Of a DNA stretch of 64,000 nt, positions 1 to 64,000 are shown one piece after another. A program made the translations under genes and the position numbers. The notes below the pieces were generated by a model, which was not told where the DNA came from, did no database searches, and saw only the letters and a program-made list of their open reading frames with translations. Each line of letters starts with the position of its first letter. Within the stretch, counting starts at the first letter, position 1. This DNA is from Phycisphaerales bacterium (GTDB lineage Bacteria > Planctomycetota > Phycisphaerae > Phycisphaerales > UBA1924), in NCBI GenBank assembly GCA_023382935.1, contig JAHDXL010000004.1:210122-274121 (forward strand), in the 5' to 3' direction.

Positions 1-184
1 TTCCCCGAGACTCGGCCGCCCGGTGCAGCACCGACTCCGAGCCCAGCACGAGAAACCGACCTCGCCGCCACAATTCCCGATCCGCCAGCGCCGCCACCAC
101 TACCTCGGGCCCGATTCCCCCCGGATCGCCGATGGTGACCGCAACGCTTGGTCGGTTTTCGGATGGGTTGGACGAGGTCGGCAT
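1..184 (-). CDS. pdxA: 4-hydroxythreonine-4-phosphate dehydrogenase, N-terminal part (runs off the window)
   Basis: Only the first 61 codons lie in the window; the gene continues past position 1. PdxA oxidises 4-phosphohydroxy-L-threonine in the DXP-dependent pyridoxal phosphate pathway. Read from an ATG at 184, residues 16-28 give VTIGDPGGIGPEV, which matches the conserved N-terminal PdxA motif (usually ITMGDPAGIGPE). The stretch after it (VVVAALADRELWRRGRFLVLGS) fits the following helix and strand. It is transcribed away from the subtilase gene at 399, so the 185-398 gap probably holds two divergent promoters. The family call rests on this one motif plus its correct N-terminal position; no catalytic metal ligands are visible in the fragment. 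Confidence 0.85.
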   Translation of the reverse strand, partial: MPTSSNPSENRPSVAVTIGDPGGIGPEVVVAALADRELWRRGRFLVLGSESVLHRAAESRG

Positions 185-398
185 GGGGGATGCTAGCCCG
201 TGGCCGATGTGCCCCTCCCGGCACATTATCCGGACGCATGCCTGGTGCAACCACTCGAACAGGCGGAACGTACTGCCAAGAGAGGGTTCGCCCGTCACGC
301 AGGCCCGGGAATTTCTGCTCGCCCGCCGCGGAACGGTCGTTACACTCGCAGGGCGTTCGCTTCTGTGAGGAAGGGGATTCTGCCAGGGGAGTCTGCGC

Positions 399-2555
399 AT
401 GGTCGATTGGAATCGCCGTCAACGCCGCGCTGCGGCGCTTATGCTCGTCGCATTGGCTGGGTCGTCCTTCGCTGCCGGTCCAGCCGGCGGCCGGCTCGAC
501 CTCAGGACCGGGCTGGTCGCCACGACACAGGCCAACAACCTGCTTGCCCAGGCCGCCACACCCTTGCCGGCCGACCTTCGCGTCGCGGTCGTCCAACTTG
601 ATGGCCCGATCACCCCCGCCCGCCGCGCCGCGCTTCAGGCCGCCGGCGTGGTCCTCTTCGACTACCTGCCCGATTTCGCCTATGCCGCCGATCTCTCCGG
701 CGCCGACATGGCCCGGGTGCGCGCCCTCGACTTCGTCACCTGGGTCGGGCGCTTCGAGAACGAGTGGAAGATCTCGCCCACGCTGGGCGCCCAGCCCGCC
801 CAGTCCACGGAGCGCCAAGCCGTTCTCGCCCGCGGGCTCAATCCCGTTCAAATCGTGCTGTGGCCGAACGCCAACATCCAGCAGACGCTGGACGCGCTGC
901 GCGCGATCAACGGGCTGAGCATCACCGAGCACGACCTGGTCGATCGCGAAGTGATCGTCACCGCCGAAATCCCGCTGGCGGCCACCGCCAGCGTTGTCTC
1001 GCTGCCCGGTGTCCGATGGATCGAAGACCAGCCCGAAATCACGTTGCGCAACCAGACGGTCCGCTGGGTTGACCAGAGCAACGTCTCTAACCAAGTGCCC
1101 ATCCACAGCCACGGCATCCGCGGGCAGGGGCAGTTGATCGCCGTGCAGGACGGGCGCGTCGACGTCAACCACTGCTCCTTCACCGACCCCGAAGGCGACC
1201 CGATCGGACCCAATCACCGCAAGATCGAGGCCTACTTCACCACCACCGGGGCCGACTCCCATGGCACGCATGTGGCGGGTACCGCTCTGGGCGATGGCGG
1301 CGCGGACAACAACCTCCGCGGCATGGCCTACCAGGCCCGCCTCGTCTACGACATCTACTCCTCCGTCGCCTCGACGATGAACACCAAACTTACCCGGAAC
1401 TACAACGCCGGCGCCGCCATCCACACCAACAGTTGGGGCAACGACGGCACCACCGCCTACGACGCGCTGGCACGCACCATCGACGTTTTCAGTTACAACA
1501 ACGACGACAACCTGGTCATCTTCGCCGTCACCAACACCTCCACGCTCAAGAACCCGGAGAACTCCAAGAACTGCCTGGCGGTCGGGGCTTCGCAGGACAC
1601 GCCCAACCAGGCCAGTTTCTGCTCCGGCGGCTCAGGTCCCACCATCGATGGACGCCGCAAGCCTGAAATCTACAGCCCCGGCTGCAGCACACAATCGGTC
1701 GCAGCCGGCACGGCCTGCTCCTCGACCTCGATGACGGGCACCTCCATGGCCGCCCCGTCCATCGCCGGGTGCGCCGCCCTGGCACGCCAGTACTTCACCG
1801 ATGGCTTCTATCCCTCCGGTGCAGCCAACCCCAACGACGGCTTCATCCCTTCCGGCGCCCTGGTCAAGGCCACGCTGCTCAACTCGGCCGTGGACATGAC
1901 CGGCGTCACCGGCTACCCCTCCAATCGCGAGGGCTGGGGGCGCGTCCTCCTGGCCAACTCCATGGTCTTCAGCGATGGCAACCGCAACATCATCATCCGC
2001 GACGTGCGCAACACCGCCAATAACGCCATGAGCACCGGCGACTTCATCGAGTTCCAGTTTGACGTTCACACCGTCTCAGAGCCGCTTCGCGCCACGCTCG
2101 TCTGGCACGATGCCCCCGGCGCCCTCAACGCCAACCCCGCCTACGTCAATAACCTCAACCTCACCCTCACGGCGCCGAACGGCACATACAGGGGCAACGT
2201 CTTCTCCGGCGGCGTCTCGGCCACCGGCGGAAGTTACGACGTCGCCAACAACGTGGAAATGATCTATATCCCTTCGCCCGCCGTCGGCACGTATACGGTC
2301 CGCGTCGACGCCGCAGCCGTCAACTCCGGCACGCAGGGCTACGCCCTCGTCGTGACGGGCGATCTGACCGAAGTGGTCGTGAACCCCTGCCTGCCCGACT
2401 GGAACAACGACGGCGCGCTCGACTTCTTCGACGTGGGAGGCTTCCTGGCCGATTTCAGCGCCCACGCCCCACAAGCCGACCTGACTGGCGACGGCTTGTA
2501 TGACTTCTTCGACATCCAGATGTTCCTGCAACTCATGGCGGTCGGCTGCCCGTGA
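399..2555 (+). CDS. Secreted subtilisin-like (S8) serine protease with C-terminal dockerin-like region
   Basis: A 718-residue exported serine protease. The N-terminus has two Arg-rich turns and a hydrophobic run ending in Ala-x-Ala-like sites (about residues 8-27), a signal peptide. The catalytic triad is visible: Asp near 251 in AVQDGRVD, His near 288 in DSHGTHVAG, Ser near 449 in GTSMAAPSIAG. Residues about 500-655 look like a beta-rich P/proprotein-convertase-like domain (WHDAPG, VNNLNLTLTAPNG). The last ~55 residues carry two Asp-rich loops (DWNNDGALDFFD and DLTGDGLYDFFD) and end in Cys, the dockerin-like tail common on planctomycete secreted proteins. An AGGGGAG ribosome site precedes the ATG. 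A decayed gene of similar layout lies at 49399-50954. Substrate unknown. Confidence 0.92.
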   Translation: MVDWNRRQRRAAALMLVALAGSSFAAGPAGGRLDLRTGLVATTQANNLLAQAATPLPADLRVAVVQLDGPITPARRAALQAAGVVLFDYLPDFAYAADLSGADMARVRALDFVTWVGRFENEWKISPTLGAQPAQSTERQAVLARGLNPVQIVLWPNANIQQTLDALRAINGLSITEHDLVDREVIVTAEIPLAATASVVSLPGVRWIEDQPEITLRNQTVRWVDQSNVSNQVPIHSHGIRGQGQLIAVQDGRVDVNHCSFTDPEGDPIGPNHRKIEAYFTTTGADSHGTHVAGTALGDGGADNNLRGMAYQARLVYDIYSSVASTMNTKLTRNYNAGAAIHTNSWGNDGTTAYDALARTIDVFSYNNDDNLVIFAVTNTSTLKNPENSKNCLAVGASQDTPNQASFCSGGSGPTIDGRRKPEIYSPGCSTQSVAAGTACSSTSMTGTSMAAPSIAGCAALARQYFTDGFYPSGAANPNDGFIPSGALVKATLLNSAVDMTGVTGYPSNREGWGRVLLANSMVFSDGNRNIIIRDVRNTANNAMSTGDFIEFQFDVHTVSEPLRATLVWHDAPGALNANPAYVNNLNLTLTAPNGTYRGNVFSGGVSATGGSYDVANNVEMIYIPSPAVGTYTVRVDAAAVNSGTQGYALVVTGDLTEVVVNPCLPDWNNDGALDFFDVGGFLADFSAHAPQADLTGDGLYDFFDIQMFLQLMAVGCP

Positions 2556-2589
2556 GATCGTGACTTCTTGAAATCACGATGAATCAACG

Positions 2590-2614
2590 CCCCCCGCGCC
2601 AGCGGGGGGTTTTT
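2590..2614 (+). terminator. Rho-independent terminator after the subtilase
   Basis: An 8-bp perfect stem (2590-2597 with 2602-2609, CCCCCCGC/GCGGGGGG), a four-base loop and five T residues, 35 bases after the subtilase stop codon. Confidence 0.9.
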
Positions 2615-2831
2615 CGTTGAGCAATCGATGTATCAGGAGAACCGGCGCGATACAAGATCCGATTGATTCGCGGGCGTTGTCTGGACGCCGGGGAGTGCCT
2701 CTCTGGGGGCACCTCTCCGGGCTTGGAGACGAATGACTCGATCGAATCACGTATGTTCAACCCGGACTGGTGGGCGATGAAGCCCACGAGTAGGGCGTCC
2801 TCTCACGCCCGAATCTCAAAGTGAACCCGTG

Positions 2832-4031
2832 TCAATCCGACCCCACCAACGCCGCGTTCGTGGGGAATCGCTGCATGGCCGCCAGCAACTGCTCGACCTG
2901 CTGGGGTGGCGGCATGGTCATCATCCGCCGGCGCAGGGCCGTGATCGTCTGCAACGCCTTGGCATCCAGCAGCAGTTCCTCCTTGCGCGTGCCGCTGCCA
3001 GCCAGGTCCATCGCGGGGAACAAACGCTTCTCGGCCACGCGCCGGTCGAGGATCAACTCCATGTTCCCCGTGCCCTTGAACTCCTCGAAGATCACCTGGT
3101 CGCCTTGGCTGCCCGTGTCCACTAGGCACGTCGCGATGATCGTCAGACTCCCGCCTTCCTCGGTGTTGCGGGCAGCGCCGAATATGGTCTTGGGAACCTC
3201 CAGCGCCTTCGAGTCGATGCCCCCTGTCATGGTCCGCCCGCTGCTGGCGTGCCGACGACTGCGGTTGAACGCCCGCCCGAGCCTCGTCAGCGAATCAAGA
3301 AACACCACCACATGCTGACCAGCCTCCACCATGCGCTTGCAGCGCTCGAGCGTCAGCAGAGATATCTGGATGTGCCGCTCGACGTCATGATCGTTGCTCG
3401 ACGCGATCACGGCCACACGCTGCGGCGACCACGGATGGTCCCACTCGCCGTTGCGGTTCGGACGAGCGAATGTCCGGCGGAAGTCGGTCACTTCCTCCGG
3501 TCGCTCATCGACGAGAAGGAAAAACACCTTCACGTCCGGGTGATTCATCAACACCGCCCGTCCCATGTCCTTGAGCAGGGTCGTCTTCCCGGCCTTGGGC
3601 GGGCTGACGATCAGCGCCCGCTGCCCGCGCCCGAGCGGGCAGAACAGGTCGATCAGACGACAGGCCGGCGGACAACCCGGATATTCGAGTGTCAGCCGCG
3701 GCTGCGGATCAATCGAGGTCAGTTCTTCAAACCGCGCACAGGCCTTGAACGCCTGCGGGTCCATGCCCTCGATGGCCACGAAACTCTCGACCACCGGACG
3801 AGCCGCGCGAGGCCCGGCCTGGCGACCCCGCCGCCTGCGACGGCTCTTGCGCTCCCCTACCTCGACCGTCACCTCAAGTCCATGGCGCAGCGGATACTCC
3901 TGCGCGAACGCCACGGGTACAAAAGGGTCATCCGGATGCTCGGTCAGGGTCGCATCTTCGCCCAGTTGGCGAACACGTCCCTCGGCGCGCTCCGGCCACT
4001 CGAGGATACCGGTCAGGGTCTTTGTGGACAT
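2832..4031 (-). CDS. rho: Transcription termination factor Rho
   Basis: Hexameric RNA-dependent ATPase that ends transcription. The chosen ATG at 4031 gives 399 residues; a longer frame to 4178 adds 49 low-complexity residues and is not needed. Near the N-terminus [11 protein letters not shown] begins the cold-shock RNA-binding domain, which includes an Arg-rich insert ([10 protein letters not shown]). The ATPase core follows: PIGRGQ-equivalent PLGRGQR, Walker [10 protein letters not shown] near residue 148, [10 protein letters not shown], Walker [16 protein letters not shown], then [18 protein letters not shown] and [12 protein letters not shown] (Q/R-loop region). The N-terminal helical Rho_N domain found in many Rho proteins seems absent or very short. 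It is transcribed divergently from ptsI at 4209. Very secure. Confidence 0.97.
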
Positions 4032-4208
4032 ACTCAGTTGTCGTTGCCGCGGGCGATCGGCCCTTCTCGGACCCTCTCGGGCCCCTGCCGGTTCGCGGTC
4101 AGTCCGCGCTGTCTTCCCGGCCTGACGATTTGAGCAGCCCGACGCCCCCTTGTCAAGTCCATCTTCAAAGACGGGCACTCCCGCTCCTCGCTACCATGCC
4201 ACCGGGCG

Positions 4209-5984
4209 ATGCCTGCCATGAAGATCATCAAGGGAATCAAGGTGGCTTCCGGCATCGCGATCGGTCGCGCCTTCGTCATCGACGACGCCTACCTCCCCCA
4301 CGTCCCCCGACGTTCCATCTCCGCCGAAGAGATGCCCTCCGAACTCGATCGCTTCGAGAACGCGCGCCGACTGGCCATCGAAGAACTCAACAGCGTTCAC
4401 GCCGAGGCTCGCCAGGAAATGGGCGACGAGTCGGCCAAGATCTTCCTCTTCCACATCGGCATGCTCAACGACCCGGCGCTGCTCAAGCCCATTCGCGATC
4501 GCATCGAGCGCGAGCTGCTCACGCCCGAGTTCGCCGCCGCCGAAACCTTCCGCCACTGGATCGCCCGCTTCAGCGCCAAGGAGAACACAGCCTTTCAGAC
4601 CAAGGTCAACGACCTCCACGACCTGGCACGTCGACTCCTGGCCAAACTCACCGGCGACCGCCTCCTCGAACTCTCCGAAGAACACGACGGCGAAACCATC
4701 ATCGTCGCCGGAGAACTCACCCCCAGCCAGACCGTCGCCTTCGACCGCACGCGCGTGATCGGCATGGCCACCGAGTTCGGAGGAACCACCAGCCACACCG
4801 CCATCGTCGCCCGTGCCCTCGGCCTGCCCGCCGTCGTCGGATGTCCGGGCCTGCGCTCGGTCGTCTCCAACGGCACCACCGTCATCCTCGACGGCGAACG
4901 CGGACGTGTCGTCGTGGACCCCGACGACGAAACCATCGAGCAGTACCAGGGATACATCCGTCAGGCCCGCGAGTTCGTCCGCTCCCTCGAAGACTTGGCT
5001 GCCAAGCCCTCCATCACCCGCGACGGCGTCACCATCGAACTGCTTGGCAACATCGAGTTCCCCGACGAAGCCGACCAGGTCATCCAGCGCGGCGGCGCGG
5101 GCATCGGGCTGTACCGCACCGAGTTCCTCTACCTCACCGGCAATCACGAGCCGACCGAAGAAGAGCAGTTCGCCGCCTACAAGCGATGCGTCGAAATCAT
5201 GGCCGGACGCCCGCTGACCATCCGCACCTTTGACTTGGGCGCCGACAAGTACACCCAACTCCGCTCGGCCGTGCCCGAACGCAACCCCTTCCTCGGGCTG
5301 CGCTCCATCCGCTACTGCCTGGCCAACCTGCCCATGTTCCGCACCCAGTTGCGGGCCATTCTCCGCGCCTCGGCCCTAGGCCCCGTCAAGATCATGCTCC
5401 CGCTGGTCACCAGCGTCCATGAGTTCCGCCGCGCCCGCTACCTCGTCCGCGACGCCATGGAAGACCTCGACGACATGGGAATCCCTTACGACTCCGAGAT
5501 CAAGGTCGGGATCATGATGGAAGTCCCCTCTTCCGTTCTCCTCGCCGATGCTTTCGCCCGTGAAGTCGACTTCTTTTCCATCGGCACCAACGACCTCATT
5601 CAGTACACCCTGGCCGTCGACCGCACCAACGAGCGCGTCGCCAGCATGTACCAGCCGACCCACCCGGCCGTGCTCAAACTCATCCGCATGGTCGTCCGGG
5701 CCGCCCGGCACAAGAAGATCCCCGTCTCCTGCTGCGGCGAGGCTGGGGGAGACATCGAGTTTGCCCCTTTGCTGCTCGGGCTCGGGGTGCGTACCCTCTC
5801 TGTCACCTCGTCCGGTATTCCTCTTGTCAAGCGCCTGGTCCGCTCCGTGACGATGAAACAGTGCGAGCGACTCGCCAAACAGGCGATCACGTTCGATTCA
5901 GAACTCGAGGCGGCGGCCTTCCTCCGCTCTCGAGTCAGGAAAATCGTCCCCGAGGCCTTCGAAGGGCGTGCCGGAGAAGATTGA
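4209..5984 (+). CDS. ptsI: Phosphoenolpyruvate-protein phosphotransferase (PTS enzyme I)
   Basis: Enzyme I takes phosphate from PEP onto a His and hands it to HPr. The order of domains is complete: helical HPr-binding part (about 30-140), the phosphohistidine swivel domain with GGTTSHTAIVARALG (His near 196), and the PEP-binding barrel with GIGLYRTEFLYL, FFSIGTNDLIQYTLAVDR and the active-site Cys in CCGEAGGD near 509. Length 591 matches the family. ATG 4218 (MKIIKGIKV) is an equally good start because family members begin just before KGI; neither ATG has a clear ribosome site. No HPr or EII gene is adjacent, so the partner must be elsewhere; many planctomycetes have only a regulatory PTS (family knowledge). 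Confidence 0.96.
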   Translation: MPAMKIIKGIKVASGIAIGRAFVIDDAYLPHVPRRSISAEEMPSELDRFENARRLAIEELNSVHAEARQEMGDESAKIFLFHIGMLNDPALLKPIRDRIERELLTPEFAAAETFRHWIARFSAKENTAFQTKVNDLHDLARRLLAKLTGDRLLELSEEHDGETIIVAGELTPSQTVAFDRTRVIGMATEFGGTTSHTAIVARALGLPAVVGCPGLRSVVSNGTTVILDGERGRVVVDPDDETIEQYQGYIRQAREFVRSLEDLAAKPSITRDGVTIELLGNIEFPDEADQVIQRGGAGIGLYRTEFLYLTGNHEPTEEEQFAAYKRCVEIMAGRPLTIRTFDLGADKYTQLRSAVPERNPFLGLRSIRYCLANLPMFRTQLRAILRASALGPVKIMLPLVTSVHEFRRARYLVRDAMEDLDDMGIPYDSEIKVGIMMEVPSSVLLADAFAREVDFFSIGTNDLIQYTLAVDRTNERVASMYQPTHPAVLKLIRMVVRAARHKKIPVSCCGEAGGDIEFAPLLLGLGVRTLSVTSSGIPLVKRLVRSVTMKQCERLAKQAITFDSELEAAAFLRSRVRKIVPEAFEGRAGED

Positions 5985-6034
5985 GCCGGGCTTGCACCCG
6001 CGTTCACTCGTGGACAACAAACATCGACGGGCGG

Positions 6035-6061
6035 GGTGCGGACCTTCCGGTCCCCCGCACC
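6035..6061 (+). promoter_or_regulatory. Stable hairpin in the leader of the RNase E/G gene
   Basis: Between ptsI and the RNase E/G start, GGTGCG-GACC-TTCC-GGTC and CGCACC can form a hairpin with a UUCC loop and a small C bulge. Leader hairpins control RNase E levels in enterobacteria by autoregulation; whether this one does so is inference. It has no T-tract, so it is not an obvious terminator for ptsI. Confidence 0.3.
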
Positions 6062-6192
6062 GAGCGTGTCGGCCCCCGCGCCGCCCGCGGCCCAGTGCCG
6101 CCTCCGCCGCGCGGTTCTTCCCGGGCTCACCCCCCGGTGCACTCCGGCCTGCTCCCGTCGCCAACCCGCCCCCCGAGGCGAGGTGAATCTGA

Positions 6193-8736
6193 ATGCCGAC
6201 AGGCAAAATGCTGATCAACTACGTCCCCGGCGAAGAATGTCGCATCGCCATCACCGATGCCGACCAACTCGAGGAATACCACGCCGAACCTTCCAACGCC
6301 GTCTCCCGCGTGGGAAACATCTACGTCGGACGTGTCACCAACGTCGAGCCGGGCATCCAGGCGGCCTTCATCGACTTCGGCGTCGAAGAAGCCGGCTTCC
6401 TCCACGTCTCCGACCTCCACCCCCAGTACTTCCCCGGCGAAGACGAGGACACCACCGAGCGCGTCGGCAAGAAGACGCCCCGCCGCGACCGTCCACCCAT
6501 GCAGCAGGCCCTCAAACGCGGGCAGGAAGTCGTTGTCCAGGTTCTCAAGGAAGGCATCGGCACCAAGGGCCCCACTCTCACCAGTTACCTCTCCATCCCC
6601 GGGCGCTTCCTCGTGATGATGCCCAACATGGACCGCGTCGGTGTCTCACGCAAGGTCGAAGATGAAGAAGCCCGCCAGGAGATGCGCAAGATCCTCGACA
6701 CCCTCGACCTGCCCGAGGGCTTCGGATTCATCCTCCGCACCGCCGGCTTCAACCGCACCAAGATCGAACTCAAGCGCGACCTCTCCTACCTCTCCCGCCT
6801 GTGGAAGGACATGGAACGCCGACTCGCGCACGGCAAGGCCCCGCGCCTGCTCTACTCCGAGAGCGACCTGCTCGTCCGAAGTCTGCGCGACCTGCTCAGC
6901 CAGGACATCGAAGAGGTCATCATCGACAACGAGATGGCCCTTCGCCGCGCCGCCCGCTTCATGAAGATCGTCGCTCCGCGCTCCCAGGCCCGCCTGCGAC
7001 ACTACAAGGGCCGCACCCCCATCTTCCACGCCTTCGGCATCACCGAGCAGATCCGGCAGATCCACGCCCGCGAAGTACCCCTGCCCTCCGGCGGGCGACT
7101 GGTCATCGACGAGACCGAGGCCCTCGTCGCCATCGACGTCAACAGCGGAAAGATGCGCTCCGCTCGCGACGCCGAGACCAACGCCTACAAGGTCAACGTC
7201 GAGGCCGTCGACGCCATCTGCCGGCAACTGCGCCTGCGCGACCTGGGTGGGCTGGTCATCAACGACCTGATCGACATGCGCATCGCCAAGCACCGCAAGG
7301 ACATCGAAAACCGATTCCGCGAACGACTCAAGCGCGACCGCGCCCGCTCCACCATCCTGCCCATCTCCTCCTTCGGCATCCTCGAAATGACGCGCCAGCG
7401 TATGCGCGGCAGCCACGAATCCGTCCACTTCGCCGCCTGCCAGTCCTGCCGGGGCCGCGGCGTGGTACAGAAGCCCGACTCCGTCGCCGCCGACGCGCTC
7501 CAGGATTTGGCCGCCCTGCTCGACCACGACCGCGTCGCCAAGGTCGAGATGGTCGTCAACCCGCGCGTAGCCGGCGCCCTGCTGAGCACCCGCCGCGCCG
7601 CCCTGACGCGCATCGAGCACTTGTCCGGCAAGAACGTCGAAGTCCGCATCTCCGACGCCATCCCCTCCGACCGCGTCACCTTTTATGCCTACGAGGCCAG
7701 CGGCGCCGACATCGACCTTGAGAAACTGCCAAGGAGCAGCCGCAAGCCCGAACTGGTTGACTGGGTTGATGATTCAGCCCCCGAGGCCGAGGGCTGGGCG
7801 GTTGACCTGCGCGCCGAGGCCGAGGAAGTCGCCGAGCAAACCGCAGAAGCCTTCGCCGAGGCCCAGGCCGTCATCGAGGAAATGCAGCACGAAGCGCTGC
7901 CCGCCCTGCTCGAAGATGACGACGAGGAGCCTCCAACTGAGGGCGGACAGCCTGTTTCCGAGCCTGATCGCAAGAAGCGCCGGCGTCGCCGACGCCGCCG
8001 TCGTCGTCCCGGCGAGGGCGAGGCTGAACCCGTTGCGATCGCCGCCGTTTCGCGGCCGGCAGACCACGATTTCGATGATGAAGCCGACGAGCCGGAGATT
8101 GAGCCCGCGTCCGCTGCCCCGGCCACCGAGGCACCGGCTTCCGGCGATCAGCCTCCCCCCACGGGCAAGAAGAAGCGCCGCCGCCGCCGCCGCCGCGGGC
8201 GCGGCGAATCGACCGTCGCCGCCCTTTCCCCCGAGCGCGACACGCCCGCCGAGAACTCCGGCACGACCGAACTGCCCGATCAAAAGGAATCCGATCGCAA
8301 GGAAACCCCGTCGGTCCACACCGCCAGCATTGAACAGCAAGCCGAGTCCGATGAGTCGGTCGAGTCTGCATCGCAACCCACGCGCAAGAAGCGCCGCCGC
8401 CGTCGCGGCAAGGCGGGTGCAGACAAGAACGGGCCGACAGACCAGACTCCGCCCTCCGCGCCGTCGGCCGATCGACCCGAGCAGCCGTCCACACCGCGGC
8501 CGGAGCCGGTATCCGAAGACACTCCCGCTGCCAAGACGCGCTCGCGCCGCCGTGGCCGCAAACCCGAAGCACACCTCAGCACCGACCATGTCGCGCCTCC
8601 CCCCTCCCCGGCACCGCAGCCGGCCGCTAGGATCCCAGCCCCGCCGGTTCCTGAGCCCAAGCCGCGGCGCAGTCTCTATGCCGCCGGACGACGCAAACTC
8701 AATCCCAGCGAACGAGGCCGCGGCGCCGAAGACTGA
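6193..8736 (+). CDS. rng: Ribonuclease E/G family endoribonuclease with long arginine-rich tail
   Basis: Single-strand-specific endoribonuclease for mRNA decay and rRNA processing. Residues about 1-40 form the RNase H-like start. The S1 domain follows with GRVTNVEPGIQAAFIDFG (about 46-63) and an insert. The DNase I-like catalytic domain has VAIDVNSGK (Asp near 315) and INDLIDMR (Asp near 361), the two metal-binding acids. CQSCRGRG near 416 is the zinc-link. After about residue 540 the protein is Glu/Ala/Pro-rich and disordered, with four basic blocks (KKRRRRRR-type near 594, 660, 733 and 783), like the RNA-binding arms of RNase E. Whether to name it rne or rng is open: the core is close to both, the tail is more RNase E-like. 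dxr starts five bases after the stop. Confidence 0.93.
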   Translation: MPTGKMLINYVPGEECRIAITDADQLEEYHAEPSNAVSRVGNIYVGRVTNVEPGIQAAFIDFGVEEAGFLHVSDLHPQYFPGEDEDTTERVGKKTPRRDRPPMQQALKRGQEVVVQVLKEGIGTKGPTLTSYLSIPGRFLVMMPNMDRVGVSRKVEDEEARQEMRKILDTLDLPEGFGFILRTAGFNRTKIELKRDLSYLSRLWKDMERRLAHGKAPRLLYSESDLLVRSLRDLLSQDIEEVIIDNEMALRRAARFMKIVAPRSQARLRHYKGRTPIFHAFGITEQIRQIHAREVPLPSGGRLVIDETEALVAIDVNSGKMRSARDAETNAYKVNVEAVDAICRQLRLRDLGGLVINDLIDMRIAKHRKDIENRFRERLKRDRARSTILPISSFGILEMTRQRMRGSHESVHFAACQSCRGRGVVQKPDSVAADALQDLAALLDHDRVAKVEMVVNPRVAGALLSTRRAALTRIEHLSGKNVEVRISDAIPSDRVTFYAYEASGADIDLEKLPRSSRKPELVDWVDDSAPEAEGWAVDLRAEAEEVAEQTAEAFAEAQAVIEEMQHEALPALLEDDDEEPPTEGGQPVSEPDRKKRRRRRRRRRRPGEGEAEPVAIAAVSRPADHDFDDEADEPEIEPASAAPATEAPASGDQPPPTGKKKRRRRRRRGRGESTVAALSPERDTPAENSGTTELPDQKESDRKETPSVHTASIEQQAESDESVESASQPTRKKRRRRRGKAGADKNGPTDQTPPSAPSADRPEQPSTPRPEPVSEDTPAAKTRSRRRGRKPEAHLSTDHVAPPPSPAPQPAARIPAPPVPEPKPRRSLYAAGRRKLNPSERGRGAED

Positions 8737-8740
8737 ATCC

Positions 8741-9952
8741 ATGTCCGCCCACCTCCACAACCCGGGTGATCCGCTGCGCATTGTCGTGCTCGGCTCCACC
8801 GGCTCGATCGGTACCCAGACGCTCGACGTGGTCGATCACCTCGCCCGTCTGCCCGAAGCGCGCCCGATCCGAGTCGTCGGCCTGGCCGCCGGCTCCAACG
8901 CCGCCCTGCTCTCCCAGCAGGCCGCTCGCTTCTGTGTCCAGCACCTGGCTCTCTCCAACCCGCAGGGCGCGGACTCCTCCGTGCGTTTTCTCGGCCCCGG
9001 CGCGCCCGAGGCCTTGGTCCGCGCCGTCGAGTGCGACCTCGTCATCGCCGCCATGGTCGGCGCCGCAGGCCTGCCCGCCACCCTCGCCGCCGTTGAACGC
9101 GGACTCAACGTTGCGCTGGCCAACAAGGAAACCCTCGTCGCCGCCGGCTCCATCGTCGCCCCCCTCGCGCGACGCACCGGCAGTTGCCTGCTCCCCGTCG
9201 ACAGCGAGCACGCCGCCCTGTGGCTGTGCCTCCAGGCCCTCGACCCGGCCTGCTGCCCGCCCTGCGTCGCTCCCCCGACCGTCCGCCGCGCCATTCTCAC
9301 CGCCTCGGGCGGGCCCTTCCGCACCTGGGTCGCCGATCGAATGGCCGCCGCGACTCCAGAAGACGCCCTAGCCCACCCCACCTGGTCGATGGGACCGAAA
9401 ATCACGGTTGACTGCGCCACGCTCATGAACAAGGCCCTCGAAGTCATCGAGGCCCACTGGCTCTTCGGGCTGCCCAGCGCCAAACTTGACGTGCTCATCC
9501 ATCCCCAGTCCATCATTCACGCGATGGTCGAACTCGAAGACGGCTCGATGCTCGCGCAACTCGCCACCGCCGACATGCGCACACCCATCCAGCAGGCCAT
9601 CGCCCATCCGCGCCGCCTCCCGGGCGCCGCGCCACGCCTCTCGCTCGAGCGCATGGCCTCGCTCACGTTCGAAGCGCCCGACACGCGCCGCTTTCCCGCC
9701 CTTGCCCTGGCTCACCGCGTCATCGAAACCGGCGGCACCGCCGGCGCCATCATCAACGCCGCCAATGAGGTTGCCGTCCGCGCGTTTTTTGAGCGCCGCA
9801 TCGCCTTCCCGCGCATCACCGAACTGGCCTCCGCTGCGCTCGACGCCGTCACGCCCGCCCCGGTCCGCTCGCTCGGCGATGTGCTCGACGCCGACGCACA
9901 GGCCCGCGACTTCGTCAACCGGCAGGTGGGCCCCGCGCCCGCCTGGCTGTAG
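8741..9952 (+). CDS. dxr: 1-deoxy-D-xylulose 5-phosphate reductoisomerase
   Basis: Converts DXP to 2-C-methyl-D-erythritol 4-phosphate with NADPH, the first committed step of the MEP isoprenoid pathway. The start ATG is 5 bases after the preceding stop. LGSTGSIGTQTLDVV (residues about 16-30) is the NADPH-binding loop, ANKETLVAAG is the conserved NKE motif, VDSEHAALW the metal/substrate part, ILTASGGPF the flexible loop, THPTWSMG-type AHPTWSMGPKITVDCATLMNK the core signature, and IHPQSIIHAMVE follows. Length 403 is usual. The gene is in a tight run with the RNase and the TPR-glycosyltransferase, so they are probably co-transcribed. Confidence 0.97.
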   Translation: MSAHLHNPGDPLRIVVLGSTGSIGTQTLDVVDHLARLPEARPIRVVGLAAGSNAALLSQQAARFCVQHLALSNPQGADSSVRFLGPGAPEALVRAVECDLVIAAMVGAAGLPATLAAVERGLNVALANKETLVAAGSIVAPLARRTGSCLLPVDSEHAALWLCLQALDPACCPPCVAPPTVRRAILTASGGPFRTWVADRMAAATPEDALAHPTWSMGPKITVDCATLMNKALEVIEAHWLFGLPSAKLDVLIHPQSIIHAMVELEDGSMLAQLATADMRTPIQQAIAHPRRLPGAAPRLSLERMASLTFEAPDTRRFPALALAHRVIETGGTAGAIINAANEVAVRAFFERRIAFPRITELASAALDAVTPAPVRSLGDVLDADAQARDFVNRQVGPAPAWL

Positions 9953-9962
9953 GATCGGGCCC

Positions 9963-11744
9963 ATGGCGCAAAAGCCCGACCGCACCCTCGAGCAGACCCG
10001 GCAGGTGATGGACCTCTACAAGTCCGGCCGCTTCGACCAGGCGCTGGCCGCGGCACGCCGCGTCCTGCAGAAATCACCCGCCCAGCCCCACGCCAACCAG
10101 GTCGCCGGCATCATCCTCGCCCGCCGGGGCCAGCCCGAGCAGGCGATGTTCCATATCACCCGCGCCCTGGCAGGCTCGCCCGGCGACGCCACCCTGCATG
10201 TCACCCACGGACAGTTGCTGCTCAGCCTGCAACGCATCGAAGACGCCGTCGCTGCCTTCGACCGCGCCATCGCGCTGTCTCCCGGCCTGGCCAGCGCCTC
10301 GATCGGCAAGGCCACCGCCCTCCAGCAACTCTTCCGCTACGAGGAAGCCATCGACTGCTTCCACGCCGCCCTGCGCCTCAACCCCGACGCCCCCGACGCC
10401 TATCTCAACCTGGCCAATCTTCAACTCGACTTGGCCCGCGCCGATCATGCCGTGGACACCCTTCGCCAGGCCGCCCGGCGTTTCCCGGAAAACCCCATCG
10501 TCTGGACCTCGCTCTCCAATGCGATCAACTACCCCTCGGGCGTCTCGGCCTCCGAAACCTTCGCCCCCCACCAGCGCTACGGCGCCATCATCGAAAAAGG
10601 CTGGCGCGACCGCCCCTTCACTTTCCCCAACACGCCCGAACCCGCGCGCCGGTTGCGCATCGGCTATCTCTCGCCCGACATGCGCCGACATTCCGTCGCC
10701 TACTTCCTCCACTCCATCCTCAAGGCGCACGATCCCGCCACCGTCGAAGTCTTCTGCTACTCCCTCACCTCCCACCCCGACGACATGACCGACGCCCTGC
10801 GTGCGCTCGCCCACGAGTGGCGCGATGGCGCCGGGCTCGATGACGCCGCCCTCGAACAACGCATCCGCCGCGACCGCATCGACATCCTCGTCGAAATGGC
10901 CGGGCACTTCGCCGGGCACCGCCTGCTCATGCTCGCCCGTCGCCCCGCCCCGGTGCAGGTCACCTACCTCGGATACGCCCACACCACCGGCCTGCGCAAC
11001 ATCCAGTACCGCCTTGTCGATCACTTCACCGATCCGCCCGCATCCCCTTCTCACGCGGCCGAAGAACTCTTCCGACTCCCCGACTGCTTCATCTGCTACA
11101 CCCCGCCCGACGACGCCCCCGAGCCCGCCGCGCCCCCCAGCAGCACCGGAGCACCCTTTACCTTCGCCTCCTTCAACGAGGCCAAGAAGATCTCCCACGA
11201 ACTGGTCGCGCTCTGGGCCCGCGTTCTTGCTGCTGTTCCAGACTCCCGCCTCCTGCTCAAGGCGGCCTCCTTCGAAAACGCCTTCGTCCGCGCCGAAGTC
11301 ACCCAGCGCCTGGCCTCCCACGGCCTCGCACCCGACCGAATCGAAGTCGTCGCCCGCATTCCCTCCCGCGCCGAGCACCTGGCCTTCTACTCGCGCGTCG
11401 ACCTCGCCCTCGACACTTTCCCATACCACGGCACGACCACCACCTGCGAGGCCATGTGGATGGGCGTCCCCGTCATCTCCCTCGTCGGCGACCGGCACGC
11501 CGCGCGCGTCGGATCCTCACTCCTCCACGCCGTCGGACTCGACGACCTGATGGCGCACTCGCCCGACGACTACGTCCGCATCGCTTCCAGTCTGGCCGCC
11601 GATCGCCCGCGCCTAGCCCTCATCCGCGCCTCGCTCCGCGACCGCATGCGCTCCAGCCCGCTGTGCGACGCCCCGCGTTTCACGCGAAACCTCGAAGTGG
11701 CGTACCGTCACATGTGGGCGCGTTGGTGCGCCAAACCCCGCTGA
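9963..11744 (+). CDS. TPR-repeat glycosyltransferase of the O-GlcNAc transferase / SPINDLY type (GT41)
   Basis: A 593-residue cytoplasmic protein likely to transfer a sugar from a nucleotide donor onto proteins. Residues about 1-180 are five or so TPR units (for example YLNLANLQLDLARADHAVDTL). The catalytic half has the GT41 landmarks: LRIGYLSPDMRRHSVAYF, VTYLGYAHTTGL, FASFNEAKKIS, and DTFPYHGTTTTCEAMWMGVPV followed by VGDRHAARVGSSLL. These match OGT/SPY donor-site motifs. The ATG at 9963 is 10 bases after dxr; longer upstream frames lie in dxr. The nucleotide sugar cannot be told from sequence: GlcNAc, glucose and fucose are all used in this family (SPY is a protein O-fucosyltransferase). 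gmd and fcl nearby make GDP-fucose a possible donor, which is inference. Confidence 0.9.
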   Translation: MAQKPDRTLEQTRQVMDLYKSGRFDQALAAARRVLQKSPAQPHANQVAGIILARRGQPEQAMFHITRALAGSPGDATLHVTHGQLLLSLQRIEDAVAAFDRAIALSPGLASASIGKATALQQLFRYEEAIDCFHAALRLNPDAPDAYLNLANLQLDLARADHAVDTLRQAARRFPENPIVWTSLSNAINYPSGVSASETFAPHQRYGAIIEKGWRDRPFTFPNTPEPARRLRIGYLSPDMRRHSVAYFLHSILKAHDPATVEVFCYSLTSHPDDMTDALRALAHEWRDGAGLDDAALEQRIRRDRIDILVEMAGHFAGHRLLMLARRPAPVQVTYLGYAHTTGLRNIQYRLVDHFTDPPASPSHAAEELFRLPDCFICYTPPDDAPEPAAPPSSTGAPFTFASFNEAKKISHELVALWARVLAAVPDSRLLLKAASFENAFVRAEVTQRLASHGLAPDRIEVVARIPSRAEHLAFYSRVDLALDTFPYHGTTTTCEAMWMGVPVISLVGDRHAARVGSSLLHAVGLDDLMAHSPDDYVRIASSLAADRPRLALIRASLRDRMRSSPLCDAPRFTRNLEVAYRHMWARWCAKPR

Positions 11745-11757
11745 CCGGAGCCCGCCC

Positions 11758-12525
11758 ATGGGAATCATCTGGCTCGCTTCCTTCCCAAAGAGCGGCAACA
11801 CCTGGCTCCGTTTCCTCCTCCACGCCTATCTCTTTGGGCCCGTCGAGACCAGCGGCGACGTCAATCGACGCATCCCGGCCATCCACCGCGATCCCCACCT
11901 CACGCCCCCGCCCGGCGAACGTCTATTCGTCAAGACCCACTTCGTCCTCACCGACAAGCACCCCCAACTCTCTCTCACCGAGCGCGCCATCTACATCAAG
12001 CGCCACCCCAAGGACATCCTCCTCTCCGGGCTCAACTACCACCGCATGACCGGCGCCTTCCCCGACAAGGCCACCGACCAGGTCTACGCCCAGACTTTCA
12101 TCGCCCGGGGCGGCGACCCACTGTGGATCCAACAGGGCTTCGGCACCTGGGATCAGCACCTCCAGAGCTGGACCACCAGCACGCGCTTCCCCATCCACTT
12201 CACCACCTATGAGCGCCTCAAGGCCGACGCGGCTGCAGAACTGACCGACATCCTCCGCTTCGTCCACATCGACCCCGACCCCGATCGCGTCACCGCCGCC
12301 GTCAAGGCCGCCGACTTCGACCAACTCCGCGCCCTGGAGGTCCGCGAGAAAACCTCCGGCGAAAAAGACAAACTCTTCCCCGGGCAGGTCAAAGCCTCCA
12401 AGGCCCCGCGATTCTTCATGAACAAGGGAAAGACCGGGCAGTCCCTCGCCTCCATCGGGCCCGACTTCGACCGCCTCTTCGACCAGCGCTTCGCCGACGC
12501 CATGCGCCGCCACGGCTACGCATGA
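11758..12525 (+). CDS. Sulfotransferase family protein
   Basis: Transfers sulfate from PAPS to a hydroxyl or amine. The 5'-phosphosulfate loop FPKSGNTWLR sits at residues about 9-18 and the 3'-phosphate-binding segment RHPKDILLSGLNYH at about 81-94, both typical of cytosolic-type sulfotransferases. Length 255 is slightly short but complete, ending in a RFADAMRRHGY helix. It starts 13 bases after the glycosyltransferase and is probably co-transcribed. The acceptor is unknown; the neighbourhood suggests a carbohydrate. Confidence 0.88.
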   Translation: MGIIWLASFPKSGNTWLRFLLHAYLFGPVETSGDVNRRIPAIHRDPHLTPPPGERLFVKTHFVLTDKHPQLSLTERAIYIKRHPKDILLSGLNYHRMTGAFPDKATDQVYAQTFIARGGDPLWIQQGFGTWDQHLQSWTTSTRFPIHFTTYERLKADAAAELTDILRFVHIDPDPDRVTAAVKAADFDQLRALEVREKTSGEKDKLFPGQVKASKAPRFFMNKGKTGQSLASIGPDFDRLFDQRFADAMRRHGYA

Positions 12526-12558
12526 TTCGGTCTCTCCGCCCCTCCCGGGTGTTCGCCC

Positions 12559-13353
12559 TCAATCTTCCTCGTACCCCAGAATCTCCTTGATCTTCGCGTA
12601 ACTCTCGAACGACCGGAACTTGGACACCAGCCCCGGATCGCTGCTCCGCCGCTTCAGAGGCCTGATCTCCTGCCTGCCCCCGCGCGTGCCCGTCGTGTCG
12701 CCCGTGATGTGCTCGAAACTCGACCACCGATCCACATACGTCGGGTCAAACTCCATCTCCAGCCGCTCGCACAGCCGCCTCAGGTGCTCATCCGGCGCCC
12801 GCGTGAAGTCCTCGTAGCGCACAAACCCCACCCGCGCCGCCTCTTCCGCAAACTTCAGACACCCTTCCAGGTATGTTCCGATCGGCATCGGCACCCCCCG
12901 CATGATCTCCAGGTTCATCAGGCTCAGGTACTGGTCGATCGGGTGCCGCACCGTCGCTGTCCGCACCACCTCAAACGGCCCCGACAACGCCTCGACAATC
13001 CGAGGGCGCATCGTCGGCCTCTGATACGGAACCCCGTGATAGTCGATGTGACTCCAGTCACGCAACAGCAGCACGCCCCCCCTCTGCTGCGCGCGGTAGT
13101 TGGCCAGCACGAACACCTGCGCAAACAACGCATCGCCCGTCATCTTCCACTGCCTGGCCTCGCTCTCGCTCAACAACTGGTGCCAGTCAATCGCCTGTCG
13201 CACCGCGCTGATGAAACGCATCGTGTCCGGGTGCACCTCGCTGAACAGCATCACCCCGCGCATGCACCCAAGACACCGGCTGATCAGCGTTCCCCCCGAC
13301 CGCGCCAGATGCTGCAACACCCTGACCTTTGGCCTGCCCCTGCTCTTGCCCAT
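12559..13353 (-). CDS. Divergent sulfotransferase-like protein
   Basis: Read from the ATG at 13353 (a GTG two codons upstream is possible). A P-loop-like LARSGGTLISRCLG near residue 14 corresponds to the PAPS 5'-loop, with Ser-Gly-Gly-Thr in place of the usual Lys/Arg-Ser-Gly-Thr. RTATVRHPIDQYLSL near 135 corresponds to the 3'-phosphate segment (Arg, His-Pro, Ser). FVRYEDFTRAPDEHLRRLCERL is the conserved helix seen in many sulfotransferases. Length 264. It faces the previous sulfotransferase tail to tail with 33 bases between stops. Sulfotransferase family membership is fairly firm; activity and acceptor are not known. Confidence 0.75.
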   Translation of the reverse strand: MGKSRGRPKVRVLQHLARSGGTLISRCLGCMRGVMLFSEVHPDTMRFISAVRQAIDWHQLLSESEARQWKMTGDALFAQVFVLANYRAQQRGGVLLLRDWSHIDYHGVPYQRPTMRPRIVEALSGPFEVVRTATVRHPIDQYLSLMNLEIMRGVPMPIGTYLEGCLKFAEEAARVGFVRYEDFTRAPDEHLRRLCERLEMEFDPTYVDRWSSFEHITGDTTGTRGGRQEIRPLKRRSSDPGLVSKFRSFESYAKIKEILGYEED

Positions 13354-13441
13354 CGCCACACTCTACTCCGCCCGCGAAAAACGAAACGGGCGGCCCCGGA
13401 GGACCGCCCGCAAATCTCACGCGCTCGCCGCCCCGACCGCT

Positions 13442-16400
13442 TCAGTTGTTGTAGATGAACTGTGCGTCCAGCGCCTTGCCGATCCGCAACGACACCTCGT
13501 CCAGGTGCGCGATGGAGTAAGGATCGATTCGGTCGGCACCCTGTCCCTTGAGCAGGCCCTCGATTTCCTTTTGAATCCTCCGCAACTGCGCCGTCGCCAG
13601 CGTTGAGATCGAACGCTCGGCCGGCCCAATGCTCGAAGACCCCGGAATCGACAGGTCGATCAACCGCTGCACATGTTCACGCTGCAGGTTGCGCCGCAGA
13701 CTCGAAATCATCGGCTCACGGGCCGTGGTCTTCTTCGCCGGCGGCTCGGCAATCTCGCCCCACACGCCTTCGTACACCGTGTTCAGCAGTTCCGGAAGCG
13801 TCAAGGCGTCCGTCCCTGCCGGCGTGAAGAACTCGTTGTCATACACCCGCTGCAGCGTGTACGGGTTCATGATCAGCGTCAGCGCCGTCGCCTGCACACC
13901 CGCGATGGTGTCATGCACCGTGAACGTCGGGTCGGTCAGCAGGTCCTTCTCGCCTGCCGCGTCGTACCATTTGTCCACCGTCATGTGCCGCAGCATCTCC
14001 GGGCTCAGCCCGTACACCTCGTCCTTGAACGAGTGATCGATCAGATAGTTCAACGCCGCACGCTGCTTGCCCGGCTCCACCACCTCGATCGGCGCGCGCC
14101 CGTTCGGGTCGCCCTTCTTGTCGCGGTAGACATACGCGCCGCCGACCCAGCGCGCCATCATCGACAGCGACTGCACCTGCTGGTTCAGCGTGATCTGGTA
14201 CCCGTACCGGGCCTTCGACCAACTCTCGCCGTCCTTGACGAACTTCTCCAGCAGCGTCTTGCGGTGATACTGCGCCAACTCCATCTGGTTCTTCGCATAG
14301 TCCAGCGGGTCCGACGACAGGTCATACCGGCGAGCAAACGGGTCTGGGCCCCACGTGTCCTCGTCCGTCCCGTACTGCAACTCCGGCTCCACGCACCGCG
14401 CCAGGATCTTCGACGTATCCCCGAGCCCGTACCCGTACTCAATCGCCCACATGTCATACGGCCCGATGTCGATCACCGTGTAGTCGCCCTGAATCGTCCC
14501 CGTCCCCGGCATCCGGATGTTCACCGGCGTGTAGTCCATCACCGACGTCGCAAACGGCTTCTTGCCTTTCAACTCCTCGCTGTTGATCTGCGCCATGCTG
14601 TAGCACGACGTCGCCTTGAAGTTGTGCCGAAGCCCCAGCGTGTGACCCACCTCGTGCGCCACCAGTTCCCCCAGCGACTGCCCCACGAACGACTCGGGCA
14701 CGCCGTCGATCAGATCCTCCTTTGGCTCCTCCTTCTTCGGCTTCTCTTCGTCCGTGGGAGTCTGGCCGCCCTCCTCGGGCTGCGCGCCCCGCGGCGCCGC
14801 CGCCGGTTGCGCCAGCAACTTCTCCACCTTCGCCCGCGCCTCGGCCGGCAGCAGAGCCATCAGTTCCGGATTCGCACGCAACTTCTCCAGCATCTCCGCC
14901 GGAATCTCGTCGTCCTCTTCCGCCTGCGCCGACGACGCCAGCGCCGATGCCGTGTTCACGTCCGTTTCCGACGGAACTCCCAACTCCAGGTACATCCGCA
15001 TCAGCGCCAGATTGAGCGCTTTCCCGTCCGCGGCCGCGCAGTACCCGTTCACCTGGCTGGTGCGCCCCACCAGCCCGTCAAACTCGTCGTCTCCGATCAG
15101 AGTCCCGTCCACTGACGTCAGTGGGAACGGCTCGTGCTGGTGCAGCCCCCTCATCATCGCGTCCCGCTTCAGCGGATCGGCCAGACGCACCCTCGGATCC
15201 CACGTTGGGTTCCTCTCCAGCCACGCCAGCGTCTGCGGACTCATGCCCTCGGTCGCCAGTTTGGGCATCAGGTCGCCCCACTGGTATGTGAACACCCGGA
15301 TCCACCCGTCCGTCAGCACTACGTCCGCGTCGAGAATCTCGCCCGTCATTGGGTTCACGCGGCTCGGACCGATCGCCGTCGAAATGTCGTTCGACAGCCA
15401 GCGGATGAAGTTGTACCGCACATCCTCCGGATCCTTGTCCATGTGCGCGCCGGTCTCCTTGTCCTGGAAACGCACTTCCACCGCGCCCACGATCCCAACC
15501 TGCTCAAACGCCTTGTTCCAGTACTCGATGCCCGCACGCACCCACCGCCGGTACCGCACCGGCACCGTGTGCTCCACATAGAAAATGATGGGCTGCTTGG
15601 GCGGGCTCATCTTCAACTTCGGGTCGGCCTTCTCCAGGTTCCAACGATTGATGTACCGCACGTTCACGTCGTCCCGATCAAACTTGCCCAAGTCGCGGAA
15701 ACTCGTCGTGAAGTACCCCACGCGCTCGTCAGCCTTGCGCGGCTTGTAACCCCGCGTGCCCTCCATCTTGCTGATCGAATAGTGCAGCGTCTTGATCGTG
15801 CCACCGCCCACCGGCACCTTGAACGCAATCTCGATGTTCTGCGGAAACGCCTTGGCCGACGTCACCTCCGCAAGGTTCGCCCTCACCCCCGCCGCGCTGG
15901 CGCCGAAAAACTTCGTCGCGTTGCCGAGCAGCAGCCCGTTCAGATCAATCACCGGCTGCCCGCCGGGGCCCGTCGCCACGATCGGCACGTCCAGAATCAA
16001 CTGGTCCGTGAAAATCATCTCCACCGAATCGCGGCTCTCCTGATCCCCCGATGACCGCACGTCGATCTGCGGAGCAATCAACGCCAGCGTGTTCCCGATC
16101 CGCTTCCAGTAGCAGTACAGGTCGCCGGCCTGCAATCCCGCGAAAATCTCGCCCCCCGCCACCGTCATCGCGAAGAAGTGCTTCTGGCTCTCGTACCCGC
16201 GCGGCATCTCGGCCAGCAGTTTGTTGTCCTTCCGGTTGATCCACAACCCGAACAGCGAGTCGCCATCGGTCGTCGATACCACCTTGGTGTACCCCGAGGA
16301 AACGTCCTTCCACTCCGGAAGATCGCTCGCCGAACGCTCGCCCCCGCCACCCCGCATCATGCCCGCCATCGCCGACAGGTCGATCGCAGCGGTCCCGTCA

Positions 16401-16546
16401 CCCACCGCCGAATCCTGCGCCGCCGCAGCACCCTGCGCCGCGTCCTGCTGGACCGAAGCCCACGACAACGCCCCGATGCCCACCACCGCGCCGACCACGC
16501 CCACCAGCGCCCGCGTGTTCACGATGCCAAACCTCGACCTTTCCAT
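13442..16546 (-). CDS. Large secreted zinc metalloprotease (DUF5117/DUF4953-like)
   Basis: A 1034-residue exported protein. The N-terminus has a hydrophobic segment (ALVGVVGAVVGIGALSWASV, about 13-32) serving as signal or anchor. The zinc site HEVGHTLGLRHNF near residue 640 is the extended HExxHxxGxxH metzincin-like motif. Upstream, GYFTTSFRDLGKFDRDDVNVRYINRW and PIIFYVEHTVPVRYRRWVRAGIEYWNKAFE match my memory of the DUF5117/DUF5118 domain order in TonB-associated-type metalloproteases. A low-complexity Ala/Pro/Glu linker lies near 560-620. GGAGG sits seven bases before the ATG. Substrate unknown; extracellular or periplasmic protein turnover is inferred. Confidence 0.88.
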   Translation of the reverse strand: MERSRFGIVNTRALVGVVGAVVGIGALSWASVQQDAAQGAAAAQDSAVGDGTAAIDLSAMAGMMRGGGGERSASDLPEWKDVSSGYTKVVSTTDGDSLFGLWINRKDNKLLAEMPRGYESQKHFFAMTVAGGEIFAGLQAGDLYCYWKRIGNTLALIAPQIDVRSSGDQESRDSVEMIFTDQLILDVPIVATGPGGQPVIDLNGLLLGNATKFFGASAAGVRANLAEVTSAKAFPQNIEIAFKVPVGGGTIKTLHYSISKMEGTRGYKPRKADERVGYFTTSFRDLGKFDRDDVNVRYINRWNLEKADPKLKMSPPKQPIIFYVEHTVPVRYRRWVRAGIEYWNKAFEQVGIVGAVEVRFQDKETGAHMDKDPEDVRYNFIRWLSNDISTAIGPSRVNPMTGEILDADVVLTDGWIRVFTYQWGDLMPKLATEGMSPQTLAWLERNPTWDPRVRLADPLKRDAMMRGLHQHEPFPLTSVDGTLIGDDEFDGLVGRTSQVNGYCAAADGKALNLALMRMYLELGVPSETDVNTASALASSAQAEEDDEIPAEMLEKLRANPELMALLPAEARAKVEKLLAQPAAAPRGAQPEEGGQTPTDEEKPKKEEPKEDLIDGVPESFVGQSLGELVAHEVGHTLGLRHNFKATSCYSMAQINSEELKGKKPFATSVMDYTPVNIRMPGTGTIQGDYTVIDIGPYDMWAIEYGYGLGDTSKILARCVEPELQYGTDEDTWGPDPFARRYDLSSDPLDYAKNQMELAQYHRKTLLEKFVKDGESWSKARYGYQITLNQQVQSLSMMARWVGGAYVYRDKKGDPNGRAPIEVVEPGKQRAALNYLIDHSFKDEVYGLSPEMLRHMTVDKWYDAAGEKDLLTDPTFTVHDTIAGVQATALTLIMNPYTLQRVYDNEFFTPAGTDALTLPELLNTVYEGVWGEIAEPPAKKTTAREPMISSLRRNLQREHVQRLIDLSIPGSSSIGPAERSISTLATAQLRRIQKEIEGLLKGQGADRIDPYSIAHLDEVSLRIGKALDAQFIYNN

Positions 16547-16675
16547 GCCATGCCTCCTTCAACTGCCCTGCCAATCGCCCGGGATGCGCCGAAACGCCCC
16601 CCGCTCGACACATGTTCAACCTTGCCCACGTCGCTCCCGCCGCTCGTGGTCCTACATACTACCGATTGTCAGAGT

Positions 16676-17665
16676 TCAACCCACACCAATTCCGCTCCCA
16701 AATACCCCCGTCCACGCCCGCAGACCCACCAGCGCCAGCGACATCGCGACGAACAGTGACGCCGCGATCCGGCACGCCGAGTCGTGCACCGCCAACTCCG
16801 TCGGGTCGTCAAAATCCCCTCGTTCCAGCAGGGTGATGCACCGGATCAACCCATACGTCGCCGGCAGCATCGTCAGCCACATCAGGTTGAAACCCAACTG
16901 GTAGTCTTCGGCGCGTCCCTGCACGTATCCCGCGTACGTCACCAGCGTCGCCACACCCGTCACGACCACCACCATCCGCAGCAACTCGTCGCTGTAGTCC
17001 AACTGCACCGCGCGAGCCCGGGCCGCATCCTCGCTCGACCCCATCGTCCGGCGTTCCCCCAGCCGCTTCCCAAACGCCAGAAACATGCTCAGGAAGAACG
17101 TCACGTTCAACAGCCATGTGCTCGGACCCACCCCGACCGCAGCACACCCTGCCATCACCCGCAGCACAAACCCCATCGACAGACTCATCACGTCGACAAT
17201 CACCACCCGCTTCAGACCAGCCGAGTACAGGAGCACGTTGCTCACGTGCAGCGCCAGCAGCAACGCCACCCAGCCCAGCACATCCCAAGGCAGCCCCATC
17301 AGGCACAGGCCGCCCGCAAGGAAAAGTACCAGCCCGAATGCTTTGGCCGTACGCGGCGACACCGCCCCGCTGGCCAGGGGGCGATGACGTTTGCGCGGGT
17401 GCGCCCGGTCACGCTCCATGTCGGCCAGATCGTTGAACACGTAGCACCCGCTCGACGCCAGCGAAAAAGCCAGCGCCACCCAGAATGCAACCCACACCAC
17501 CCCCCAAAACGCCGTCCCCTCAACGGGGCGGTCCTGGAGTGCGTAGAAAGGCCCAACCACTACGAACCCGCTCTTGAGCCATTGCTGAGGCCGCGCTAGC
17601 CGCACCAACTGCACCCACGTCGGGCGCCGCTTCACCTCCGCGATGCTCGGGCTGTCCGTGCTCAC
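16676..17665 (-). CDS. UbiA-superfamily polyprenyl-phosphate transferase, decaprenyl-phosphate phosphoribosyltransferase-like
   Basis: An integral membrane prenyltransferase of 329 residues with about nine hydrophobic segments. The first Asp-rich motif is NDLADMERDRAHPRKRHRPLASG (shown here in part as NDLADMERD, near residue 72), and the second region is GLKRVVIVDVMSLSMGFVLR (about 150-170), followed by FGKRLGERRTM and a conserved YSDELLR. These resemble DPPR synthases (which add phosphoribose to polyprenyl phosphate for arabinose donors) more than MenA/UbiA quinone enzymes. The GTG start overlaps the methyltransferase stop by four bases (GTGA), so they are translated together. A downstream epimerase is not seen in the window. 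The exact substrate is inference. Confidence 0.8.
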   Translation of the reverse strand: MSTDSPSIAEVKRRPTWVQLVRLARPQQWLKSGFVVVGPFYALQDRPVEGTAFWGVVWVAFWVALAFSLASSGCYVFNDLADMERDRAHPRKRHRPLASGAVSPRTAKAFGLVLFLAGGLCLMGLPWDVLGWVALLLALHVSNVLLYSAGLKRVVIVDVMSLSMGFVLRVMAGCAAVGVGPSTWLLNVTFFLSMFLAFGKRLGERRTMGSSEDAARARAVQLDYSDELLRMVVVVTGVATLVTYAGYVQGRAEDYQLGFNLMWLTMLPATYGLIRCITLLERGDFDDPTELAVHDSACRIAASLFVAMSLALVGLRAWTGVFGSGIGVG

Positions 17666-18351
17666 GCCTGCGCCCTTCCGTCACCACGCCCGTCGCCCGT
17701 CCGGCTCGGCGTTTCTCCCGCCGCCGGCACCCGGGCCACCGCCATGAACTGCAAGTTCCCGCCGAACACGGCATTGACCCCGGGCGGGTACAGGTTCATG
17801 CGGTCCAGACGTTCCACGACGCGCAGATCGTGCCGCGCAAGCGTTGCACTCCATTCTTGGGGGGTGAGGTACCGGTACAAACAGGGCACCCCATACGGGG
17901 CGTTGGCTGCCCAGTCCATGAACGATACCCGCTGTTGCGCGAGAAGTCCCTTGATCTGGTGGTCTTTGATGACGACCAGCCTGCGTGACACCCGGGCACA
18001 TTCGGCAATCAGTCGATCCGGTTGCTCCTCGTGGTGCAGGACATCGGCCACGATGACCACGTCGTAGGCGGCGGCGTGGAAGGGCATCGTCTTGCCGTCG
18101 TAGGCATGGACAGGAATCGGCTCACGACCCCGGACGACCCGCTCGAGCCCTTCGACGCGGACGCCCTGTGGACAACCTGGCGAGTCCATGAGCGCCTTGC
18201 CGAGGGTGCCGTTGCCGCATCCCACGTCCAACACGCGATCCTCCGCCTGAAGATGGGGGATGATGCGCCGGACGAGTTCGCGCAGGCGGGATTCATACAC
18301 CGGGCGGTGCATCGCCGACATCATCGAGGCGAACGGTGTTGGCAAGCCCAT
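17662..18351 (-). CDS. Class I SAM-dependent methyltransferase
   Basis: Contains the SAM-binding motif I VLDVGCGNGTLG near residue 41, an acidic residue after the second strand (VEGLERV), and the motif VIVADVLHHEEQPDRLI near 100, as in Methyltransf_11 proteins. Length 229 from the ATG at 18351, which has AGGAG five bases upstream; a GTG two codons earlier is possible. It is the first gene of a two-gene unit with the UbiA-type transferase and is divergent from the membrane protein at 18433. The methyl acceptor is unknown; sugar, lipid-linked glycan or polyprenyl products are candidates from context. Confidence 0.82.
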   Translation of the reverse strand: MGLPTPFASMMSAMHRPVYESRLRELVRRIIPHLQAEDRVLDVGCGNGTLGKALMDSPGCPQGVRVEGLERVVRGREPIPVHAYDGKTMPFHAAAYDVVIVADVLHHEEQPDRLIAECARVSRRLVVIKDHQIKGLLAQQRVSFMDWAANAPYGVPCLYRYLTPQEWSATLARHDLRVVERLDRMNLYPPGVNAVFGGNLQFMAVARVPAAGETPSRTGDGRGDGRAQA

Positions 18352-18432
18352 GCCCACTCCTGTCGTTCCCAGGGGTCGGAACGAGACCCAAGTCTAGAGT
18401 CTGCCCTCCCATCGGCCGAGCAGGGTCACACA

Positions 18433-19881
18433 GTGCAAGACCGGAACACTCGTTTGGAGGATCGCGACACGCCCACCCCGGCGCGCCGATGCACCCCGAG
18501 TGTTCTGGTGGTGCTGCTCTTCTACACCATGAGCCTGCCCATGGTTTTCTCCCCCCGCATCATCCGCGGGCGGGCCGCGGCCGACCACCTCAACTACCAC
18601 GAGCCGGTCATCCACAACTTCGCCCAAGGCTGGCCAACGCCCGACCTGTCGAACTACCACTCGGCCACCACGCCGCTTTATCACCTCCTGCTGGCGGGGA
18701 TCGAGGTGCTCTTCGAGCCGTCGCGGCGCGCCTTCATGGTGATGGGTGGGGTGTTCACGGCCGCGCTGCTTGGGCTGCTGGTTGGGTCGCTGCGCGGGAG
18801 CACGCTCCAGAAACTCGCTCTGGCGCTTCCCATGCTCGGGTCGATGTACGTGCTCTTCCCCGGCATCTGGCTGTTGCCTGACAATGCCGCGTGGCTGGGC
18901 GTGCTCGGCGTGCTTCTGCTGGCCCTGCGCGCGCGCTCGATGCTGGTCCTGCTGACGGCGGGCGGGGTGGTGCTGTTGCTGCTGGTGCTCACGAGACAGA
19001 TTCACCTGTGGGCTGCCGGCGTGCTGTGGGCGGGGGCGTGGCTGGGCATGGAGCGCGGACCAGAGCCGGACACCAGCGCACCGTTGAGCCTGAGGGCGCG
19101 CGTGCAGGATCTGTTCACCCACGTAGGCGCCCGGATGAAGCGCCTGGCTCCGGCGGTGCTAGCCACGATTCCCGCCTTCGCCGCTATTGCCTACTTCGTG
19201 TCGCTCTGGGGCGGATTTGTCGTGCCGCGCTATCAGGAGGGATACCACGGCGGGTACGAGGGCTGGAACCCGGCGACGGCGTGCTTCTTTTTGTCGATCA
19301 TCGGGAGTTTCGCGCCGTTCTATGTCGCGCATGCAGGGGCGGGGCTCCGACGAATCGCCCATTCGCCCGGCGTACTGGTGGGCGTCGTCGTGCTCGCGCT
19401 GCTGCTGACGACGATCCCCGAGACGACCTACGCAGCCGAGGAAGGACGCAAGAGCGGGCTGTGGAACCTGGTCAAGGCCGCCCCGGTGATCGCCGGTCAC
19501 ACGTCCCTCGTGCTAGCGGCGCTGGCCCCGATCGGGGCGGTGTTTGTGGCCGCCTTGTTGGCGCAGATGCGATCGCGCGAGGGGTGGATTTACCTTGGCG
19601 CGATGGTGGGCTTCGTGGCCGCCCAGACTGCCAGCCCACAGTTGTGGCAGCGGTACCACGAGCCGTTCGCGCTGATGCTGCTGGCCCTGATGAGCGTCGA
19701 GCGTGCGCATGCCGGCGGCACGGGCGGGCGGGCATGCCGATTCTGGCGGGTGCTGGGTCCGGCGTTGCTCGGGCTGGGGCTGGCGGGAGTGACTTTCTGG
19801 ACCATTGCCACGGACAAGCCGGCGGTGAGCCTGCCGACGGGCGACTTCGAGCGATCGGTGGAATATGAACCTCTGCGGTGA
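18433..19881 (+). CDS. Multi-pass membrane protein, candidate GT-C glycosyltransferase (ALG10/DIE2-like)
   Basis: A 482-residue protein with about ten hydrophobic segments. The best start is the GTG at 18433; the nearest in-frame ATG (18530) would cut the first membrane segment. Directly after the first segment comes an acidic lumenal loop DHLNYHEPVIHNFAQGWP followed by NYHSATTPLYHLLLAG. The His/Asp loop and the TTP-x-Y motif before the second segment are like ALG10-type enzymes (DE..H..QAQ and TTLPGLY), which use dolichyl/polyprenyl-phosphate sugars. This is a resemblance by eye, not a proven match. Divergent from the methyltransferase/UbiA pair, which would fit a shared polyprenyl-phosphate sugar pathway. 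Confidence 0.6.
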   Translation: MQDRNTRLEDRDTPTPARRCTPSVLVVLLFYTMSLPMVFSPRIIRGRAAADHLNYHEPVIHNFAQGWPTPDLSNYHSATTPLYHLLLAGIEVLFEPSRRAFMVMGGVFTAALLGLLVGSLRGSTLQKLALALPMLGSMYVLFPGIWLLPDNAAWLGVLGVLLLALRARSMLVLLTAGGVVLLLLVLTRQIHLWAAGVLWAGAWLGMERGPEPDTSAPLSLRARVQDLFTHVGARMKRLAPAVLATIPAFAAIAYFVSLWGGFVVPRYQEGYHGGYEGWNPATACFFLSIIGSFAPFYVAHAGAGLRRIAHSPGVLVGVVVLALLLTTIPETTYAAEEGRKSGLWNLVKAAPVIAGHTSLVLAALAPIGAVFVAALLAQMRSREGWIYLGAMVGFVAAQTASPQLWQRYHEPFALMLLALMSVERAHAGGTGGRACRFWRVLGPALLGLGLAGVTFWTIATDKPAVSLPTGDFERSVEYEPLR

Positions 19882-19914
19882 CGCATGACGCGGCATCGCG
19901 GCGAGGAAGGCTCC

Positions 19915-20976
19915 ATGAGCAACGAGAGCAAGCGGGCGCTGATCACGGGCATCACCGGGCAGGACGGCAGTTACCTGGCCGAGTTCCTGCTTGGCAAGGG
20001 TTACGAGGTGCACGGGATCATCCGGCGTTCGAGTTCATTCAACACCGAGCGGCTGGACCGGATCTACCAGGATCCGCATGAGTTGGGGGCACGACTGCGG
20101 CTGCACTACGGCGACCTGACTGACGCCAACTGTCTGGACAAGATCGTGCATGAGGTCGAGCCCCACGAGATCTACAATCTGGGCGCGCAGTCGCATGTGC
20201 GCGTGAGTTTCGACATGCCGATCTACACGTTCGAGACGGTGGCGGGAGGGGCGCTCAAGTTGCTCGAGGCCGCCCGCCGCTACCAGGCGCGGGCGCGGCA
20301 TCGTGTGCGGTATTACCAGGCCAGTTCGAGCGAGCAGTTCGGCAAGGTGGCCGAGACGCCGCAGCGGGAGACGACGCCGTTTCACCCTCGCTCGCCTTAT
20401 GGGTGTGCCAAGGTGATGGCGCACCACGCGACGGTGAATTATCGCGAGAGTTACGGGATGCACGCCTCGTGCGGAATCCTGTTCAACCACGAGAGCCCGC
20501 GGCGTGGCGAGACGTTTGTGACGCGCAAGATCACGCGGGCCGTGGGGCGCATCGCGATGGGCCTGCAGGACAAGTTGTACCTGGGCAATCTTGACGCCAA
20601 GCGTGACTGGGGTTTTGCGGGTGACTATGTCGAGATGATGTGGCGGATGCTGCAGCGCAACGAGCCGGGCGACTTCGTCATTGCAACCGGGCAGACGCGC
20701 AGCGTGCGTGAGTTTGCCGAGGCCGCCTTCGGGCAGGCGGGGCTGAACTTCAAGGACCACGTCGAGTTTGACCCGCGCTATCTGCGGCCTGCAGAAGTCG
20801 ACCTGCTGCTCGGCGACGCGACGCGGGCCAGCGAGGTGCTCAACTGGCGGGCCCGCACGAGTTTTGCCGACCTGGTCAAGATGATGGTCGAGCACGACAT
20901 GGAGTTGGCGCGGCGGGAGAAGACGCTGCGCGACGCTGGGCATGACATGCCCGATTTCGGTGGGCATGATCAGTAA
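19915..20976 (+). CDS. gmd: GDP-mannose 4,6-dehydratase
   Basis: Converts GDP-mannose to GDP-4-keto-6-deoxymannose, the first step to GDP-fucose and GDP-rhamnose. The Rossmann motif [15 protein letters not shown] begins near residue 10, [13 protein letters not shown] is the NADP ribose-phosphate loop of GMDs, [13 protein letters not shown] the active-site lead-in, [10 protein letters not shown] the Ser/Glu catalytic motif, and [11 protein letters not shown] the Yxxx[18 protein letters not shown] is a GMD hallmark. The ATG at 19915 with GAGGAAGG just upstream is preferred over 19885. Length 353 is normal. It follows the membrane protein by 33 bases. fcl (29093) completes the GDP-fucose route in the same region. 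Confidence 0.97.
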
Positions 20977-21196
20977 GTAAGCGGTTTGGAATGACGGGAT
21001 CTGCCCGAGGGCACTGCGCCTTGCGCCGGCGCGCCGGGCATCCCATGATTCGCCCCATCCATCCTCCGATTTGCGGTGTGTGATCACAGCATCTGGGAGT
21101 TTGTCGTCCGGCGCGCAGAGCGCATTTGGACAAAGCTTCGGATCGAGCGGCCGCGGGCGCGGCCCGCCGAGCTTTCTAGCAAGAAGGGACGACATC

Positions 21197-22870
21197 ATGG
21201 ACGCGAATCGGTCGAGGCGGAGCGCGAAGGTGCTGGGCTTGGTTGCCGGGGCAGCGTTGGCCAGCACCCAGGCACTGGCGCAAGATTTCAACGGCGACGG
21301 TTTCTCCGATCTGGCGGTGGGCGCGCCCTATGAGGATCTGGGCGCGATCGTCGACGCGGGCGCGGTCACCATCATCTACGGCGCCGGGCCGGGCATCGGA
21401 CTGGCCGCCGTGCTGCCCATGCCCAGCGTGCAAATCACCCAAGCCACCTTCGGAATCGACCCACCCGAAGCGGGCGACCTTTTCGGGGCATCCATGGCCT
21501 GGGGAGACTTCAACGGCGACCTCTTCGATGACTTGGCGATCAGCGCGCCAGGCGAGAGTCATCCCATCACCGGCGTGCCGGGCGGGGGCATGGTGATTGT
21601 TCTCTACGGCTCGCCGGGCGGGCTGGTGCCGCTGGCGCCGCCGATCATTGTGCAGGATCCGCCGCTGGGCCCGTTCCCGCTGGGCGATCCGGCCGAACCG
21701 GGCGATGAACTTGGTCGCGCACTGGCGGCCGCGGACTTCAACGGCGACGGCTTTGCGGACTTGGCCCTCGGCGTGCCGGGAGAAGACGATCCGGCCGGCG
21801 TGGCGGACGTGGGCATCGTGCATGTGCTGTATGGGAGTCCCGGGCCACTGATGGTCGGGCCCGGTGTGCCGCTGATTTTCCAGACTGCTTGGCCTTGGGG
21901 CGACGCGCTGGAAGCCGGTGACCGCTTCGGACAGACGCTTGCGGCCGGCGATCTCGACGGCGACAGCATCGGCGATCTCGCCATCGGCGTGCCCTTCGAG
22001 GACGTGGGCGCGATCGTCGACGCAGGCATGGTCCACATCGCCTACGGGTTGCCCGGCCCCGGGCTGCTCCCCGCGCCGACGGCCGAGACCTGGACACAGG
22101 CCAGCCCCGGCGTGCCGACGGCGCCCGTCGCGGGTGACCAGTTCGGCACTGCGATGGCGATCGGGAACTTCGACGGCGTTTTCGGCGACGACCTGGCGAT
22201 CGGCATGCCTCTCCGCGACTTTGCCGGCAACGCGGATGCCGGCTCGGTGATCACGATCTACAGCGCTGGGGTTGGGCCCGGGCTGGAGGCAACGGTGGGT
22301 GCCGGCGCACCGCAGGCCTCGGAGTGGTGGCACCAGAATGTGGCCGGCATCGCCGAGACGGTCGAACCGGGCGACCTGTTCGGATTTGCACTCGCAGCGG
22401 GCGACCTCAACGGCGACCCGTTCATGGACCTGGTGATCGGGGTGCCGGGTGAGAGCATCGGCGCCGCACCGATCTTGAGTGCCGGGTGCATCCAGGTCAT
22501 CTACGGCGCACCTCCCGGGCTGGGGCTCGACGCCGCGTTCGTCCCTGACCAGTTGTTCAGCCAAAACACCGCGGGCGTGCCCGATGTGTGCGAGGCGGGC
22601 GACGCGATGGGCATGTCGCTGACGCTGGGCGACTACGACGGACTGTTCACGCTGGACGTGTGCATCGGCGTGCCGCTCGAGGATCTTGGCGGCGGCGCCG
22701 GGGCCGTCGATCGCGGTGGCGTGATGACGATCTACAGCCTTCCGGGACTCGGCCTTTCGGCCGCCGCGGGCCCGGTGCCGGCGCAGATCTGGCACCAGAA
22801 CACCGTGGGCATTCCCGACACCAACGAGGCCTTCGACAACTGGGGAATCGGGCTGGACTTTGACGACTGA
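21197..22870 (+). CDS. Secreted FG-GAP (integrin-alpha-like) repeat protein
   Basis: A 557-residue exported beta-propeller. The signal peptide ends at ALASTQALAQ (about residue 28). Seven FG-GAP units follow, each with a calcium-loop such as DFNGDGFSDLAVGAP and ending in an hhYG turn; units begin near residues 29, 103, 180, 251, 328, 402 and 480, enough for a closed seven-bladed propeller with no other domain. AAGAAGGGA precedes the ATG. There is no PEP-CTERM or dockerin-like tail. Probable role is extracellular adhesion or scaffold, as for similar proteins; no partner is visible. A terminator follows. Confidence 0.9.
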   Translation: MDANRSRRSAKVLGLVAGAALASTQALAQDFNGDGFSDLAVGAPYEDLGAIVDAGAVTIIYGAGPGIGLAAVLPMPSVQITQATFGIDPPEAGDLFGASMAWGDFNGDLFDDLAISAPGESHPITGVPGGGMVIVLYGSPGGLVPLAPPIIVQDPPLGPFPLGDPAEPGDELGRALAAADFNGDGFADLALGVPGEDDPAGVADVGIVHVLYGSPGPLMVGPGVPLIFQTAWPWGDALEAGDRFGQTLAAGDLDGDSIGDLAIGVPFEDVGAIVDAGMVHIAYGLPGPGLLPAPTAETWTQASPGVPTAPVAGDQFGTAMAIGNFDGVFGDDLAIGMPLRDFAGNADAGSVITIYSAGVGPGLEATVGAGAPQASEWWHQNVAGIAETVEPGDLFGFALAAGDLNGDPFMDLVIGVPGESIGAAPILSAGCIQVIYGAPPGLGLDAAFVPDQLFSQNTAGVPDVCEAGDAMGMSLTLGDYDGLFTLDVCIGVPLEDLGGGAGAVDRGGVMTIYSLPGLGLSAAAGPVPAQIWHQNTVGIPDTNEAFDNWGIGLDFDD

Positions 22871-22894
22871 GCGGTGCACGCGCTCGTGTTCGGC

Positions 22895-22930
22895 AGGCGT
22901 CGCTCCATGCGGGCGGCGCCTGCTGCTTTT
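22895..22930 (+). terminator. Probable terminator after the FG-GAP gene
   Basis: AGGCGTCGC (22895-22903) pairs with GCGGCGCCT (22913-22921), nine pairs with one G-U, followed by GCTGCTTTT. It lies 24 bases after the stop codon. Confidence 0.5.
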
Positions 22931-23138
22931 CTCGGTGATGGGGCGCCTGAGATCGGCGCAGGTGGCCCAGGGGCATGTCGATGCTTCTCGCCCTTTCACC
23001 ACGAAGGCACGAAGCGGTGCCCCATCGTCGCACATCGGAGACCAACCCGCTGGAACAGGCGGGCGGTGGCGGCTCGGCAATCGGGAGAACCCCGCCTGAG
23101 GAATGGCCGATACAGTTCTGTCGCCCGGAGGGCAGATG

Positions 23139-24005
23139 ATGTCGACGCAGACCGAGAGTTCGTCCACAAGTCCGGTAACGGCCGCAGGCTCGCTTCCGAC
23201 CTTCATTCACATCGGCGGGCAGCGCTGCGGCACGACGTGGGTGCATAAGTGCCTGGCCGAGCACCCGCAGGTGTACATGGCTGAGCCGAAGGAGTTGCAC
23301 TTCTTCAACAACAACTTCGAGCAGGGTGAGTCGTGGTATCGCGCGAAGTTCCACCCCGGCCCGGAGCACAAGGCCTGGGGCGAGGCAACGCCGGCCTACA
23401 TCAACCGTCCGGAGGTGCCGCAGCGCATCAAGGACATGTGTCCGCACGCGCGGCTGATCGCGTGTCTGCGCAATCCGATCGACCGGGCCTTCTCGGCCTA
23501 CAACCTCAAGCGCCACGGCGACTTGAACTACGCCACCTTTGAAGAGGCCTTGGAGAAAAACCCCGACATCATGGAGCGGGGGCTCTATGCACAACAACTG
23601 CAACGCTACTTCGCCCTCTTCCCCAGGGAACAACTGCTCGTGCAGATCTACGACGATCTGGTTCACCACGAGAAGCGGTTTATTCGCGAGATCTACACGC
23701 ACATCGGCGTCGACGCCGACTACAAGCCCAGTTGGCTGGGGAAGACCGACAACGCGGTGATCATGCCCGGAGTACAGGACAAGTTGAAGGGCGTGGGGCT
23801 GGGCTGGGCCATTCGCGCGGTGCGCGACAGCAAACTGGGCCCAGTGATCCGTCGATGGAACCGGCAGCAAAAGACCCGCAAAGCGGGTCAGTATAAGGAC
23901 ATGAAGCCCGAGACCAAGCGCATGCTGGCCGAGTATTACCGCCAGCCCAACAAGGATCTGGCCGCGTTACTCGGGGTTGATCTTTCCGCGTGGAATGTGA
24001 ACTGA
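23139..24005 (+). CDS. Sulfotransferase of the heparan-sulfate N-sulfotransferase type
   Basis: PAPS-dependent sulfotransferase. FIHIGGQRCGTTWVHKCLAEHP (about residues 23-44) holds the 5'-phosphosulfate loop (GQRCGTTW), then KELHFFNNNFEQGESWY matches the KE.HFF...Y segment of NDST-like enzymes, and LIACLRNPIDRAFSAYN the 3'-phosphate site (Arg, Ser). Length 288. The ATG at 23139 has GGAGGG six bases upstream; ATGs at 23103 and 23136 are alternatives. The family usually sulfates polysaccharides or their lipid-linked precursors, which fits the surrounding polymer genes. Acceptor not determined. Confidence 0.9.
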   Translation: MSTQTESSSTSPVTAAGSLPTFIHIGGQRCGTTWVHKCLAEHPQVYMAEPKELHFFNNNFEQGESWYRAKFHPGPEHKAWGEATPAYINRPEVPQRIKDMCPHARLIACLRNPIDRAFSAYNLKRHGDLNYATFEEALEKNPDIMERGLYAQQLQRYFALFPREQLLVQIYDDLVHHEKRFIREIYTHIGVDADYKPSWLGKTDNAVIMPGVQDKLKGVGLGWAIRAVRDSKLGPVIRRWNRQQKTRKAGQYKDMKPETKRMLAEYYRQPNKDLAALLGVDLSAWNVN

Positions 24006-24157
24006 GAGTCGCCGTCTTGTGATGGGCGGCGGACAATCGCACCGATAGACTGTGCATCCATGACGCATCAGAGCGTGAAACTCGGAAAAGGCAAAGAGCC
24101 CGCCCGGGGTGCGCGCGTGAAACGTCGAGGCTGATCCGCAGACCTTGAGGAACGACC

Positions 24158-24190
24158 GACGCCCCGGAACAACTCCGGGGCGTCATTGTT
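24158..24190 (+). terminator. Strong terminator in the 24.0-24.27 kb intergenic region
   Basis: An 11-bp perfect stem (24158-24168 GACGCCCCGGA with 24174-24184), five-base loop and ATTGTTTT. It lies 153 bases after the sulfotransferase stop and 77 before the next start, so it may end the sulfotransferase mRNA, a short transcript of its own, or act as an attenuator for the lyase. A 24-codon basic ORF (24060-24134) lies just upstream. Confidence 0.85.
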
Positions 24191-24266
24191 TTCTGGTCCC
24201 CCAACTTCCCTTATCTGCACTTTCCCCGGAAACCCATCCACAAGTCTCCCACAAGAGGAAACCCTC

Positions 24267-25145
24267 ATGGGCACAAACACCCTCGATCCGAAGCATGACA
24301 CGCAGGCCTTCGACCCGGGCACCGCGCCGCCCGAACCATGCGGGGAATCCCTCGTCGTCGATGGCGAGATCTTCGCGCGGGGCGTGCGGATCGGAAAGTT
24401 GATCGGGACGATTGGGTACATCGACATGCTGTTCTTCCAGGTGCTGGGGCGATACCCCAGCGCCATCGAACGGCAGATGACCGAGGCCTATCTCGTGTCT
24501 CTTTGCGAGCACGGGGTCACATCGCCCTCGACGCACGGGGCACGGGTGAGCGCCAGCGTTCGTGCGCCGTTTGCTGGCAGCGCCATCGCGTTCATCGCCG
24601 GGGCGATGGGCCCGTATCACTTCGGCGCGCTCGAGCAGGCAATGCTCGAACTGCGCGACCTGGTCGCCCGCGGCGAGAACATCGAGCAACACGTCGAAAC
24701 TCGCCTGCGCTCGGGCGTGCGGATCTGGGGCTTCGGACATCGATTTCACAAGAGCAGCGACGGCAGCGGGTCGCATCCGGACGCGGTCGAGCGCTTTCAC
24801 GAGCGGGCCGACCCGCGCGTGCGCCGCCTGATCGAACTGGCCGACACACTGAACTGGGAAGGCCCGCACCTGCGCGCCGCGCGCCACATCGGGCGGCTGC
24901 TGTACCATCGCAAGCGCATCCCGATCAACATTGACGGGATCGCGGCCGGCCTACTGCTGGACATGGGCTTTGATCCGGCCTCGGCCATGCTGTTCGTCAT
25001 CATCGGGCGCCTGCCCAACATCGCGCGGCTGCACCTGGAGGAACAGTCGCAGACGCCCAACCGCTTCGTCGCGCTGGCGACCAACGCCGACCCGGGCTTT
25101 CATCGCACGACGGATCGGGATCAGCGTGAAGTCGCGAGGTCCTGA
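24267..25145 (+). CDS. Short citrate synthase-family protein (citryl-CoA lyase-like)
   Basis: A 292-residue protein covering the catalytic part of the citrate synthase fold. The three catalytic residues of the family are present in order: His in GAMGPYHFGALEQA (about residue 120), His in WGFGHRFHKS (about 160) and Asp in PINIDGIAAGLLLDMGF (about 222). DPRVRRLIELAD follows the second His as usual. Citrate synthases are near 370-430 residues; the shorter size fits citryl-CoA lyase or CitE-independent lyases described for this subfamily. AGAGGA lies seven bases before the ATG, which rules out the longer frame from 24186. No citrate-lyase or acetate genes are nearby, so its pathway is unclear. 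Confidence 0.8.
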   Translation: MGTNTLDPKHDTQAFDPGTAPPEPCGESLVVDGEIFARGVRIGKLIGTIGYIDMLFFQVLGRYPSAIERQMTEAYLVSLCEHGVTSPSTHGARVSASVRAPFAGSAIAFIAGAMGPYHFGALEQAMLELRDLVARGENIEQHVETRLRSGVRIWGFGHRFHKSSDGSGSHPDAVERFHERADPRVRRLIELADTLNWEGPHLRAARHIGRLLYHRKRIPINIDGIAAGLLLDMGFDPASAMLFVIIGRLPNIARLHLEEQSQTPNRFVALATNADPGFHRTTDRDQREVARS

Positions 25146-25187
25146 AAGGTCGACCAGAGCAAGAGCGCCACCGACAGAACAACGGGC

Positions 25188-26171
25188 TTATGCCGATTGC
25201 TCGGGCACCTGGTGGAAGACCGGCTTGCCGTGGGAGGCCTCCTGATCGAGCATGCTCTGTCGGCGGCGGTCGCCGACGACGCGCTTGATGACCACGAGCG
25301 GCGCCTGCAGGGCCATACCCAGCCAGGCGAATGGTGCCGGCTTGCGCTCCAGTTCATAGCCGAACTCGATCATCAGCGGGCCACAGATGCGCTCGATGAC
25401 GGCCACATCGACGGCGCTCATCTTGCCCTTGTAGCGTCCGATGCGCGATGGGGTGACCTTCTCCAGCGTGCGGAGTTTGTGTTCCTCGTAGTGGGCGAAA
25501 CCCTTTTTCTCGCGTCCGGCGGGGTTGAGCATCTCGTCGCGATACTCCAGCCCGAGGAACGAGCACAGGGGGCGCAGCACGCCCTGCGGATCGGTCACGA
25601 GATCCTCGTAGCGCACGGCGGTGTAGCGCCATCGCGGCATAAGGCGGACGCAATCGCGGTGCATTTCAAGGTCGCGTTTCCAGCGCACGGCCGCCTGGAG
25701 GGCCGGGCGTTTGAAGGCTTCTCGCTGCGAAAGCGCCGAGTCTCGCGGGTCGCGCATGATGTGAACGAAGCGGGCCTCGGGCATCATGGCCGACAGTTCG
25801 AGGATCCACTCACAGTGGTTGGGAGTCTTCTCACCAACGACCTGCGCATGGTCAACAGCGCCGATGGCACGGAGCCAGCAGCGCAGCAGATCGGCGTAGG
25901 TGCGGTCGGCATCGGCGCACAAATCATCAAACATGGCCCGGTCCATGTCGACATCGGAGTGCTGGCAGCGGGCGAGGATGGCGTTGCGGGCCTGCTCCCA
26001 TCCCCTGTCAGTTCGAATGTCGGACATGCGGTGCCGGCGCTTGTAGGTGATGTGCACATAATGCAGTTCCGGCGGCATGCTCACACCCGGCGCCCGCATG
26101 AGCATGGTCTGGAGCAGCGTGGTGCCCGAGCGGGGAGAGCCGACAAGGAAGAAGTAGCGGGGCTCGGTCAC
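25188..26171 (-). CDS. Sulfotransferase family protein
   Basis: Begins at GTG 26171 and overlaps the flippase stop by four bases (GTGA), so it is the second gene of a coupled pair. FFLVGSPRSGTTLLQTMLMR (residues 6-25) holds the PAPS 5'-loop PRSGTT, and FVHIMRDPRDSALSQREAF the 3'-phosphate site. YTAVRYEDLVTDPQGVLRPLCSFLGLEY is the typical late helix. Length 327 fits the Sulfotransfer_3-like group. The longer frame up to 26564 lies within the flippase gene and is not used. Pairing with a Wzx-like flippase suggests the acceptor is a lipid-linked glycan or polymer (inference). Confidence 0.9.
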   Translation of the reverse strand: MTEPRYFFLVGSPRSGTTLLQTMLMRAPGVSMPPELHYVHITYKRRHRMSDIRTDRGWEQARNAILARCQHSDVDMDRAMFDDLCADADRTYADLLRCWLRAIGAVDHAQVVGEKTPNHCEWILELSAMMPEARFVHIMRDPRDSALSQREAFKRPALQAAVRWKRDLEMHRDCVRLMPRWRYTAVRYEDLVTDPQGVLRPLCSFLGLEYRDEMLNPAGREKKGFAHYEEHKLRTLEKVTPSRIGRYKGKMSAVDVAVIERICGPLMIEFGYELERKPAPFAWLGMALQAPLVVIKRVVGDRRRQSMLDQEASHGKPVFHQVPEQSA

Positions 26172-27838
26172 AGGTCGGCTCCTCCGTTGGCAGCGGGCGC
26201 CTGCCCGCCCCCCTTCACTTTCCCCATGCGCTCGACCTGCGGCAAGCGCAGCAGGCGGGCAATGGGGCGCCGGAAACGGGCCGGGCCGATGTCGATGGTC
26301 TCGGCCAGCGAGCGCGGGGTGAAGGTCCGCAGACCCAGCAGGTACAGCAGACTGAACACGGTCCCGAGCAGCATCACCTGCACGCAGGCGTCGAGGCGGT
26401 CGATCGCTTCGGCGTCGAGATGCGCGTATGAGCCGACTGACGGGAGCGTGACGAGGCCGACGAGTTCGACCGTCGCGGCTGCCGCCCCGCAGGCGACCAG
26501 CCAGGTCGGCAGGATGGAGGCGAGGTTGTCCTTCCAGCCCACGCCGCAGCGTTGCAGCCCCCACAGGACGGTGGGCGCGACGCCGATGACGAAGTAGATC
26601 CCGATGATGAGCGAAATTTCGCCGGCGTCATCCCACAGAAATCCGGCCAAGGCCGCGGCCAGCATCATGCCAACACCCTGTACCATAGTGAGCCAGAACC
26701 ACTCTCCGTAGCGCCCCTTGGAAAGTTGTGCCGAGTTGAGCACGCTGGTGAGCAGGCGCATGGGGAAGAATGCCGCCATCCAGATGACGGCCATCACTGA
26801 TTGGCTCCACTTCTCGCCCCAGAGAACGGTCTGCAGCGGCTCAAACGTGCAGGCCAGCCCCAGCCCGAAACCGCTGCCGGCCAGCATCATCACCCGAGTG
26901 GCGCGGAGCACGGCTTGGGCGTGTCGCCGAGGCTCGTTGGTCAGTTTTGAGAGGGCCGGAAAGAGCACGGTCTGGAGGTTGACCGCCACCAGCACGTTGA
27001 TCTGGACGGCGATCTGGTAGGCAAAGACATAGAGGCCGACGGCCTCCTTGGTCACCATGTTGGCGATGGTGAGCCAGCCGAGCACGAGATAGTCGCCCTG
27101 ACGCAGGAGCGACATGGCGAAGGTGCCGAAGATGAGCCACTTGCTCTTTCCCCACAGTTCACCCCACAGGCGCAGGCGGGCGGGGCGCATCCACGGCGAA
27201 TCATGCGTGACCCAGTAGCCATAGACGCCCTCAAATATGGAGCGCAGCACAAGGGGTAGCGTGAAGGCGAGCGGGCCCATGCCCATCCATGCGAAGGCGA
27301 TCATGGAGACATAGCGCACGACGGCCGACCAGGTATTGATGGACGCCAGTTGTCGGAACTGAAGATCAACGGCCATCTTGGCGCGATAGACCCCCAGCGG
27401 CGTGGTCAACACGATGGACACCGCCGTGGCGAGCAGGACCGGTCCGAGTTCCGGCTCGTTGTAGGCCCAGGCGATGGGCCATGAGGCCAGCCCGAGAAGG
27501 ACGCCTGCCCCGCCGTTGAACGCGCCGCTGAACCAGAACATGGGCCCGCTGAGTTTGTCGTAGCGGTGGGCGCGCTTCTGAATGAGGATCTGGCGCATGC
27601 CCCCGTCGCGCAGCACCTGCGCGAAGGCGGCCAGGCCCATCGCGATGCCGTAGACCGCGTAGTCGCCCTTGTCGAGAAGAATCCCGAGCACCCACGCCGA
27701 GCCGAAACTGAGTATCTTTCCGATGAGGGTGGCAATGACCATCCACGACATGCCATGGCTGACCTTGCGCCCCAGCGCCTGCTCGCGCGGCTTCTCTTCG
27801 GATCGAGTGATCGGTGCTGGGATGTCAACTTCACTCAT
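26168..27838 (-). CDS. Polysaccharide flippase (Wzx/MOP superfamily)
   Basis: A 556-residue integral membrane protein with about 12-14 hydrophobic segments. The start region KVSHGMSWMVIATLIGKILSFGS and LLDKGDYAVYGIAMGL (TM1-2 linker) matches the Polysacc_synt_3 pattern, with KMAVDLQFRQLA in the middle as in colanic-acid-type WzxC proteins. The family flips undecaprenyl-linked repeat units to the periplasm. The ATG at 27838 was chosen over 27859 because the next residues (MSEVDIP) are a normal cytosolic lead. A ~35-residue tail after the last membrane segment is basic. The sulfotransferase follows in the same unit. Confidence 0.9.
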   Translation of the reverse strand: MSEVDIPAPITRSEEKPREQALGRKVSHGMSWMVIATLIGKILSFGSAWVLGILLDKGDYAVYGIAMGLAAFAQVLRDGGMRQILIQKRAHRYDKLSGPMFWFSGAFNGGAGVLLGLASWPIAWAYNEPELGPVLLATAVSIVLTTPLGVYRAKMAVDLQFRQLASINTWSAVVRYVSMIAFAWMGMGPLAFTLPLVLRSIFEGVYGYWVTHDSPWMRPARLRLWGELWGKSKWLIFGTFAMSLLRQGDYLVLGWLTIANMVTKEAVGLYVFAYQIAVQINVLVAVNLQTVLFPALSKLTNEPRRHAQAVLRATRVMMLAGSGFGLGLACTFEPLQTVLWGEKWSQSVMAVIWMAAFFPMRLLTSVLNSAQLSKGRYGEWFWLTMVQGVGMMLAAALAGFLWDDAGEISLIIGIYFVIGVAPTVLWGLQRCGVGWKDNLASILPTWLVACGAAAATVELVGLVTLPSVGSYAHLDAEAIDRLDACVQVMLLGTVFSLLYLLGLRTFTPRSLAETIDIGPARFRRPIARLLRLPQVERMGKVKGGGQAPAANGGADL

Positions 27839-27911
27839 GCGGGATCTGCCTGGGAGCAACGAGTGTACGAGGCCTGCCTGCAGAGAAGTTCGGCGCGCCG
27901 CGTATCGGACT

Positions 27912-29030
27912 TCACGGAGCCTTGAGATCGATCAGCAACAAGCGGTGACGCCCCATGCCCGGGTCCATGGCCCGCGCGGCGACGGCTCGAAGATCGCCGC
28001 TGATAAAGCAGTGGTCAATGGCCAGGATGGACCCCTTCCGGGGCCAGGTGTAACCGAAACCGCGACCTGCGGCCGCGTGCGCGTTGGTGCGTGAACCGAC
28101 CAGGGCTTCGAGCGAGGCCGATCCGCGCGGGGTGTTGAAATCTCCCACGATCAGGTCGGCGTTCGGGAAAACCCCCGCATCGGGCTGTGGAACCCACTTT
28201 CCCTCGGGCGAGGGCACGAACGCCGGACCCTGCCACGAAGCGATGGCCGAGCGAGCCTGTTGCATGCTCTCCATCCGCCACAACGCGGGGGCCGAGGGCA
28301 GGTCAACCACCCACACAGTCAAGGCTTGGTCTGTCAGGCCTTCGATCTGTGCGAAGAGCACGACGCCGCGGTGCTCGTAGTCGTTGACGCCGCCGGCCGA
28401 GAAGGTGGTGCTGCCCCACCGCGTGATGCAGCCCCGGGTCGCCAGCGCAATCTCGCTGGAAAAGAGGAAGTGCATCGCGACCGGTACGGCGGCGCCTGCC
28501 TCCGGCCCGGTCAACTCCGGCGGCGGCGCCAGCGTGTGCAGCGCATGGAGCAGACTTCCGCGCGATTCGTCCCAGCGGGGATTGGCAACCACCGCAATGT
28601 CGGGCATGAGATCGAGGACCACCTCGCCGGCGCCGTCGGCCTGGTCATCTACCGCGAGATTCCAGTACGCCACGCGCAGCGAGCCCTTGCCCACCGGAAT
28701 CGCCAGGCGGTGCAGGTGCCCGACGCCGAAGACAAACCACACCGTGATGCCGAACAACGCGAAGGAGAGAATCGGCCGCAGTTGATACCCGCCCAGGCGA
28801 GTGGACATTCGTTCGAGAACCCACGAAGCAAGAACCATCGGCCATGCCAGCGCCAGGACGATGGGGGTGGGAATCCACCAGACATACTGCGTGATGTGGT
28901 GCGTGTCGGTGAGGGTCTGCCCCACGGCCCAACCCGCCAGCACCAGCAGCGCGACGACGACGAGCAGGCGCGCCGCTGCCGGCAGCAGGCGCTTGCGAAT
29001 CCAGGATAGTCGGCGACGGCGGGCGGGCAT
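27912..29030 (-). CDS. Membrane-anchored endonuclease/exonuclease/phosphatase (EEP) domain protein
   Basis: A 372-residue protein. Three hydrophobic segments (about 18-37, 46-68, 84-103) anchor it, and the rest is an EEP-like domain, probably outside the membrane. Landmarks are RVAYWNLAV (the N of the first motif), [24 protein letters not shown] (catalytic Asp/Asn), IDHCFIS (Asp-His) and [10 protein letters not shown] (last His). The usual Glu of motif 2 is not evident, since the matching place reads ANPRWD. Related EEP proteins act on nucleic acids, phosphoinositides or phospholipids; the substrate here is unknown. ATG 29030 avoids an unsupported 27-residue extension. It is divergent from fcl. 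Confidence 0.8.
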
Positions 29031-29092
29031 CGATCGACCGTAACCGCCGGGCGCGCCCGGGGCAAGGCGTCTGCTCGTATGATCCGCCTGCC

Positions 29093-30079
29093 ATGAGTGT
29101 GGACTGGTCAAAGGCGCGGGTGATCGTGACGGGCGGAGCGGGCTTCCTCGGCTCGAGGGTAACTGCGATGCTGCGGGCGCGCGGGCTGCCCGAGTCGGGC
29201 TTGCATGTGCCCCGCCGGGCGACCTGCGACCTGACAGACTCCGCTGCGGTCGATCGCCTTTACTCGTCCAGTTTCAGCGGAGCGGGCCCGACGGTGGTGA
29301 TGCACCTGGCGGCCGAGGTCGGAGGCATCGGGGCCAACCGCGAGAATCCCGGGCGATTCTTCTTCGCCAACATGGCCATGGCGCTGAACCTGATCGAGGG
29401 GGCGCGGCGGGCCGGGCTGCATGAACGCGGGGGAAAATACGTGCAGGTGGGCACCATCTGCTCATATCCCAAGTTCACGCCGGTACCGTTTCGCGAGGAA
29501 CACCTGTGGAACGGATATCCGGAGGAAACCAACGCGCCGTATGGCATCGCCAAGAAGGCGGCCGGGGAAATGCTGCGGTCCTATCACGCGCAGTACGGTC
29601 TGCGCAGTGCCTACGTGCTGCCTGTGAATCTCTATGGCCCGGGCGACAACTTCGACCCACGCTCCAGCCATGTGATTCCGGCACTGATACGCAAGTGCGT
29701 CGAGGCGCGCGATCTCGGCGACGCGGCGATCGAGGTGTGGGGCACCGGCTCGGCCAGTCGAGAGTTCTTATATGTGGACGACGCGGCCGAGGGCATCGTG
29801 CGCGCGGCGGAGATGATGGATGAGCCGACGCCGATCAATCTTGGAACGTGCTCGGAAATCACCATCCGCGACCTGATCACGCTCATTGCACGACTCACAA
29901 ACTTCAAGGGCGAGTTGCGCTGGGATCCGACGAAGCCCGACGGCCAGCCGCGGCGCTGCCTCGACGTGACCCGCGCCCGCGACCTGCTCGGCTGGCGGGC
30001 GCGAGTCGGATTCGAAGAGGGATTGAAGCGGACTATCCAGTGGTGGGAAGCAACGAAATTCAGCGTGAACTGCTCCTGA
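29093..30079 (+). CDS. fcl: GDP-L-fucose synthase
   Basis: Epimerises and reduces GDP-4-keto-6-deoxymannose (made by Gmd) to GDP-L-fucose. Rossmann motif [12 protein letters not shown] near residue 11; [20 protein letters not shown] matches the family's HLAAKVGGI...[16 protein letters not shown] takes the place of [22 protein letters not shown] is the Yxxx[24 protein letters not shown] is the strongest signature. Length 328 is usual. Thr replaces the common Ser of the catalytic SS(C/T) motif, a point to note. The gene is separated from gmd by about 8 kb of polymer genes. Confidence 0.94.
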
Positions 30080-30203
30080 AACCCAATCCGCACACGGACT
30101 CCTCCAGCAGGCACACTGCAAGGCCACAACCAGAGATGGCCCTCTGAGAGCGCTCCTTGGAGCCCACTTACCCCTCTGGGTGTGCCGTGAGCGGCTTGTA
30201 ATA

Positions 30204-31064
30204 CGGATCCCCGCTAGGACTTGTGCGCGCTTGGCGCGTGTTCGGCTTGCGCTGTGGGTATCGATGTGCGATGATCGGGCGGACACGGAGGTCGATCACG
30301 CACACTGTCGAGCGTCAGGCGGGTGATCTCGGGCGGCTTCGGACGTTGGCTGCACGCCAAGTGCGGGCCGAGCAGAAGGACCGCTACCTGGTCGCGTTTC
30401 ATGCAGTCCTGGGCTTGCCCACCGCCGACATCGAACAGGCGTTGGCGCACAGCCGCGGCTTCGCGCAGCGCTGGGCCAATGCGTACCGTGACGGTGGCAT
30501 CGGGGCCTTGCGCGACTAGCCGCGCGGCGGACGGGAGGCCAAACACAAACCCGATCAGCACGAGGCCTTGCGGGCGCGGCTCGAGGCGGGTCCGACCGAG
30601 ACCGACGGCCTATGCACGCTGACGAAGGTGTGGGCACGCGCCGGCTCGCGTCCGACGGCCGTCAAGCAGACGCGCCATGAGTGGGTCGACCTCTACGCCG
30701 CCGTCGAACCAGGCACGGGGCACAGCGTGGCGTTGCGGGCTCCGCAAGTCAACACCGGTACCTTCAGCGTCTTCCTGCGCATGCTGGGCGAATCGACGGG
30801 GCCGGACGAGCACGCCGTGCTGATCATGGACCAGGCGGGCTGGCACGTTTCCAGGAAAGCGACGTTGCCGCCGTCCGCGCCAGAGCTGACCCCGGTAGAC
30901 CATGTGGGCCCGGATGCGCAGCCATCACCTGTCCAACCGGGCCTGTCGCGGCTACGACCACCTGCTCGAAGCCAGAGCAAAGGCCTGGCAGTCCCTCACC
31001 AGGTCCAGACTCCGATCCCTCTGCCGATGCGAATACTTCACGCACGCGATACAACGGTGATCCG
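30204..31064 (+). mobile_element. Remnant IS630-family insertion sequence with both ends
   Basis: Inverted ends are visible: 30198-30213 GTAATACGGATCCCCG against the reverse complement of 31055-31070, GTCATACGGATCACCG, 14 of 16 identical. Inside them, TA dinucleotides at 30202-30203 and 31065-31066 flank CGGATCCCCG and CGGTGATCCG, as expected for IS630/Tc1 elements, which duplicate a TA target. Total 861 bp, shorter than the usual ~1.1 kb, because the transposase gene has an internal deletion. Confidence 0.8.
30223..31060 (+). pseudogene. IS630-family transposase, disrupted
   Basis: The N-terminal helix-turn-helix part is intact to residue 98 (LPTADIEQALAHSRGFAQRW), then a TAG at 30517-30519 interrupts the frame. 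After LEAGPTETDGLCTL the reading jumps straight to TKVWARAGSRPTAVKQTRHEW, so roughly 80-100 residues are missing, including the first catalytic Asp (the DEARFG-type motif). The second Asp is present in LIMDQAGWHVS. In PPSAPELTPVDHV the frame must shift by one near 30905 to continue as LSNRACRGYDHLLEARAKAWQSL to the stop at 31058-31060. Stop, deletion and frameshift make it inactive. Confidence 0.85.
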
Positions 31065-31159
31065 TATGACTGGCCACGTTTGTGCGCATTCCCTCCCGAT
31101 CTGGGCATGCCCCTCCCGCCAGTTCGAATCGAGGGGCAACCAACCGGCAGGCCCATCGC

Positions 31160-33886
<2,727 letters not shown>

Positions 33887-34040
33887 GAGCCACTCCTTCC
33901 GGGGAATGGAACCCCGTGCCCGATTCGGTGCAATCGGCGGACCGATTCAGGCCTCGACCCGTGGGGCTCCCGCCGGCCCACGCCGCACCAAACCGCTGCC
34001 GAATTGGCAGAATCACCCGTCGAGGCAGCCAGCCTGTCGC

Positions 34041-34223
34041 TCAACCGGTTACGTCGAGCCGTCCGGGGCCAGGGACGGATGGCTTGCCCGGAGACACTTC
34101 GGCAGCGGCGGCGATCAGCGCCACGGCTGTCTGTTCCTGCGCCTTCCACGCATCCATCGACTTCCGCGCAACGACATAAGCCACGGCCTGCGAAACACCG
34201 CTTGCCCCGGAGATGCTGCTCAT
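34041..34223 (-). CDS. Small YjfB-like putative motility protein
   Basis: A 60-residue protein read from the ATG at 34223. The first 42 residues ([20 protein letters not shown], then [19 protein letters not shown]) form a small Ala/Gln-rich helical repeat like the YjfB putative motility family, in which a Ser-rich start is followed by a KKALD-type helix and QAALL. The last 18 residues are a Pro/Gly tail. No good ribosome site is seen, and the rest of the longer frame (34224-34679) looks non-coding. The family match is by eye; it could also be chance, so confidence is moderate to low. Confidence 0.4.
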
Positions 34224-34632
34224 GGGGTCGAAGTTCGGGTGTAGAAGCGCGACGATCGCGGGAAAGCGATAAGAACGACGCTTCCCGGCGGCCTCGGCCC
34301 GTGCAGGCCAAATCATCGGCGCCAACCGACCACGGCATGTTCGAAACCCCGAATCCAGGTGGGCGCCTTTGCCTCGAATCTCCGGACTTCCACTCGGCGG
34401 TGGCTTGTCCATCTTCCGGGTCGTTGGCTCCCGTTCGAGGTCATGTAGGGATCGAACACTCGACCGGACCAGTTGGAGCCGATGAATCGGCCAACAGCGG
34501 CTCCAACGTACCGCAAGATGAGGCCTGCGTCGAGTGAGAAGACGCGAAATTGAACGGGAATCGCACCGGCAATTCCGATGGGTGGGGTGAAACTGTCCGT
34601 CACCCGCGGCGTACAGGTAGGCTGGGTGCAAT
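34224..34632. other. Intergenic stretch without a convincing gene
   Basis: Between the small YjfB-like gene and the lipoprotein promoter I see no protein with recognisable features, and no strong hairpin. Open frames here are Arg/Ser-rich shadow-type translations. Confidence 0.5.
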
Positions 34633-34661
34633 TTGACGTCTGCCCGGGTGTACGCCACAAT
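34633..34661 (+). promoter_or_regulatory. Sigma-70-like promoter for the small lipoprotein
   Basis: TTGACG (34633-34638), 17 bases, CACAAT (34656-34661), 67 bases before the lipoprotein ATG. Five of six and four of six matches to the consensus, by eye. Confidence 0.5.
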
Positions 34662-34728
34662 CTCACTCGGTGCCGGCATGCCTCGCCGAGGCTGAGATCA
34701 CCCGAACCGTTCGCACAGGAAGCAGACC

Positions 34729-35010
34729 ATGAAGACCCGTCGATTTGTTCTCGTCGCTTCTGCCCTCGCCATCGGCGCTTTCGGCCTGACCGGGTGCGGA
34801 AGCACCAACACCCGCCAGACGGGCGTGGGACACCTGCGCAACAACCTGACCCCCGAGTTGTCGACGCTCGCATGGCGTCATGCCGAGGTCAACAATCATC
34901 TCGCCACCGCCCGCAACCAGCAGTTCCGATCCATGAACGAGGATCTGGGCCGGGTGCTGCTCTACGTCGATCGTCCGACGCGCCTGACGCCGGCACCGGT
35001 CGCGTATTGA
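34729..35010 (+). CDS. Small lipoprotein, function unknown
   Basis: A 93-residue protein with a type II signal peptide: MKTRRFVLVASALAIGAFGL followed by the lipobox LTGC (Cys near 23), so the mature protein is about 70 residues anchored to a membrane by lipid. The mature part (NLTPELSTLAWRHAEVNNHLATARNQQF) is predicted helical and has no motif I know. It has a good ribosome site (AGGAAG), its own promoter and a terminator, so it is a single-gene unit and probably well expressed. An envelope role is likely from the lipid anchor only. Confidence 0.8.
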   Translation: MKTRRFVLVASALAIGAFGLTGCGSTNTRQTGVGHLRNNLTPELSTLAWRHAEVNNHLATARNQQFRSMNEDLGRVLLYVDRPTRLTPAPVAY

Positions 35011-35047
35011 GTCGCAAGGCACAGTTCATCCACCAGTCATGCACAAC

Positions 35048-35072
35048 GCCCCGACCGGTTCGGGGCTTTTTT
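35048..35072 (+). terminator. Rho-independent terminator after the lipoprotein
   Basis: GCCCCGA (35048-35054) pairs with TCGGGGC (35060-35066), loop CCGGT, then six T residues. It may also help separate the convergent greA gene. Confidence 0.9.
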
Positions 35073-35091
35073 CTGTCCGGCCGGGGCGATC

Positions 35092-35562
35092 CTACAGGAT
35101 TTCGACTATTTCGAAGACCTTGATGCCGCGCGGGGCCTTGACGCGGACCTGTTCGCCCACGCGGGCCTTCATGAGGGCCTCGCCCATTGGGCTCGAAGCC
35201 GTCACCTCGATGTAATCCGCGGACATGTCGCGTGAAGCCTCACCGACGAGGCGGTAGACATCGACGTCGCCGGAGTTGACTTCACGCAGGCGGACGGTGG
35301 ACCCGAGGAAGACGACGCCGTCGGCCTTTGGGGCCGAGTCGCCGTCGACAACGTGGGCGCGGGCCAAGCGCTCTTCGAGTCGGCGGATCTCGGCCTCTTC
35401 CAACCCCTGTTGCTCGCGGGCGGAGTGGTACTCGGCGTTCTCCTTGAGATCGCCCAGGGCGCGTGCGTCGGCGATGCGCTGCGAAATGAGCGGACGATTG
35501 GCCCGGAGATATTCAAGGCGGACCTCGAGTTTGGCCTTTTCCTCAGACGTCAGAAAATCCAT
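35092..35562 (-). CDS. greA: Transcription elongation factor GreA
   Basis: Rescues backtracked RNA polymerase by stimulating transcript cleavage. The 156-residue protein begins at ATG 35562 with GGAGG seven bases upstream, removing a spurious 14-residue extension. The N-terminal coiled coil carries the tip motif [17 protein letters not shown] (acidic D..E at the tip, residues about 33-49), and the C-terminal FKBP-like domain has [16 protein letters not shown], the SP.G.AL.G..VG signature. It is the last gene of the unit that begins at murC. Confidence 0.96.
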
Positions 35563-35612
35563 GCGAACCTCCGCTTTCGATCCGGCGCCGGATCGGCGCG
35601 CCATCGGTCAGC

Positions 35613-36374
35613 CTATGCCCACCTCGGTCGCCGGGCGACCTCCACCATCAGCGCAAGCGCCCAGATCGAGGCACCGGCGAGCCAAGTCATGCCAATGGCC
35701 CGCCAGTCCGAGGGAAAGGTGGCCACGGGCCCGGACGTGCCGCGATCCCGCAGCAGTTCGACCATGGCCAGCAGGGGGGAGGCCATCATCGCCGGCTCGG
35801 GCCCGCGGACGCGCAGGGGCGACAGCGCTCCGAAGAGAATCTCGACCAGCGGCACGAATATGACCATCGCGACGATGGCAAGCATCCACAACCCGCGCAT
35901 GAGTTCGCGCGGGCGGGCGTCGGTGGCCAGTGCCAGGGCGACCACGCCCCCCACCAGTACCGCCCAGGCCGCCTGGCATGAGGCCACGGCCACGGCCTGA
36001 CCGACCGGCCAGCCCCCGAGCAAGCGCAACGCCTGGGGCCAGATCAGCGCCTGCGTGGGGATGACCACCACCGCCAAGTCTTTGGCCACCGAAGCCCCGA
36101 CGCGGTGGCGCGGAGCATCTTGGCTCAGCCGAGTCATCGGCCACAGGAGGACCATGCCGGCGGTGATGGTGACCAGCAGGGCGTTTACGGCCGGGCGGTA
36201 GATGTCGATGGTGACTGTGCGCGCAGCGCCGAGCGTGCTGAACATCACCAGCGTGGACAACATAAGGAAGATGGTCCAGGCCAGGGCAAACGTGCGAGGC
36301 TCGCCGCGCCGGTGGTCCCAGTTGGCGTGCGCGCGGGGAGCGCGCCCGAAGATGTCGCGGTCCGGTCCCGGCAT
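35613..36374 (-). CDS. Multi-pass membrane protein, function unknown
   Basis: A 253-residue protein with six hydrophobic segments (about 30-48, 62-80, 97-115, 128-148, 165-185, 226-245). The ATG (36374) overlaps the ftsQ-like stop in TGATG, so it is translationally coupled; a GTG one codon earlier is possible. No known family is recognised. The layout of six helices with a short cytosolic N-terminus is like ABC-2-type permease halves, but no ATPase is adjacent, and I do not claim it. Its position in the cell-wall run suggests an envelope role. Confidence 0.7.
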   Translation of the reverse strand: MPGPDRDIFGRAPRAHANWDHRRGEPRTFALAWTIFLMLSTLVMFSTLGAARTVTIDIYRPAVNALLVTITAGMVLLWPMTRLSQDAPRHRVGASVAKDLAVVVIPTQALIWPQALRLLGGWPVGQAVAVASCQAAWAVLVGGVVALALATDARPRELMRGLWMLAIVAMVIFVPLVEILFGALSPLRVRGPEPAMMASPLLAMVELLRDRGTSGPVATFPSDWRAIGMTWLAGASIWALALMVEVARRPRWA

Positions 36375-37276
36375 CACGGGACGGTATCCGTCGGAAGGCG
36401 GAGCGGCAGGTGCGAGTGGACCTCGAGCACTTCACCGCCGGCGTCGATCCGCCCGTACTTGCGGTAGATGGCGCGGAGCCGCTCGAGTTTGACGTCGTCG
36501 GGCACCTCTCCGGGGCGGAACACTCCGGGCACGCCGCCCCAGACCACGCGGGTTTCCTCCCGCGTCACGAGCACCATCCCGGTGTTGCGCGATAGCCCGG
36601 AGACGTCGATGGCCGCGATCCTGTCCTTGAACTCCTCCTTCTGCATCAGGCGCAGCAGTTGCAGCCCGGCCTGCACATCCGAGCCGGGCCAAGGGTGCAT
36701 GCACATCTGCGCCGGATCGGCCGGGGCCAGCGCCGCGCCCAGGATCGTCACGGCCCCGCTGGCGCCGACCGGAAAACTCAAAGGCATGGGCGTGCCGTCC
36801 CACGAAATCAGGTGATCGCGTCCGCCGCTGCGCACCACGCCGGCGGGGATGCGCCAGGCCGCATCAATGCGGATGGCGTGCGCACCCGAGCGGCGCACGC
36901 TGGGTGGCTCGCGAAACCAGCCGGTCCGCCCCAGCACCTCGCTGACGCGCTGAAGCGCCCGCACGTCGAACGGGTCCACGCGGTCGAGCGTCTGGCGCGC
37001 CTGCTGCACCAGCGCGTTGTACTGCTCGGCCGGGAGCCACTCGACGCCCTCGCGCGTCACGGGGTGGTTGAGTTCCACTGCGACAGGCTGGGACACGAGG
37101 ATGATGCGGGCCTCGCGATCGAGCCGATCGACGCCGAACGTCATGCCGATGCCCAGCGCCCCCACCGCGGCCACAGCCGCCAGCGGCAGCACCCATGCCA
37201 GCAACCGAGTTGGACCATCCTTCGTCGGGACCTTGGCGGGCCTGGTCCTGGACTTCTTGCTCTTCCTTCTGCTCAT
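36374..37276 (-). CDS. Divergent FtsQ/DivIB-like membrane protein (by position and layout)
   Basis: A 300-residue protein with a basic cytosolic N-terminus (SRRKSKKSRTRPAK), one membrane segment (about 26-48) and a large outer domain, the layout of FtsQ. In dcw clusters ftsQ directly follows ddl, as here (3 bases between ddl stop and this ATG). Motifs are weak: a POTRA-like stretch near 85-125 (ALVQQARQTLDRVDPFDVRALQ, then W-rich GWFREPPSVRR) fits the usual position before the beta domain, and IAAIDVSGLSRNTG near 220 resembles the FtsQ ...I..I.L... strand. Sequence identity to known FtsQ is not clear. It could instead be a lineage-specific divisome or envelope factor. Confidence 0.55.
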   Translation of the reverse strand: MSRRKSKKSRTRPAKVPTKDGPTRLLAWVLPLAAVAAVGALGIGMTFGVDRLDREARIILVSQPVAVELNHPVTREGVEWLPAEQYNALVQQARQTLDRVDPFDVRALQRVSEVLGRTGWFREPPSVRRSGAHAIRIDAAWRIPAGVVRSGGRDHLISWDGTPMPLSFPVGASGAVTILGAALAPADPAQMCMHPWPGSDVQAGLQLLRLMQKEEFKDRIAAIDVSGLSRNTGMVLVTREETRVVWGGVPGVFRPGEVPDDVKLERLRAIYRKYGRIDAGGEVLEVHSHLPLRLPTDTVP

Positions 37277-37279
37277 GAC

Positions 37280-38197
37280 TCACCTGCCCCGAGCGCACGC
37301 CAGTTCGACCAGGTGCGCGCACAAGTCCTCAAACGACAATCCCACGGCCCGCGCGGCCTTGGGAAGCAGCGACGTGGGTGTGAACCCGGGCATGGTATTG
37401 ACCTCGAGCACCCAGGCCGAACCCCCCGAATCCAGCAGGAAGTCCACCCGCGCCAAGTCGCGCACACCTAGGTGTCGGCCCAGTTGCAGGGCGGCCTGGG
37501 ACACGCGCTCCCCCACGCCCGCCGGCAACTCCGGGCCCACCGTGTAGCGCGTGTCGCTGCGGTGGTACTTGGCCTCGTAGTCGTACACGCCACTGGCCGG
37601 CCCGATCTCGATGATGGGCAGGGCCCGCAGCCCCTCCGGCCCGCCGAGCAGCCCAACCGTCAGTTCGCGCCCGCGCACCAGGCGCTCGATCATGTAACTG
37701 CGGTAGGGGTTGGCGGCCACGTCGGCCCGGGCCGCGTCGCGCCCGCGCACCCAAGACACCTGATCTTCGCACATGTGCAACCCGACGCTCGATCCGTCAT
37801 GTGTGGGCTTGAGCACCAGCGGCGGGTCGATGGGCGCCGCGTCGTCGCGCGGGTCAAACAGGCAGGCGGGCGCCGTCGCCACGCCCAGTGACAGGGCTGC
37901 CAATTTCGTCCCGATCTTGTCCATGCACCATCGGGCGGCCTGCGGTCCTGAGCCAACGTACGGGCGTCCATCGGCCTCGAGCAGTTCCTGCATCGGCCCG
38001 CCCTCGCCGAAGAAGCCGTGCAGCGCCGGGAAGACCACGTCGCCCGGCATGGCGCGCAGTTCGTCGAGATCGATCCTCCCGATGGTCTGCTCGACCACCT
38101 CGTGGCGTGTGCGCAACGCAGCCGCCACGCCCGCAGCGCTTTTCAGGCTGATTTCGCGCTCCGCATCCGGGCCGCCGCCAAGCACCAGCACCTTCAT
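37280..38197 (-). CDS. ddl: D-alanine--D-alanine ligase
   Basis: Makes the D-Ala-D-Ala dipeptide for peptidoglycan with ATP. The protein is 305 residues from ATG 38197, which overlaps the murB stop (ATGA). VLGGGPDAEREISLKSA corresponds to GG.S.EREVSL, FPALHGFFGEGGPMQELLE to the HG..GEDG motif with Phe-Phe in the middle, LKPTHDGSSVGLHM to KP...GSS.G, then ELTVGLLGG and a C-terminal LEVNTMPGFTPTSLLPKAAR, the metal-binding ExNT.PG signature. All key regions are present, so it should be active. Confidence 0.95.
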   Translation of the reverse strand: MKVLVLGGGPDAEREISLKSAAGVAAALRTRHEVVEQTIGRIDLDELRAMPGDVVFPALHGFFGEGGPMQELLEADGRPYVGSGPQAARWCMDKIGTKLAALSLGVATAPACLFDPRDDAAPIDPPLVLKPTHDGSSVGLHMCEDQVSWVRGRDAARADVAANPYRSYMIERLVRGRELTVGLLGGPEGLRALPIIEIGPASGVYDYEAKYHRSDTRYTVGPELPAGVGERVSQAALQLGRHLGVRDLARVDFLLDSGGSAWVLEVNTMPGFTPTSLLPKAARAVGLSFEDLCAHLVELACARGR

Positions 38198-39108
38198 GTC
38201 CGACGACTCCACACCACGACTTCCCGCTCCAGGCGCACGCCGAACCGATCGAAGACGCGGCGCGCCACCTCGTCCATCAACTCGATCAGGTCGCGGGCAC
38301 GGGCGCCCCTGTGCGCCGTCAGGAAGTTGCCATGAACCTGGCTGACCTCGGCCCCGCCCATGCACAGGCCCTTGCACCCGGCCAGGTCGATCAGGCGCCC
38401 GGCACTGACGCGCGAACCCGCCGGGCCGATGCCCTCGACCGTCTCCAGCAGCGTCGGGTTCTTGAACGCGCACCCGGCCGAGTTCTCGGCCAGAGGCTGC
38501 GTCCTCTTCTTGTACTCCATGCAGTCGCGGAACCTCGCCCGCACTGTGGCGGCTTCCTCCGGCACCAGGGCAAACTCGGCCTCGACAATCACCAGCCCGT
38601 CCAACCCGCTGCGCCGATATCCAAACTCGATCTCGCCCACGCTCAGCCGTTGCAGCCGCCCCTGCTGGTCAATCACGCGCACGCCGGCGATCGACTGGGA
38701 GATCTGCCCGAACTTGCCGCCAGCGTTCATGCACACCGCCCCGCCCACGCTGGCCGGGATGCCGCCGAGAACCTCCAATCCCGCCAGGCCCGCGTTGCTG
38801 GTCACGGTGATGAGCCGCCGCAGATCGGCCCCCGCGCCCGCCCGCACCAGGTGCGATCGCGGGTCGATCTCGATGCGGTCGAAGGCCGCGCTGCGCAATG
38901 ACACCACGAACCCGTCGATCCCGTCATCATCCACCAGTAGGTTGGCCCCCTCGCCCAGCACGCGGACCACCTCGCCCGTGCCGATCGCCCAGGCGATCTG
39001 CTCTTCGCTCTCGGCCACGATCATGCGATCGGCGCGCCCGCCCACGCCATACCAGGTGGGTATGGGAGCATCGGTCAGGATCTGCGGCTCGACAGCCATC
39101 ATGTTCAT
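38194..39108 (-). CDS. murB: UDP-N-acetylenolpyruvoylglucosamine reductase
   Basis: FAD-dependent reduction of UDP-GlcNAc-enolpyruvate to UDP-MurNAc. The FAD domain shows TWYGVGGRADRM (the N.F..GG-type start), VRVLGEGANLLVDDDG, GLEVLGGIPASVGGAVCMNAG (the classic G.PG..GGA..NAG run) and YRRSGLDGLVIVEAEF. Near the C-terminus the proton-donor site reads NSAGCAFKNP, with Cys where Ser is most common. RLIDLAGCKGL and SQVHGNFLT complete the substrate domain. Length 304 and lack of the extra Tyr loop indicate a type II MurB. It overlaps murC and ddl by four bases each. Confidence 0.95.
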   Translation of the reverse strand: MNMMAVEPQILTDAPIPTWYGVGGRADRMIVAESEEQIAWAIGTGEVVRVLGEGANLLVDDDGIDGFVVSLRSAAFDRIEIDPRSHLVRAGAGADLRRLITVTSNAGLAGLEVLGGIPASVGGAVCMNAGGKFGQISQSIAGVRVIDQQGRLQRLSVGEIEFGYRRSGLDGLVIVEAEFALVPEEAATVRARFRDCMEYKKRTQPLAENSAGCAFKNPTLLETVEGIGPAGSRVSAGRLIDLAGCKGLCMGGAEVSQVHGNFLTAHRGARARDLIELMDEVARRVFDRFGVRLEREVVVWSRRT

Positions 39109-40604
39109 GCCCGACGCTCCGGGCCCGTCTCAAGGAACCCCCGCGCCACCTGCCAGACCGGGCCGGCCCCCATGACTACCAGCAGGTCGCCCCCGCGGCA
39201 GAGATTCTCCAATTGTTCGACGATCGCCCCGAACGGGTGTAGGTGCATGGCCCGCACCCCGCGCGAACGCAGTCGATCCACCAAGTCAGCCGACGACACC
39301 TTGTGCTTCTCCGTCTGCGGGTCGCGCACGAAGTAGATCTGCGGCACGATCACCACGTCGGCCTGCTCGAAACTGGTCGCGAACTCCTCCATCAGGAAGC
39401 GCGTCCGCGAGTGCTGGTGGGGCTGGAACACGCAGATGAGTCGCCCGCCCTGCTCTTCCGGGCGCTCGGCCTGGCGCAGGGCGCGCAACGTCGCGTCGAT
39501 CTCGGTCGGGTGATGCCCGTAGTCGTCATACACCCGCACGCGCCCACCGTCGGGCATGGTCCGCTCGCCGAGCATCTGCATGCGCCGATCGAGCCCGCCA
39601 AAGCGCTGGAGTGAGTCCATCACGTGCGTCGGCTCGGCTCCCAGCATGATCGCCACCGCCGCCGCGGTGGCCGCATTGATGGCGTTGTGCTCGCCGGCCA
39701 TGCGATTGGTCCACGTCCACTGCTGATCGCCGTGGCGCAACGTGACCCGGCGCGTCCGTGTGTCAAACGACACCGCCCAGTCGGCCGCAGGGTTGAAGCC
39801 GATCGTCTCCACGCCGCAGTCCAGCCCGGCGCAGATCACGCCTCGATGAGCCCCGTCGTGGGCGATGAGCAGCCGCCCACCCTGCCGCGCCGGCGGCACC
39901 AGCCGGGCAAACTGGGCGAACGCCTCGATCACCGCATCCAGTGACCCGTAGATGTCCAGGTGGTCGGCCTCGACTGAGTTGATCGTCGCCACCAGCGGCC
40001 GCAGATTGTGGAACGACCGGTTGAACTCGCATGCCTCGGCCACGAGCAGGCCGGGACGATCGGCCATGGGGCCCTGCGGCACGGTGCGAGCGCCGATGCG
40101 GAAGCCGACCGGCTCCTCGGACGCCGGGCCAAGGCACCCGTTGGCCAGTTGTCCGCAGGTGGCGCCGACGATGACGTTGGGATCCAGCCCGGCATCGGTG
40201 AGTACACATCCGAGCATGGCCGTCGTCGTGCTCTTGCCGTGCGTGCCCGCGATGGCCACGCCGGTCATGCCCGCCATGGCCGCCCCCAGCGCCTCGGCGT
40301 AGGTCAGCACCCGAATTCCCCGCTCGCTCGCCTGGACGACCAGCGGGTGATCAAACCGCACGGCGGCGGAAACGATCAGCAGGTCGCGGTCGTCGGGCAG
40401 GCGCGCCTCGGGCGTGTCGTCCACCACGCCGATGCCGTGGGACTCGAGCGATTCGGTCAGCGACGAGCGCGTCGCGTCGCACCCGCGCACGTCGCCCCCA
40501 CCCCCGGCCAGCAAGCGCGCCAACCCCGACATGCCGCATCCGCCGATGCCGACCATGAACGGGCGCGTGGCGCCAAAGGTTGTCTTCATCCAGTCCCGGG
40601 ACAT
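39105..40604 (-). CDS. murC: UDP-N-acetylmuramate--L-alanine ligase
   Basis: Adds L-Ala to UDP-MurNAc, the first amino acid of the peptidoglycan stem. MVGIGGCGMSGLARLLAGGG is the N-terminal UDP-binding Rossmann motif of MurC, VAIAGTHGKSTTTAMLGCVL the ATP loop, EACEFNRSFHNLRP the conserved ECDE-like segment, INSVEADHLDIYG the MurC-type ..E.DH.D.YG, HNAINAATAAAVA and VYDDYGHHPTEIDATLRALR the C-terminal signature, FQPHQHSRT. Start is uncertain among ATG 40604, ATG 40589 and GTG 40628, with no clear ribosome site. It is the first gene of the murC-murB-ddl-ftsQ-like-membrane protein-greA run. Confidence 0.95.
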   Translation of the reverse strand: MSRDWMKTTFGATRPFMVGIGGCGMSGLARLLAGGGGDVRGCDATRSSLTESLESHGIGVVDDTPEARLPDDRDLLIVSAAVRFDHPLVVQASERGIRVLTYAEALGAAMAGMTGVAIAGTHGKSTTTAMLGCVLTDAGLDPNVIVGATCGQLANGCLGPASEEPVGFRIGARTVPQGPMADRPGLLVAEACEFNRSFHNLRPLVATINSVEADHLDIYGSLDAVIEAFAQFARLVPPARQGGRLLIAHDGAHRGVICAGLDCGVETIGFNPAADWAVSFDTRTRRVTLRHGDQQWTWTNRMAGEHNAINAATAAAVAIMLGAEPTHVMDSLQRFGGLDRRMQMLGERTMPDGGRVRVYDDYGHHPTEIDATLRALRQAERPEEQGGRLICVFQPHQHSRTRFLMEEFATSFEQADVVIVPQIYFVRDPQTEKHKVSSADLVDRLRSRGVRAMHLHPFGAIVEQLENLCRGGDLLVVMGAGPVWQVARGFLETGPERRA

Positions 40605-40699
40605 CGTCTTGGTGGTGGTGGTACTCACGCCAAGAGTATCGGCCGCAGCGTCCCGCGCAGGTGAGCCGGGCACGACAACCCGCGCTATCCTCGATTCCG

Positions 40700-41314
40700 G
40701 TGCCAGATCCAGCCAACATTCTCCCGCAACTGCCCGGCGATGCCAAGGGCTTGCCCTACCGGCTCGCCTGCCTGTGTGACCTGCGCGACGCGGCTGGGCG
40801 TGTGCTGCTTATCCGACGGCAGAAGGAGCCCAACTTCGGGCTGTGCTCGCCCATCGGAGGCAAACTGGACATGGAAACTGGGGAGAGCCCGGCGCAGTGC
40901 GCCCAGCGCGAAATCGCTGAGGAAGCCGGCATTGACATCCCCATCGCACGCCTCCATCTGGTCGGGCTGATCAGCGAGTGTGCCTTCGAGGGGCGCGGAC
41001 ACTGGTTGCTGTTCTACTACCGCGTGTTGGGGGTGGTCGAGGTCAAGACCGGGCCCATGAAGGAGGGGCTGCTCGAGTGGCACGAGCCGGGGACGCTCAC
41101 TTCGCTGCCGTTGCCCGAGACTGATCGCCGAATCATCTGGCCCCTGGTCCACAAGCATGAGCGCTCCGGCCCGCACGATCTGCCCGGTTTTTTTGCCCTG
41201 CACATCGATTGCCGCGGCGACGAACTCGCCTGGACGATCGAACAGGAAACCCCTCCCGCACGATCGGGGCCAGTTGAGCCCGCCAATCTCAGCCCAGCGC
41301 CCGGATCAGGCTGA
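40700..41314 (+). CDS. Nudix hydrolase
   Basis: Hydrolyses a nucleoside diphosphate linked to another group. The full Nudix box GGKLDMETGESPAQCAQREIAEEAG (key residues G, E, R-E-x-x-E-E-x-G) lies at about residues 53-77. The GTG at 40700 gives 204 residues and starts just before the first domain strand (RLACLCDLRDAAGRVLLIRR); it is divergent from murC. The box and surrounding WLLFYYRVLGVVE fit MutT/8-oxo-dGTPase-like proteins, but the substrate cannot be told. The last 26 bases overlap the 3' end of the opposite gene, so its C-terminus after residue ~170 (Pro-rich) may be shorter. Confidence 0.85.
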   Translation: MPDPANILPQLPGDAKGLPYRLACLCDLRDAAGRVLLIRRQKEPNFGLCSPIGGKLDMETGESPAQCAQREIAEEAGIDIPIARLHLVGLISECAFEGRGHWLLFYYRVLGVVEVKTGPMKEGLLEWHEPGTLTSLPLPETDRRIIWPLVHKHERSGPHDLPGFFALHIDCRGDELAWTIEQETPPARSGPVEPANLSPAPGSG

Positions 41315-42743
41315 ACAGCAGCAGGAGCAGGGTGCCGTTGTGCAGGGCGTGTGCCGTCATCGACGCGACCAGCGAGCCGCGCCATTCCCGCATCATGCAG
41401 AAGACCAGCCCGAGCATGATGAGCGGAGGGGTCATCAGCGGGCCATAGTTGTGCATGAACGCGAACAGCACGCCGCTGATCAGCCCGGCGACGATCGCGG
41501 GAAAGTAGGCCCGCAGATGCCGGTAGACGGCGCCGCGGAAGATCAGTTCTTCGCACAGGGGCGCCCAGATCGTGGCCATGAGGAAGAACAGGGTCTGCAG
41601 CAGCGGATCGGCCTTCTCGACCAGTTCGATCATGGGGTTGCTCGGCGGCGCCTGCGGACCTCCCAACACCCACTCCCTGATCGCCAGCAGCGCGATGACC
41701 GCCAGGATCGCCAGCAGGTAGAGCGGCAGGGCTGCCAGGTATGCGAAAACGCCCGATCCCATCTCGCGGAACAGCCCCCTCCCTGTGTGCAGTCCGATCG
41801 CCTGTCGCCACTCGGAGAGGTTCATGCCCCGGGCTAGAGGCCACAGTGGTGTGATCAGCAAGATCCACTGGGCGCCCATCGTGGCGTAAATGACCCACCC
41901 GCTCTGCTCGGGTCCGATCAGAGCGACCACGCCCAACGCCGACAACTTGATCGCCAGGAACAGTCCGACGAACAGCGCGAACGTCTCGAGAAACACACTG
42001 CCACCCGCCTCCGGACCGACGAACGTCGGACGCACCCGCCGCAGCGCCAGCAGCACCACCGCAACCACAAAAAGTGCGAATCCGGCCGCGATCGCTCCAA
42101 CGATGACGAAAGCGCCGACGACCATCAGGAGAATGCCACCTGCCCCGCGGCGCAGTTCGCGCCGGGCGGGGTCGTCCCTAGGTAGGTCATACGTCAGGGC
42201 GATCTGGGCGTAGTACCCGTGCCGGGCGACCAGGCCTTCGCGCTCTTCGGGCGAAACGGGAGCCTCACCTCCATCCGGCGTCGCCTCGGCCGCGGCGTAG
42301 AGGCGCTGGAAGATGGCAATGTCGGCCCTGAGTTCTTCCGCCGCCGCCTGCTCGCACGCCGGCTCAAGCCGGTCAAGAGCCGAGCGGGGGCCTTCAACTT
42401 CGGCCAACGCAATAGCCAAATACACCTTTTCCTGGGGCGTGCGGGCCCAGGTGGCCAGCACCTCGGCCGACTTGGGGTCCGAGGCAAATAGGTCGCTCAA
42501 CTTGATGACCATGCGGAAGGCCATGTCCGCCTGGAGATTGACCGACTCGATGCCGACCGGCTCTTGAGGTGTCGTCTCGGGCTCCGGCTCGGGCCAGGCC
42601 TGCAGCAGCGCGGTGGCTAGGAAAAGAGCAGCCGCCAGGACGGTCGCAAGCGTCCGCGAGAACCTGGACCCCGGATCGCGAGGCTTCGGGGGAGGTTCGA
42701 TGGGCGGTGGGCCTGTGGTTATCGGATCTTGTGGCTCGGGCAT
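41289..42743 (-). CDS. CPBP-family intramembrane metalloprotease (CAAX/Abi type)
   Basis: A 484-residue membrane protein. One N-terminal membrane segment (about 27-43) is followed by an alpha-helical, Glu/Ala-rich outer domain (about 60-190), then about seven further segments. The catalytic motifs of the family are present: EELIFRGAVYRHL (EExxxR, near residue 399), FAFMHNYG (FxxxH) and TAHALHNGTL (HxxxN-like). Members cleave membrane or prenylated substrates; bacterial ones are involved in bacteriocin self-immunity or signalling. No candidate partner is adjacent. It is transcribed divergently from rplM. Confidence 0.85.
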   Translation of the reverse strand: MPEPQDPITTGPPPIEPPPKPRDPGSRFSRTLATVLAAALFLATALLQAWPEPEPETTPQEPVGIESVNLQADMAFRMVIKLSDLFASDPKSAEVLATWARTPQEKVYLAIALAEVEGPRSALDRLEPACEQAAAEELRADIAIFQRLYAAAEATPDGGEAPVSPEEREGLVARHGYYAQIALTYDLPRDDPARRELRRGAGGILLMVVGAFVIVGAIAAGFALFVVAVVLLALRRVRPTFVGPEAGGSVFLETFALFVGLFLAIKLSALGVVALIGPEQSGWVIYATMGAQWILLITPLWPLARGMNLSEWRQAIGLHTGRGLFREMGSGVFAYLAALPLYLLAILAVIALLAIREWVLGGPQAPPSNPMIELVEKADPLLQTLFFLMATIWAPLCEELIFRGAVYRHLRAYFPAIVAGLISGVLFAFMHNYGPLMTPPLIMLGLVFCMMREWRGSLVASMTAHALHNGTLLLLLFSLIRALG

Positions 42744-42868
42744 TGTCTATAGCATCGGCCACGGAAGTTCTGGTGTCCACGGGGAAGGGTCTGCGGATCG
42801 GTCACACGCGATTCGGGGCGCGGCCGTGCGCTCCAAATCACCTATGTGGACAACCGATCGCTTCTTCC

Positions 42869-42896
42869 TTGACTCCACCCTGCGCCGGCCTAAATT
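42869..42896 (+). promoter_or_regulatory. Sigma-70-like promoter of the rplM-rpsI unit
   Basis: TTGACT (42869-42874), 16 bases, TAAATT (42891-42896). The leader to the rplM start is about 115 bases and contains a GCCGGC-TCCA-GCCGGC hairpin (42943-42958), which could carry ribosomal-protein autoregulation as L13 does in E. coli; that role is inference. Confidence 0.5.
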
Positions 42897-43016
42897 CCCC
42901 CCTCTGCTCCGCGATCGGCGGGGATGGACATTTCAAACATGCCGGCTCCAGCCGGCCCGCCCCGCCCGGCAGGCGGCGTAGCACGTCGTCCCGGGTGACG
43001 ACACGAGGAGGTCGTG

Positions 43017-43463
43017 ATGCCCACGCATCTCAGGCGTCAGACGTACATGGCCAAGAAGGGCGAGGTTGATCGCTCGTGGCGCATCGTGGACGCGACGGAC
43101 AAGCCGCTTGGTCGGCTTGCGGTGGAAGTCGCCACGGTGCTCATGGGCAAGCATCGCCCGGAGTACACCCCGCACGTAGACATGGGTGACTTCGTCATCA
43201 TCACCAACGCCACGCAGGTTGGTCTGACCGGGCGCAAGGCCGAGCAGCGCATCAAGCAGCGTTACACGGGCTATCCGGGCGGGCTGAAGTTCGAGAGTTA
43301 CGGGCAGTTGCGTGAACGTCGCCCGGAGAAGTTGATCGAAGACGCGGTGCGTCGCATGTTGCCCAAGAACCGTCTCGGGCGCGTCATGCTCAAGAAGTTG
43401 CGCGTGTATCCCGGCGCCGAACATCCGCACGCGTCTCAGCACCCCACGCCGCTGGAAGTCTGA
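43017..43463 (+). CDS. rplM: 50S ribosomal protein L13
   Basis: Early-assembly 23S rRNA-binding protein. RSWRIVDATDKPLGRLAVEVATVLMGKHRPEYTPH is the full family N-terminal signature (key W.IVDA...LGRLA...A..L.GK), followed by GDFVIITNATQVGLTGRKAEQ and HASQHPTPLEV near the end. ATG 43017 has GGAGG five bases upstream; a GTG one codon earlier is the alternative. Length 148 is usual. rpsI follows 57 bases later, the conserved rplM-rpsI pair. Confidence 0.98.
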   Translation: MPTHLRRQTYMAKKGEVDRSWRIVDATDKPLGRLAVEVATVLMGKHRPEYTPHVDMGDFVIITNATQVGLTGRKAEQRIKQRYTGYPGGLKFESYGQLRERRPEKLIEDAVRRMLPKNRLGRVMLKKLRVYPGAEHPHASQHPTPLEV

Positions 43464-43520
43464 CTTTCGCTGAAAACAGGGTGCTCGCGGCAGGGTCGCG
43501 GGCGCCGGAGGCATTGATCC

Positions 43521-44054
43521 ATGGCTGAACAAGGCTTTGAGACCACGATCACGAATCCTGCCCTGGTCGGCGAGAGCGTCAAGCCCGACGCGCCGCGCGA
43601 GCAGGCTCATCACGAACTGCCCGATCCCAAGCCCGCAGACAAGCACGGGTGGTGGTGGGGCACCGGTCGTCGCAAGACGGCGGTGGCTCGCGTCCGCCTG
43701 CGTCCGGCTCGCGAGGGGCAGGGTAAGGTGCAGATGCAGACCTCGGCCAAGAAGTTCAAGAGCGTTGAGGAGTACTTCTCCGAGCCGCGCGACCGCAACG
43801 ACGTGTACGCACCGCTGCGTCTGAGCGACACCGAGGGCAAACTCGACGTGTTCGTCCGCGCCCACGGCGGGGGGTACATGGGCCAAGCCCAGGCTGTGCG
43901 GCTCGGCATCGCCCGCGCCCTGGTGGGGTACGACCCAACCTTCGAGCCGGCGCTGCGTGAAGCAGGCTACCTGACCCGGGACGCCCGAAAGGTCGAGCGC
44001 AAGAAGTACGGACAGCCCGGCGCTCGGCGTCGCTTCCAGTTCTCGAAGCGCTGA
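43521..44054 (+). CDS. rpsI: 30S ribosomal protein S9 with N-terminal extension
   Basis: Binds 16S rRNA with its C-terminal tail at the P site. The core WWWGTGRRKTAVARVRLRPARE through AHGGGYMGQAQAVRLGIARAL and the terminal GARRRFQFSKR are standard. Before GTGRRK there are about 46 extra residues (acidic/Pro-rich, EQGFETTITNPALVGESVKP and so on) not found in typical S9, which begins only a few residues before YGTGRRK. No good internal start is present, so the extension is probably real. The final SKR tail, needed for tRNA contact, is intact. Confidence 0.97.
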   Translation: MAEQGFETTITNPALVGESVKPDAPREQAHHELPDPKPADKHGWWWGTGRRKTAVARVRLRPAREGQGKVQMQTSAKKFKSVEEYFSEPRDRNDVYAPLRLSDTEGKLDVFVRAHGGGYMGQAQAVRLGIARALVGYDPTFEPALREAGYLTRDARKVERKKYGQPGARRRFQFSKR

Positions 44055-44074
44055 TTCGTCTATTCTGATCCGTC

Positions 44075-45070
44075 GTGGGCAGACAACGGCACAAGCGAGG
44101 CGGCTCGGCACGGTCCGGGTCGCCTCGTCGCGCGCGCCGAAGACGCTCGGGCAAGCGTCGCGCCCTGGTGCGCCAGGGCGGGGCGGAGGCCGCAGCCGTG
44201 GCGAACACCCGTGCCGCGCCCGTGTGCACGCCCAGCCAGGCGATGCCGGTTGTCGCACCCGCGCCTAGGCCCCAGAGCGCTGCCTTGCAAGTATGGCGAG
44301 CCGCTCGGATGCAGCGCGTCCGCAGGTTCACCGTGGCCGCCACACTGGCACTGGTCGGGACGCTGTCCATCGTCGCCATCACGGCGTACCTGCTCAGCCA
44401 GGCCGCGCCTCGCTGGTGGGAACCGATCGATCTGGAGAGCCCCGCGACGGCCCGGCGGGCGGACGATCTGGAACGGGCAGTGGGGCATCAACTCACACTG
44501 GTGCGCGAACCGGCTGCGAGTCTTTCGGCAGTTGAGTCGTGGCGCAGCGACGACTGGACCACGTCCATCCAGGCCGGGGATGCCAATGCCTGGCTCAACA
44601 TCAACCTGCGCGACTGGTTGGCCAGTGACCCGAACTTGCCCAACTGGCCGGGCCTGATCGATTCGATGCGCGTGCGGTTCATCGAAGACTCGATCCAGGT
44701 CGGCGTGATGACGGAGCGTGGAGATCATGTGCGCTATCTCAGCGCGACCATTCGCCCGCACATTGATGAGGAGGGCTCGCTCTGGCTGGAAGCGACCTCG
44801 GTGTCGATCGGCCGCCTAGGCATCCCGGCCCCGGTGATGCTCGATCGGGCGGGCGATAGGCTGGCCGAGTTGGTCCCGCATGAACTGGAGAAGCAGACGC
44901 GGTCGCTGCTGCGGCTTCTCCGTGGCGACGAGCCGGTGCCCCACCCCATCATCCGCCTGGGCGACGGCCGACAGGTCCGGCTGGTGAAAATCTTGCCCAG
45001 GAATGGGAAGCTGGTGGTAACCTGCCGGACGGAGGTCGACGGGTCGGGTCGGGCCAGCCGGAGCGAGTAA
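44075..45070 (+). CDS. Single-pass membrane protein, function unknown
   Basis: A 331-residue protein from GTG 44075, 20 bases after rpsI. It has a very basic cytosolic start (RRARRRRSGKRRA), one membrane segment (about 91-110, TVAATLALVGTLSIVAITAYLL) and an outer domain of ~220 residues without a motif I know. A DDWTTSIQAGDANAWLNINLRDWL stretch (about 166-189) and PHIDEEGSLWLEATSV (about 227-242) suggest a beta-rich fold. Tail ends in a basic strand region. The spacing to rpsI suggests read-through from the ribosomal promoter. It resembles lineage-specific planctomycete envelope proteins, but this is only an impression. Confidence 0.7.
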   Translation: MGRQRHKRGGSARSGSPRRARRRRSGKRRALVRQGGAEAAAVANTRAAPVCTPSQAMPVVAPAPRPQSAALQVWRAARMQRVRRFTVAATLALVGTLSIVAITAYLLSQAAPRWWEPIDLESPATARRADDLERAVGHQLTLVREPAASLSAVESWRSDDWTTSIQAGDANAWLNINLRDWLASDPNLPNWPGLIDSMRVRFIEDSIQVGVMTERGDHVRYLSATIRPHIDEEGSLWLEATSVSIGRLGIPAPVMLDRAGDRLAELVPHELEKQTRSLLRLLRGDEPVPHPIIRLGDGRQVRLVKILPRNGKLVVTCRTEVDGSGRASRSE

Positions 45071-45340
45071 TCAGCGGGTCGGAAGATCGAGGTTCTCAAC
45101 CACTGAGAGGTGGTCCAGGTTGCACACCACCAGTTCGCCGTCGTCCTTGCGGAGTTCCACGCGGTCGAGCCACAGTTTCTTGTCCTGGCTGTGGGCGTAC
45201 CACGAACCGGTTTTCTGCTGTCCGACTCGGAGGACGACGCCCTCGACGGCGTGAACCAGCGCCCCGGTGCTGCGGGGAATCTGGCGAGTGACGCGAACGC
45301 GTTGACCGGGCCGAATGTCGAATGCCTGCTGAGCGTGCAT
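45071..45340 (-). CDS. Small conserved-type protein, function unknown
   Basis: An 89-residue soluble protein from ATG 45340. The sequence RPGQRVRVTRQIPRSTGALVHAVEGVVLRVGQQKTGSWYA reads as a small beta-barrel (SH3/KOW-like alternation of charged and hydrophobic residues), followed by KKLWLDRVELRKDDGELVVCNLDHLSVV. I recall similar short proteins in planctomycete genomes but no named family. It is tail to tail with the previous gene with no gap between the stop codons. A long frame upstream to 45889 lies over the structured RNA candidate and is not supported. Confidence 0.6.
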   Translation of the reverse strand: MHAQQAFDIRPGQRVRVTRQIPRSTGALVHAVEGVVLRVGQQKTGSWYAHSQDKKLWLDRVELRKDDGELVVCNLDHLSVVENLDLPTR

Positions 45341-45639
45341 GGGTGTGACTATATCCCTCCTTCTGATGGACACGCTGAGCCAAGCCTGGCCCCTCCTGGC
45401 CACCCGGGATGGGGCAGAACGAATCCACTCCCGGTCGGGGTACGAACAGTGTGGTTCGAGGCGAGATGAAAGCGCCAGGACAAGAGCCATCTTCTTCCGG
45501 AGACGAGACTTAGAGAAAATGCTCGAACCGCCTCGCATCACTCGCGTATGGACTTGGGCCTTGTGTGCCGCGGGCCGACCGAGACGGAGACGGAAGTCCC
45601 CGATCGAGGGTTCCCGGGCTGATCCGCCATGGGGTTGAT
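45341..45639. other. Intergenic region upstream of the structured RNA candidate
   Basis: No gene with recognisable features on either strand. It should hold the promoter of the small gene on the minus strand and of whatever is transcribed toward nhaA, but I find no box pair good enough to call. Confidence 0.4.
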
Positions 45640-45963
45640 TGAGGGTGTTCACCCGTCTGTGAGGAATCTGAAAGAGCGGGTGTTGGAGCCGGGCGCTGCC
45701 CGGACGCGCGTGCGGATGCGGAAGCGTCGTACGGGTGTTTCGCAGTGGTCGAGGCCGGGTGGGTAGGACCCGCAACCTCGCCGTTCCGTGAGCGTCGCCT
45801 GCGAAGGGGTGGGCGACGCTGTGTGGAGAGAGGGTTTCGCCCATTGGGCGACTGTGGGTCGCGGCGTTCCGTTTCCCCGCGACCCGCATTCAGACAGGCC
45901 TCCTTTCTTTCCCACGCTGAGCCGGGCGACGGAAGCCCATCCCCGTCGCCCGGCGAGTTTTTT
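45640..45963 (+). ncRNA. Candidate structured RNA or nhaA leader (riboswitch-like), ending in a terminator
   Basis: The region codes for no convincing protein but forms a series of hairpins: CCGGGC-GCT-GCCCGG (45689-45703), an interrupted stem GAGG...CCTC around GGGTGGGTAGGACCC (about 45751-45779), AGCGTCGCC/GGCGACGCT (about 45790-45820), CGCCC-ATT-GGGCG (about 45838-45850), GGGTCGCGG/CCGCGACCC (about 45856-45885), then a perfect terminator. It lies 93 bases before the nhaA start. It lacks RNase P, tmRNA and SRP signature bases. It could be a small RNA or a transcription-attenuating leader; nhaA-linked cation riboswitches (nhaA-I class) are known elsewhere, but I cannot confirm a match. Confidence 0.4.
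45921..45963 (+). terminator. Strong rho-independent terminator upstream of nhaA
   Basis: GCCGGGCGAC (45921-45930) pairs perfectly with GTCGCCCGGC (45945-45954), 14-base loop, then GAG and six T residues. Confidence 0.9.
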
Positions 45964-46055
45964 GTGCACACCAGTCCGCGGACTCCCATTTCGGACATTG
46001 GTTGCGGTATTGATTGAGTGGTCCCCATCCCACGGGGTGGCGACACTTGCCCGCC

Positions 46056-47435
46056 ATGGCCACACCCACCACGATTCCGTCGCCGGCAAAGGAAACCAAA
46101 CCCATCGCGGCCGAGCGCCTGTTAGCGCCGCTGGAGCGCTTCATGCGCTTCGAGGCGGCCGGGGGTATTTTGCTGATCGCCGTGTCGCTACTGGCGCTCT
46201 TGTGGGCCAACTCCGCATGGGCTGAAGAGTATGTGGCAATCTTCCAGACACGGAAGTTCACGATTGGATACGGCCAATGGGCGTTGTCCAAGCCCCTGAT
46301 CCTGTGGATCAACGACCTGCTGATGGCAGTGTTCTTCCTTCTGGTGGGGCTGGAGATCAAGCGCGAAATTGTGGTGGGGGAACTGAGCACGCCCAGGAAG
46401 GCGGCGCTGCCCCTGGCTGGGGCCCTGGGAGGCATGGTGCTTCCGGGGGTGATCTATGCCGCGATCAACTGGGGTCGCCCGACCATTGGCGGCTGGGGTG
46501 TCCCCATGGCCACGGACATCGCCTTTGCCTTGGGGATTCTCTCGCTGGTGGGCAGCCGAGTGCCCATGTCGTTGCGGGTGTTTCTGACGTCGCTGGCGAT
46601 CGCCGACGACCTGGGGGCTCTGATCATCATCGCGGTGTTCTACACCGAGCAGATCGGCCTGAACTATCTGGCACTGGCCGGCGCCGGGATCGCGGTGCTG
46701 GTGGTGCTAAACCTGCTCGGATTCCGGCGGCCGATCGGCTACATGTTGATCGGGCTGGTCGTCTGGTACTTCGTGCTCAAGAGCGGCGTGCACGCGACGA
46801 TCGCCGGCGTGCTGGTGGCACTGACCATTCCCACGCGCCGGCGCGTCAACCAACATCACTACGTCGATTTCGTGAAGCGCATGATCGGTAAGTTCGAGGA
46901 CAAGATCGATCGCACCGGGCCCGCCCACTCTTCCGGCGAACAGCAGACGCTCGTGCTCGCGATCGAGGGCGCCGGGCGCGCGGTGCAGTCGCCCCTGAGC
47001 AGCCTGGAGTTCAGGCTGATCCCGTGGGTGGCCTTTGCCATCATGCCGGTGTTCGCACTGGCCAACGCCGGCATTGCGTTGGGAAACGGGGAGGATGGAC
47101 AGGGCCTGCCGATGCCCGCATTGCTGGGGGTGGCACTGGGACTGATGATCGGCAAGCCCCTGGGCGTGTTCGGGTTTTCATGGCTGGCGGTCAAGTTGGG
47201 AATCGGTGAGACCATGCCTGGCGTGCAGTGGAGGCACATATTCGGGGCCTCGTGGCTGGCCGGGATCGGGTTCACCATGGCGCTCTTCATCGCCAACCTG
47301 GCGTTCAAGAACGACCCTGGCTCGCTGGACGCGGCCAAACTGGGCGTGCTCGGCGGGTCGATCGTCGCTGGCGCTGTGGGCCTGGGCGTGCTGATGATGT
47401 GCCCGAAGATCCAGCATGACCCCTACCACGGCTAG
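46056..47435 (+). CDS. nhaA: Na+/H+ antiporter NhaA
   Basis: Exchanges Na+ or Li+ for protons to control pH and salt. The 459-residue protein has about 12 hydrophobic segments and family motifs FEAAGGILLIAVSLLALLWANS, NDLLMAVFFLLVGLEIKREIVVGEL, VPMATDIAFALGILSLVG (Asp equivalent to E. coli 133) and LAIADDLGALIIIAVFY (the Asp pair equivalent to 163-164), which form the ion site. FANAGIAL-type FALANAGIAL follows. The middle loop (about 255-305) is longer than in E. coli and charged. pabC-like starts nine bases after. The upstream terminator may attenuate transcription. Confidence 0.97.
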   Translation: MATPTTIPSPAKETKPIAAERLLAPLERFMRFEAAGGILLIAVSLLALLWANSAWAEEYVAIFQTRKFTIGYGQWALSKPLILWINDLLMAVFFLLVGLEIKREIVVGELSTPRKAALPLAGALGGMVLPGVIYAAINWGRPTIGGWGVPMATDIAFALGILSLVGSRVPMSLRVFLTSLAIADDLGALIIIAVFYTEQIGLNYLALAGAGIAVLVVLNLLGFRRPIGYMLIGLVVWYFVLKSGVHATIAGVLVALTIPTRRRVNQHHYVDFVKRMIGKFEDKIDRTGPAHSSGEQQTLVLAIEGAGRAVQSPLSSLEFRLIPWVAFAIMPVFALANAGIALGNGEDGQGLPMPALLGVALGLMIGKPLGVFGFSWLAVKLGIGETMPGVQWRHIFGASWLAGIGFTMALFIANLAFKNDPGSLDAAKLGVLGGSIVAGAVGLGVLMMCPKIQHDPYHG

Positions 47436-47444
47436 AGTGCCGAC

Positions 47445-48347
47445 ATGCCCGAGCCTCTTGTCTTCGTTCAGGGCCGCATCGTCGGACGCACCGAAGCACT
47501 GGTGTCAGCCTTTGACGCGGGGCTGATCCACGGCGTCGGGCTGTTTGAGACCATGATCGCCCGGCGAACGAGCAGCGGCGTGCGCGTGTTCCGGCTTGAA
47601 GAGCACCTGGATCGGCTGGCCGCGTCAAGTGCAGAACTGGGGCTGAGTCACGACGTGCGGACCGGCCCGCTGGCCGACGCCGTGCGTCTGACGGCCGAGC
47701 GAAGCGGCTACGACTTGGCCCGCGTCCGCCTGACGCTGACGGGCGGCGACCTCAACCTGCTGGAAACCAGCGCGCGGTCCAACGTCACGCCGACCGTGAT
47801 CGTCTCCGTGCAGCCGGCCACCCAATACCCCGACGCGATGTTCGAGCGTGGCGTGATGGCCACACTGGGCGACGCACGGCTCAACCCGCTCGACCCGATG
47901 GCCGGGCACAAGACGCTGAACTACTGGGCGAGATTGCGCGAGTTGCAGAAGGCCGCCGGCAAGGGTGCTGGCGAATCCATCCTTCTGCAAGTCACCAACC
48001 ACGTCGCAGGCGGATGCGTGAGCAATCTCTTCGCAGTGCGCAACGGGTCGCTGCATACGCCGATCGCGCATGGAGAGGAAGAGCGCGGCGGAATGCCCAG
48101 CCCGGTGCTGCCGGGCATCACGCGGGCGGCCATCATCGAGATCGCGCAGCGCCAAGGCATCGGCACCATGAAGCGCATGCTGACCATCGACGACGTGCTC
48201 GACGCCGACGAATTGTTTCTGACTAACTCGAGCTGGGGTGTGCTGCCGGTGGTGCGGGTGGAGGCCGAGGAAATCGGGGATGGAACGCCGGGCGAAATGA
48301 CGCGGGAACTGCGGATATCGCTGGAAGAAGCGACGAAGAGGCCCTGA
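47445..48347 (+). CDS. Class IV aminotransferase / aminodeoxychorismate lyase-like protein
   Basis: PLP enzyme of the IlvE/PabC/D-amino-acid transaminase fold, 300 residues. FDAGLIHGVGLFETM near residue 23 matches the G...GD/GVFET start of the family, RLEEHLDRL the conserved Arg-x-x-x-H-L, and GHKTLNYWARL near 152 contains the PLP Lys. ESILLQ-x-x-NHVAGGCVSNLFAV takes the place of D...LL....V.E.S.SNLF, with Gly-Gly where Glu normally binds the PLP ring nitrogen region, an unusual point. LPGITRAAIIEIA follows as PG..R. Substrate could be aminodeoxychorismate or amino acids; I leave the gene name open. Confidence 0.85.
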   Translation: MPEPLVFVQGRIVGRTEALVSAFDAGLIHGVGLFETMIARRTSSGVRVFRLEEHLDRLAASSAELGLSHDVRTGPLADAVRLTAERSGYDLARVRLTLTGGDLNLLETSARSNVTPTVIVSVQPATQYPDAMFERGVMATLGDARLNPLDPMAGHKTLNYWARLRELQKAAGKGAGESILLQVTNHVAGGCVSNLFAVRNGSLHTPIAHGEEERGGMPSPVLPGITRAAIIEIAQRQGIGTMKRMLTIDDVLDADELFLTNSSWGVLPVVRVEAEEIGDGTPGEMTRELRISLEEATKRP

Positions 48348-48526
48348 GACGAAGAGACGGATTGAAAGCGCGAAACGGAGAAGCGACGAGCCGGTGGAGC
48401 GTGCGATCCCGATGCGCCGGCGAAGACGTGTGCCTGGAATGTCCGTCTTCGAACGGCGCTGGAACCGGGTCGCCCAACCGCGCGACGATTCGGCAGCCCT
48501 GCAAATCAGGCCTGCCGGCGCGGATT

Positions 48527-49192
48527 TCAGTTGCTGCGCCTCGCGAACGATCGATGCACGTGCTCAACCTCCGCGTACTTCGGCACCTCGCACCCGTCAT
48601 TGAAATAATTGAGAATCCAGTCAAACCGACCGGCCTCGAACATCTCGCAGAACAGCGCCACAGCGTGGGGCGCGTAGCGCGTGCCCGCGCCGGCCTTGAG
48701 TTCGATGATCGCGTTCTTCGCCGCCTCCTGCCCCACGTCGTGGCGGTACGGGCGCACGCTCGTCATCGCGTCAAATGAGTCGATGACCGCGAAGGTGCGG
48801 GCGGCTGCGGGAATCTGCTCACCCGCATACCCATACGGATACCCCCTGCCGTCCCAGCGTTCATGGTGAAAGCGGATGAGGTCGAGGATGAGCGGATCCT
48901 CCACGTCGAGTTTGACCATGCGGGCAAAACCCGTGACCGGGTGCTGCTTGATGACCTCGAACTCTTCGAGCGTGAGTTTGCCCGGCTTGGTGAGGATCTC
49001 GCGCGGGATGTCGAGTTTGCCCACGTCGTGCAGAGCGGCCGCGTGCGTCAGTTCACGCATCTGTGACGTGGGCGCGCCCGCCGCTTCGGCCATGGCGCGG
49101 GTGTAGAGCACGACGCGCCATGTGTGCGCGGCCGTGGACATGTCCTTGCCCTCAATCCCGTGCACGAGTTGTTCGACGAGGGCATGGTCCAC
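48527..49192 (-). CDS. HD-GYP domain protein, probable cyclic di-GMP phosphodiesterase
   Basis: A 221-residue single-domain protein. HTWRVVLYTRAMAE near residue 23, HAAALHDVGKLDIP near 50 (HD), and FHHERWDGRGYPYG near 108 (HH and GYP) are the metal-binding and GYP signatures; VIDSFDAMTSVRPYRH near 137 is also typical. There is no receiver or sensor domain attached, so it is a stand-alone phosphodiesterase that would lower c-di-GMP. It starts at GTG 49192 with AGGAG eight bases upstream. Neighbours give no clue about its signal. Confidence 0.93.
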   Translation of the reverse strand: MDHALVEQLVHGIEGKDMSTAAHTWRVVLYTRAMAEAAGAPTSQMRELTHAAALHDVGKLDIPREILTKPGKLTLEEFEVIKQHPVTGFARMVKLDVEDPLILDLIRFHHERWDGRGYPYGYAGEQIPAAARTFAVIDSFDAMTSVRPYRHDVGQEAAKNAIIELKAGAGTRYAPHAVALFCEMFEAGRFDWILNYFNDGCEVPKYAEVEHVHRSFARRSN

Positions 49193-49271
49193 CGCAAGTG
49201 CTCCTAGGGAGGAGGGTAGCGGAGCGGGCAGCCAAGCGGAAGTGCAAATCGAAACCCAGAAGAGATGGTGG

Positions 49272-49290
49272 CACGGGCGTCCCGCCCGTG
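49272..49290. repeat. Short palindrome (CACGGGCG-TCC-CGCCCGTG)
   Basis: An 8-bp perfect stem with a three-base loop. Similar palindromes are dispersed in planctomycete genomes in my recollection; only this copy is seen in the window. Confidence 0.6.
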
Positions 49291-49339
49291 TTCCTCGCGT
49301 TCAACGAGCCCCGACCGTGAGCGAGGTTGTCCTGAGTAG

Positions 49340-49381
49340 GACCGGATTCCAACCGGTCAGTGGGACCGGCTTCCAGCCGGT
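49340..49381. repeat. Tandem pair of palindromes (GACCGG-ATTCCAA-CCGGTC type)
   Basis: Two near-identical units, 49340-49358 (GACCGGATTCCAACCGGTC) and 49364-49381 (GACCGGCTTCCAGCCGGT), each an inverted repeat with a TTCCA centre. They lie immediately downstream of the decayed subtilase. Confidence 0.75.
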
Positions 49382-49398
49382 GGGAATCACGCCGCCGC

Positions 49399-50954
49399 TC
49401 ACGCGCACGCGGAACTATCGAGGAAGATCGACATGTCGTCGGTGGTCAGGGTGGTGTCGAGGTCCACGTCGGTCATCGCGTCGGCGTTGGTGTTGGTGTA
49501 GTCGGTCAAAAACAGCGCCGCGTCGAGAGTTTCAACTTTGCCGTCGCCGTTCCAGTCGGCCGAGTAACCAAGTATCATCGCATACACTAGGGCGGCGTGA
49601 GCATTGACCAGCCCATAGCCTGGTGTAGCCGTCGTAGCCTGTAAACTGACCGCTGCCGTCATCGAGATCCCGGGCCGTGACTTCTAAGATGTACTTGACT
49701 TGACTTGCGCCGGAGTCAGGTCGCGTCTGACTTTGAACAGGAGCGCCGCAATGCCTGCAATTTGCCCGGCAGCCAACGACGTGCCCGGCGATGTGGTCAT
49801 GCGGTATCCCGGCGTGTCGTCCGACGGATCGTTCGGATCGCCCGCGTCACACTCGATGTCACGGGCGTACGCCCACGTGCTGAAGAGCCCTTCGATCGGC
49901 GCGACGACAGAAAGCGCCTTGATGCGCCCGTCCGGTGTGTATTGGATCTCGCCGTACTCGGCCTCTTCCAGGCATGAGTTGAAGCCGGTGTATTCACTCG
50001 GCAGCGGGTTCCGTCGGCTGAAGGGGTGCACCCATTGGCCCTCCAAGTCGCAGCCTCCCACCGTGATGGTGTACGGGCGAAGTCCGAGCCCGTTGTCGAT
50101 TGGTCCGTTCTGCCCTGACTGGTCGTTCCCCGCGATGGCGATGATGACGCACCCGGCCTAGTAGGCGTTGCGGATCGCCTCACGTACTTCCTCGGACCAC
50201 TCGTCGTCGGTGTCGTCGTAGCACCATTCGCCGTAGATGTTCGTGGACGCGATGCAGATCACACGAGCGCGCGATGCTGCGTAGGTGATGGCTGCGGCGA
50301 CGTTGGATTCGTCGGACGAGCAGCCCATATGCGAACATCCTTGACCAGAGTACGGCATGACCGCGGCGACGCGAAGCACGAGAACGCTGGCGTCCCACGC
50401 CAGCCATCCCGGTGGCGTTGTTGCCTGTTGCGCCGGCGAGCCCGGCCTCGATGGTACCGTGGGAGTTGAACGACGCGGGCCCGCTTTGACACCAGACATC
50501 TTGGATGTCTTCAATCTGGCTGGGGTCCAAGAGCGATGGATTGCAGGGACAGCCAATAAACGTCCCAGGTCGAGAATCAAAAACCGACGTACTTTCGGTG
50601 TGGATCTTTGGCGTTCCGTAGCCGTCAACACCGAACTCGGGGTGTGTCTGTTCGATGCCAGTGTTGATGATCGCAATCAACCGGCTGCGATCATCCGGGT
50701 CAAGCACGATCGGCAGGCCAAGCCGATACCCGACGCGCCACCAGGCCCGATCGACCTTCGTGGTGCTGATCCAGTGCTGACCAAGCGGAAAGCATGGATT
50801 GCCAGTTCCAGCGCCAGAGTCGTAGGGCAGGAAGTACGGATCGGACGGTACGTAGGGTTGGTCATCCGCGTACCCGACTTGCCCGAACCCCCCACTGAAC
50901 ACACAACCCGAAGGCCAACGCGAGGGCGGGAGAAACTGGAGAAATGACGCGCAT
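49399..50954 (-). pseudogene. Subtilisin-like (S8) protease with dockerin-like tail, multiply disrupted
   Basis: The original start is ATG 50954 with GGAGG upstream and a signal peptide MRVISPVSPALALAFGLCVQ. The frame is lost at a run of six G/C (50888-50893). It continues as GYADDQPYVPSDPYFLPYD to LIAIINTGIEQTHPEF (catalytic Asp now Asn) and SFNSHGTIEAGLAG (His kept), shifts again near 50390 to VLVLRVAAVMPYSGQG, meets an in-frame TAG at 50158-50160, resumes at GCVIIAIAGNDQSGQ and reaches the Ser motif SPGTSLAAGQIAG. A tripled CAAGT near 49700 shifts it once more (QVKYILEVTARDLDDGSGQF), and another shift near 49630 leads to GYGLVNAHAAL and the Asp-rich tail DWNGDGKVETLDAALFLTDY. Clearly inactive. 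Confidence 0.88.
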
Positions 50955-51693
50955 CTTCGCACCTCCACTTGTGGATTTCGCTCCTCGTGTTACACTGACG
51001 GAGGGCGATGAAGGCCGAGATCATGCTGATGAATCTTACCAGGAAGGTCCGAGTTGGTTGCGGGCTGCCGGGGATCATCTGCCCAACCGCTTCGGCGGAC
51101 CTGTCAATTTCCACGCGTGGGTCGAGGGGCCAGCGAAGACCGAACCCGGCGAGATCGCTTACTTCAACCTTCGAGCGGGTGCGGCGGGCCCAGAATTGGA
51201 CGACTCTGTTCCTGACGCCCTGGCGACTTTGGTGTTGAGTCTGCGGGTCAGCGGCGATCTTGAGGCCTTCTCCTCGCACACTCCCGCTGCTGCCGGCGTT
51301 GACTCCATATTTCTGACCGGCAGAGGCCTGTCTGATGGGTTGGTGCTCCGGGATGTGGCGGGAATGCAGAACGTGCTCTACCCTCCACCGTTTCCGTCGT
51401 ATGAGAACCCAATTCATGTTCTCACTTTTGGAGTCCTGACCTCCGAAAGCGCGACAGGGCGCCAGTCTCTCGTCCTTGAAGACGGTGTGTCGTGGGGCCC
51501 GCTGCGCTTAGTCTGGTACGTCAATACGCGCATGGCGGCGTCCGACGACCCCGGCAACACACTGACCGTCGACCCATTCTCGTTCCGAGTCATCCCCGCG
51601 CCGGCGGGTGTGGTCCTGCTCGCCTTGCGTGGCGCGTCACTCCGTCGCCGCCGAAGTTTTCAGAGCGGCAATCTCCGCGCCATCTCGATATAA
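50944..51693 (+). CDS. PEP-CTERM-like secreted protein, 5' end uncertain (possible frameshift)
   Basis: The C-terminus reads VIPAPAGVVLLALRGASLRRRR, a PEP-CTERM-like sorting tail (short motif, hydrophobic helix, Arg cluster). The preceding ~150 residues (VNFHAWVEGPAKTEPGEIAYFNL to VWYVNTRMAASDDPGNT) are a beta-rich secreted domain. The frame from 50944 has no signal peptide, whereas another frame beginning at ATG 51008 (GGAGGG just upstream) gives MNLTRKVRVGCGLPGIICPT-ASA-D, a signal peptide. Joining the two needs one shift near 51100. It may thus be a frameshifted gene. The last 34 bases overlap the 3' end of aroC. Function unknown. Confidence 0.55.
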   Translation: MTRIFAPPLVDFAPRVTLTEGDEGRDHADESYQEGPSWLRAAGDHLPNRFGGPVNFHAWVEGPAKTEPGEIAYFNLRAGAAGPELDDSVPDALATLVLSLRVSGDLEAFSSHTPAAAGVDSIFLTGRGLSDGLVLRDVAGMQNVLYPPPFPSYENPIHVLTFGVLTSESATGRQSLVLEDGVSWGPLRLVWYVNTRMAASDDPGNTLTVDPFSFRVIPAPAGVVLLALRGASLRRRRSFQSGNLRAISI

Positions 51694-52829
51694 CTCCTGA
51701 AGTTTGCCTCGAGTTCGGTCATCGAGTCGCCGCCGAACTTGTCGAGCAGGCAGCGCGCCACTTCAAACGCAACCACATTCTCCATCACCACGCTGGCGGC
51801 CGAGACGGCGCACACGTCGCTGCGCTCGTACTGGCTCCGCTGCGCTTGCTTGGTGTTCAGGTCGACACTGGGCATGCCTTGCAAAAGCGTCGCGATGGGC
51901 TTCATGGTGCCGGTGACGACGATCGGCTGCCCGTTGGTCATACCGCCCTCGGTGCCGCCGGCGTTGTTGCTCGGGCGCGTGAAGCCGAGCGTCGACTCGT
52001 GCTTCTTGGCTGGGTCGAAGGCGATCGGGTCGTGCAGGGCGCTGCCGCGGACTTCGCCGCAGCGGACGCCGGCACCGATCTGCACAGCCTTGAACGCCTG
52101 GATGCCCATGACCGCATAGGCGATGCGGGCGTCGAGTTTGGTGGTCCAGTCCATGCTCGAGCCGATGCCGGGCGGGCACCCGAAGACGTGGCACTCGACA
52201 TGCCCGCCGACGGTGTCCTGGTCTTCCTTGGCCTTGCGGATCGCCTGGCGCTGGGCCTCGGTGGCCTGCTCGTCGAGCGTGTAGGTATCGCTGGCGTCGC
52301 GCACGGCGACGAGGGAGCGCCAGTTGTCGGGCGTCACCTCTACGCCTGTGCGCGCGCGTTCGATCTGCCGTACGAAACCGAAGACCTCGATGCCAAAGTG
52401 CCGCAACAGGCAGCGCGCGATCGCGCCAGCGCCCACGCGGCTGGCCGTCTCGCGGGCGCTCGCCCGCTCCAATGTTTCGCGGCAGTCGGTGGTGAGCCAC
52501 TTGATGCTGCCCGCAAGATCCGCATGCCCGGGGCGCGGTCGATGTACCGGCGGCGTCCTCGCAAGGTCATCGAGCCGGCTGTCGCGATTGGGGATCTGAA
52601 ACACCAGCGGGGCGCCGATGGTCTTGCCGAGCCGCACGCCACACAGGATGTGCATGACGTCGGTTTCGAGTTTTTGGCGTCCACCGCGGCCGTACCCGCC
52701 CTGGCGACGGTGCAACTCGGCGTTGATGAAGTCCATGTCGAGGGCAAGGCCGGCCGGAAGCCCGGTGATGGTGGTCACGAGGGCGGGCCCGTGGCTTTCG
52801 CCGGCGGTCTGGTAGTGCAGTGCGGGCAT
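51660..52829 (-). CDS. aroC: Chorismate synthase
   Basis: Last step of the shikimate pathway, EPSP to chorismate with reduced FMN. Motifs in order: GESHGPALVTTITGLP (start, residue 10), RRQGGYGRGGRQKLETD (GR.GRG.......D), RPGHADLAGSIKW (PGHAD), RASARETASRVGAGAIA (the RxSxRET.xR.AAG signature), GMTNGQPIVV and RSDVCAVSAASVVMENVVA (C-terminal signature). Length 389 is a little above the common 360-370. It lies downstream of gmk on the same strand with a 124-base gap. Securely identified. Confidence 0.97.
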   Translation of the reverse strand: MPALHYQTAGESHGPALVTTITGLPAGLALDMDFINAELHRRQGGYGRGGRQKLETDVMHILCGVRLGKTIGAPLVFQIPNRDSRLDDLARTPPVHRPRPGHADLAGSIKWLTTDCRETLERASARETASRVGAGAIARCLLRHFGIEVFGFVRQIERARTGVEVTPDNWRSLVAVRDASDTYTLDEQATEAQRQAIRKAKEDQDTVGGHVECHVFGCPPGIGSSMDWTTKLDARIAYAVMGIQAFKAVQIGAGVRCGEVRGSALHDPIAFDPAKKHESTLGFTRPSNNAGGTEGGMTNGQPIVVTGTMKPIATLLQGMPSVDLNTKQAQRSQYERSDVCAVSAASVVMENVVAFEVARCLLDKFGGDSMTELEANFRSYIEMARRLPL

Positions 52830-52953
52830 CGTGGAAGATTAGCGTGGCCGCGTCAATGGCGTGGCAACAAACTCGTCCTTGCAAGGCTGGCGCTTCCATT
52901 CCTCGTGAGAATCAAGCCTCCGCACCCGGAGATGGTTGGCGCAACAGCGGAGC

Positions 52954-53556
52954 CTATTGGCACAAGCCCCGCCGCTTGTTCACCATTTCGATCGCCTCGG
53001 CGATGGCCCGGTCCACATGCTGATTGACGATGAAGGCGTCGTACGCCCCACAGGCCCGGGCCTCGGCGATCTCGCGCCGGGCCTCGGCAAAGCGCTTCTG
53101 GATCTGCTCCTCCGGCTCGCGCTTGCGCGAACGCAAGCGGCTGAGCAGTTCCTCCTCGCTCGGCGGGAGCACGAAAACCGCGAAGGCCTGCGGCAACTTG
53201 CGCTTGACCTGCTTGGCGCCCTCGACGTCAATTTCAAGAATCACCAGTCGCCCGCGCGAGAGTTGTTCCTCGACCCACGCCCGCGGCGTGCCGTAGCGCT
53301 TGCCGAAGACGTTGGCCCATTCCAGAAACGCCTCGTCCGCGACCATGCGGTCAAACTCGGCGTCGTCGACGAAGTGGTAATCAACCCCCTCGACGTCGGC
53401 GGGCGTCTTTGGGCGGGTGGTGGCCGAGACGCTGAACACCGAACCGGCGATGCCGCGCTCGACGCCGCGCGTAATGGTGGTCTTCCCCACGCCCGAAGGC
53501 CCGCTGATGATCAGCAGCAGTCCGTCATCGGTATCGGTCGGCAGCCGGCGACTCAT
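52954..53556 (-). CDS. gmk: Guanylate kinase
   Basis: Phosphorylates GMP to GDP. LLLIISGPSGVGKTTITRGV holds the P-loop (residues about 17-28), then SVSATTRPKTPADVEGVDYHFVDD (the S.TTR....GE.....Y.F), FLEWANVFGKRYGTP (E.A...G..YGT) and ILEIDVEGAKQVK (the DI..QGA equivalent), RLRSRKREPEEQIQKR the lid. ATG 53556 gives 200 residues; the longer 220-residue frame adds nothing conserved. It is divergent from tsaE at 53623. Confidence 0.96.
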   Translation of the reverse strand: MSRRLPTDTDDGLLLIISGPSGVGKTTITRGVERGIAGSVFSVSATTRPKTPADVEGVDYHFVDDAEFDRMVADEAFLEWANVFGKRYGTPRAWVEEQLSRGRLVILEIDVEGAKQVKRKLPQAFAVFVLPPSEEELLSRLRSRKREPEEQIQKRFAEARREIAEARACGAYDAFIVNQHVDRAIAEAIEMVNKRRGLCQ

Positions 53557-53622
53557 GCCGACAGGGTAGGCCGAATGAAGGGAATTCCGGACGCGGCCGC
53601 GAGTCGGCGTCAACAATCACCC

Positions 53623-54282
53623 ATGCCGCGCACGGAAACTCTCAGCACCAGCCTCGACGAGACGGCCGCCCTGGCGCGCCGTCTGGCTGGCGTGCTGCGC
53701 CCTGGTGACCTGGTGCTGCTCGACGGGGCATTGGGGGCTGGCAAGACGACGCTGATCCGCTCGCTGGCCGAGGCCCTGGGAATCAACCCGCGCGCCGTCG
53801 CCAGCCCGACCTTCGTCATCGCCCATGAATACTCCCTGCCGACAGGCGGGCGCCTGGTGCATGTAGACGCCTACCGCCTCGGCGGGCAAGACCCCGAGGA
53901 ACTGGAACTGCTGGGCTGGGACCATCTGACCGGGCCCGACGTGATCGTGCTGATCGAATGGGGCGAACGCATCGCCGGGCTGATCGTCCGCGAGCACGCG
54001 ACGATCACCATCGAGCATGTCGATGAGCACTCGCGCCGGTTCACGATCACACTGCCCGGCGCCTGGGCCTCGCGGATTGCTGAGCCCGGGACCGCCGAGC
54101 CCGACCTGGCCGCCCGCAAGCCCACCACCTGCCCCATCACTGGACAACCCGTGGCGCCCGATGCGCCGCACTACCCGTTCAGTTCCGAGCGGGCCAAGTG
54201 GGCCGACCTCTATCGCTGGTTCAGCGAGTCGTACACCGTGGAACGCCCCATCGAAGGGGCGGACCTCGATCAGGGACAGTAA
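53623..54282 (+). CDS. tsaE: tRNA threonylcarbamoyladenosine ATPase TsaE with C-terminal YacG-like tail
   Basis: TsaE works with TsaB/TsaD in making t6A37 of tRNA. The ATPase part covers residues 1-150: LDGALGAGKTTLIRSLAEALG (Walker A near 32), VASPTFVIAHEY, VHVDAYRLG and VLIEWGERIAGL, all in family order. From about 165 an extra domain reads CPITGQPVAPDAPHYPF then SSERAKWADLYRWFSESY, which aligns with the small zinc protein YacG (CPxCGKxV...PFCSxRCxxIDLGxW) but only the first of its four Cys is kept. The usual TsaE is ~155 residues, so this is a fusion. It starts a run with the ExbB/ExbD genes, nine bases apart. Confidence 0.92.
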   Translation: MPRTETLSTSLDETAALARRLAGVLRPGDLVLLDGALGAGKTTLIRSLAEALGINPRAVASPTFVIAHEYSLPTGGRLVHVDAYRLGGQDPEELELLGWDHLTGPDVIVLIEWGERIAGLIVREHATITIEHVDEHSRRFTITLPGAWASRIAEPGTAEPDLAARKPTTCPITGQPVAPDAPHYPFSSERAKWADLYRWFSESYTVERPIEGADLDQGQ

Positions 54283-54291
54283 GATCGCGCC

Positions 54292-54996
54292 ATGGAAGTT
54301 CTCAACGCATCGGATGCGTGGGCCTCGCTGGTCACGCTTGGGCAGGGGCTCGACCAGCAGCAACTGGACCTCTGGCCGCTGTTCGTGCAGTCGTTCGACC
54401 TGTTCAGCGTCGCGTTGCTCACCGGGTCGCTGGTGGCAGTCGCGTGGATCGTGCGCGTGGGGCTGGATATTCGCCCGGGCAACATTCAGCCGCGCTCATC
54501 GACTCGGGCACTTGAAAAGTTGATTGACTCGGGACGTAGCAGCGAGGTGGCCCGTTTTGCGGCCGAGGACCGTGCCTTTGTCTCGCGCGTGGTCTGGGCG
54601 GCCCTGGAACACCGCGCGCTGGGCGAGACCGCCATGCGCGACGCGGCTGAACTTCAGGCCAGCATCGAGAGCGCCCGCTGGTTTCGCCGCATCGAAGTGC
54701 TCAACGTGATCGGCAACCTCGGCCCGCTGATCGGGCTGGCGGGCACGGTGTGGGGCATGATCCTGGCCTTCACCTCGCTGGGCGCCACCGGCGGACAGGC
54801 CGGGCCCACCGACCTGTCGCTCGGCATTTCCAAGGCCCTGTTCCACACCCTGCTCGGGCTGCTGCTGGCCATCCCCTGCCTGCTGGTGTTCGGCATTTAC
54901 CGCGGCGTCGCCGACCGCATCTGCACCGACGCGATGGCCCAGGCGGCCCGCGCCACCGACCGCGTCATCGCACTGGTCAAGCGTGAGGCACCCTAA
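54292..54996 (+). CDS. MotA/TolQ/ExbB proton-channel family protein
   Basis: A 234-residue protein with three membrane segments (about 34-55, 139-163, 183-205), the ExbB/TolQ layout. The second and third segments hold the family pattern, LNVIGNLGPLIGLAGTVWGMILAF and ISKALFHTLLGLLLAIPCLLVFGIYRG, with the conserved Gly-rich kink and Thr. It forms a proton channel with ExbD to power outer-membrane transport or integrity. The stop and the next start overlap by one base (TAATG). No TonB gene is adjacent, so the target is unknown. Confidence 0.92.
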   Translation: MEVLNASDAWASLVTLGQGLDQQQLDLWPLFVQSFDLFSVALLTGSLVAVAWIVRVGLDIRPGNIQPRSSTRALEKLIDSGRSSEVARFAAEDRAFVSRVVWAALEHRALGETAMRDAAELQASIESARWFRRIEVLNVIGNLGPLIGLAGTVWGMILAFTSLGATGGQAGPTDLSLGISKALFHTLLGLLLAIPCLLVFGIYRGVADRICTDAMAQAARATDRVIALVKREAP

Positions 54997-55403
54997 TGCG
55001 ATCGGCCTCCCAAGCCCGGGCCCACCCCGTCGGGCACGTCAACGTCACCCCGATGATCGACGTGGTGATGGTGCTCATCATCTTCTACCTCATCGTCGGG
55101 CGCCTGGTGCTCGAACGCCGCGGACAGGTAGACCTGCCCGAAACGCGCATCGGCGAAAAACTGCCCGAAGAAAGCGACCCGCTGGTCATCACCATCGCCG
55201 CCGACGGCTTCCTCCGCCTCGATGGTGAACTCGTGCTCGCCGAAGACCTGCCCGACCTGATCGCAGCCCGCGCAGGCGAAGGTCGGCGCGTGCGCCTCCG
55301 CGGAGATCGCGGCGTGCCCTTCCGCGCGATCCGTCCGGTCGTGGATGCCTGCCGCAAGGCCGGCGTTCCCTCCATCGAACTGGCGACGGAGCAGGCGCCA
55401 TGA
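54996..55403 (+). CDS. Biopolymer transport protein ExbD/TolR family (first copy)
   Basis: A 135-residue protein with one N-terminal membrane segment (MIDVVMVLIIFYLIVG, near 23-38) that carries the channel Asp, preceded by the NVTPMIDVVMV family motif. The outer domain (about 50-130, LPEESDPLVITIAADGFLRLDGELV and on) is the typical ExbD periplasmic fold. It begins at ATG 54996 overlapping the ExbB stop and ends in an ATGA overlap with the next gene. Confidence 0.92.
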   Translation: MRSASQARAHPVGHVNVTPMIDVVMVLIIFYLIVGRLVLERRGQVDLPETRIGEKLPEESDPLVITIAADGFLRLDGELVLAEDLPDLIAARAGEGRRVRLRGDRGVPFRAIRPVVDACRKAGVPSIELATEQAP

Positions 55404-55846
55404 GCAACACCTTCCGACGGCGCAACGCGCTGCACCAGTGGCACCTGCACTTCGGGCCCAACATGACGCCGATGGTCGACGTGGTCATGGTGATCCTCGT
55501 GTTCTTCATGGCCAGCACGGCGTTCATCGGGCCCGAGTGGTTGCTGCGCATCGGCCTGGCCGAGCAGACCCCGCCCGAGAGCGCGGGCTTTCGACTCGGT
55601 CCGGCCGATCTGGTCGTGCGGCTGAGCGTGGTGGAGGGACAGGTCCGGGTGGATGGGCTGGGGCTGTCAGGAGCGGGGCTGGAGTCACTCGAAGCCGCCG
55701 CCACGCAGGCAGCCGCGTCCCTGGGGTCGGCCACGAACCAGACGCACCTGATACTTGAGCCGACCGACGTCGTGCCGTACGAAGCCGTGGTGCGGGCCCA
55801 GGAAATCTTCGTCTCGGCCGGGTTTGCGCACGTCGCCATACGTTGA
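55400..55846 (+). CDS. Biopolymer transport protein ExbD/TolR family (second copy)
   Basis: A 148-residue protein that overlaps the first ExbD gene by four bases. The N-terminus has NMTPMVDVVMVILVFFMAST, again one membrane segment with the channel Asp (near 30). The outer domain (about 55-148) is divergent but ends with the family's PTDVVPYEAVVRAQEIFVSAGFAHV, as in ExbD/TolR C-termini. Two ExbD paralogs in one operon may form a heteromeric ExbD complex. Confidence 0.92.
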   Translation: MSNTFRRRNALHQWHLHFGPNMTPMVDVVMVILVFFMASTAFIGPEWLLRIGLAEQTPPESAGFRLGPADLVVRLSVVEGQVRVDGLGLSGAGLESLEAAATQAAASLGSATNQTHLILEPTDVVPYEAVVRAQEIFVSAGFAHVAIR

Positions 55847-55907
55847 GTGTGGGCAGATACTTACGGCCATCAGGCTCCGTTCGATCCCAAGAATTGAACC
55901 TCGGGGC

Positions 55908-55936
55908 TTGCGTCTCCCAATAAGTTAGTATATCCT
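55908..55936 (+). promoter_or_regulatory. Sigma-70-like promoter of the 55981 gene
   Basis: TTGCGT (55908-55913), 17 bases, TATCCT (55931-55936), in an AT-rich patch about 45 bases before the start codon; by eye. Confidence 0.4.
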
Positions 55937-55980
55937 AGGTTAGTGGGCACAAACCACCTTCAAGGTGAAAGGACAATCCC

Positions 55981-56520
55981 ATGTTGAACGCGAGAAGAAT
56001 CGTTGCGTTGGCCTCGGCGGCGGCGGTCATTGCCGGAGCCGTCGCTCTGGCCCCACATCAGCAGTCGCAGGAACCCGACAAGGTGCGGCTGGGCGTGTAT
56101 GACAGCCGTGGCGTTGCCATTGCCTGGGCCGGATCGGAGCACAACACGATCCGGGAGAAAATGAAGGAGTACGAGCAGGCCAAGGCCGCCGGCAACGACG
56201 CTGAGATGAAGCGGCTCGAAGAGTGGGGACAGATGCAGCAGCGCCTGCTTCACTTCCAAGGCTTCGGGCGCTACCCCGTCGACGAGTATCTGGCCGCGCT
56301 GGGCGACCAGTTGCCGCAACTGCTCAAGGACCGCGATCTGGCGGCCATCGTTTGGACTCCCAATGCCACCGCCGACAACGTCGAGACTGTCGACGTCACC
56401 GTCGACCTGATGAAGTTGTTCGGCATGGACGAGGCCAAGGCGGCGCAGATGATGAAAGAGGTCGCCGGGCATCAGCCGCTCGATTTCGTCGATCTGTATA
56501 AGATGGACCCGAGAGATTGA
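55981..56520 (+). CDS. Secreted alpha-helical protein, function unknown
   Basis: A 179-residue protein with a signal peptide (VALASAAAVIAGAVALA, cleavage near 25). The mature part is mostly helical: NTIREKMKEYEQAKAAGNDAEMKRLEEWGQMQQRLLHFQGFG (about 56-98), then a C-terminal domain ending DLMKLFGMDEAKAAQMMKEVAGHQPLDFVDLYKMDPRD. AAAGG lies nine bases before the ATG, and a promoter and 135-base gap separate it from the ExbD genes. The hydrophobic/charged heptads of 60-85 suggest a short coiled coil. I do not recognise a family. It is convergent with thiL. Confidence 0.7.
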   Translation: MLNARRIVALASAAAVIAGAVALAPHQQSQEPDKVRLGVYDSRGVAIAWAGSEHNTIREKMKEYEQAKAAGNDAEMKRLEEWGQMQQRLLHFQGFGRYPVDEYLAALGDQLPQLLKDRDLAAIVWTPNATADNVETVDVTVDLMKLFGMDEAKAAQMMKEVAGHQPLDFVDLYKMDPRD

Positions 56521-56527
56521 ACGGCCA

Positions 56528-57490
56528 TCACGCGCCGTGGTCCCAGCCCATGTCCCCGGCCTCATGTTCGCGCCCGTGCGCGTCGATGACCGTCGCGCCG
56601 GGCGCTTCTCCTGCGCGACAGGCCCGCACGCGCCCGATCGGCCCGATCAACCGTGGCTCGGCCGTGAATGGTGGATCGTTCACCTTGGCATGTCCAGACC
56701 CGGCCGCCAGCAGCAACTCGTAATCCTCGCCCTCGCTCACCGCCTGCACCCAGTCGGCGCAGCGATGGCTGATCGGGAGTGTGCTGGCGAAGATTTCCAG
56801 GCGCACGCCCGAGGCAGCGCCCATGCGGGCCGCGTCGCGCCCCAGCCCGTCGGAAAGGTCGATGGCCGCGTGGACGCGTCCCGACGCCGCGGCCGCAACA
56901 CCCGCCTCGATCCGCGGCTCAAATCGCAAGTGCCACCCGCTCGTGAAACTCCCGCCGACCTGACCGGTCAGCCACAACTCGTCGCCGATCTGTGCACCCG
57001 AACGCAGAAGCGGCGCGGCGCCCCGTTCCATCCGCCCGCACACGGTCGCCGTGAGACTCAAAGGCATCCGGGTGGCCCGCCCCTCCAGCGCGGGTTCCTT
57101 CGCACCAAACGCAATATCCCCCCCGATCAGCGGGCAGCCCCAGTGCCGTGCCCACCTGGCCATCGCATCGAACAGTGCGTCCGCATGCGGATACCCATCG
57201 GGCAGTAGTCCGGTGGCCAGTCCCCACGAAGGCCTCCCGCCCATCGCGGCGATGTCGGACACAGATCTCGCCACGGCCTTGCGCGCGATCAGGTCGATCT
57301 CCGTCCCCGACTCGAAGTGCCGCCCCTCGACCACCTGATCGACCGTCAGGAGCAGCACGTCGCCCGAAGGCGTCTTCACCACCGCGCAGTCATCGCCCGG
57401 CCCGACGACCACCTGCCCAAAGGCTCCGGACAGCCCGGCCAGATCACCCGAGCGAGCGGCAATGTGGCGGAGAAGGTCGGACTCGCGCAT
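56528..57490 (-). CDS. thiL: Thiamine-monophosphate kinase
   Basis: Makes thiamine diphosphate from thiamine monophosphate. VVVGPGDDCAVV (residues about 29-40) is the ATP/metal motif, TVDQVVEGRHF follows as T.D...E..HF, ARKAVARSVSDIAAMGGRPSWGLATG is the conserved core, PLIGGDIAFG (GGD) and AIDLSDGLGRDAARM (D.SDGL..D) complete the PurM-like fold. ATG 57490 gives 320 residues; the longer 335-residue frame adds no conserved sequence. It faces the 57626 gene head to head with a 135-base gap. Confidence 0.95.
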   Translation of the reverse strand: MRESDLLRHIAARSGDLAGLSGAFGQVVVGPGDDCAVVKTPSGDVLLLTVDQVVEGRHFESGTEIDLIARKAVARSVSDIAAMGGRPSWGLATGLLPDGYPHADALFDAMARWARHWGCPLIGGDIAFGAKEPALEGRATRMPLSLTATVCGRMERGAAPLLRSGAQIGDELWLTGQVGGSFTSGWHLRFEPRIEAGVAAAASGRVHAAIDLSDGLGRDAARMGAASGVRLEIFASTLPISHRCADWVQAVSEGEDYELLLAAGSGHAKVNDPPFTAEPRLIGPIGRVRACRAGEAPGATVIDAHGREHEAGDMGWDHGA

Positions 57491-57625
57491 GGTGCATTGT
57501 TGGGCGGCAGACGAAACCCGCATGGCTGGAAACAACAGCGGAAAACTGGCTCAACACGCTCCCCTTTGACTTGACACCGGGGGGTGTAGTTTATCGGATA
57601 CTGTTCTTCGGAAGGGGAGTGTCCC

Positions 57626-58771
57626 ATGCTGGGCACCGCAGCGTTTTTCGCGTGGATGTTTTGCGGCGTTCACCCGGGTCTGATCACACAGCCCAACGAT
57701 GCCTTGGCAGCCTGGGTGAGCGACCAGTACAACGCGGCGCGAAATGGCGCGGGGCTTGAATACGCCCATGTCACAGGGCGTGTTGAAGAAGTATTCGTGC
57801 CGCCCACCGCACAACTGCAGGCCCTTCGTCGCAGGGTGACTGGGCATCCCGATCACCCCGAGAGGTACATCCTTGAAGCCTACGGACGTCGGCTGAACCG
57901 CGGCCCGGATATTGCCCATTATGATATCTGGCTCGGGAGTCGTGGTTTCTTCAGACAAAACCTTGTAGGCGCCGATGGTCTCATCGAAGACATAGTCGTG
58001 CGACCAGGCTTCTCATGGTCGTATTTGGAAAGCAGTCGCCATCTCAACTTGGTGGACTTACCTGCCAATGAGTCGCCTGAGGGCTACAACTATCAGCCGC
58101 GCGATCACCAGATTAGAGGCACACTCGCCGGCTTTGCCTATGGGGAATTTAGTATCACCGTTCCCGGGGCACCGCTGACTCTCCAAACCTTGGCAGTCGA
58201 TGGCGATCGCTGGTGAGCGGTCTTTGCAAGCGAGGAAGCGGGCCTATCGCTTGGTCTGGAAGGATCTTGGGACGCGGATGCGCATCGCGGTACGGCCGAT
58301 TTGGCGATCATCCTTGCCTGCGATCCGGCCCCGATTGAAGTAGGGCGCAAGTGGACTTTTACGGACTGGGAAGAGAACAACATCCTTGCGCCACAACCGT
58401 GCCGAGTACAGACTTCCTACACGCCCTCTGGTCACGCGGAGTCCATCCATACGCTTGAAATCGTTGAACTCGTCACTCGAGGCGACTTCGCCTCTATAAC
58501 CACTCCGCCAAATCCGCGGGCCCAGTCCGATTCGGTTCGAGGGCCGCTGGTCATTCAGACTGTTCACAAGGTCTCCGGGGGGCTCAACCCGTCCATCGTC
58601 ACAGTTTTCGATTCGACGGGCTCGCAGTTGGCGGAAATTCCAGAGCGAGACTTCGACCGGAACCGCGAGCGGCGACTGTTGAGCATGAGCGTACTTATTG
58701 GTGTACCCGGTGTGGTGGCTGTCATCATCGGCGGCGTCCTGTGGCGCCGCATGCGTGGTTCTCAGTCCTGA
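57626..58771 (+). pseudogene. Membrane-anchored secreted protein of unknown function, interrupted by an in-frame stop
   Basis: The frame opens at ATG 57626 (AAGGGGAG upstream) with a signal peptide (MLGTAAFFAWMFCGVHPG) and codes for a ~190-residue domain ending in VDGDRW, then TGA at 58214-58216. The same frame continues without a break (AVFASEEAGLSLGLEGSWDADAHRG and on) to a C-terminal membrane segment (SMSVLIGVPGVVAVIIGGVLW) and stops at 58771. The two halves thus look like one 381-residue anchored protein with a nonsense codon. No other gene in the window uses TGA as sense. Function not recognised. It leads the small accessory cluster up to 60460. Confidence 0.6.
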
Positions 58772-58784
58772 AAGGAGACGCGTC

Positions 58785-59177
58785 ATGTGCCTGCGAATGC
58801 TGACTCCCCTCGTTCTGACTTCCGTTGGCTCACTACTCGCCGCCGGGGCCATCGCACAATCGTGCGTGCTGGTGACCACCCCAACCTGCTGCGATGAGCT
58901 CGGGCTCAACTTCACGCGTAGATGCGGTATCTTGCTGGGGCAGGAATGCCCCGACGAGATCCTCTCCAACCCTGCATTCTACAAGTCAACCACTGTGTTG
59001 AACGGTGTTCATCCGGGAACACCGGCCCCATCGGTCCTCTGTCAATACAAGACCGGAAATTGCACTGGCTTGTTCGGGAACAACCTTTGCGAGATGAGTG
59101 ATGTCACCGAGCACGAGTGCGTCAGTCAGCCTGGATGTGCGATCGGCTGTGCCACGGCCACGCCACCTCCGCACTGA
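58785..59177 (+). CDS. Small secreted cysteine-rich protein
   Basis: A 130-residue protein with a signal peptide (VLTSVGSLLAAGAIAQ, cleavage near 25). The mature part has eleven Cys in about 106 residues, spaced as single Cys plus one CC pair (SC, TCC, RC, EC, LC, NC, LC, EC, GC, GC), suggesting disulfide-bonded secreted protein. GGAG is eight bases before the ATG, 13 bases after the stop of the previous frame. No known family. The adjacent MauE-like protein is of a type linked to redox or disulfide metabolism, so it may help oxidise this protein (inference). Confidence 0.7.
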   Translation: MCLRMLTPLVLTSVGSLLAAGAIAQSCVLVTTPTCCDELGLNFTRRCGILLGQECPDEILSNPAFYKSTTVLNGVHPGTPAPSVLCQYKTGNCTGLFGNNLCEMSDVTEHECVSQPGCAIGCATATPPPH

Positions 59178-59222
59178 GCTCGAAGCCGATCTCTCGAAGA
59201 ACTTTCGCCCGAGACACATGCT

Positions 59223-59709
59223 ATGTCGCGACGCAAGGATTTCTGGTTCTTGACGGCGCGGATGTTGGCGCCCATCGCGGTGGTTGTCTTCGGGCTCGCT
59301 GGGCTGATGAAAGCTGTCGATGTCTATGAGTTCTCGCGTGTCTTGAAACTTTGGATCGTCATCCCGCGACCCATGACGCCGGCCTTGGCCGTCGCCATTC
59401 CCATGATCGAAGTAGGACTGGCCACCGCTTGGCTTGTCGGGTTCGGGCGGCGCGCCACAACTGTTGGCATTATAGTAACCCTGCTTCTGTTCTCAACTGT
59501 CGCCACATGGCAGTATATAGCATATGAGCCCGTTTCCTGCGGGTGCTTCGGAGGGGGGCGCCGAGGGGGGCGCTGACATGAGCGACCTTCGCTTGTTGCT
59601 CGCCCGCAACATGTCCTTAGTCGTCGTTTTATCACTTTCTTTGTGCTATAAGAGCACGGTGGTACGACACTGCGACGAGATTGGTCTGGAGCAAGCGCAT
59701 GAACACTGA
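59223..59709 (+). pseudogene. MauE/DoxX-like membrane protein, frameshifted in a G run
   Basis: Frame one (59223-59576) shows three membrane segments and PVSCGCFGGG, the CxCFG motif of MauE-type proteins that act near thiol redox. It then ends after GGRRGGR. In the next frame the fourth segment is intact: LRLLLARNMSLVVVLSLSLC, with the R-N pair common at the start of the last MauE helix, to 59709. Removing one G from either G6 run (59553-59558 or 59565-59570) would restore one ~161-residue protein. It may be a mutation, phase-variable slippage or a sequencing error. It overlaps the next gene by 11 bases. Confidence 0.65.
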
Positions 59710-60460
59710 GATCAGGGGTGCATGGACTTTAGTCGAACGCCTCATTGTGACGGCTATTGTCGGCCTGTTGATCGCCATTGCGATTCCGAGCCTTCGTCAG
59801 GCCCGGTTGTATGCTGATTCCGCGTCCGATTTGGCGGATCTGCGCACCCATGCCGAAGTTCTGACCATGTTCACGTCCGACTCGGGCGGCGCCTTCCTGA
59901 ACTTCATCGACCCGAAGATCGGGATCGGACCCGCTCCAGGCTCGTCGATGACGTCCGTACCGTATTTTGCGCAGTGCCAGTTCTGGGCGATTCCATTGCT
60001 GGCTGGATATTATGAGAGTGCCGGCGTCCTGGGCGACGTCTTTTACCTTCGCTCCGCCGAGCGTGATCTTGAAGGCGGGACGCTCGGTCACAATCCCAGG
60101 TATGTCTACGGAGCGACCTTCCTCGCCTTCCCCGCCTTCTGGAACCCCGAGACGCGCATGGCGCCTCCGGCTCAACTGGGACCCGTGCGCATTGATCAGG
60201 TTCGCTACTCTTCACGCAAGGCTCTGGTGGATGTCGTTGCCTCGAACGGCAGGATGAACCAGTCCGACGGAGGGAAGGGAACCCGAGTCCTTGCCGCATT
60301 CGTGGACGGATCGGCAGCACCCTTTCCCCTGAACGAGACGGAGCCCGGCTACGTTGATGGAACCGGGAACTGGGAGCCGTGGGGGAGGGGACGCTATCCA
60401 GGCACGCGACTTGCGTACTCGATCGATGGCGTGCATGGATTCGACGTGAAGTCACGCTGA
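59699..60460 (+). CDS. Pseudopilin-like secreted protein with type IV pilin signature
   Basis: A 253-residue protein. RGAWTLVERLIVTAIVGLLIAIAIPSL at the N-terminus is a class III signal peptide like that of type II secretion pseudopilins (usual G-FTLIE). The Glu is preserved, but Ala replaces the usual Gly at the -1 position if W is +1, or an extra residue is present if A is +1. The rest (PYFAQCQFWAIPLLAGYY and so on) is a globular domain with no match I know; YSIDGVHGFD ends it. GGAG is seven bases before ATG 59699. No T2SS genes are in the window. Confidence 0.75.
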   Translation: MNTEIRGAWTLVERLIVTAIVGLLIAIAIPSLRQARLYADSASDLADLRTHAEVLTMFTSDSGGAFLNFIDPKIGIGPAPGSSMTSVPYFAQCQFWAIPLLAGYYESAGVLGDVFYLRSAERDLEGGTLGHNPRYVYGATFLAFPAFWNPETRMAPPAQLGPVRIDQVRYSSRKALVDVVASNGRMNQSDGGKGTRVLAAFVDGSAAPFPLNETEPGYVDGTGNWEPWGRGRYPGTRLAYSIDGVHGFDVKSR

Positions 60461-60512
60461 GCCCAATCTGTACCTCTCCACAGCCACCGCACGCTCGCGG
60501 CCAATGCCTCTG

Positions 60513-60719
60513 AACCACAGAGCTCACAGAGGGCACGGAGGAATGCTCTTCTCACCACGGAGTTCCGTGGAGTGACACGGAGTTGGATGTGGGGGCAGGG
60601 ACCAGCCATCAGGGATCTGGGATCTCAAATCTCAAATCCATTTTCCGCGCTCCGTGAAACTCCGTGTCACTCCGTGGTGAGTTCTCTTTACTGTGCCTCT
60701 CCGTGTCCTCTGTGGTTCA
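60513..60719. repeat. Imperfect long inverted repeat (about 60-70 bp arms)
   Basis: The left arm (about 60513-60584, AACCACAGAG...GGCACGGAGG...CACCACGGAG...GTGACACGGAGTT) is complementary to the right arm (about 60658-60719, AACTCCGTGTCACTCCGTGGTG...CCTCTCCGTGTCCTCTGTGGTT), with small indels. The centre holds GGATCTGGGATCTCAAATCTCAAATC. Sequences such as CCACGGAGTGACACGGAG are common dispersed elements in planctomycetes and related phyla (recollection). Its position between two convergent genes fits a bidirectional terminator or decayed mobile element. Confidence 0.8.
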
Positions 60720-60725
60720 AACCGT

Positions 60726-61820
60726 TTACACCGTGGCGCCTTCGAACAGCTCGGCCAGTTTCCGCTGCGGGCGCTTGGTCCAGGCCTTGCGGTGGTACGC
60801 GTCCGACGCGATGAGCGGGAACAGACTGGTCACCTCGCCGAAGACCATCTGCTCGTGCACCACGTCGACCTTGCCCCACGAGCACGCCTCACGCAGCGTG
60901 GAGCCGGAGAGCGCCCCGTCGCGCGCGTCCGCTGCCGTGATCTGGATCGCGTACTTGTGCATCGGGGTCTCGCCGCCGCTGGCCAGCCCCTTCTCCACCA
61001 GCAGTTCGGCCGAGACGACAATGTCCTGCACGAAGTTCTTGGGCACGCCGCCCGCGAGCATGAACAGCCCGGTATCGCCGCCCTGCTCCATGGTGTGCAG
61101 TTTGATCTTCGTCAGTTCCCAGAAGTCGCGCCCGGTGTCGATCGTCACGCTCGGCTTGCCCTCGCGCGCCCGCTCGGCCTGGTGCATCACGATGCCGAAG
61201 CCCGCCGAGCAGTCGGAAAACGCCGGGCAGAATACCGGCACCCCGCGGCGCCAGGCCGTCAGCAGAATTGACTCGTTCTGTGGATGGTGCTCATCGAGGT
61301 AGCGTCCAAACTCGGCCAGCAACTGGCGGCTGCTGTAGGCGCCGGGTTCGAGAGCGTCGAAGATGGCCTTGCCAGTGTCGTCGCACACACGAAGTTCATC
61401 CTCGTCGATGTAGGTGTCGTAGATGCGGTCAATGGCCATGTCGCGCAGCGTCGGATCATCCACCGGCGGGCTCTCCGGACTCCCCGGAGCGATGTAGTGC
61501 TTGAAGCCCAGGCCCTCAAAGAAGTCCTGGTCGATCATGTTCGCCCCGCTGGAGACAATCGCGTCGACCATGTTGTGCTCGAGCAGGGTGATGATGGCCT
61601 TCTTCATGCCCGCGCTGATGAGCGAGCCGGCCAGCGTCATGATGACCACGCACCCCGTGTCCCCCAGCATCTGGGTATAGATGCGGGCCGCCCGCGCGGT
61701 GTTCCGCGCTTGGTACGCTGTCTTCTCGTAGGCGTCGATGACGGCGCGGGTGTCGATCTTCGTGATGTCGACGTGCTCGACTGGATTGGACAACAACTCG
61801 GCCTTGGTGAACTTCGCCAT
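60726..61820 (-). CDS. Deoxyhypusine synthase-family protein
   Basis: NAD- and spermidine-dependent transferase fold; bacteria lack eIF5A, and characterised relatives make homospermidine or related polyamines. The 364-residue protein from ATG 61820 has MTLAGSLISAGMKKAI, DAIVSSGANMIDQD (DHS: ..SGAN..HD), a DTGRDF-type turn, and LAGGVPKNFVQD where Lys aligns with the catalytic Lys of DHS. SGSTLREACSWGKV and VFGEVTSLFPLIA follow as in DHS. So the key residue is kept. The link to speA 1.7 kb away fits a polyamine role. The longer frame to 61898 adds no conserved sequence. Confidence 0.9.
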   Translation of the reverse strand: MAKFTKAELLSNPVEHVDITKIDTRAVIDAYEKTAYQARNTARAARIYTQMLGDTGCVVIMTLAGSLISAGMKKAIITLLEHNMVDAIVSSGANMIDQDFFEGLGFKHYIAPGSPESPPVDDPTLRDMAIDRIYDTYIDEDELRVCDDTGKAIFDALEPGAYSSRQLLAEFGRYLDEHHPQNESILLTAWRRGVPVFCPAFSDCSAGFGIVMHQAERAREGKPSVTIDTGRDFWELTKIKLHTMEQGGDTGLFMLAGGVPKNFVQDIVVSAELLVEKGLASGGETPMHKYAIQITAADARDGALSGSTLREACSWGKVDVVHEQMVFGEVTSLFPLIASDAYHRKAWTKRPQRKLAELFEGATV

Positions 61821-62272
61821 GGTCTTGCTCACTTTCGTTGGCTGCGCGCGGGTCGTGCCCGCGTCTGCCGCCCGGCCCCCCGTGGCGGCGCTGCCCAACT
61901 ACGGCCCGGGGGTGGCGGGCCTCTCCGGGCGAACTATAGGACCCCACGCCTTCGCGGCCCCACGATCGCTCCATACCTGGCCGGCGCCACGCAAACCGAG
62001 ACCAACTCACCATCTGGTGGTTCACGCTCGCAGAGTGGTTGTCGCAACCACCGACTCTGCCACCGTTCACGAAACGCAATTCGCGGGGCGCCTCGGGACT
62101 CGACGTCGAAACACGAGGCATTGGCTCGCGGGTCGGCCGCGCCTGCATGTGGTTCGCTGCGCACGGATGCGAACCCGCCGACATTTCGGTCGAGAAGGGT
62201 CGATCCCGGGAACGCAAAGTCCCGCGCCATAGGAGCGCGGGGCCTTGATGAAATTCCGCCGAATGGCAAGTA
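61821..62272. other. Intergenic region with no recognised gene
   Basis: It should hold the promoter of the deoxyhypusine synthase-family gene on the minus strand. A GCGCGGG hairpin (62221-62241) may end the gene at 62273. Open frames in both directions lack a motif or a ribosome site. Confidence 0.5.
62221..62241 (-). terminator. Possible terminator of the PEP-CTERM gene
   Basis: On the minus strand CCCGCGC and GCGCGGG pair over seven bases with a TCCTATG loop, followed by ACTTT only, so the T-tract is weak. It lies about 30 bases after the stop. Confidence 0.4.
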
Positions 62273-62971
62273 TCAGCGACGACGACGGCTCATCAAAAGC
62301 CCGCCGAGGCCAAGAAACATAACCGCGCCAGGGGCGGGAATCACGCCATTGATCAGGATGGCGCCGTCGACGAAAGTGGGATTGCCGCTGAAATCGCCCG
62401 CTCCCGCCCAGTTGGTGCCGTAGCCAAAGCCACCGCCGGGGTTTCTCAGCGGAGAAGCGCTCCCGATGGCCGTGAAGGACTCCAGATGGAACTCCTGCCC
62501 AAAGACGCCGAAGTCGGCGAAGGGGGTGAGTCCAACCCAGTAGGAGCCCGCACCGAGGGCGATTCCAAGCCCCGAGGCCCGCACCGAAATGGTGCCGTCG
62601 CCGTTGTTCGCGATACTGACGACAACCACCGTACCCGCGCGCGGATCGTCCGCGGCGGTGGGACTGTGGTCATAGATGTTCAGAACAGCGGTGGTAACGC
62701 CGCCCCACAGGCCGGTCGCGTTCGTGAAGTATGTGGTGATGTCGCTGATGATCACGTTGGTCGTGAAGATCACCTCGTGAACCTGGTAACAGGAGTGGTA
62801 GGCAAAGTCCCCGAACTCATGGTCGATGATGACCGGCACGCTGATTTCGTAGTTGGACTGGTCCCACAGAACGTCCGCACCGGCCGCTGCGGAAAGAGCG
62901 GCGGCAGCACTGACAACGCGAAGCGCAAAGCGTCTCCTCTCCCGACCTGCTCTGTCTGGAAACGTCGTCAA
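62273..62971 (-). CDS. PEP-CTERM-like secreted protein
   Basis: A 232-residue exported protein. The signal peptide RRRFALRVVSAAAALSAAAGA is near residues 12-32; the only in-frame start is TTG at 62971. The middle (VLWDQSNYEISVPVIIDHEF to DGTISVRASGLGIALGAGSYWVG) is a beta-rich domain of the type often found in planctomycete PEP-CTERM proteins. The tail VIPAPGAVMFLGLGGLLMSRRRR is the exosortase-type sorting signal (PAPG form). No catalytic residues are evident; an extracellular matrix or surface role is usual for these proteins. No exosortase gene is in the window. Confidence 0.85.
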   Translation of the reverse strand: MTTFPDRAGRERRRFALRVVSAAAALSAAAGADVLWDQSNYEISVPVIIDHEFGDFAYHSCYQVHEVIFTTNVIISDITTYFTNATGLWGGVTTAVLNIYDHSPTAADDPRAGTVVVVSIANNGDGTISVRASGLGIALGAGSYWVGLTPFADFGVFGQEFHLESFTAIGSASPLRNPGGGFGYGTNWAGAGDFSGNPTFVDGAILINGVIPAPGAVMFLGLGGLLMSRRRR

Positions 62972-63502
62972 CCTCCACGGCCCCCCACCCGATCACACAT
63001 CGCGCCTGGGTGTCGCAGGTACGCTCCAAGTCCGACCATCGGAGCCGCTCCGCGCCTGTACCTGGAATCGAACTGGCGGGAGCCCGATCGTCATAAGCCG
63101 CCCCTCTCCGGCGGCCGCACTCAGGAAAATGCCACAGTCTTGTCTGAAATCATCCCCGATTTGCAGGGAATTTATCTTGGGCCGATCAGTACCTCAGTGC
63201 GATCATTCCTGCTCGGCGAGCGAATTCGGTCATCCAGAATTGCTGGTCGAACGGGCGCAACCCAGATGTTCACGGCTCGGGCCTGTGCCCTGGTCGCTCG
63301 AGCAGGCGCCACCAAGACGCTCTCCCCGCTCCCGCGCACGCCCTTTGATATCTCAGAAAGACAAGTTCGGCACAACTTGGCTTCGGATGGAGCACCCATT
63401 CTTCCTGACTCGGTTCACAGGCTGAATCACAACAGCGCCGGGCTCAACCGGACCGCCGAGCCCGAGCAGCGCGACCCAGACTCGGGAGGAGAAAGCGAAC
63501 CT
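62972..63502. other. Intergenic region with no recognised gene
   Basis: 531 bases between the PEP-CTERM gene and the 3' end of speA. It seems less GC-rich than its neighbours. Frames exist on the plus strand but have no start site or motif, and I see no strong hairpin. Confidence 0.5.
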
Positions 63503-64000
63503 TCACTCAAGGTATGTGTACCCCTCAAGCCCGTTCTCGTAGAACGACAGCAGCGCCCGGCTCTCCTTCACGCTCATGCGGTTCTCCTTCACGGCACGCT
63601 CCACGTCGCGCCGCATGGCCCGCTTGAGGTCGCCCGGGTCAAACTGCAGGTAGCCGAGCACCTCACGCACCGTGTCGCCCTCGATCACCTCGCCGATCGA
63701 CCACGTCCCATCGTCCTCCAGCATCACGTGTACCGCGTGCGTGTCGCCGAACAGGTTGTGCAGGTCGCCCAGCACCTCCTGGTAGGCCCCGACGAGGAAG
63801 AACCCCAGGTAATACGGCTCGTCCTCCTTCACGTCGTGGAGCTCCAGCGTCTTGCGGATCGCCTCGCCCTGAATCGAGCAGAACTTGCTGATCTGCCCGT
63901 CCGAGTCGCAGGTGATGTCGGCCAGTATGCCCCGCCGCGTCGGCTTCTCCTCCAGCCGGTGAATCGGGCAGATCGGAAACAACTGGTCAATCGCCCATGA
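63503..64000 (-). CDS. speA: Biosynthetic arginine decarboxylase, C-terminal part (runs off the window)
   Basis: PLP enzyme turning arginine to agmatine, the first step of the agmatine polyamine route. The window holds the last ~165 residues; the gene continues past 64000. Key motifs are SWAIDQLFPICPIHRL (start of the fragment), RRGILADITCDSDG (the conserved TCDSDG Cys site of group IV decarboxylases) and PYYLGFFLVGAYQEVLGDLHNLFGDTHAV, which is diagnostic of SpeA. The tail FYENGLEGYTYLE is also typical. It is on the same strand as the deoxyhypusine synthase-family gene. Confidence 0.95.
   Translation of the reverse strand, partial: SWAIDQLFPICPIHRLEEKPTRRGILADITCDSDGQISKFCSIQGEAIRKTLELHDVKEDEPYYLGFFLVGAYQEVLGDLHNLFGDTHAVHVMLEDDGTWSIGEVIEGDTVREVLGYLQFDPGDLKRAMRRDVERAVKENRMSVKESRALLSFYENGLEGYTYLE

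Follow-up and report, generated by a model that had tools for sequence, protein, structure and literature searches.

A candidate stand-alone structured RNA upstream of nhaA in Phycisphaerales and its predicted pairing with a second RNA

The DNA analyzed here (the window) is a stretch of 64,000 nucleotides from the genome of a Phycisphaerales bacterium (3.7 Mb, 35 contigs). Within the window, a GC-rich stretch lies between a probable gene on the minus strand (45071-45340) and nhaA, which begins at 46056. We refer to the RNA predicted before nhaA as X and to its predicted partner RNA as Y; genomes are labeled G (G000 is the genome of the window), genera g, and loci L. The features, in window coordinates, are as follows.

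45525..45549, plus strand: promoter-like box, GAACC-N14-GCGTAT; a looser pattern is present at 24 of 28 X copies
45557..45965, plus strand: RNA X, presumed full transcript, based on folds and homologues, with the start taken from the promoter-like box
45754..45767, plus strand: G-rich site GCCGGGTGGGTAGG, complement of RNA Y; the same in the window copy and the 4 nearest homologues (alignment A3)
45792-45800 with 45811-45819, plus strand: hairpin A, loop GCGAAGGGGT; strongest covariation, with 5 of 9 pairs changed on both sides in 4 sequences
45825..45833, plus strand: conserved purine box GGAGAGAGG (alignment A3); a GGGGAGAGA box in g59 copies
45837..45851, plus strand: small hairpin B (TCGCCC/GGGCGA); 1 of 6 pairs changed on both sides
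45854..45887, plus strand: hairpin C (GTGGGTCGCGG/CCGCGACCCGC); 10 of 11 pairs never vary
45899..45915, plus strand: conserved pyrimidine stretch CCTCCTTTCTTTCCCAC (alignment A3), predicted to pair with the purine box
45921..45963, plus strand: intrinsic terminator made up of an 11-bp stem, a conserved loop containing GCCCATCC, and T6; identified from the sequence and as helix 5 of the covariation test
46056..47435, plus strand: nhaA, a neighbor outside the RNA, 93 nt downstream (Pfam PF06965, E 7.5e-145)
47445..48347, plus strand: class IV aminotransferase gene (Pfam PF01063, E 9.9e-43); a neighbor common to X loci in several genera outside g59

Because the promoter-like box is conserved, we place the start of X near 45557, and the box and the terminator together give an RNA of approximately 45557-45965. 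Judged from its sequence, X is most plausibly a separate gene for a structured, non-coding RNA of ~410 nt, with its own putative promoter and intrinsic terminator, and it is presumably transcribed as such. A preliminary description of this DNA had delimited a structured, non-coding feature at 45640-46055; the feature is real, but its 5′ end had been set too short.

The plus strand of 45640-45975 folds at −178.9 kcal/mol, compared with −151.8 ± 5.8 kcal/mol for 100 dinucleotide shuffles, none of which was as good (z −4.66). For the presumed full-length RNA (45559-45965), the fold reaches z −2.76, again with 0 of 100 shuffles as good, and the opposite strand of 45510-45970 reaches z −2.36. The terminator consists of a stem at 45921-45931/45944-45954, a 12-nt loop, GAG, and the T-run at 45958-45963, and it agrees with the strong terminator reported in the preliminary description, as does its distance of 93 bases from the nhaA ATG. 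A simple terminator scan did not list the X terminator because its loop (12) and the gap between stem and T-run (3) exceed the limits of the scan. The terminator loop GCCCATCC (45932-45943) could also pair with GGGTGGGT of the G-rich site (45757-45764) over 8 bp including wobble, which would mask the site in cis; a possible cis contact between GCCCAUCC of the terminator loop and GGGUGGGU was spotted by eye.

We searched 101 genomes at the DNA level and obtained matches in five: the genome of the window, two loci of the same genus (L003 and L004), one of another genus (L005), and L006. The match at L006 covers 38 nt within a ribosomal protein gene cluster (identified from translations) and was discarded as chance. 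In all three real homologues, the RNA precedes nhaA. The alignment of the window with these homologues (A3) contains near-identical blocks at GCCGGGTGGGTAGG, a GAAGGGG loop, GGAGAGAGGG, GTGGGTCGCGG..CCGCGACCCGCATT, TTTCTTCCCACGCCGAG (TTTCTTTCCCACGC in two sequences), and the terminator with its loop. The two sides of the hairpin at 45792-45819 change in step. Across the four sequences, pairing is retained in 95.9% of cells, and both partners differ in 8 of 37 pairs; none of 500 shuffles reached either value. Four of five covariation measures exceeded all shuffles, whereas the number of further pair types did not (12, compared with 12.8). The shuffles preserve column make-up and ignore relatedness, so the covariation is support and not proof. 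The structure described for this stretch is thus borne out both by its folding energy and by compensatory changes in three other genomes.

No reading frame is open across all five homologues compared, in keeping with the earlier statement that the stretch holds no believable protein. An ATG-initiated frame of 45 codons inside X (45629-45766) is interrupted by an in-frame stop in L003. In the window, L003, and L004, another frame runs open through the 3′ part, and in L005 this frame contains stops; the distance from the motif to the stem end is 201, 202, 214, 214, and 270 nt in the homologues, and because of these length differences the residues of that frame are shifted. We therefore rejected a coding region for want of a conserved frame.

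A covariance model (R1) built from the four sequences was used to search 163 family genomes under strict filters, with 13 candidates scored per genome. Matches occurred in 11 genomes, comprising the four model genomes, G142, four genomes of g59, and, weakly, two of g55; because of the four-sequence model, the filters, and the number of candidates, absences in this search are weak evidence. When R1 was applied to 25 aminotransferase loci, it returned one full-length match (L139) and weak pieces. Better copies of X in g55 were found by reading, located before the aminotransferase gene or, in G193, before nhaA. RNAalifold analysis of six g59 X copies gave 15 of 82 pairs with changes on both sides, a count made without a shuffle control. 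The two weak g55 matches, L020 and L022, mainly have the 3′ end in common with X. These loci (L020:1501-1739 and L022:1501-1721) appear to hold a separate candidate RNA with the 3′ end TTTTCCCACGCTGA and a terminator as in X, lacking the G-rich site.

We scanned the 420 nt upstream of each G-rich site, on the G-rich strand, for the pattern NAACC-N13..16-CGTA[TAC]; at Y sites, the promoter of Y itself would be on the opposite strand. Beyond the 24 X copies with the box, L017 has a weak form, and no box was seen at L019, at L071, or at L004, where the contig ends. Of the remaining sites scanned on the G-rich strand, L117 alone has a box. In G000, the strict pattern GAACC-N14..15-GCGTAT is found at a single position, that of X; G002 has three occurrences and G001, where X is truncated by the contig end, has none, compared with 2, 0, and 1 for the reversed control. 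Genome-wide, the strict pattern is not above chance, and because it does not exceed the reversed control in the genus, what gives the box weight is that it recurs so constantly at X. A similar box, GAACC-N15-GCGTAG (L008:1440-1465), lies upstream of the tmRNA gene in the same genome and was not seen at that spacing upstream of rnpB; boxes of the GAACC/GCGTA type may be promoters of certain stable RNA genes in the group. A pattern of GAAC-N16-CGTA resembles ECF promoters. We dropped an ECF-sigma reading of the X promoter because of the similar box at the tmRNA gene.

X was also compared with known RNAs. None of 4,227 Rfam families, which we take to include the nhaA-I, nhaA-II, and Na+ models, reached its gathering score in the window, and a search of 45300-46200 under permissive filters to E = 5 returned only two weak, chance-like matches (to lncRNA and snoRNA models). 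Five X homologue loci likewise had no Rfam match at gathering score. The tmRNA and RNase P RNA of this genome lie elsewhere (C4:454038 and C2:476798), and X was rejected as either one, as it matches neither RF00023 nor RF00010. 6S RNA has the shape of a single rod with a central bubble. X resembles it in being a stand-alone, stable structured RNA and differs in its predicted multi-hairpin fold and in lacking an Rfam match. The 6S model (RF00013) had no match in the genome, whereas 5 of 14 control genomes matched, four of them over the cut-off. One report describes no 6S RNA in Thermogutta and cites its absence in two other planctomycetes (PMC5673643).

The preliminary description had suggested a cation riboswitch, or an attenuating leader of nhaA. 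The Na+ riboswitch is reportedly the DUF1646 motif. The Li+ riboswitches correspond to the nhaA-I and nhaA-II motifs (PMC9646797). Like the Li+ and Na+ riboswitches, X is a structured RNA before nhaA, and it has a terminator; unlike them, X has no Rfam match, also stands before unrelated genes, and has a complement in trans. We rejected a cation riboswitch of the nhaA-I, nhaA-II, or Na+ type since no Rfam model matched, and the broader proposal of an nhaA attenuator is not supported, given that X also occurs without nhaA behind it and has its own box and terminator. The preliminary description's second guess, a stand-alone small RNA, gains support from the promoter-like box, the terminator, and the varied genes downstream.

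The genes around X were named by reading their translations; for nhaA, the aminotransferase gene, rnpA, mrpA, and clpB, one representative of each was checked against Pfam. X is followed by nhaA and then the aminotransferase gene in the window and in G193. G026 and G201 have the order clpB, another gene, X, nhaA, and aminotransferase gene; in G202, the order is clpB, X, another gene, nhaA, and aminotransferase gene; and in G019, two X copies precede an mrpA-type antiporter cluster and the aminotransferase gene. Either nhaA or mrpA is directly behind X in g1, G026, G201, G019, and G193, and the aminotransferase gene directly follows X in G142, G053, G188, G056, and G192. In at least nine g59 genomes, the gene after X is rnpA. 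Two g59 genomes that were examined further, G175 (where nhaA is read from the opposite frame) and G181, have nhaA on the other side of X, as does G172. Because an aminotransferase gene, rnpA, mrpA, or a convergent gene follows X elsewhere, X is not tied to nhaA.

These neighborhoods bear on the possibility that X is a cis-acting leader, starting near 45557 and ending in a conditional terminator at which an ion, a metabolite, or the pairing with Y would serve as the signal for read-through into nhaA, the aminotransferase gene, or rnpA. In many genomes, X lies on the same strand as the following gene and 17-93 nt before its start codon: the aminotransferase ATG is 17 nt past the T-run in G142 and ~22 nt past it in G053, and rnpA starts ~28-50 nt after X in G179, G175, and G173. 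Sodium/proton antiporters are also frequent neighbors, and two unrelated kinds (nhaA and mrpA) occupy corresponding places behind X. However, the genes downstream are functionally unrelated, no riboswitch in Rfam matched the window or the five homologue loci, and the distance to rnpA grows to ~100-300 nt in G060, G178, and G189. Two further arrangements argue against a leader, namely, the tandem X copies of G019 and, in G172, a convergent gene that lies ~45 nt past the X terminator and before rnpA. In the three genomes of g1, moreover, a further conserved stretch, TTTCGGAC..TTGCGG, lies between the terminator and nhaA and is possibly nhaA's own promoter. We consider a leader an unlikely general explanation of X; in some genomes, such as G142, with its aminotransferase start so close behind the T-run, a leader function is possible.

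The G-rich site of X led to a second RNA. Across the 163 family genomes, the 14-mer GCCGGGTGGGTAGG occurs at 66 places in 33 genomes, compared with 13 places for a reversed-pattern control, none of them in genomes of the genera with X or Y. With manual inspection, the 66 places divide into 27 in Y (one each in 27 genomes), 18 in X (17 genomes), and 21 others. Ten more X copies have a shortened match (three in g55 and seven in g59), for totals of 28 X copies in 27 genomes and Y in 27 genomes; 20 genomes have both RNAs, seven have X only (G174, G176, G179, G202, and the three of g55, by exact matches), and seven have Y only. In these counts, L071 was taken as X by motif and position, without a box, and Y was sought by an exact 14-mer, 12-mer, 10-mer (g55), and 20-mer. 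The 20-mer, which occurs in the Y copies and some X copies, retrieved 31 stretches from the genome collection, of which 28 are titled as planctomycetes, two as "bacterium," and one as Cyanobacteria. The contig with the Cyanobacteria title (L078) is probably contig C1 of G002, a relative, and its label looks wrong.

In the genome of the window, Y lies at approximately G000:C6:51003-51217 (L054:1404-1618), between genes read from translation as mqnA and acs. Its fold beats shuffles (z −4.29), and eight Y loci had no Rfam match at gathering score. RNAalifold analysis of five g59 sequences gave 10 of 55 pairs with changes on both sides, without a shuffle control. The final stretch of Y, ACCTACCCACCCGGCGTCGGGCTGC..GCCCGGCGTCG, which includes its terminator, is almost invariant in seven sequences from four genera. 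Within Y, the terminator-proximal site CCTACCCACCCGGC is a perfect complement of the X site, and in all 27 Y copies the C-rich strand stands directly before a terminator-like hairpin. In cis, GGGUAG is the predicted pairing partner of this strand; the resulting GGGUAG/CUACCC helix is without covariation support because its pairs never vary in alignment A6.

We measured the longest perfect X/Y complement in 17 of the 20 genomes with both RNAs (all but G180, G181, and G188). It spans 14-21 nt in all 17 and includes the core GGGTGGGTAGG, whereas shuffled Y gave averages of 8.0-9.1 nt (100 shuffles per genome) and reached 14 nt at least once in two of the 17 genomes (G019 and G178). The longest complement of X is 10 nt with tmRNA and 9 nt with rnpB. 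The complementary site is among the best conserved stretches in both RNAs. The predicted net energy of the X/Y interaction ranges from −2.4 to −20.8 kcal/mol, with an opening cost of 7-22 kcal/mol; with structure predicted at both sites, the net binding comes out weak in some cases. Presentation of the site in a hairpin loop beats shuffles at 0.05 in four of 28 X copies. A flanking position with possible trans covariation pairs in seven of 17 genomes (A-U in five and U-A in two), and trans covariation is undemonstrable at the core of the site because the core does not vary.

The remaining 21 places of the 14-mer include 18 in genera with X or Y, in about 12 orthology groups and compared with no control places there; the other three (G143, G011, and G030) belong to genera with neither X nor Y and may be chance. 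The 14-mer is found at about codon 8 of a subtilase gene (L072), at about codon 26 of a gene for a secreted-looking protein without a Pfam match in two species (L112 and L038), and 9 nt upstream of the start of a PilM-like gene (L120). It also follows stop codons at L105, L107, L109, and L043. The places at mRNA start regions look like Y targets, and the extra places as a whole would fit a Y regulon without proving one.

Some of these places point in a different direction, in which X is an independent structured RNA, the complementarity to Y is not used in trans, and the motif is a double-stranded DNA element or protein-binding element present at several loci. The C-rich strand of the 14-mer is on the nearest mRNA at L059 and at L115 and L117, and the 14-mer lies between convergent genes at L061, L062, L067, and L070. 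Moreover, X in all three g55 genomes retains the core GGGTGGGTAGG, and no Y was found in them. A search of g55 for a diverged Y (CTACCCACCC) returned 10 places; on visual inspection none had a Y-like terminator, and three were X sites read on the other strand. An element of this kind is nonetheless improbable: the C-rich strand stands before a terminator-like hairpin in every one of the 27 Y copies, the G-rich strand of the X copies is the strand read from the promoter-like box, and, for a protein site, 14-21 nt of perfect matching would be long. As for the caution in the preliminary description that the stretch might be no more than another mRNA's 3′ end, and for the related possibility of a bidirectional terminator whose structure arose by chance, the terminator does rank with the most conserved parts in the nearest genomes, but compensatory changes in hairpins outside it, the conserved promoter-like box at 45525-45549, and a probable upstream gene that points away (45071-45340, minus strand) leave this explanation with very little credibility.

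On balance, we consider it probable, if only just, that X is a separate RNA whose G-rich site pairs in trans with Y, with Y likely a C-rich sRNA and X its decoy or antagonist. The basis in silico is a conserved structure, no conserved coding, a promoter-like box with a terminator, and an exact, conserved complementarity; the pairing itself is predicted, and its occurrence in the cell, like the direction of control, is what these features suggest. In this mechanism, GCCGGGUGGGUAGG of X would base-pair in trans with the C-rich, terminator-adjacent site of Y. Y would be a C-rich sRNA pairing with G-rich sites in mRNAs, the complementary site presumably acting as its seed, and X would offer an identical site in a structured frame and so titrate Y, as RosA does with RoxS. 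Because the G-rich sequence is also present in some mRNAs (in the start region or the 5′ or 3′ UTR), Y is most likely the regulatory sRNA and X the decoy; the sequences would be equally compatible with the reverse roles, in which Y is an antagonist of X. X would have to displace the cis strand of Y, since the C-rich site is predicted to be paired with GGGUAG. The position of X at 17-50 nt before a start codon in some genomes, as in a leader, counts against the decoy model.

RosA of Bacillus subtilis is a sponge of RoxS and FsrA of ~225 nt with its own promoter and intrinsic terminator, the G-rich regions of which complement C-rich regions of partner sRNAs that also target mRNAs; both binding and titration were shown (PMC8216469). 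X is like RosA in standing alone, in having its own promoter-like box and terminator, and in offering a G-rich site to a predicted C-rich partner, a likeness drawn from these features. Complementarity to a partner sRNA, a defining trait of RosA-type RNAs, was present for X in all 17 genomes examined. RosA carries three G-rich regions, whereas X and Y have one uninterrupted match of 14-21 nt beside the terminator of Y; X is also longer than RosA, and its pairing, unlike that of RosA, is a prediction.

A more far-reaching proposal, which we regard as tentative and on present grounds rather doubtful, is that X and Y form the core of a Phycisphaerales-specific network with a 14-nt code, in which Y would be the hub sRNA and X copies (once in tandem) the decoys, with further sites in the start regions and UTRs of mRNAs, among them those of the subtilase and PilM-like genes. 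X might then act by strand displacement, possibly on the termination of Y as well as on its targets. Strand displacement is proposed because the Y site abuts the terminator stem, because the complement extends into this stem in some g59 and g18 genomes, and because a G-rich strand within Y is predicted to sequester the site in cis.

Neither X nor Y could be assigned to an Rfam family, and literature searches on planctomycete and Phycisphaerales RNAs, which were partly unspecific, gave no such RNA among the matches listed. We rate X as a structured regulatory RNA with a complementary partner, a known kind of RNA. The locus illustrates that a strongly folded stretch with a terminator before nhaA is not necessarily a riboswitch; it points to an interacting pair of regulatory RNAs in a little-studied bacterial group rather than to a cation riboswitch. 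Two structured RNAs without an Rfam match, linked by a conserved perfect complement, provide a testable entry to RNA regulation in Planctomycetota.

Two minor observations concern individual parts of X. Within the pyrimidine stretch, CCTCCTTTCTTTC (45899-45911) appears to resemble the 3′ end of 16S rRNA with the anti-Shine-Dalgarno sequence; it is retained with small changes in near homologues and was not seen at this position in the model-aligned g59 X copies. In G019, the mrpA-type antiporter cluster (L178:724-3897) takes the place of nhaA between X and the aminotransferase gene, and of its two tandem X-like genes (L064:1521 and L064:2051), the second is very short, with the site and a terminator-like hairpin within ~60 nt. 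The minimal unit may thus consist of the promoter box, a GTCCCC hairpin, the G-rich site, and the terminator.
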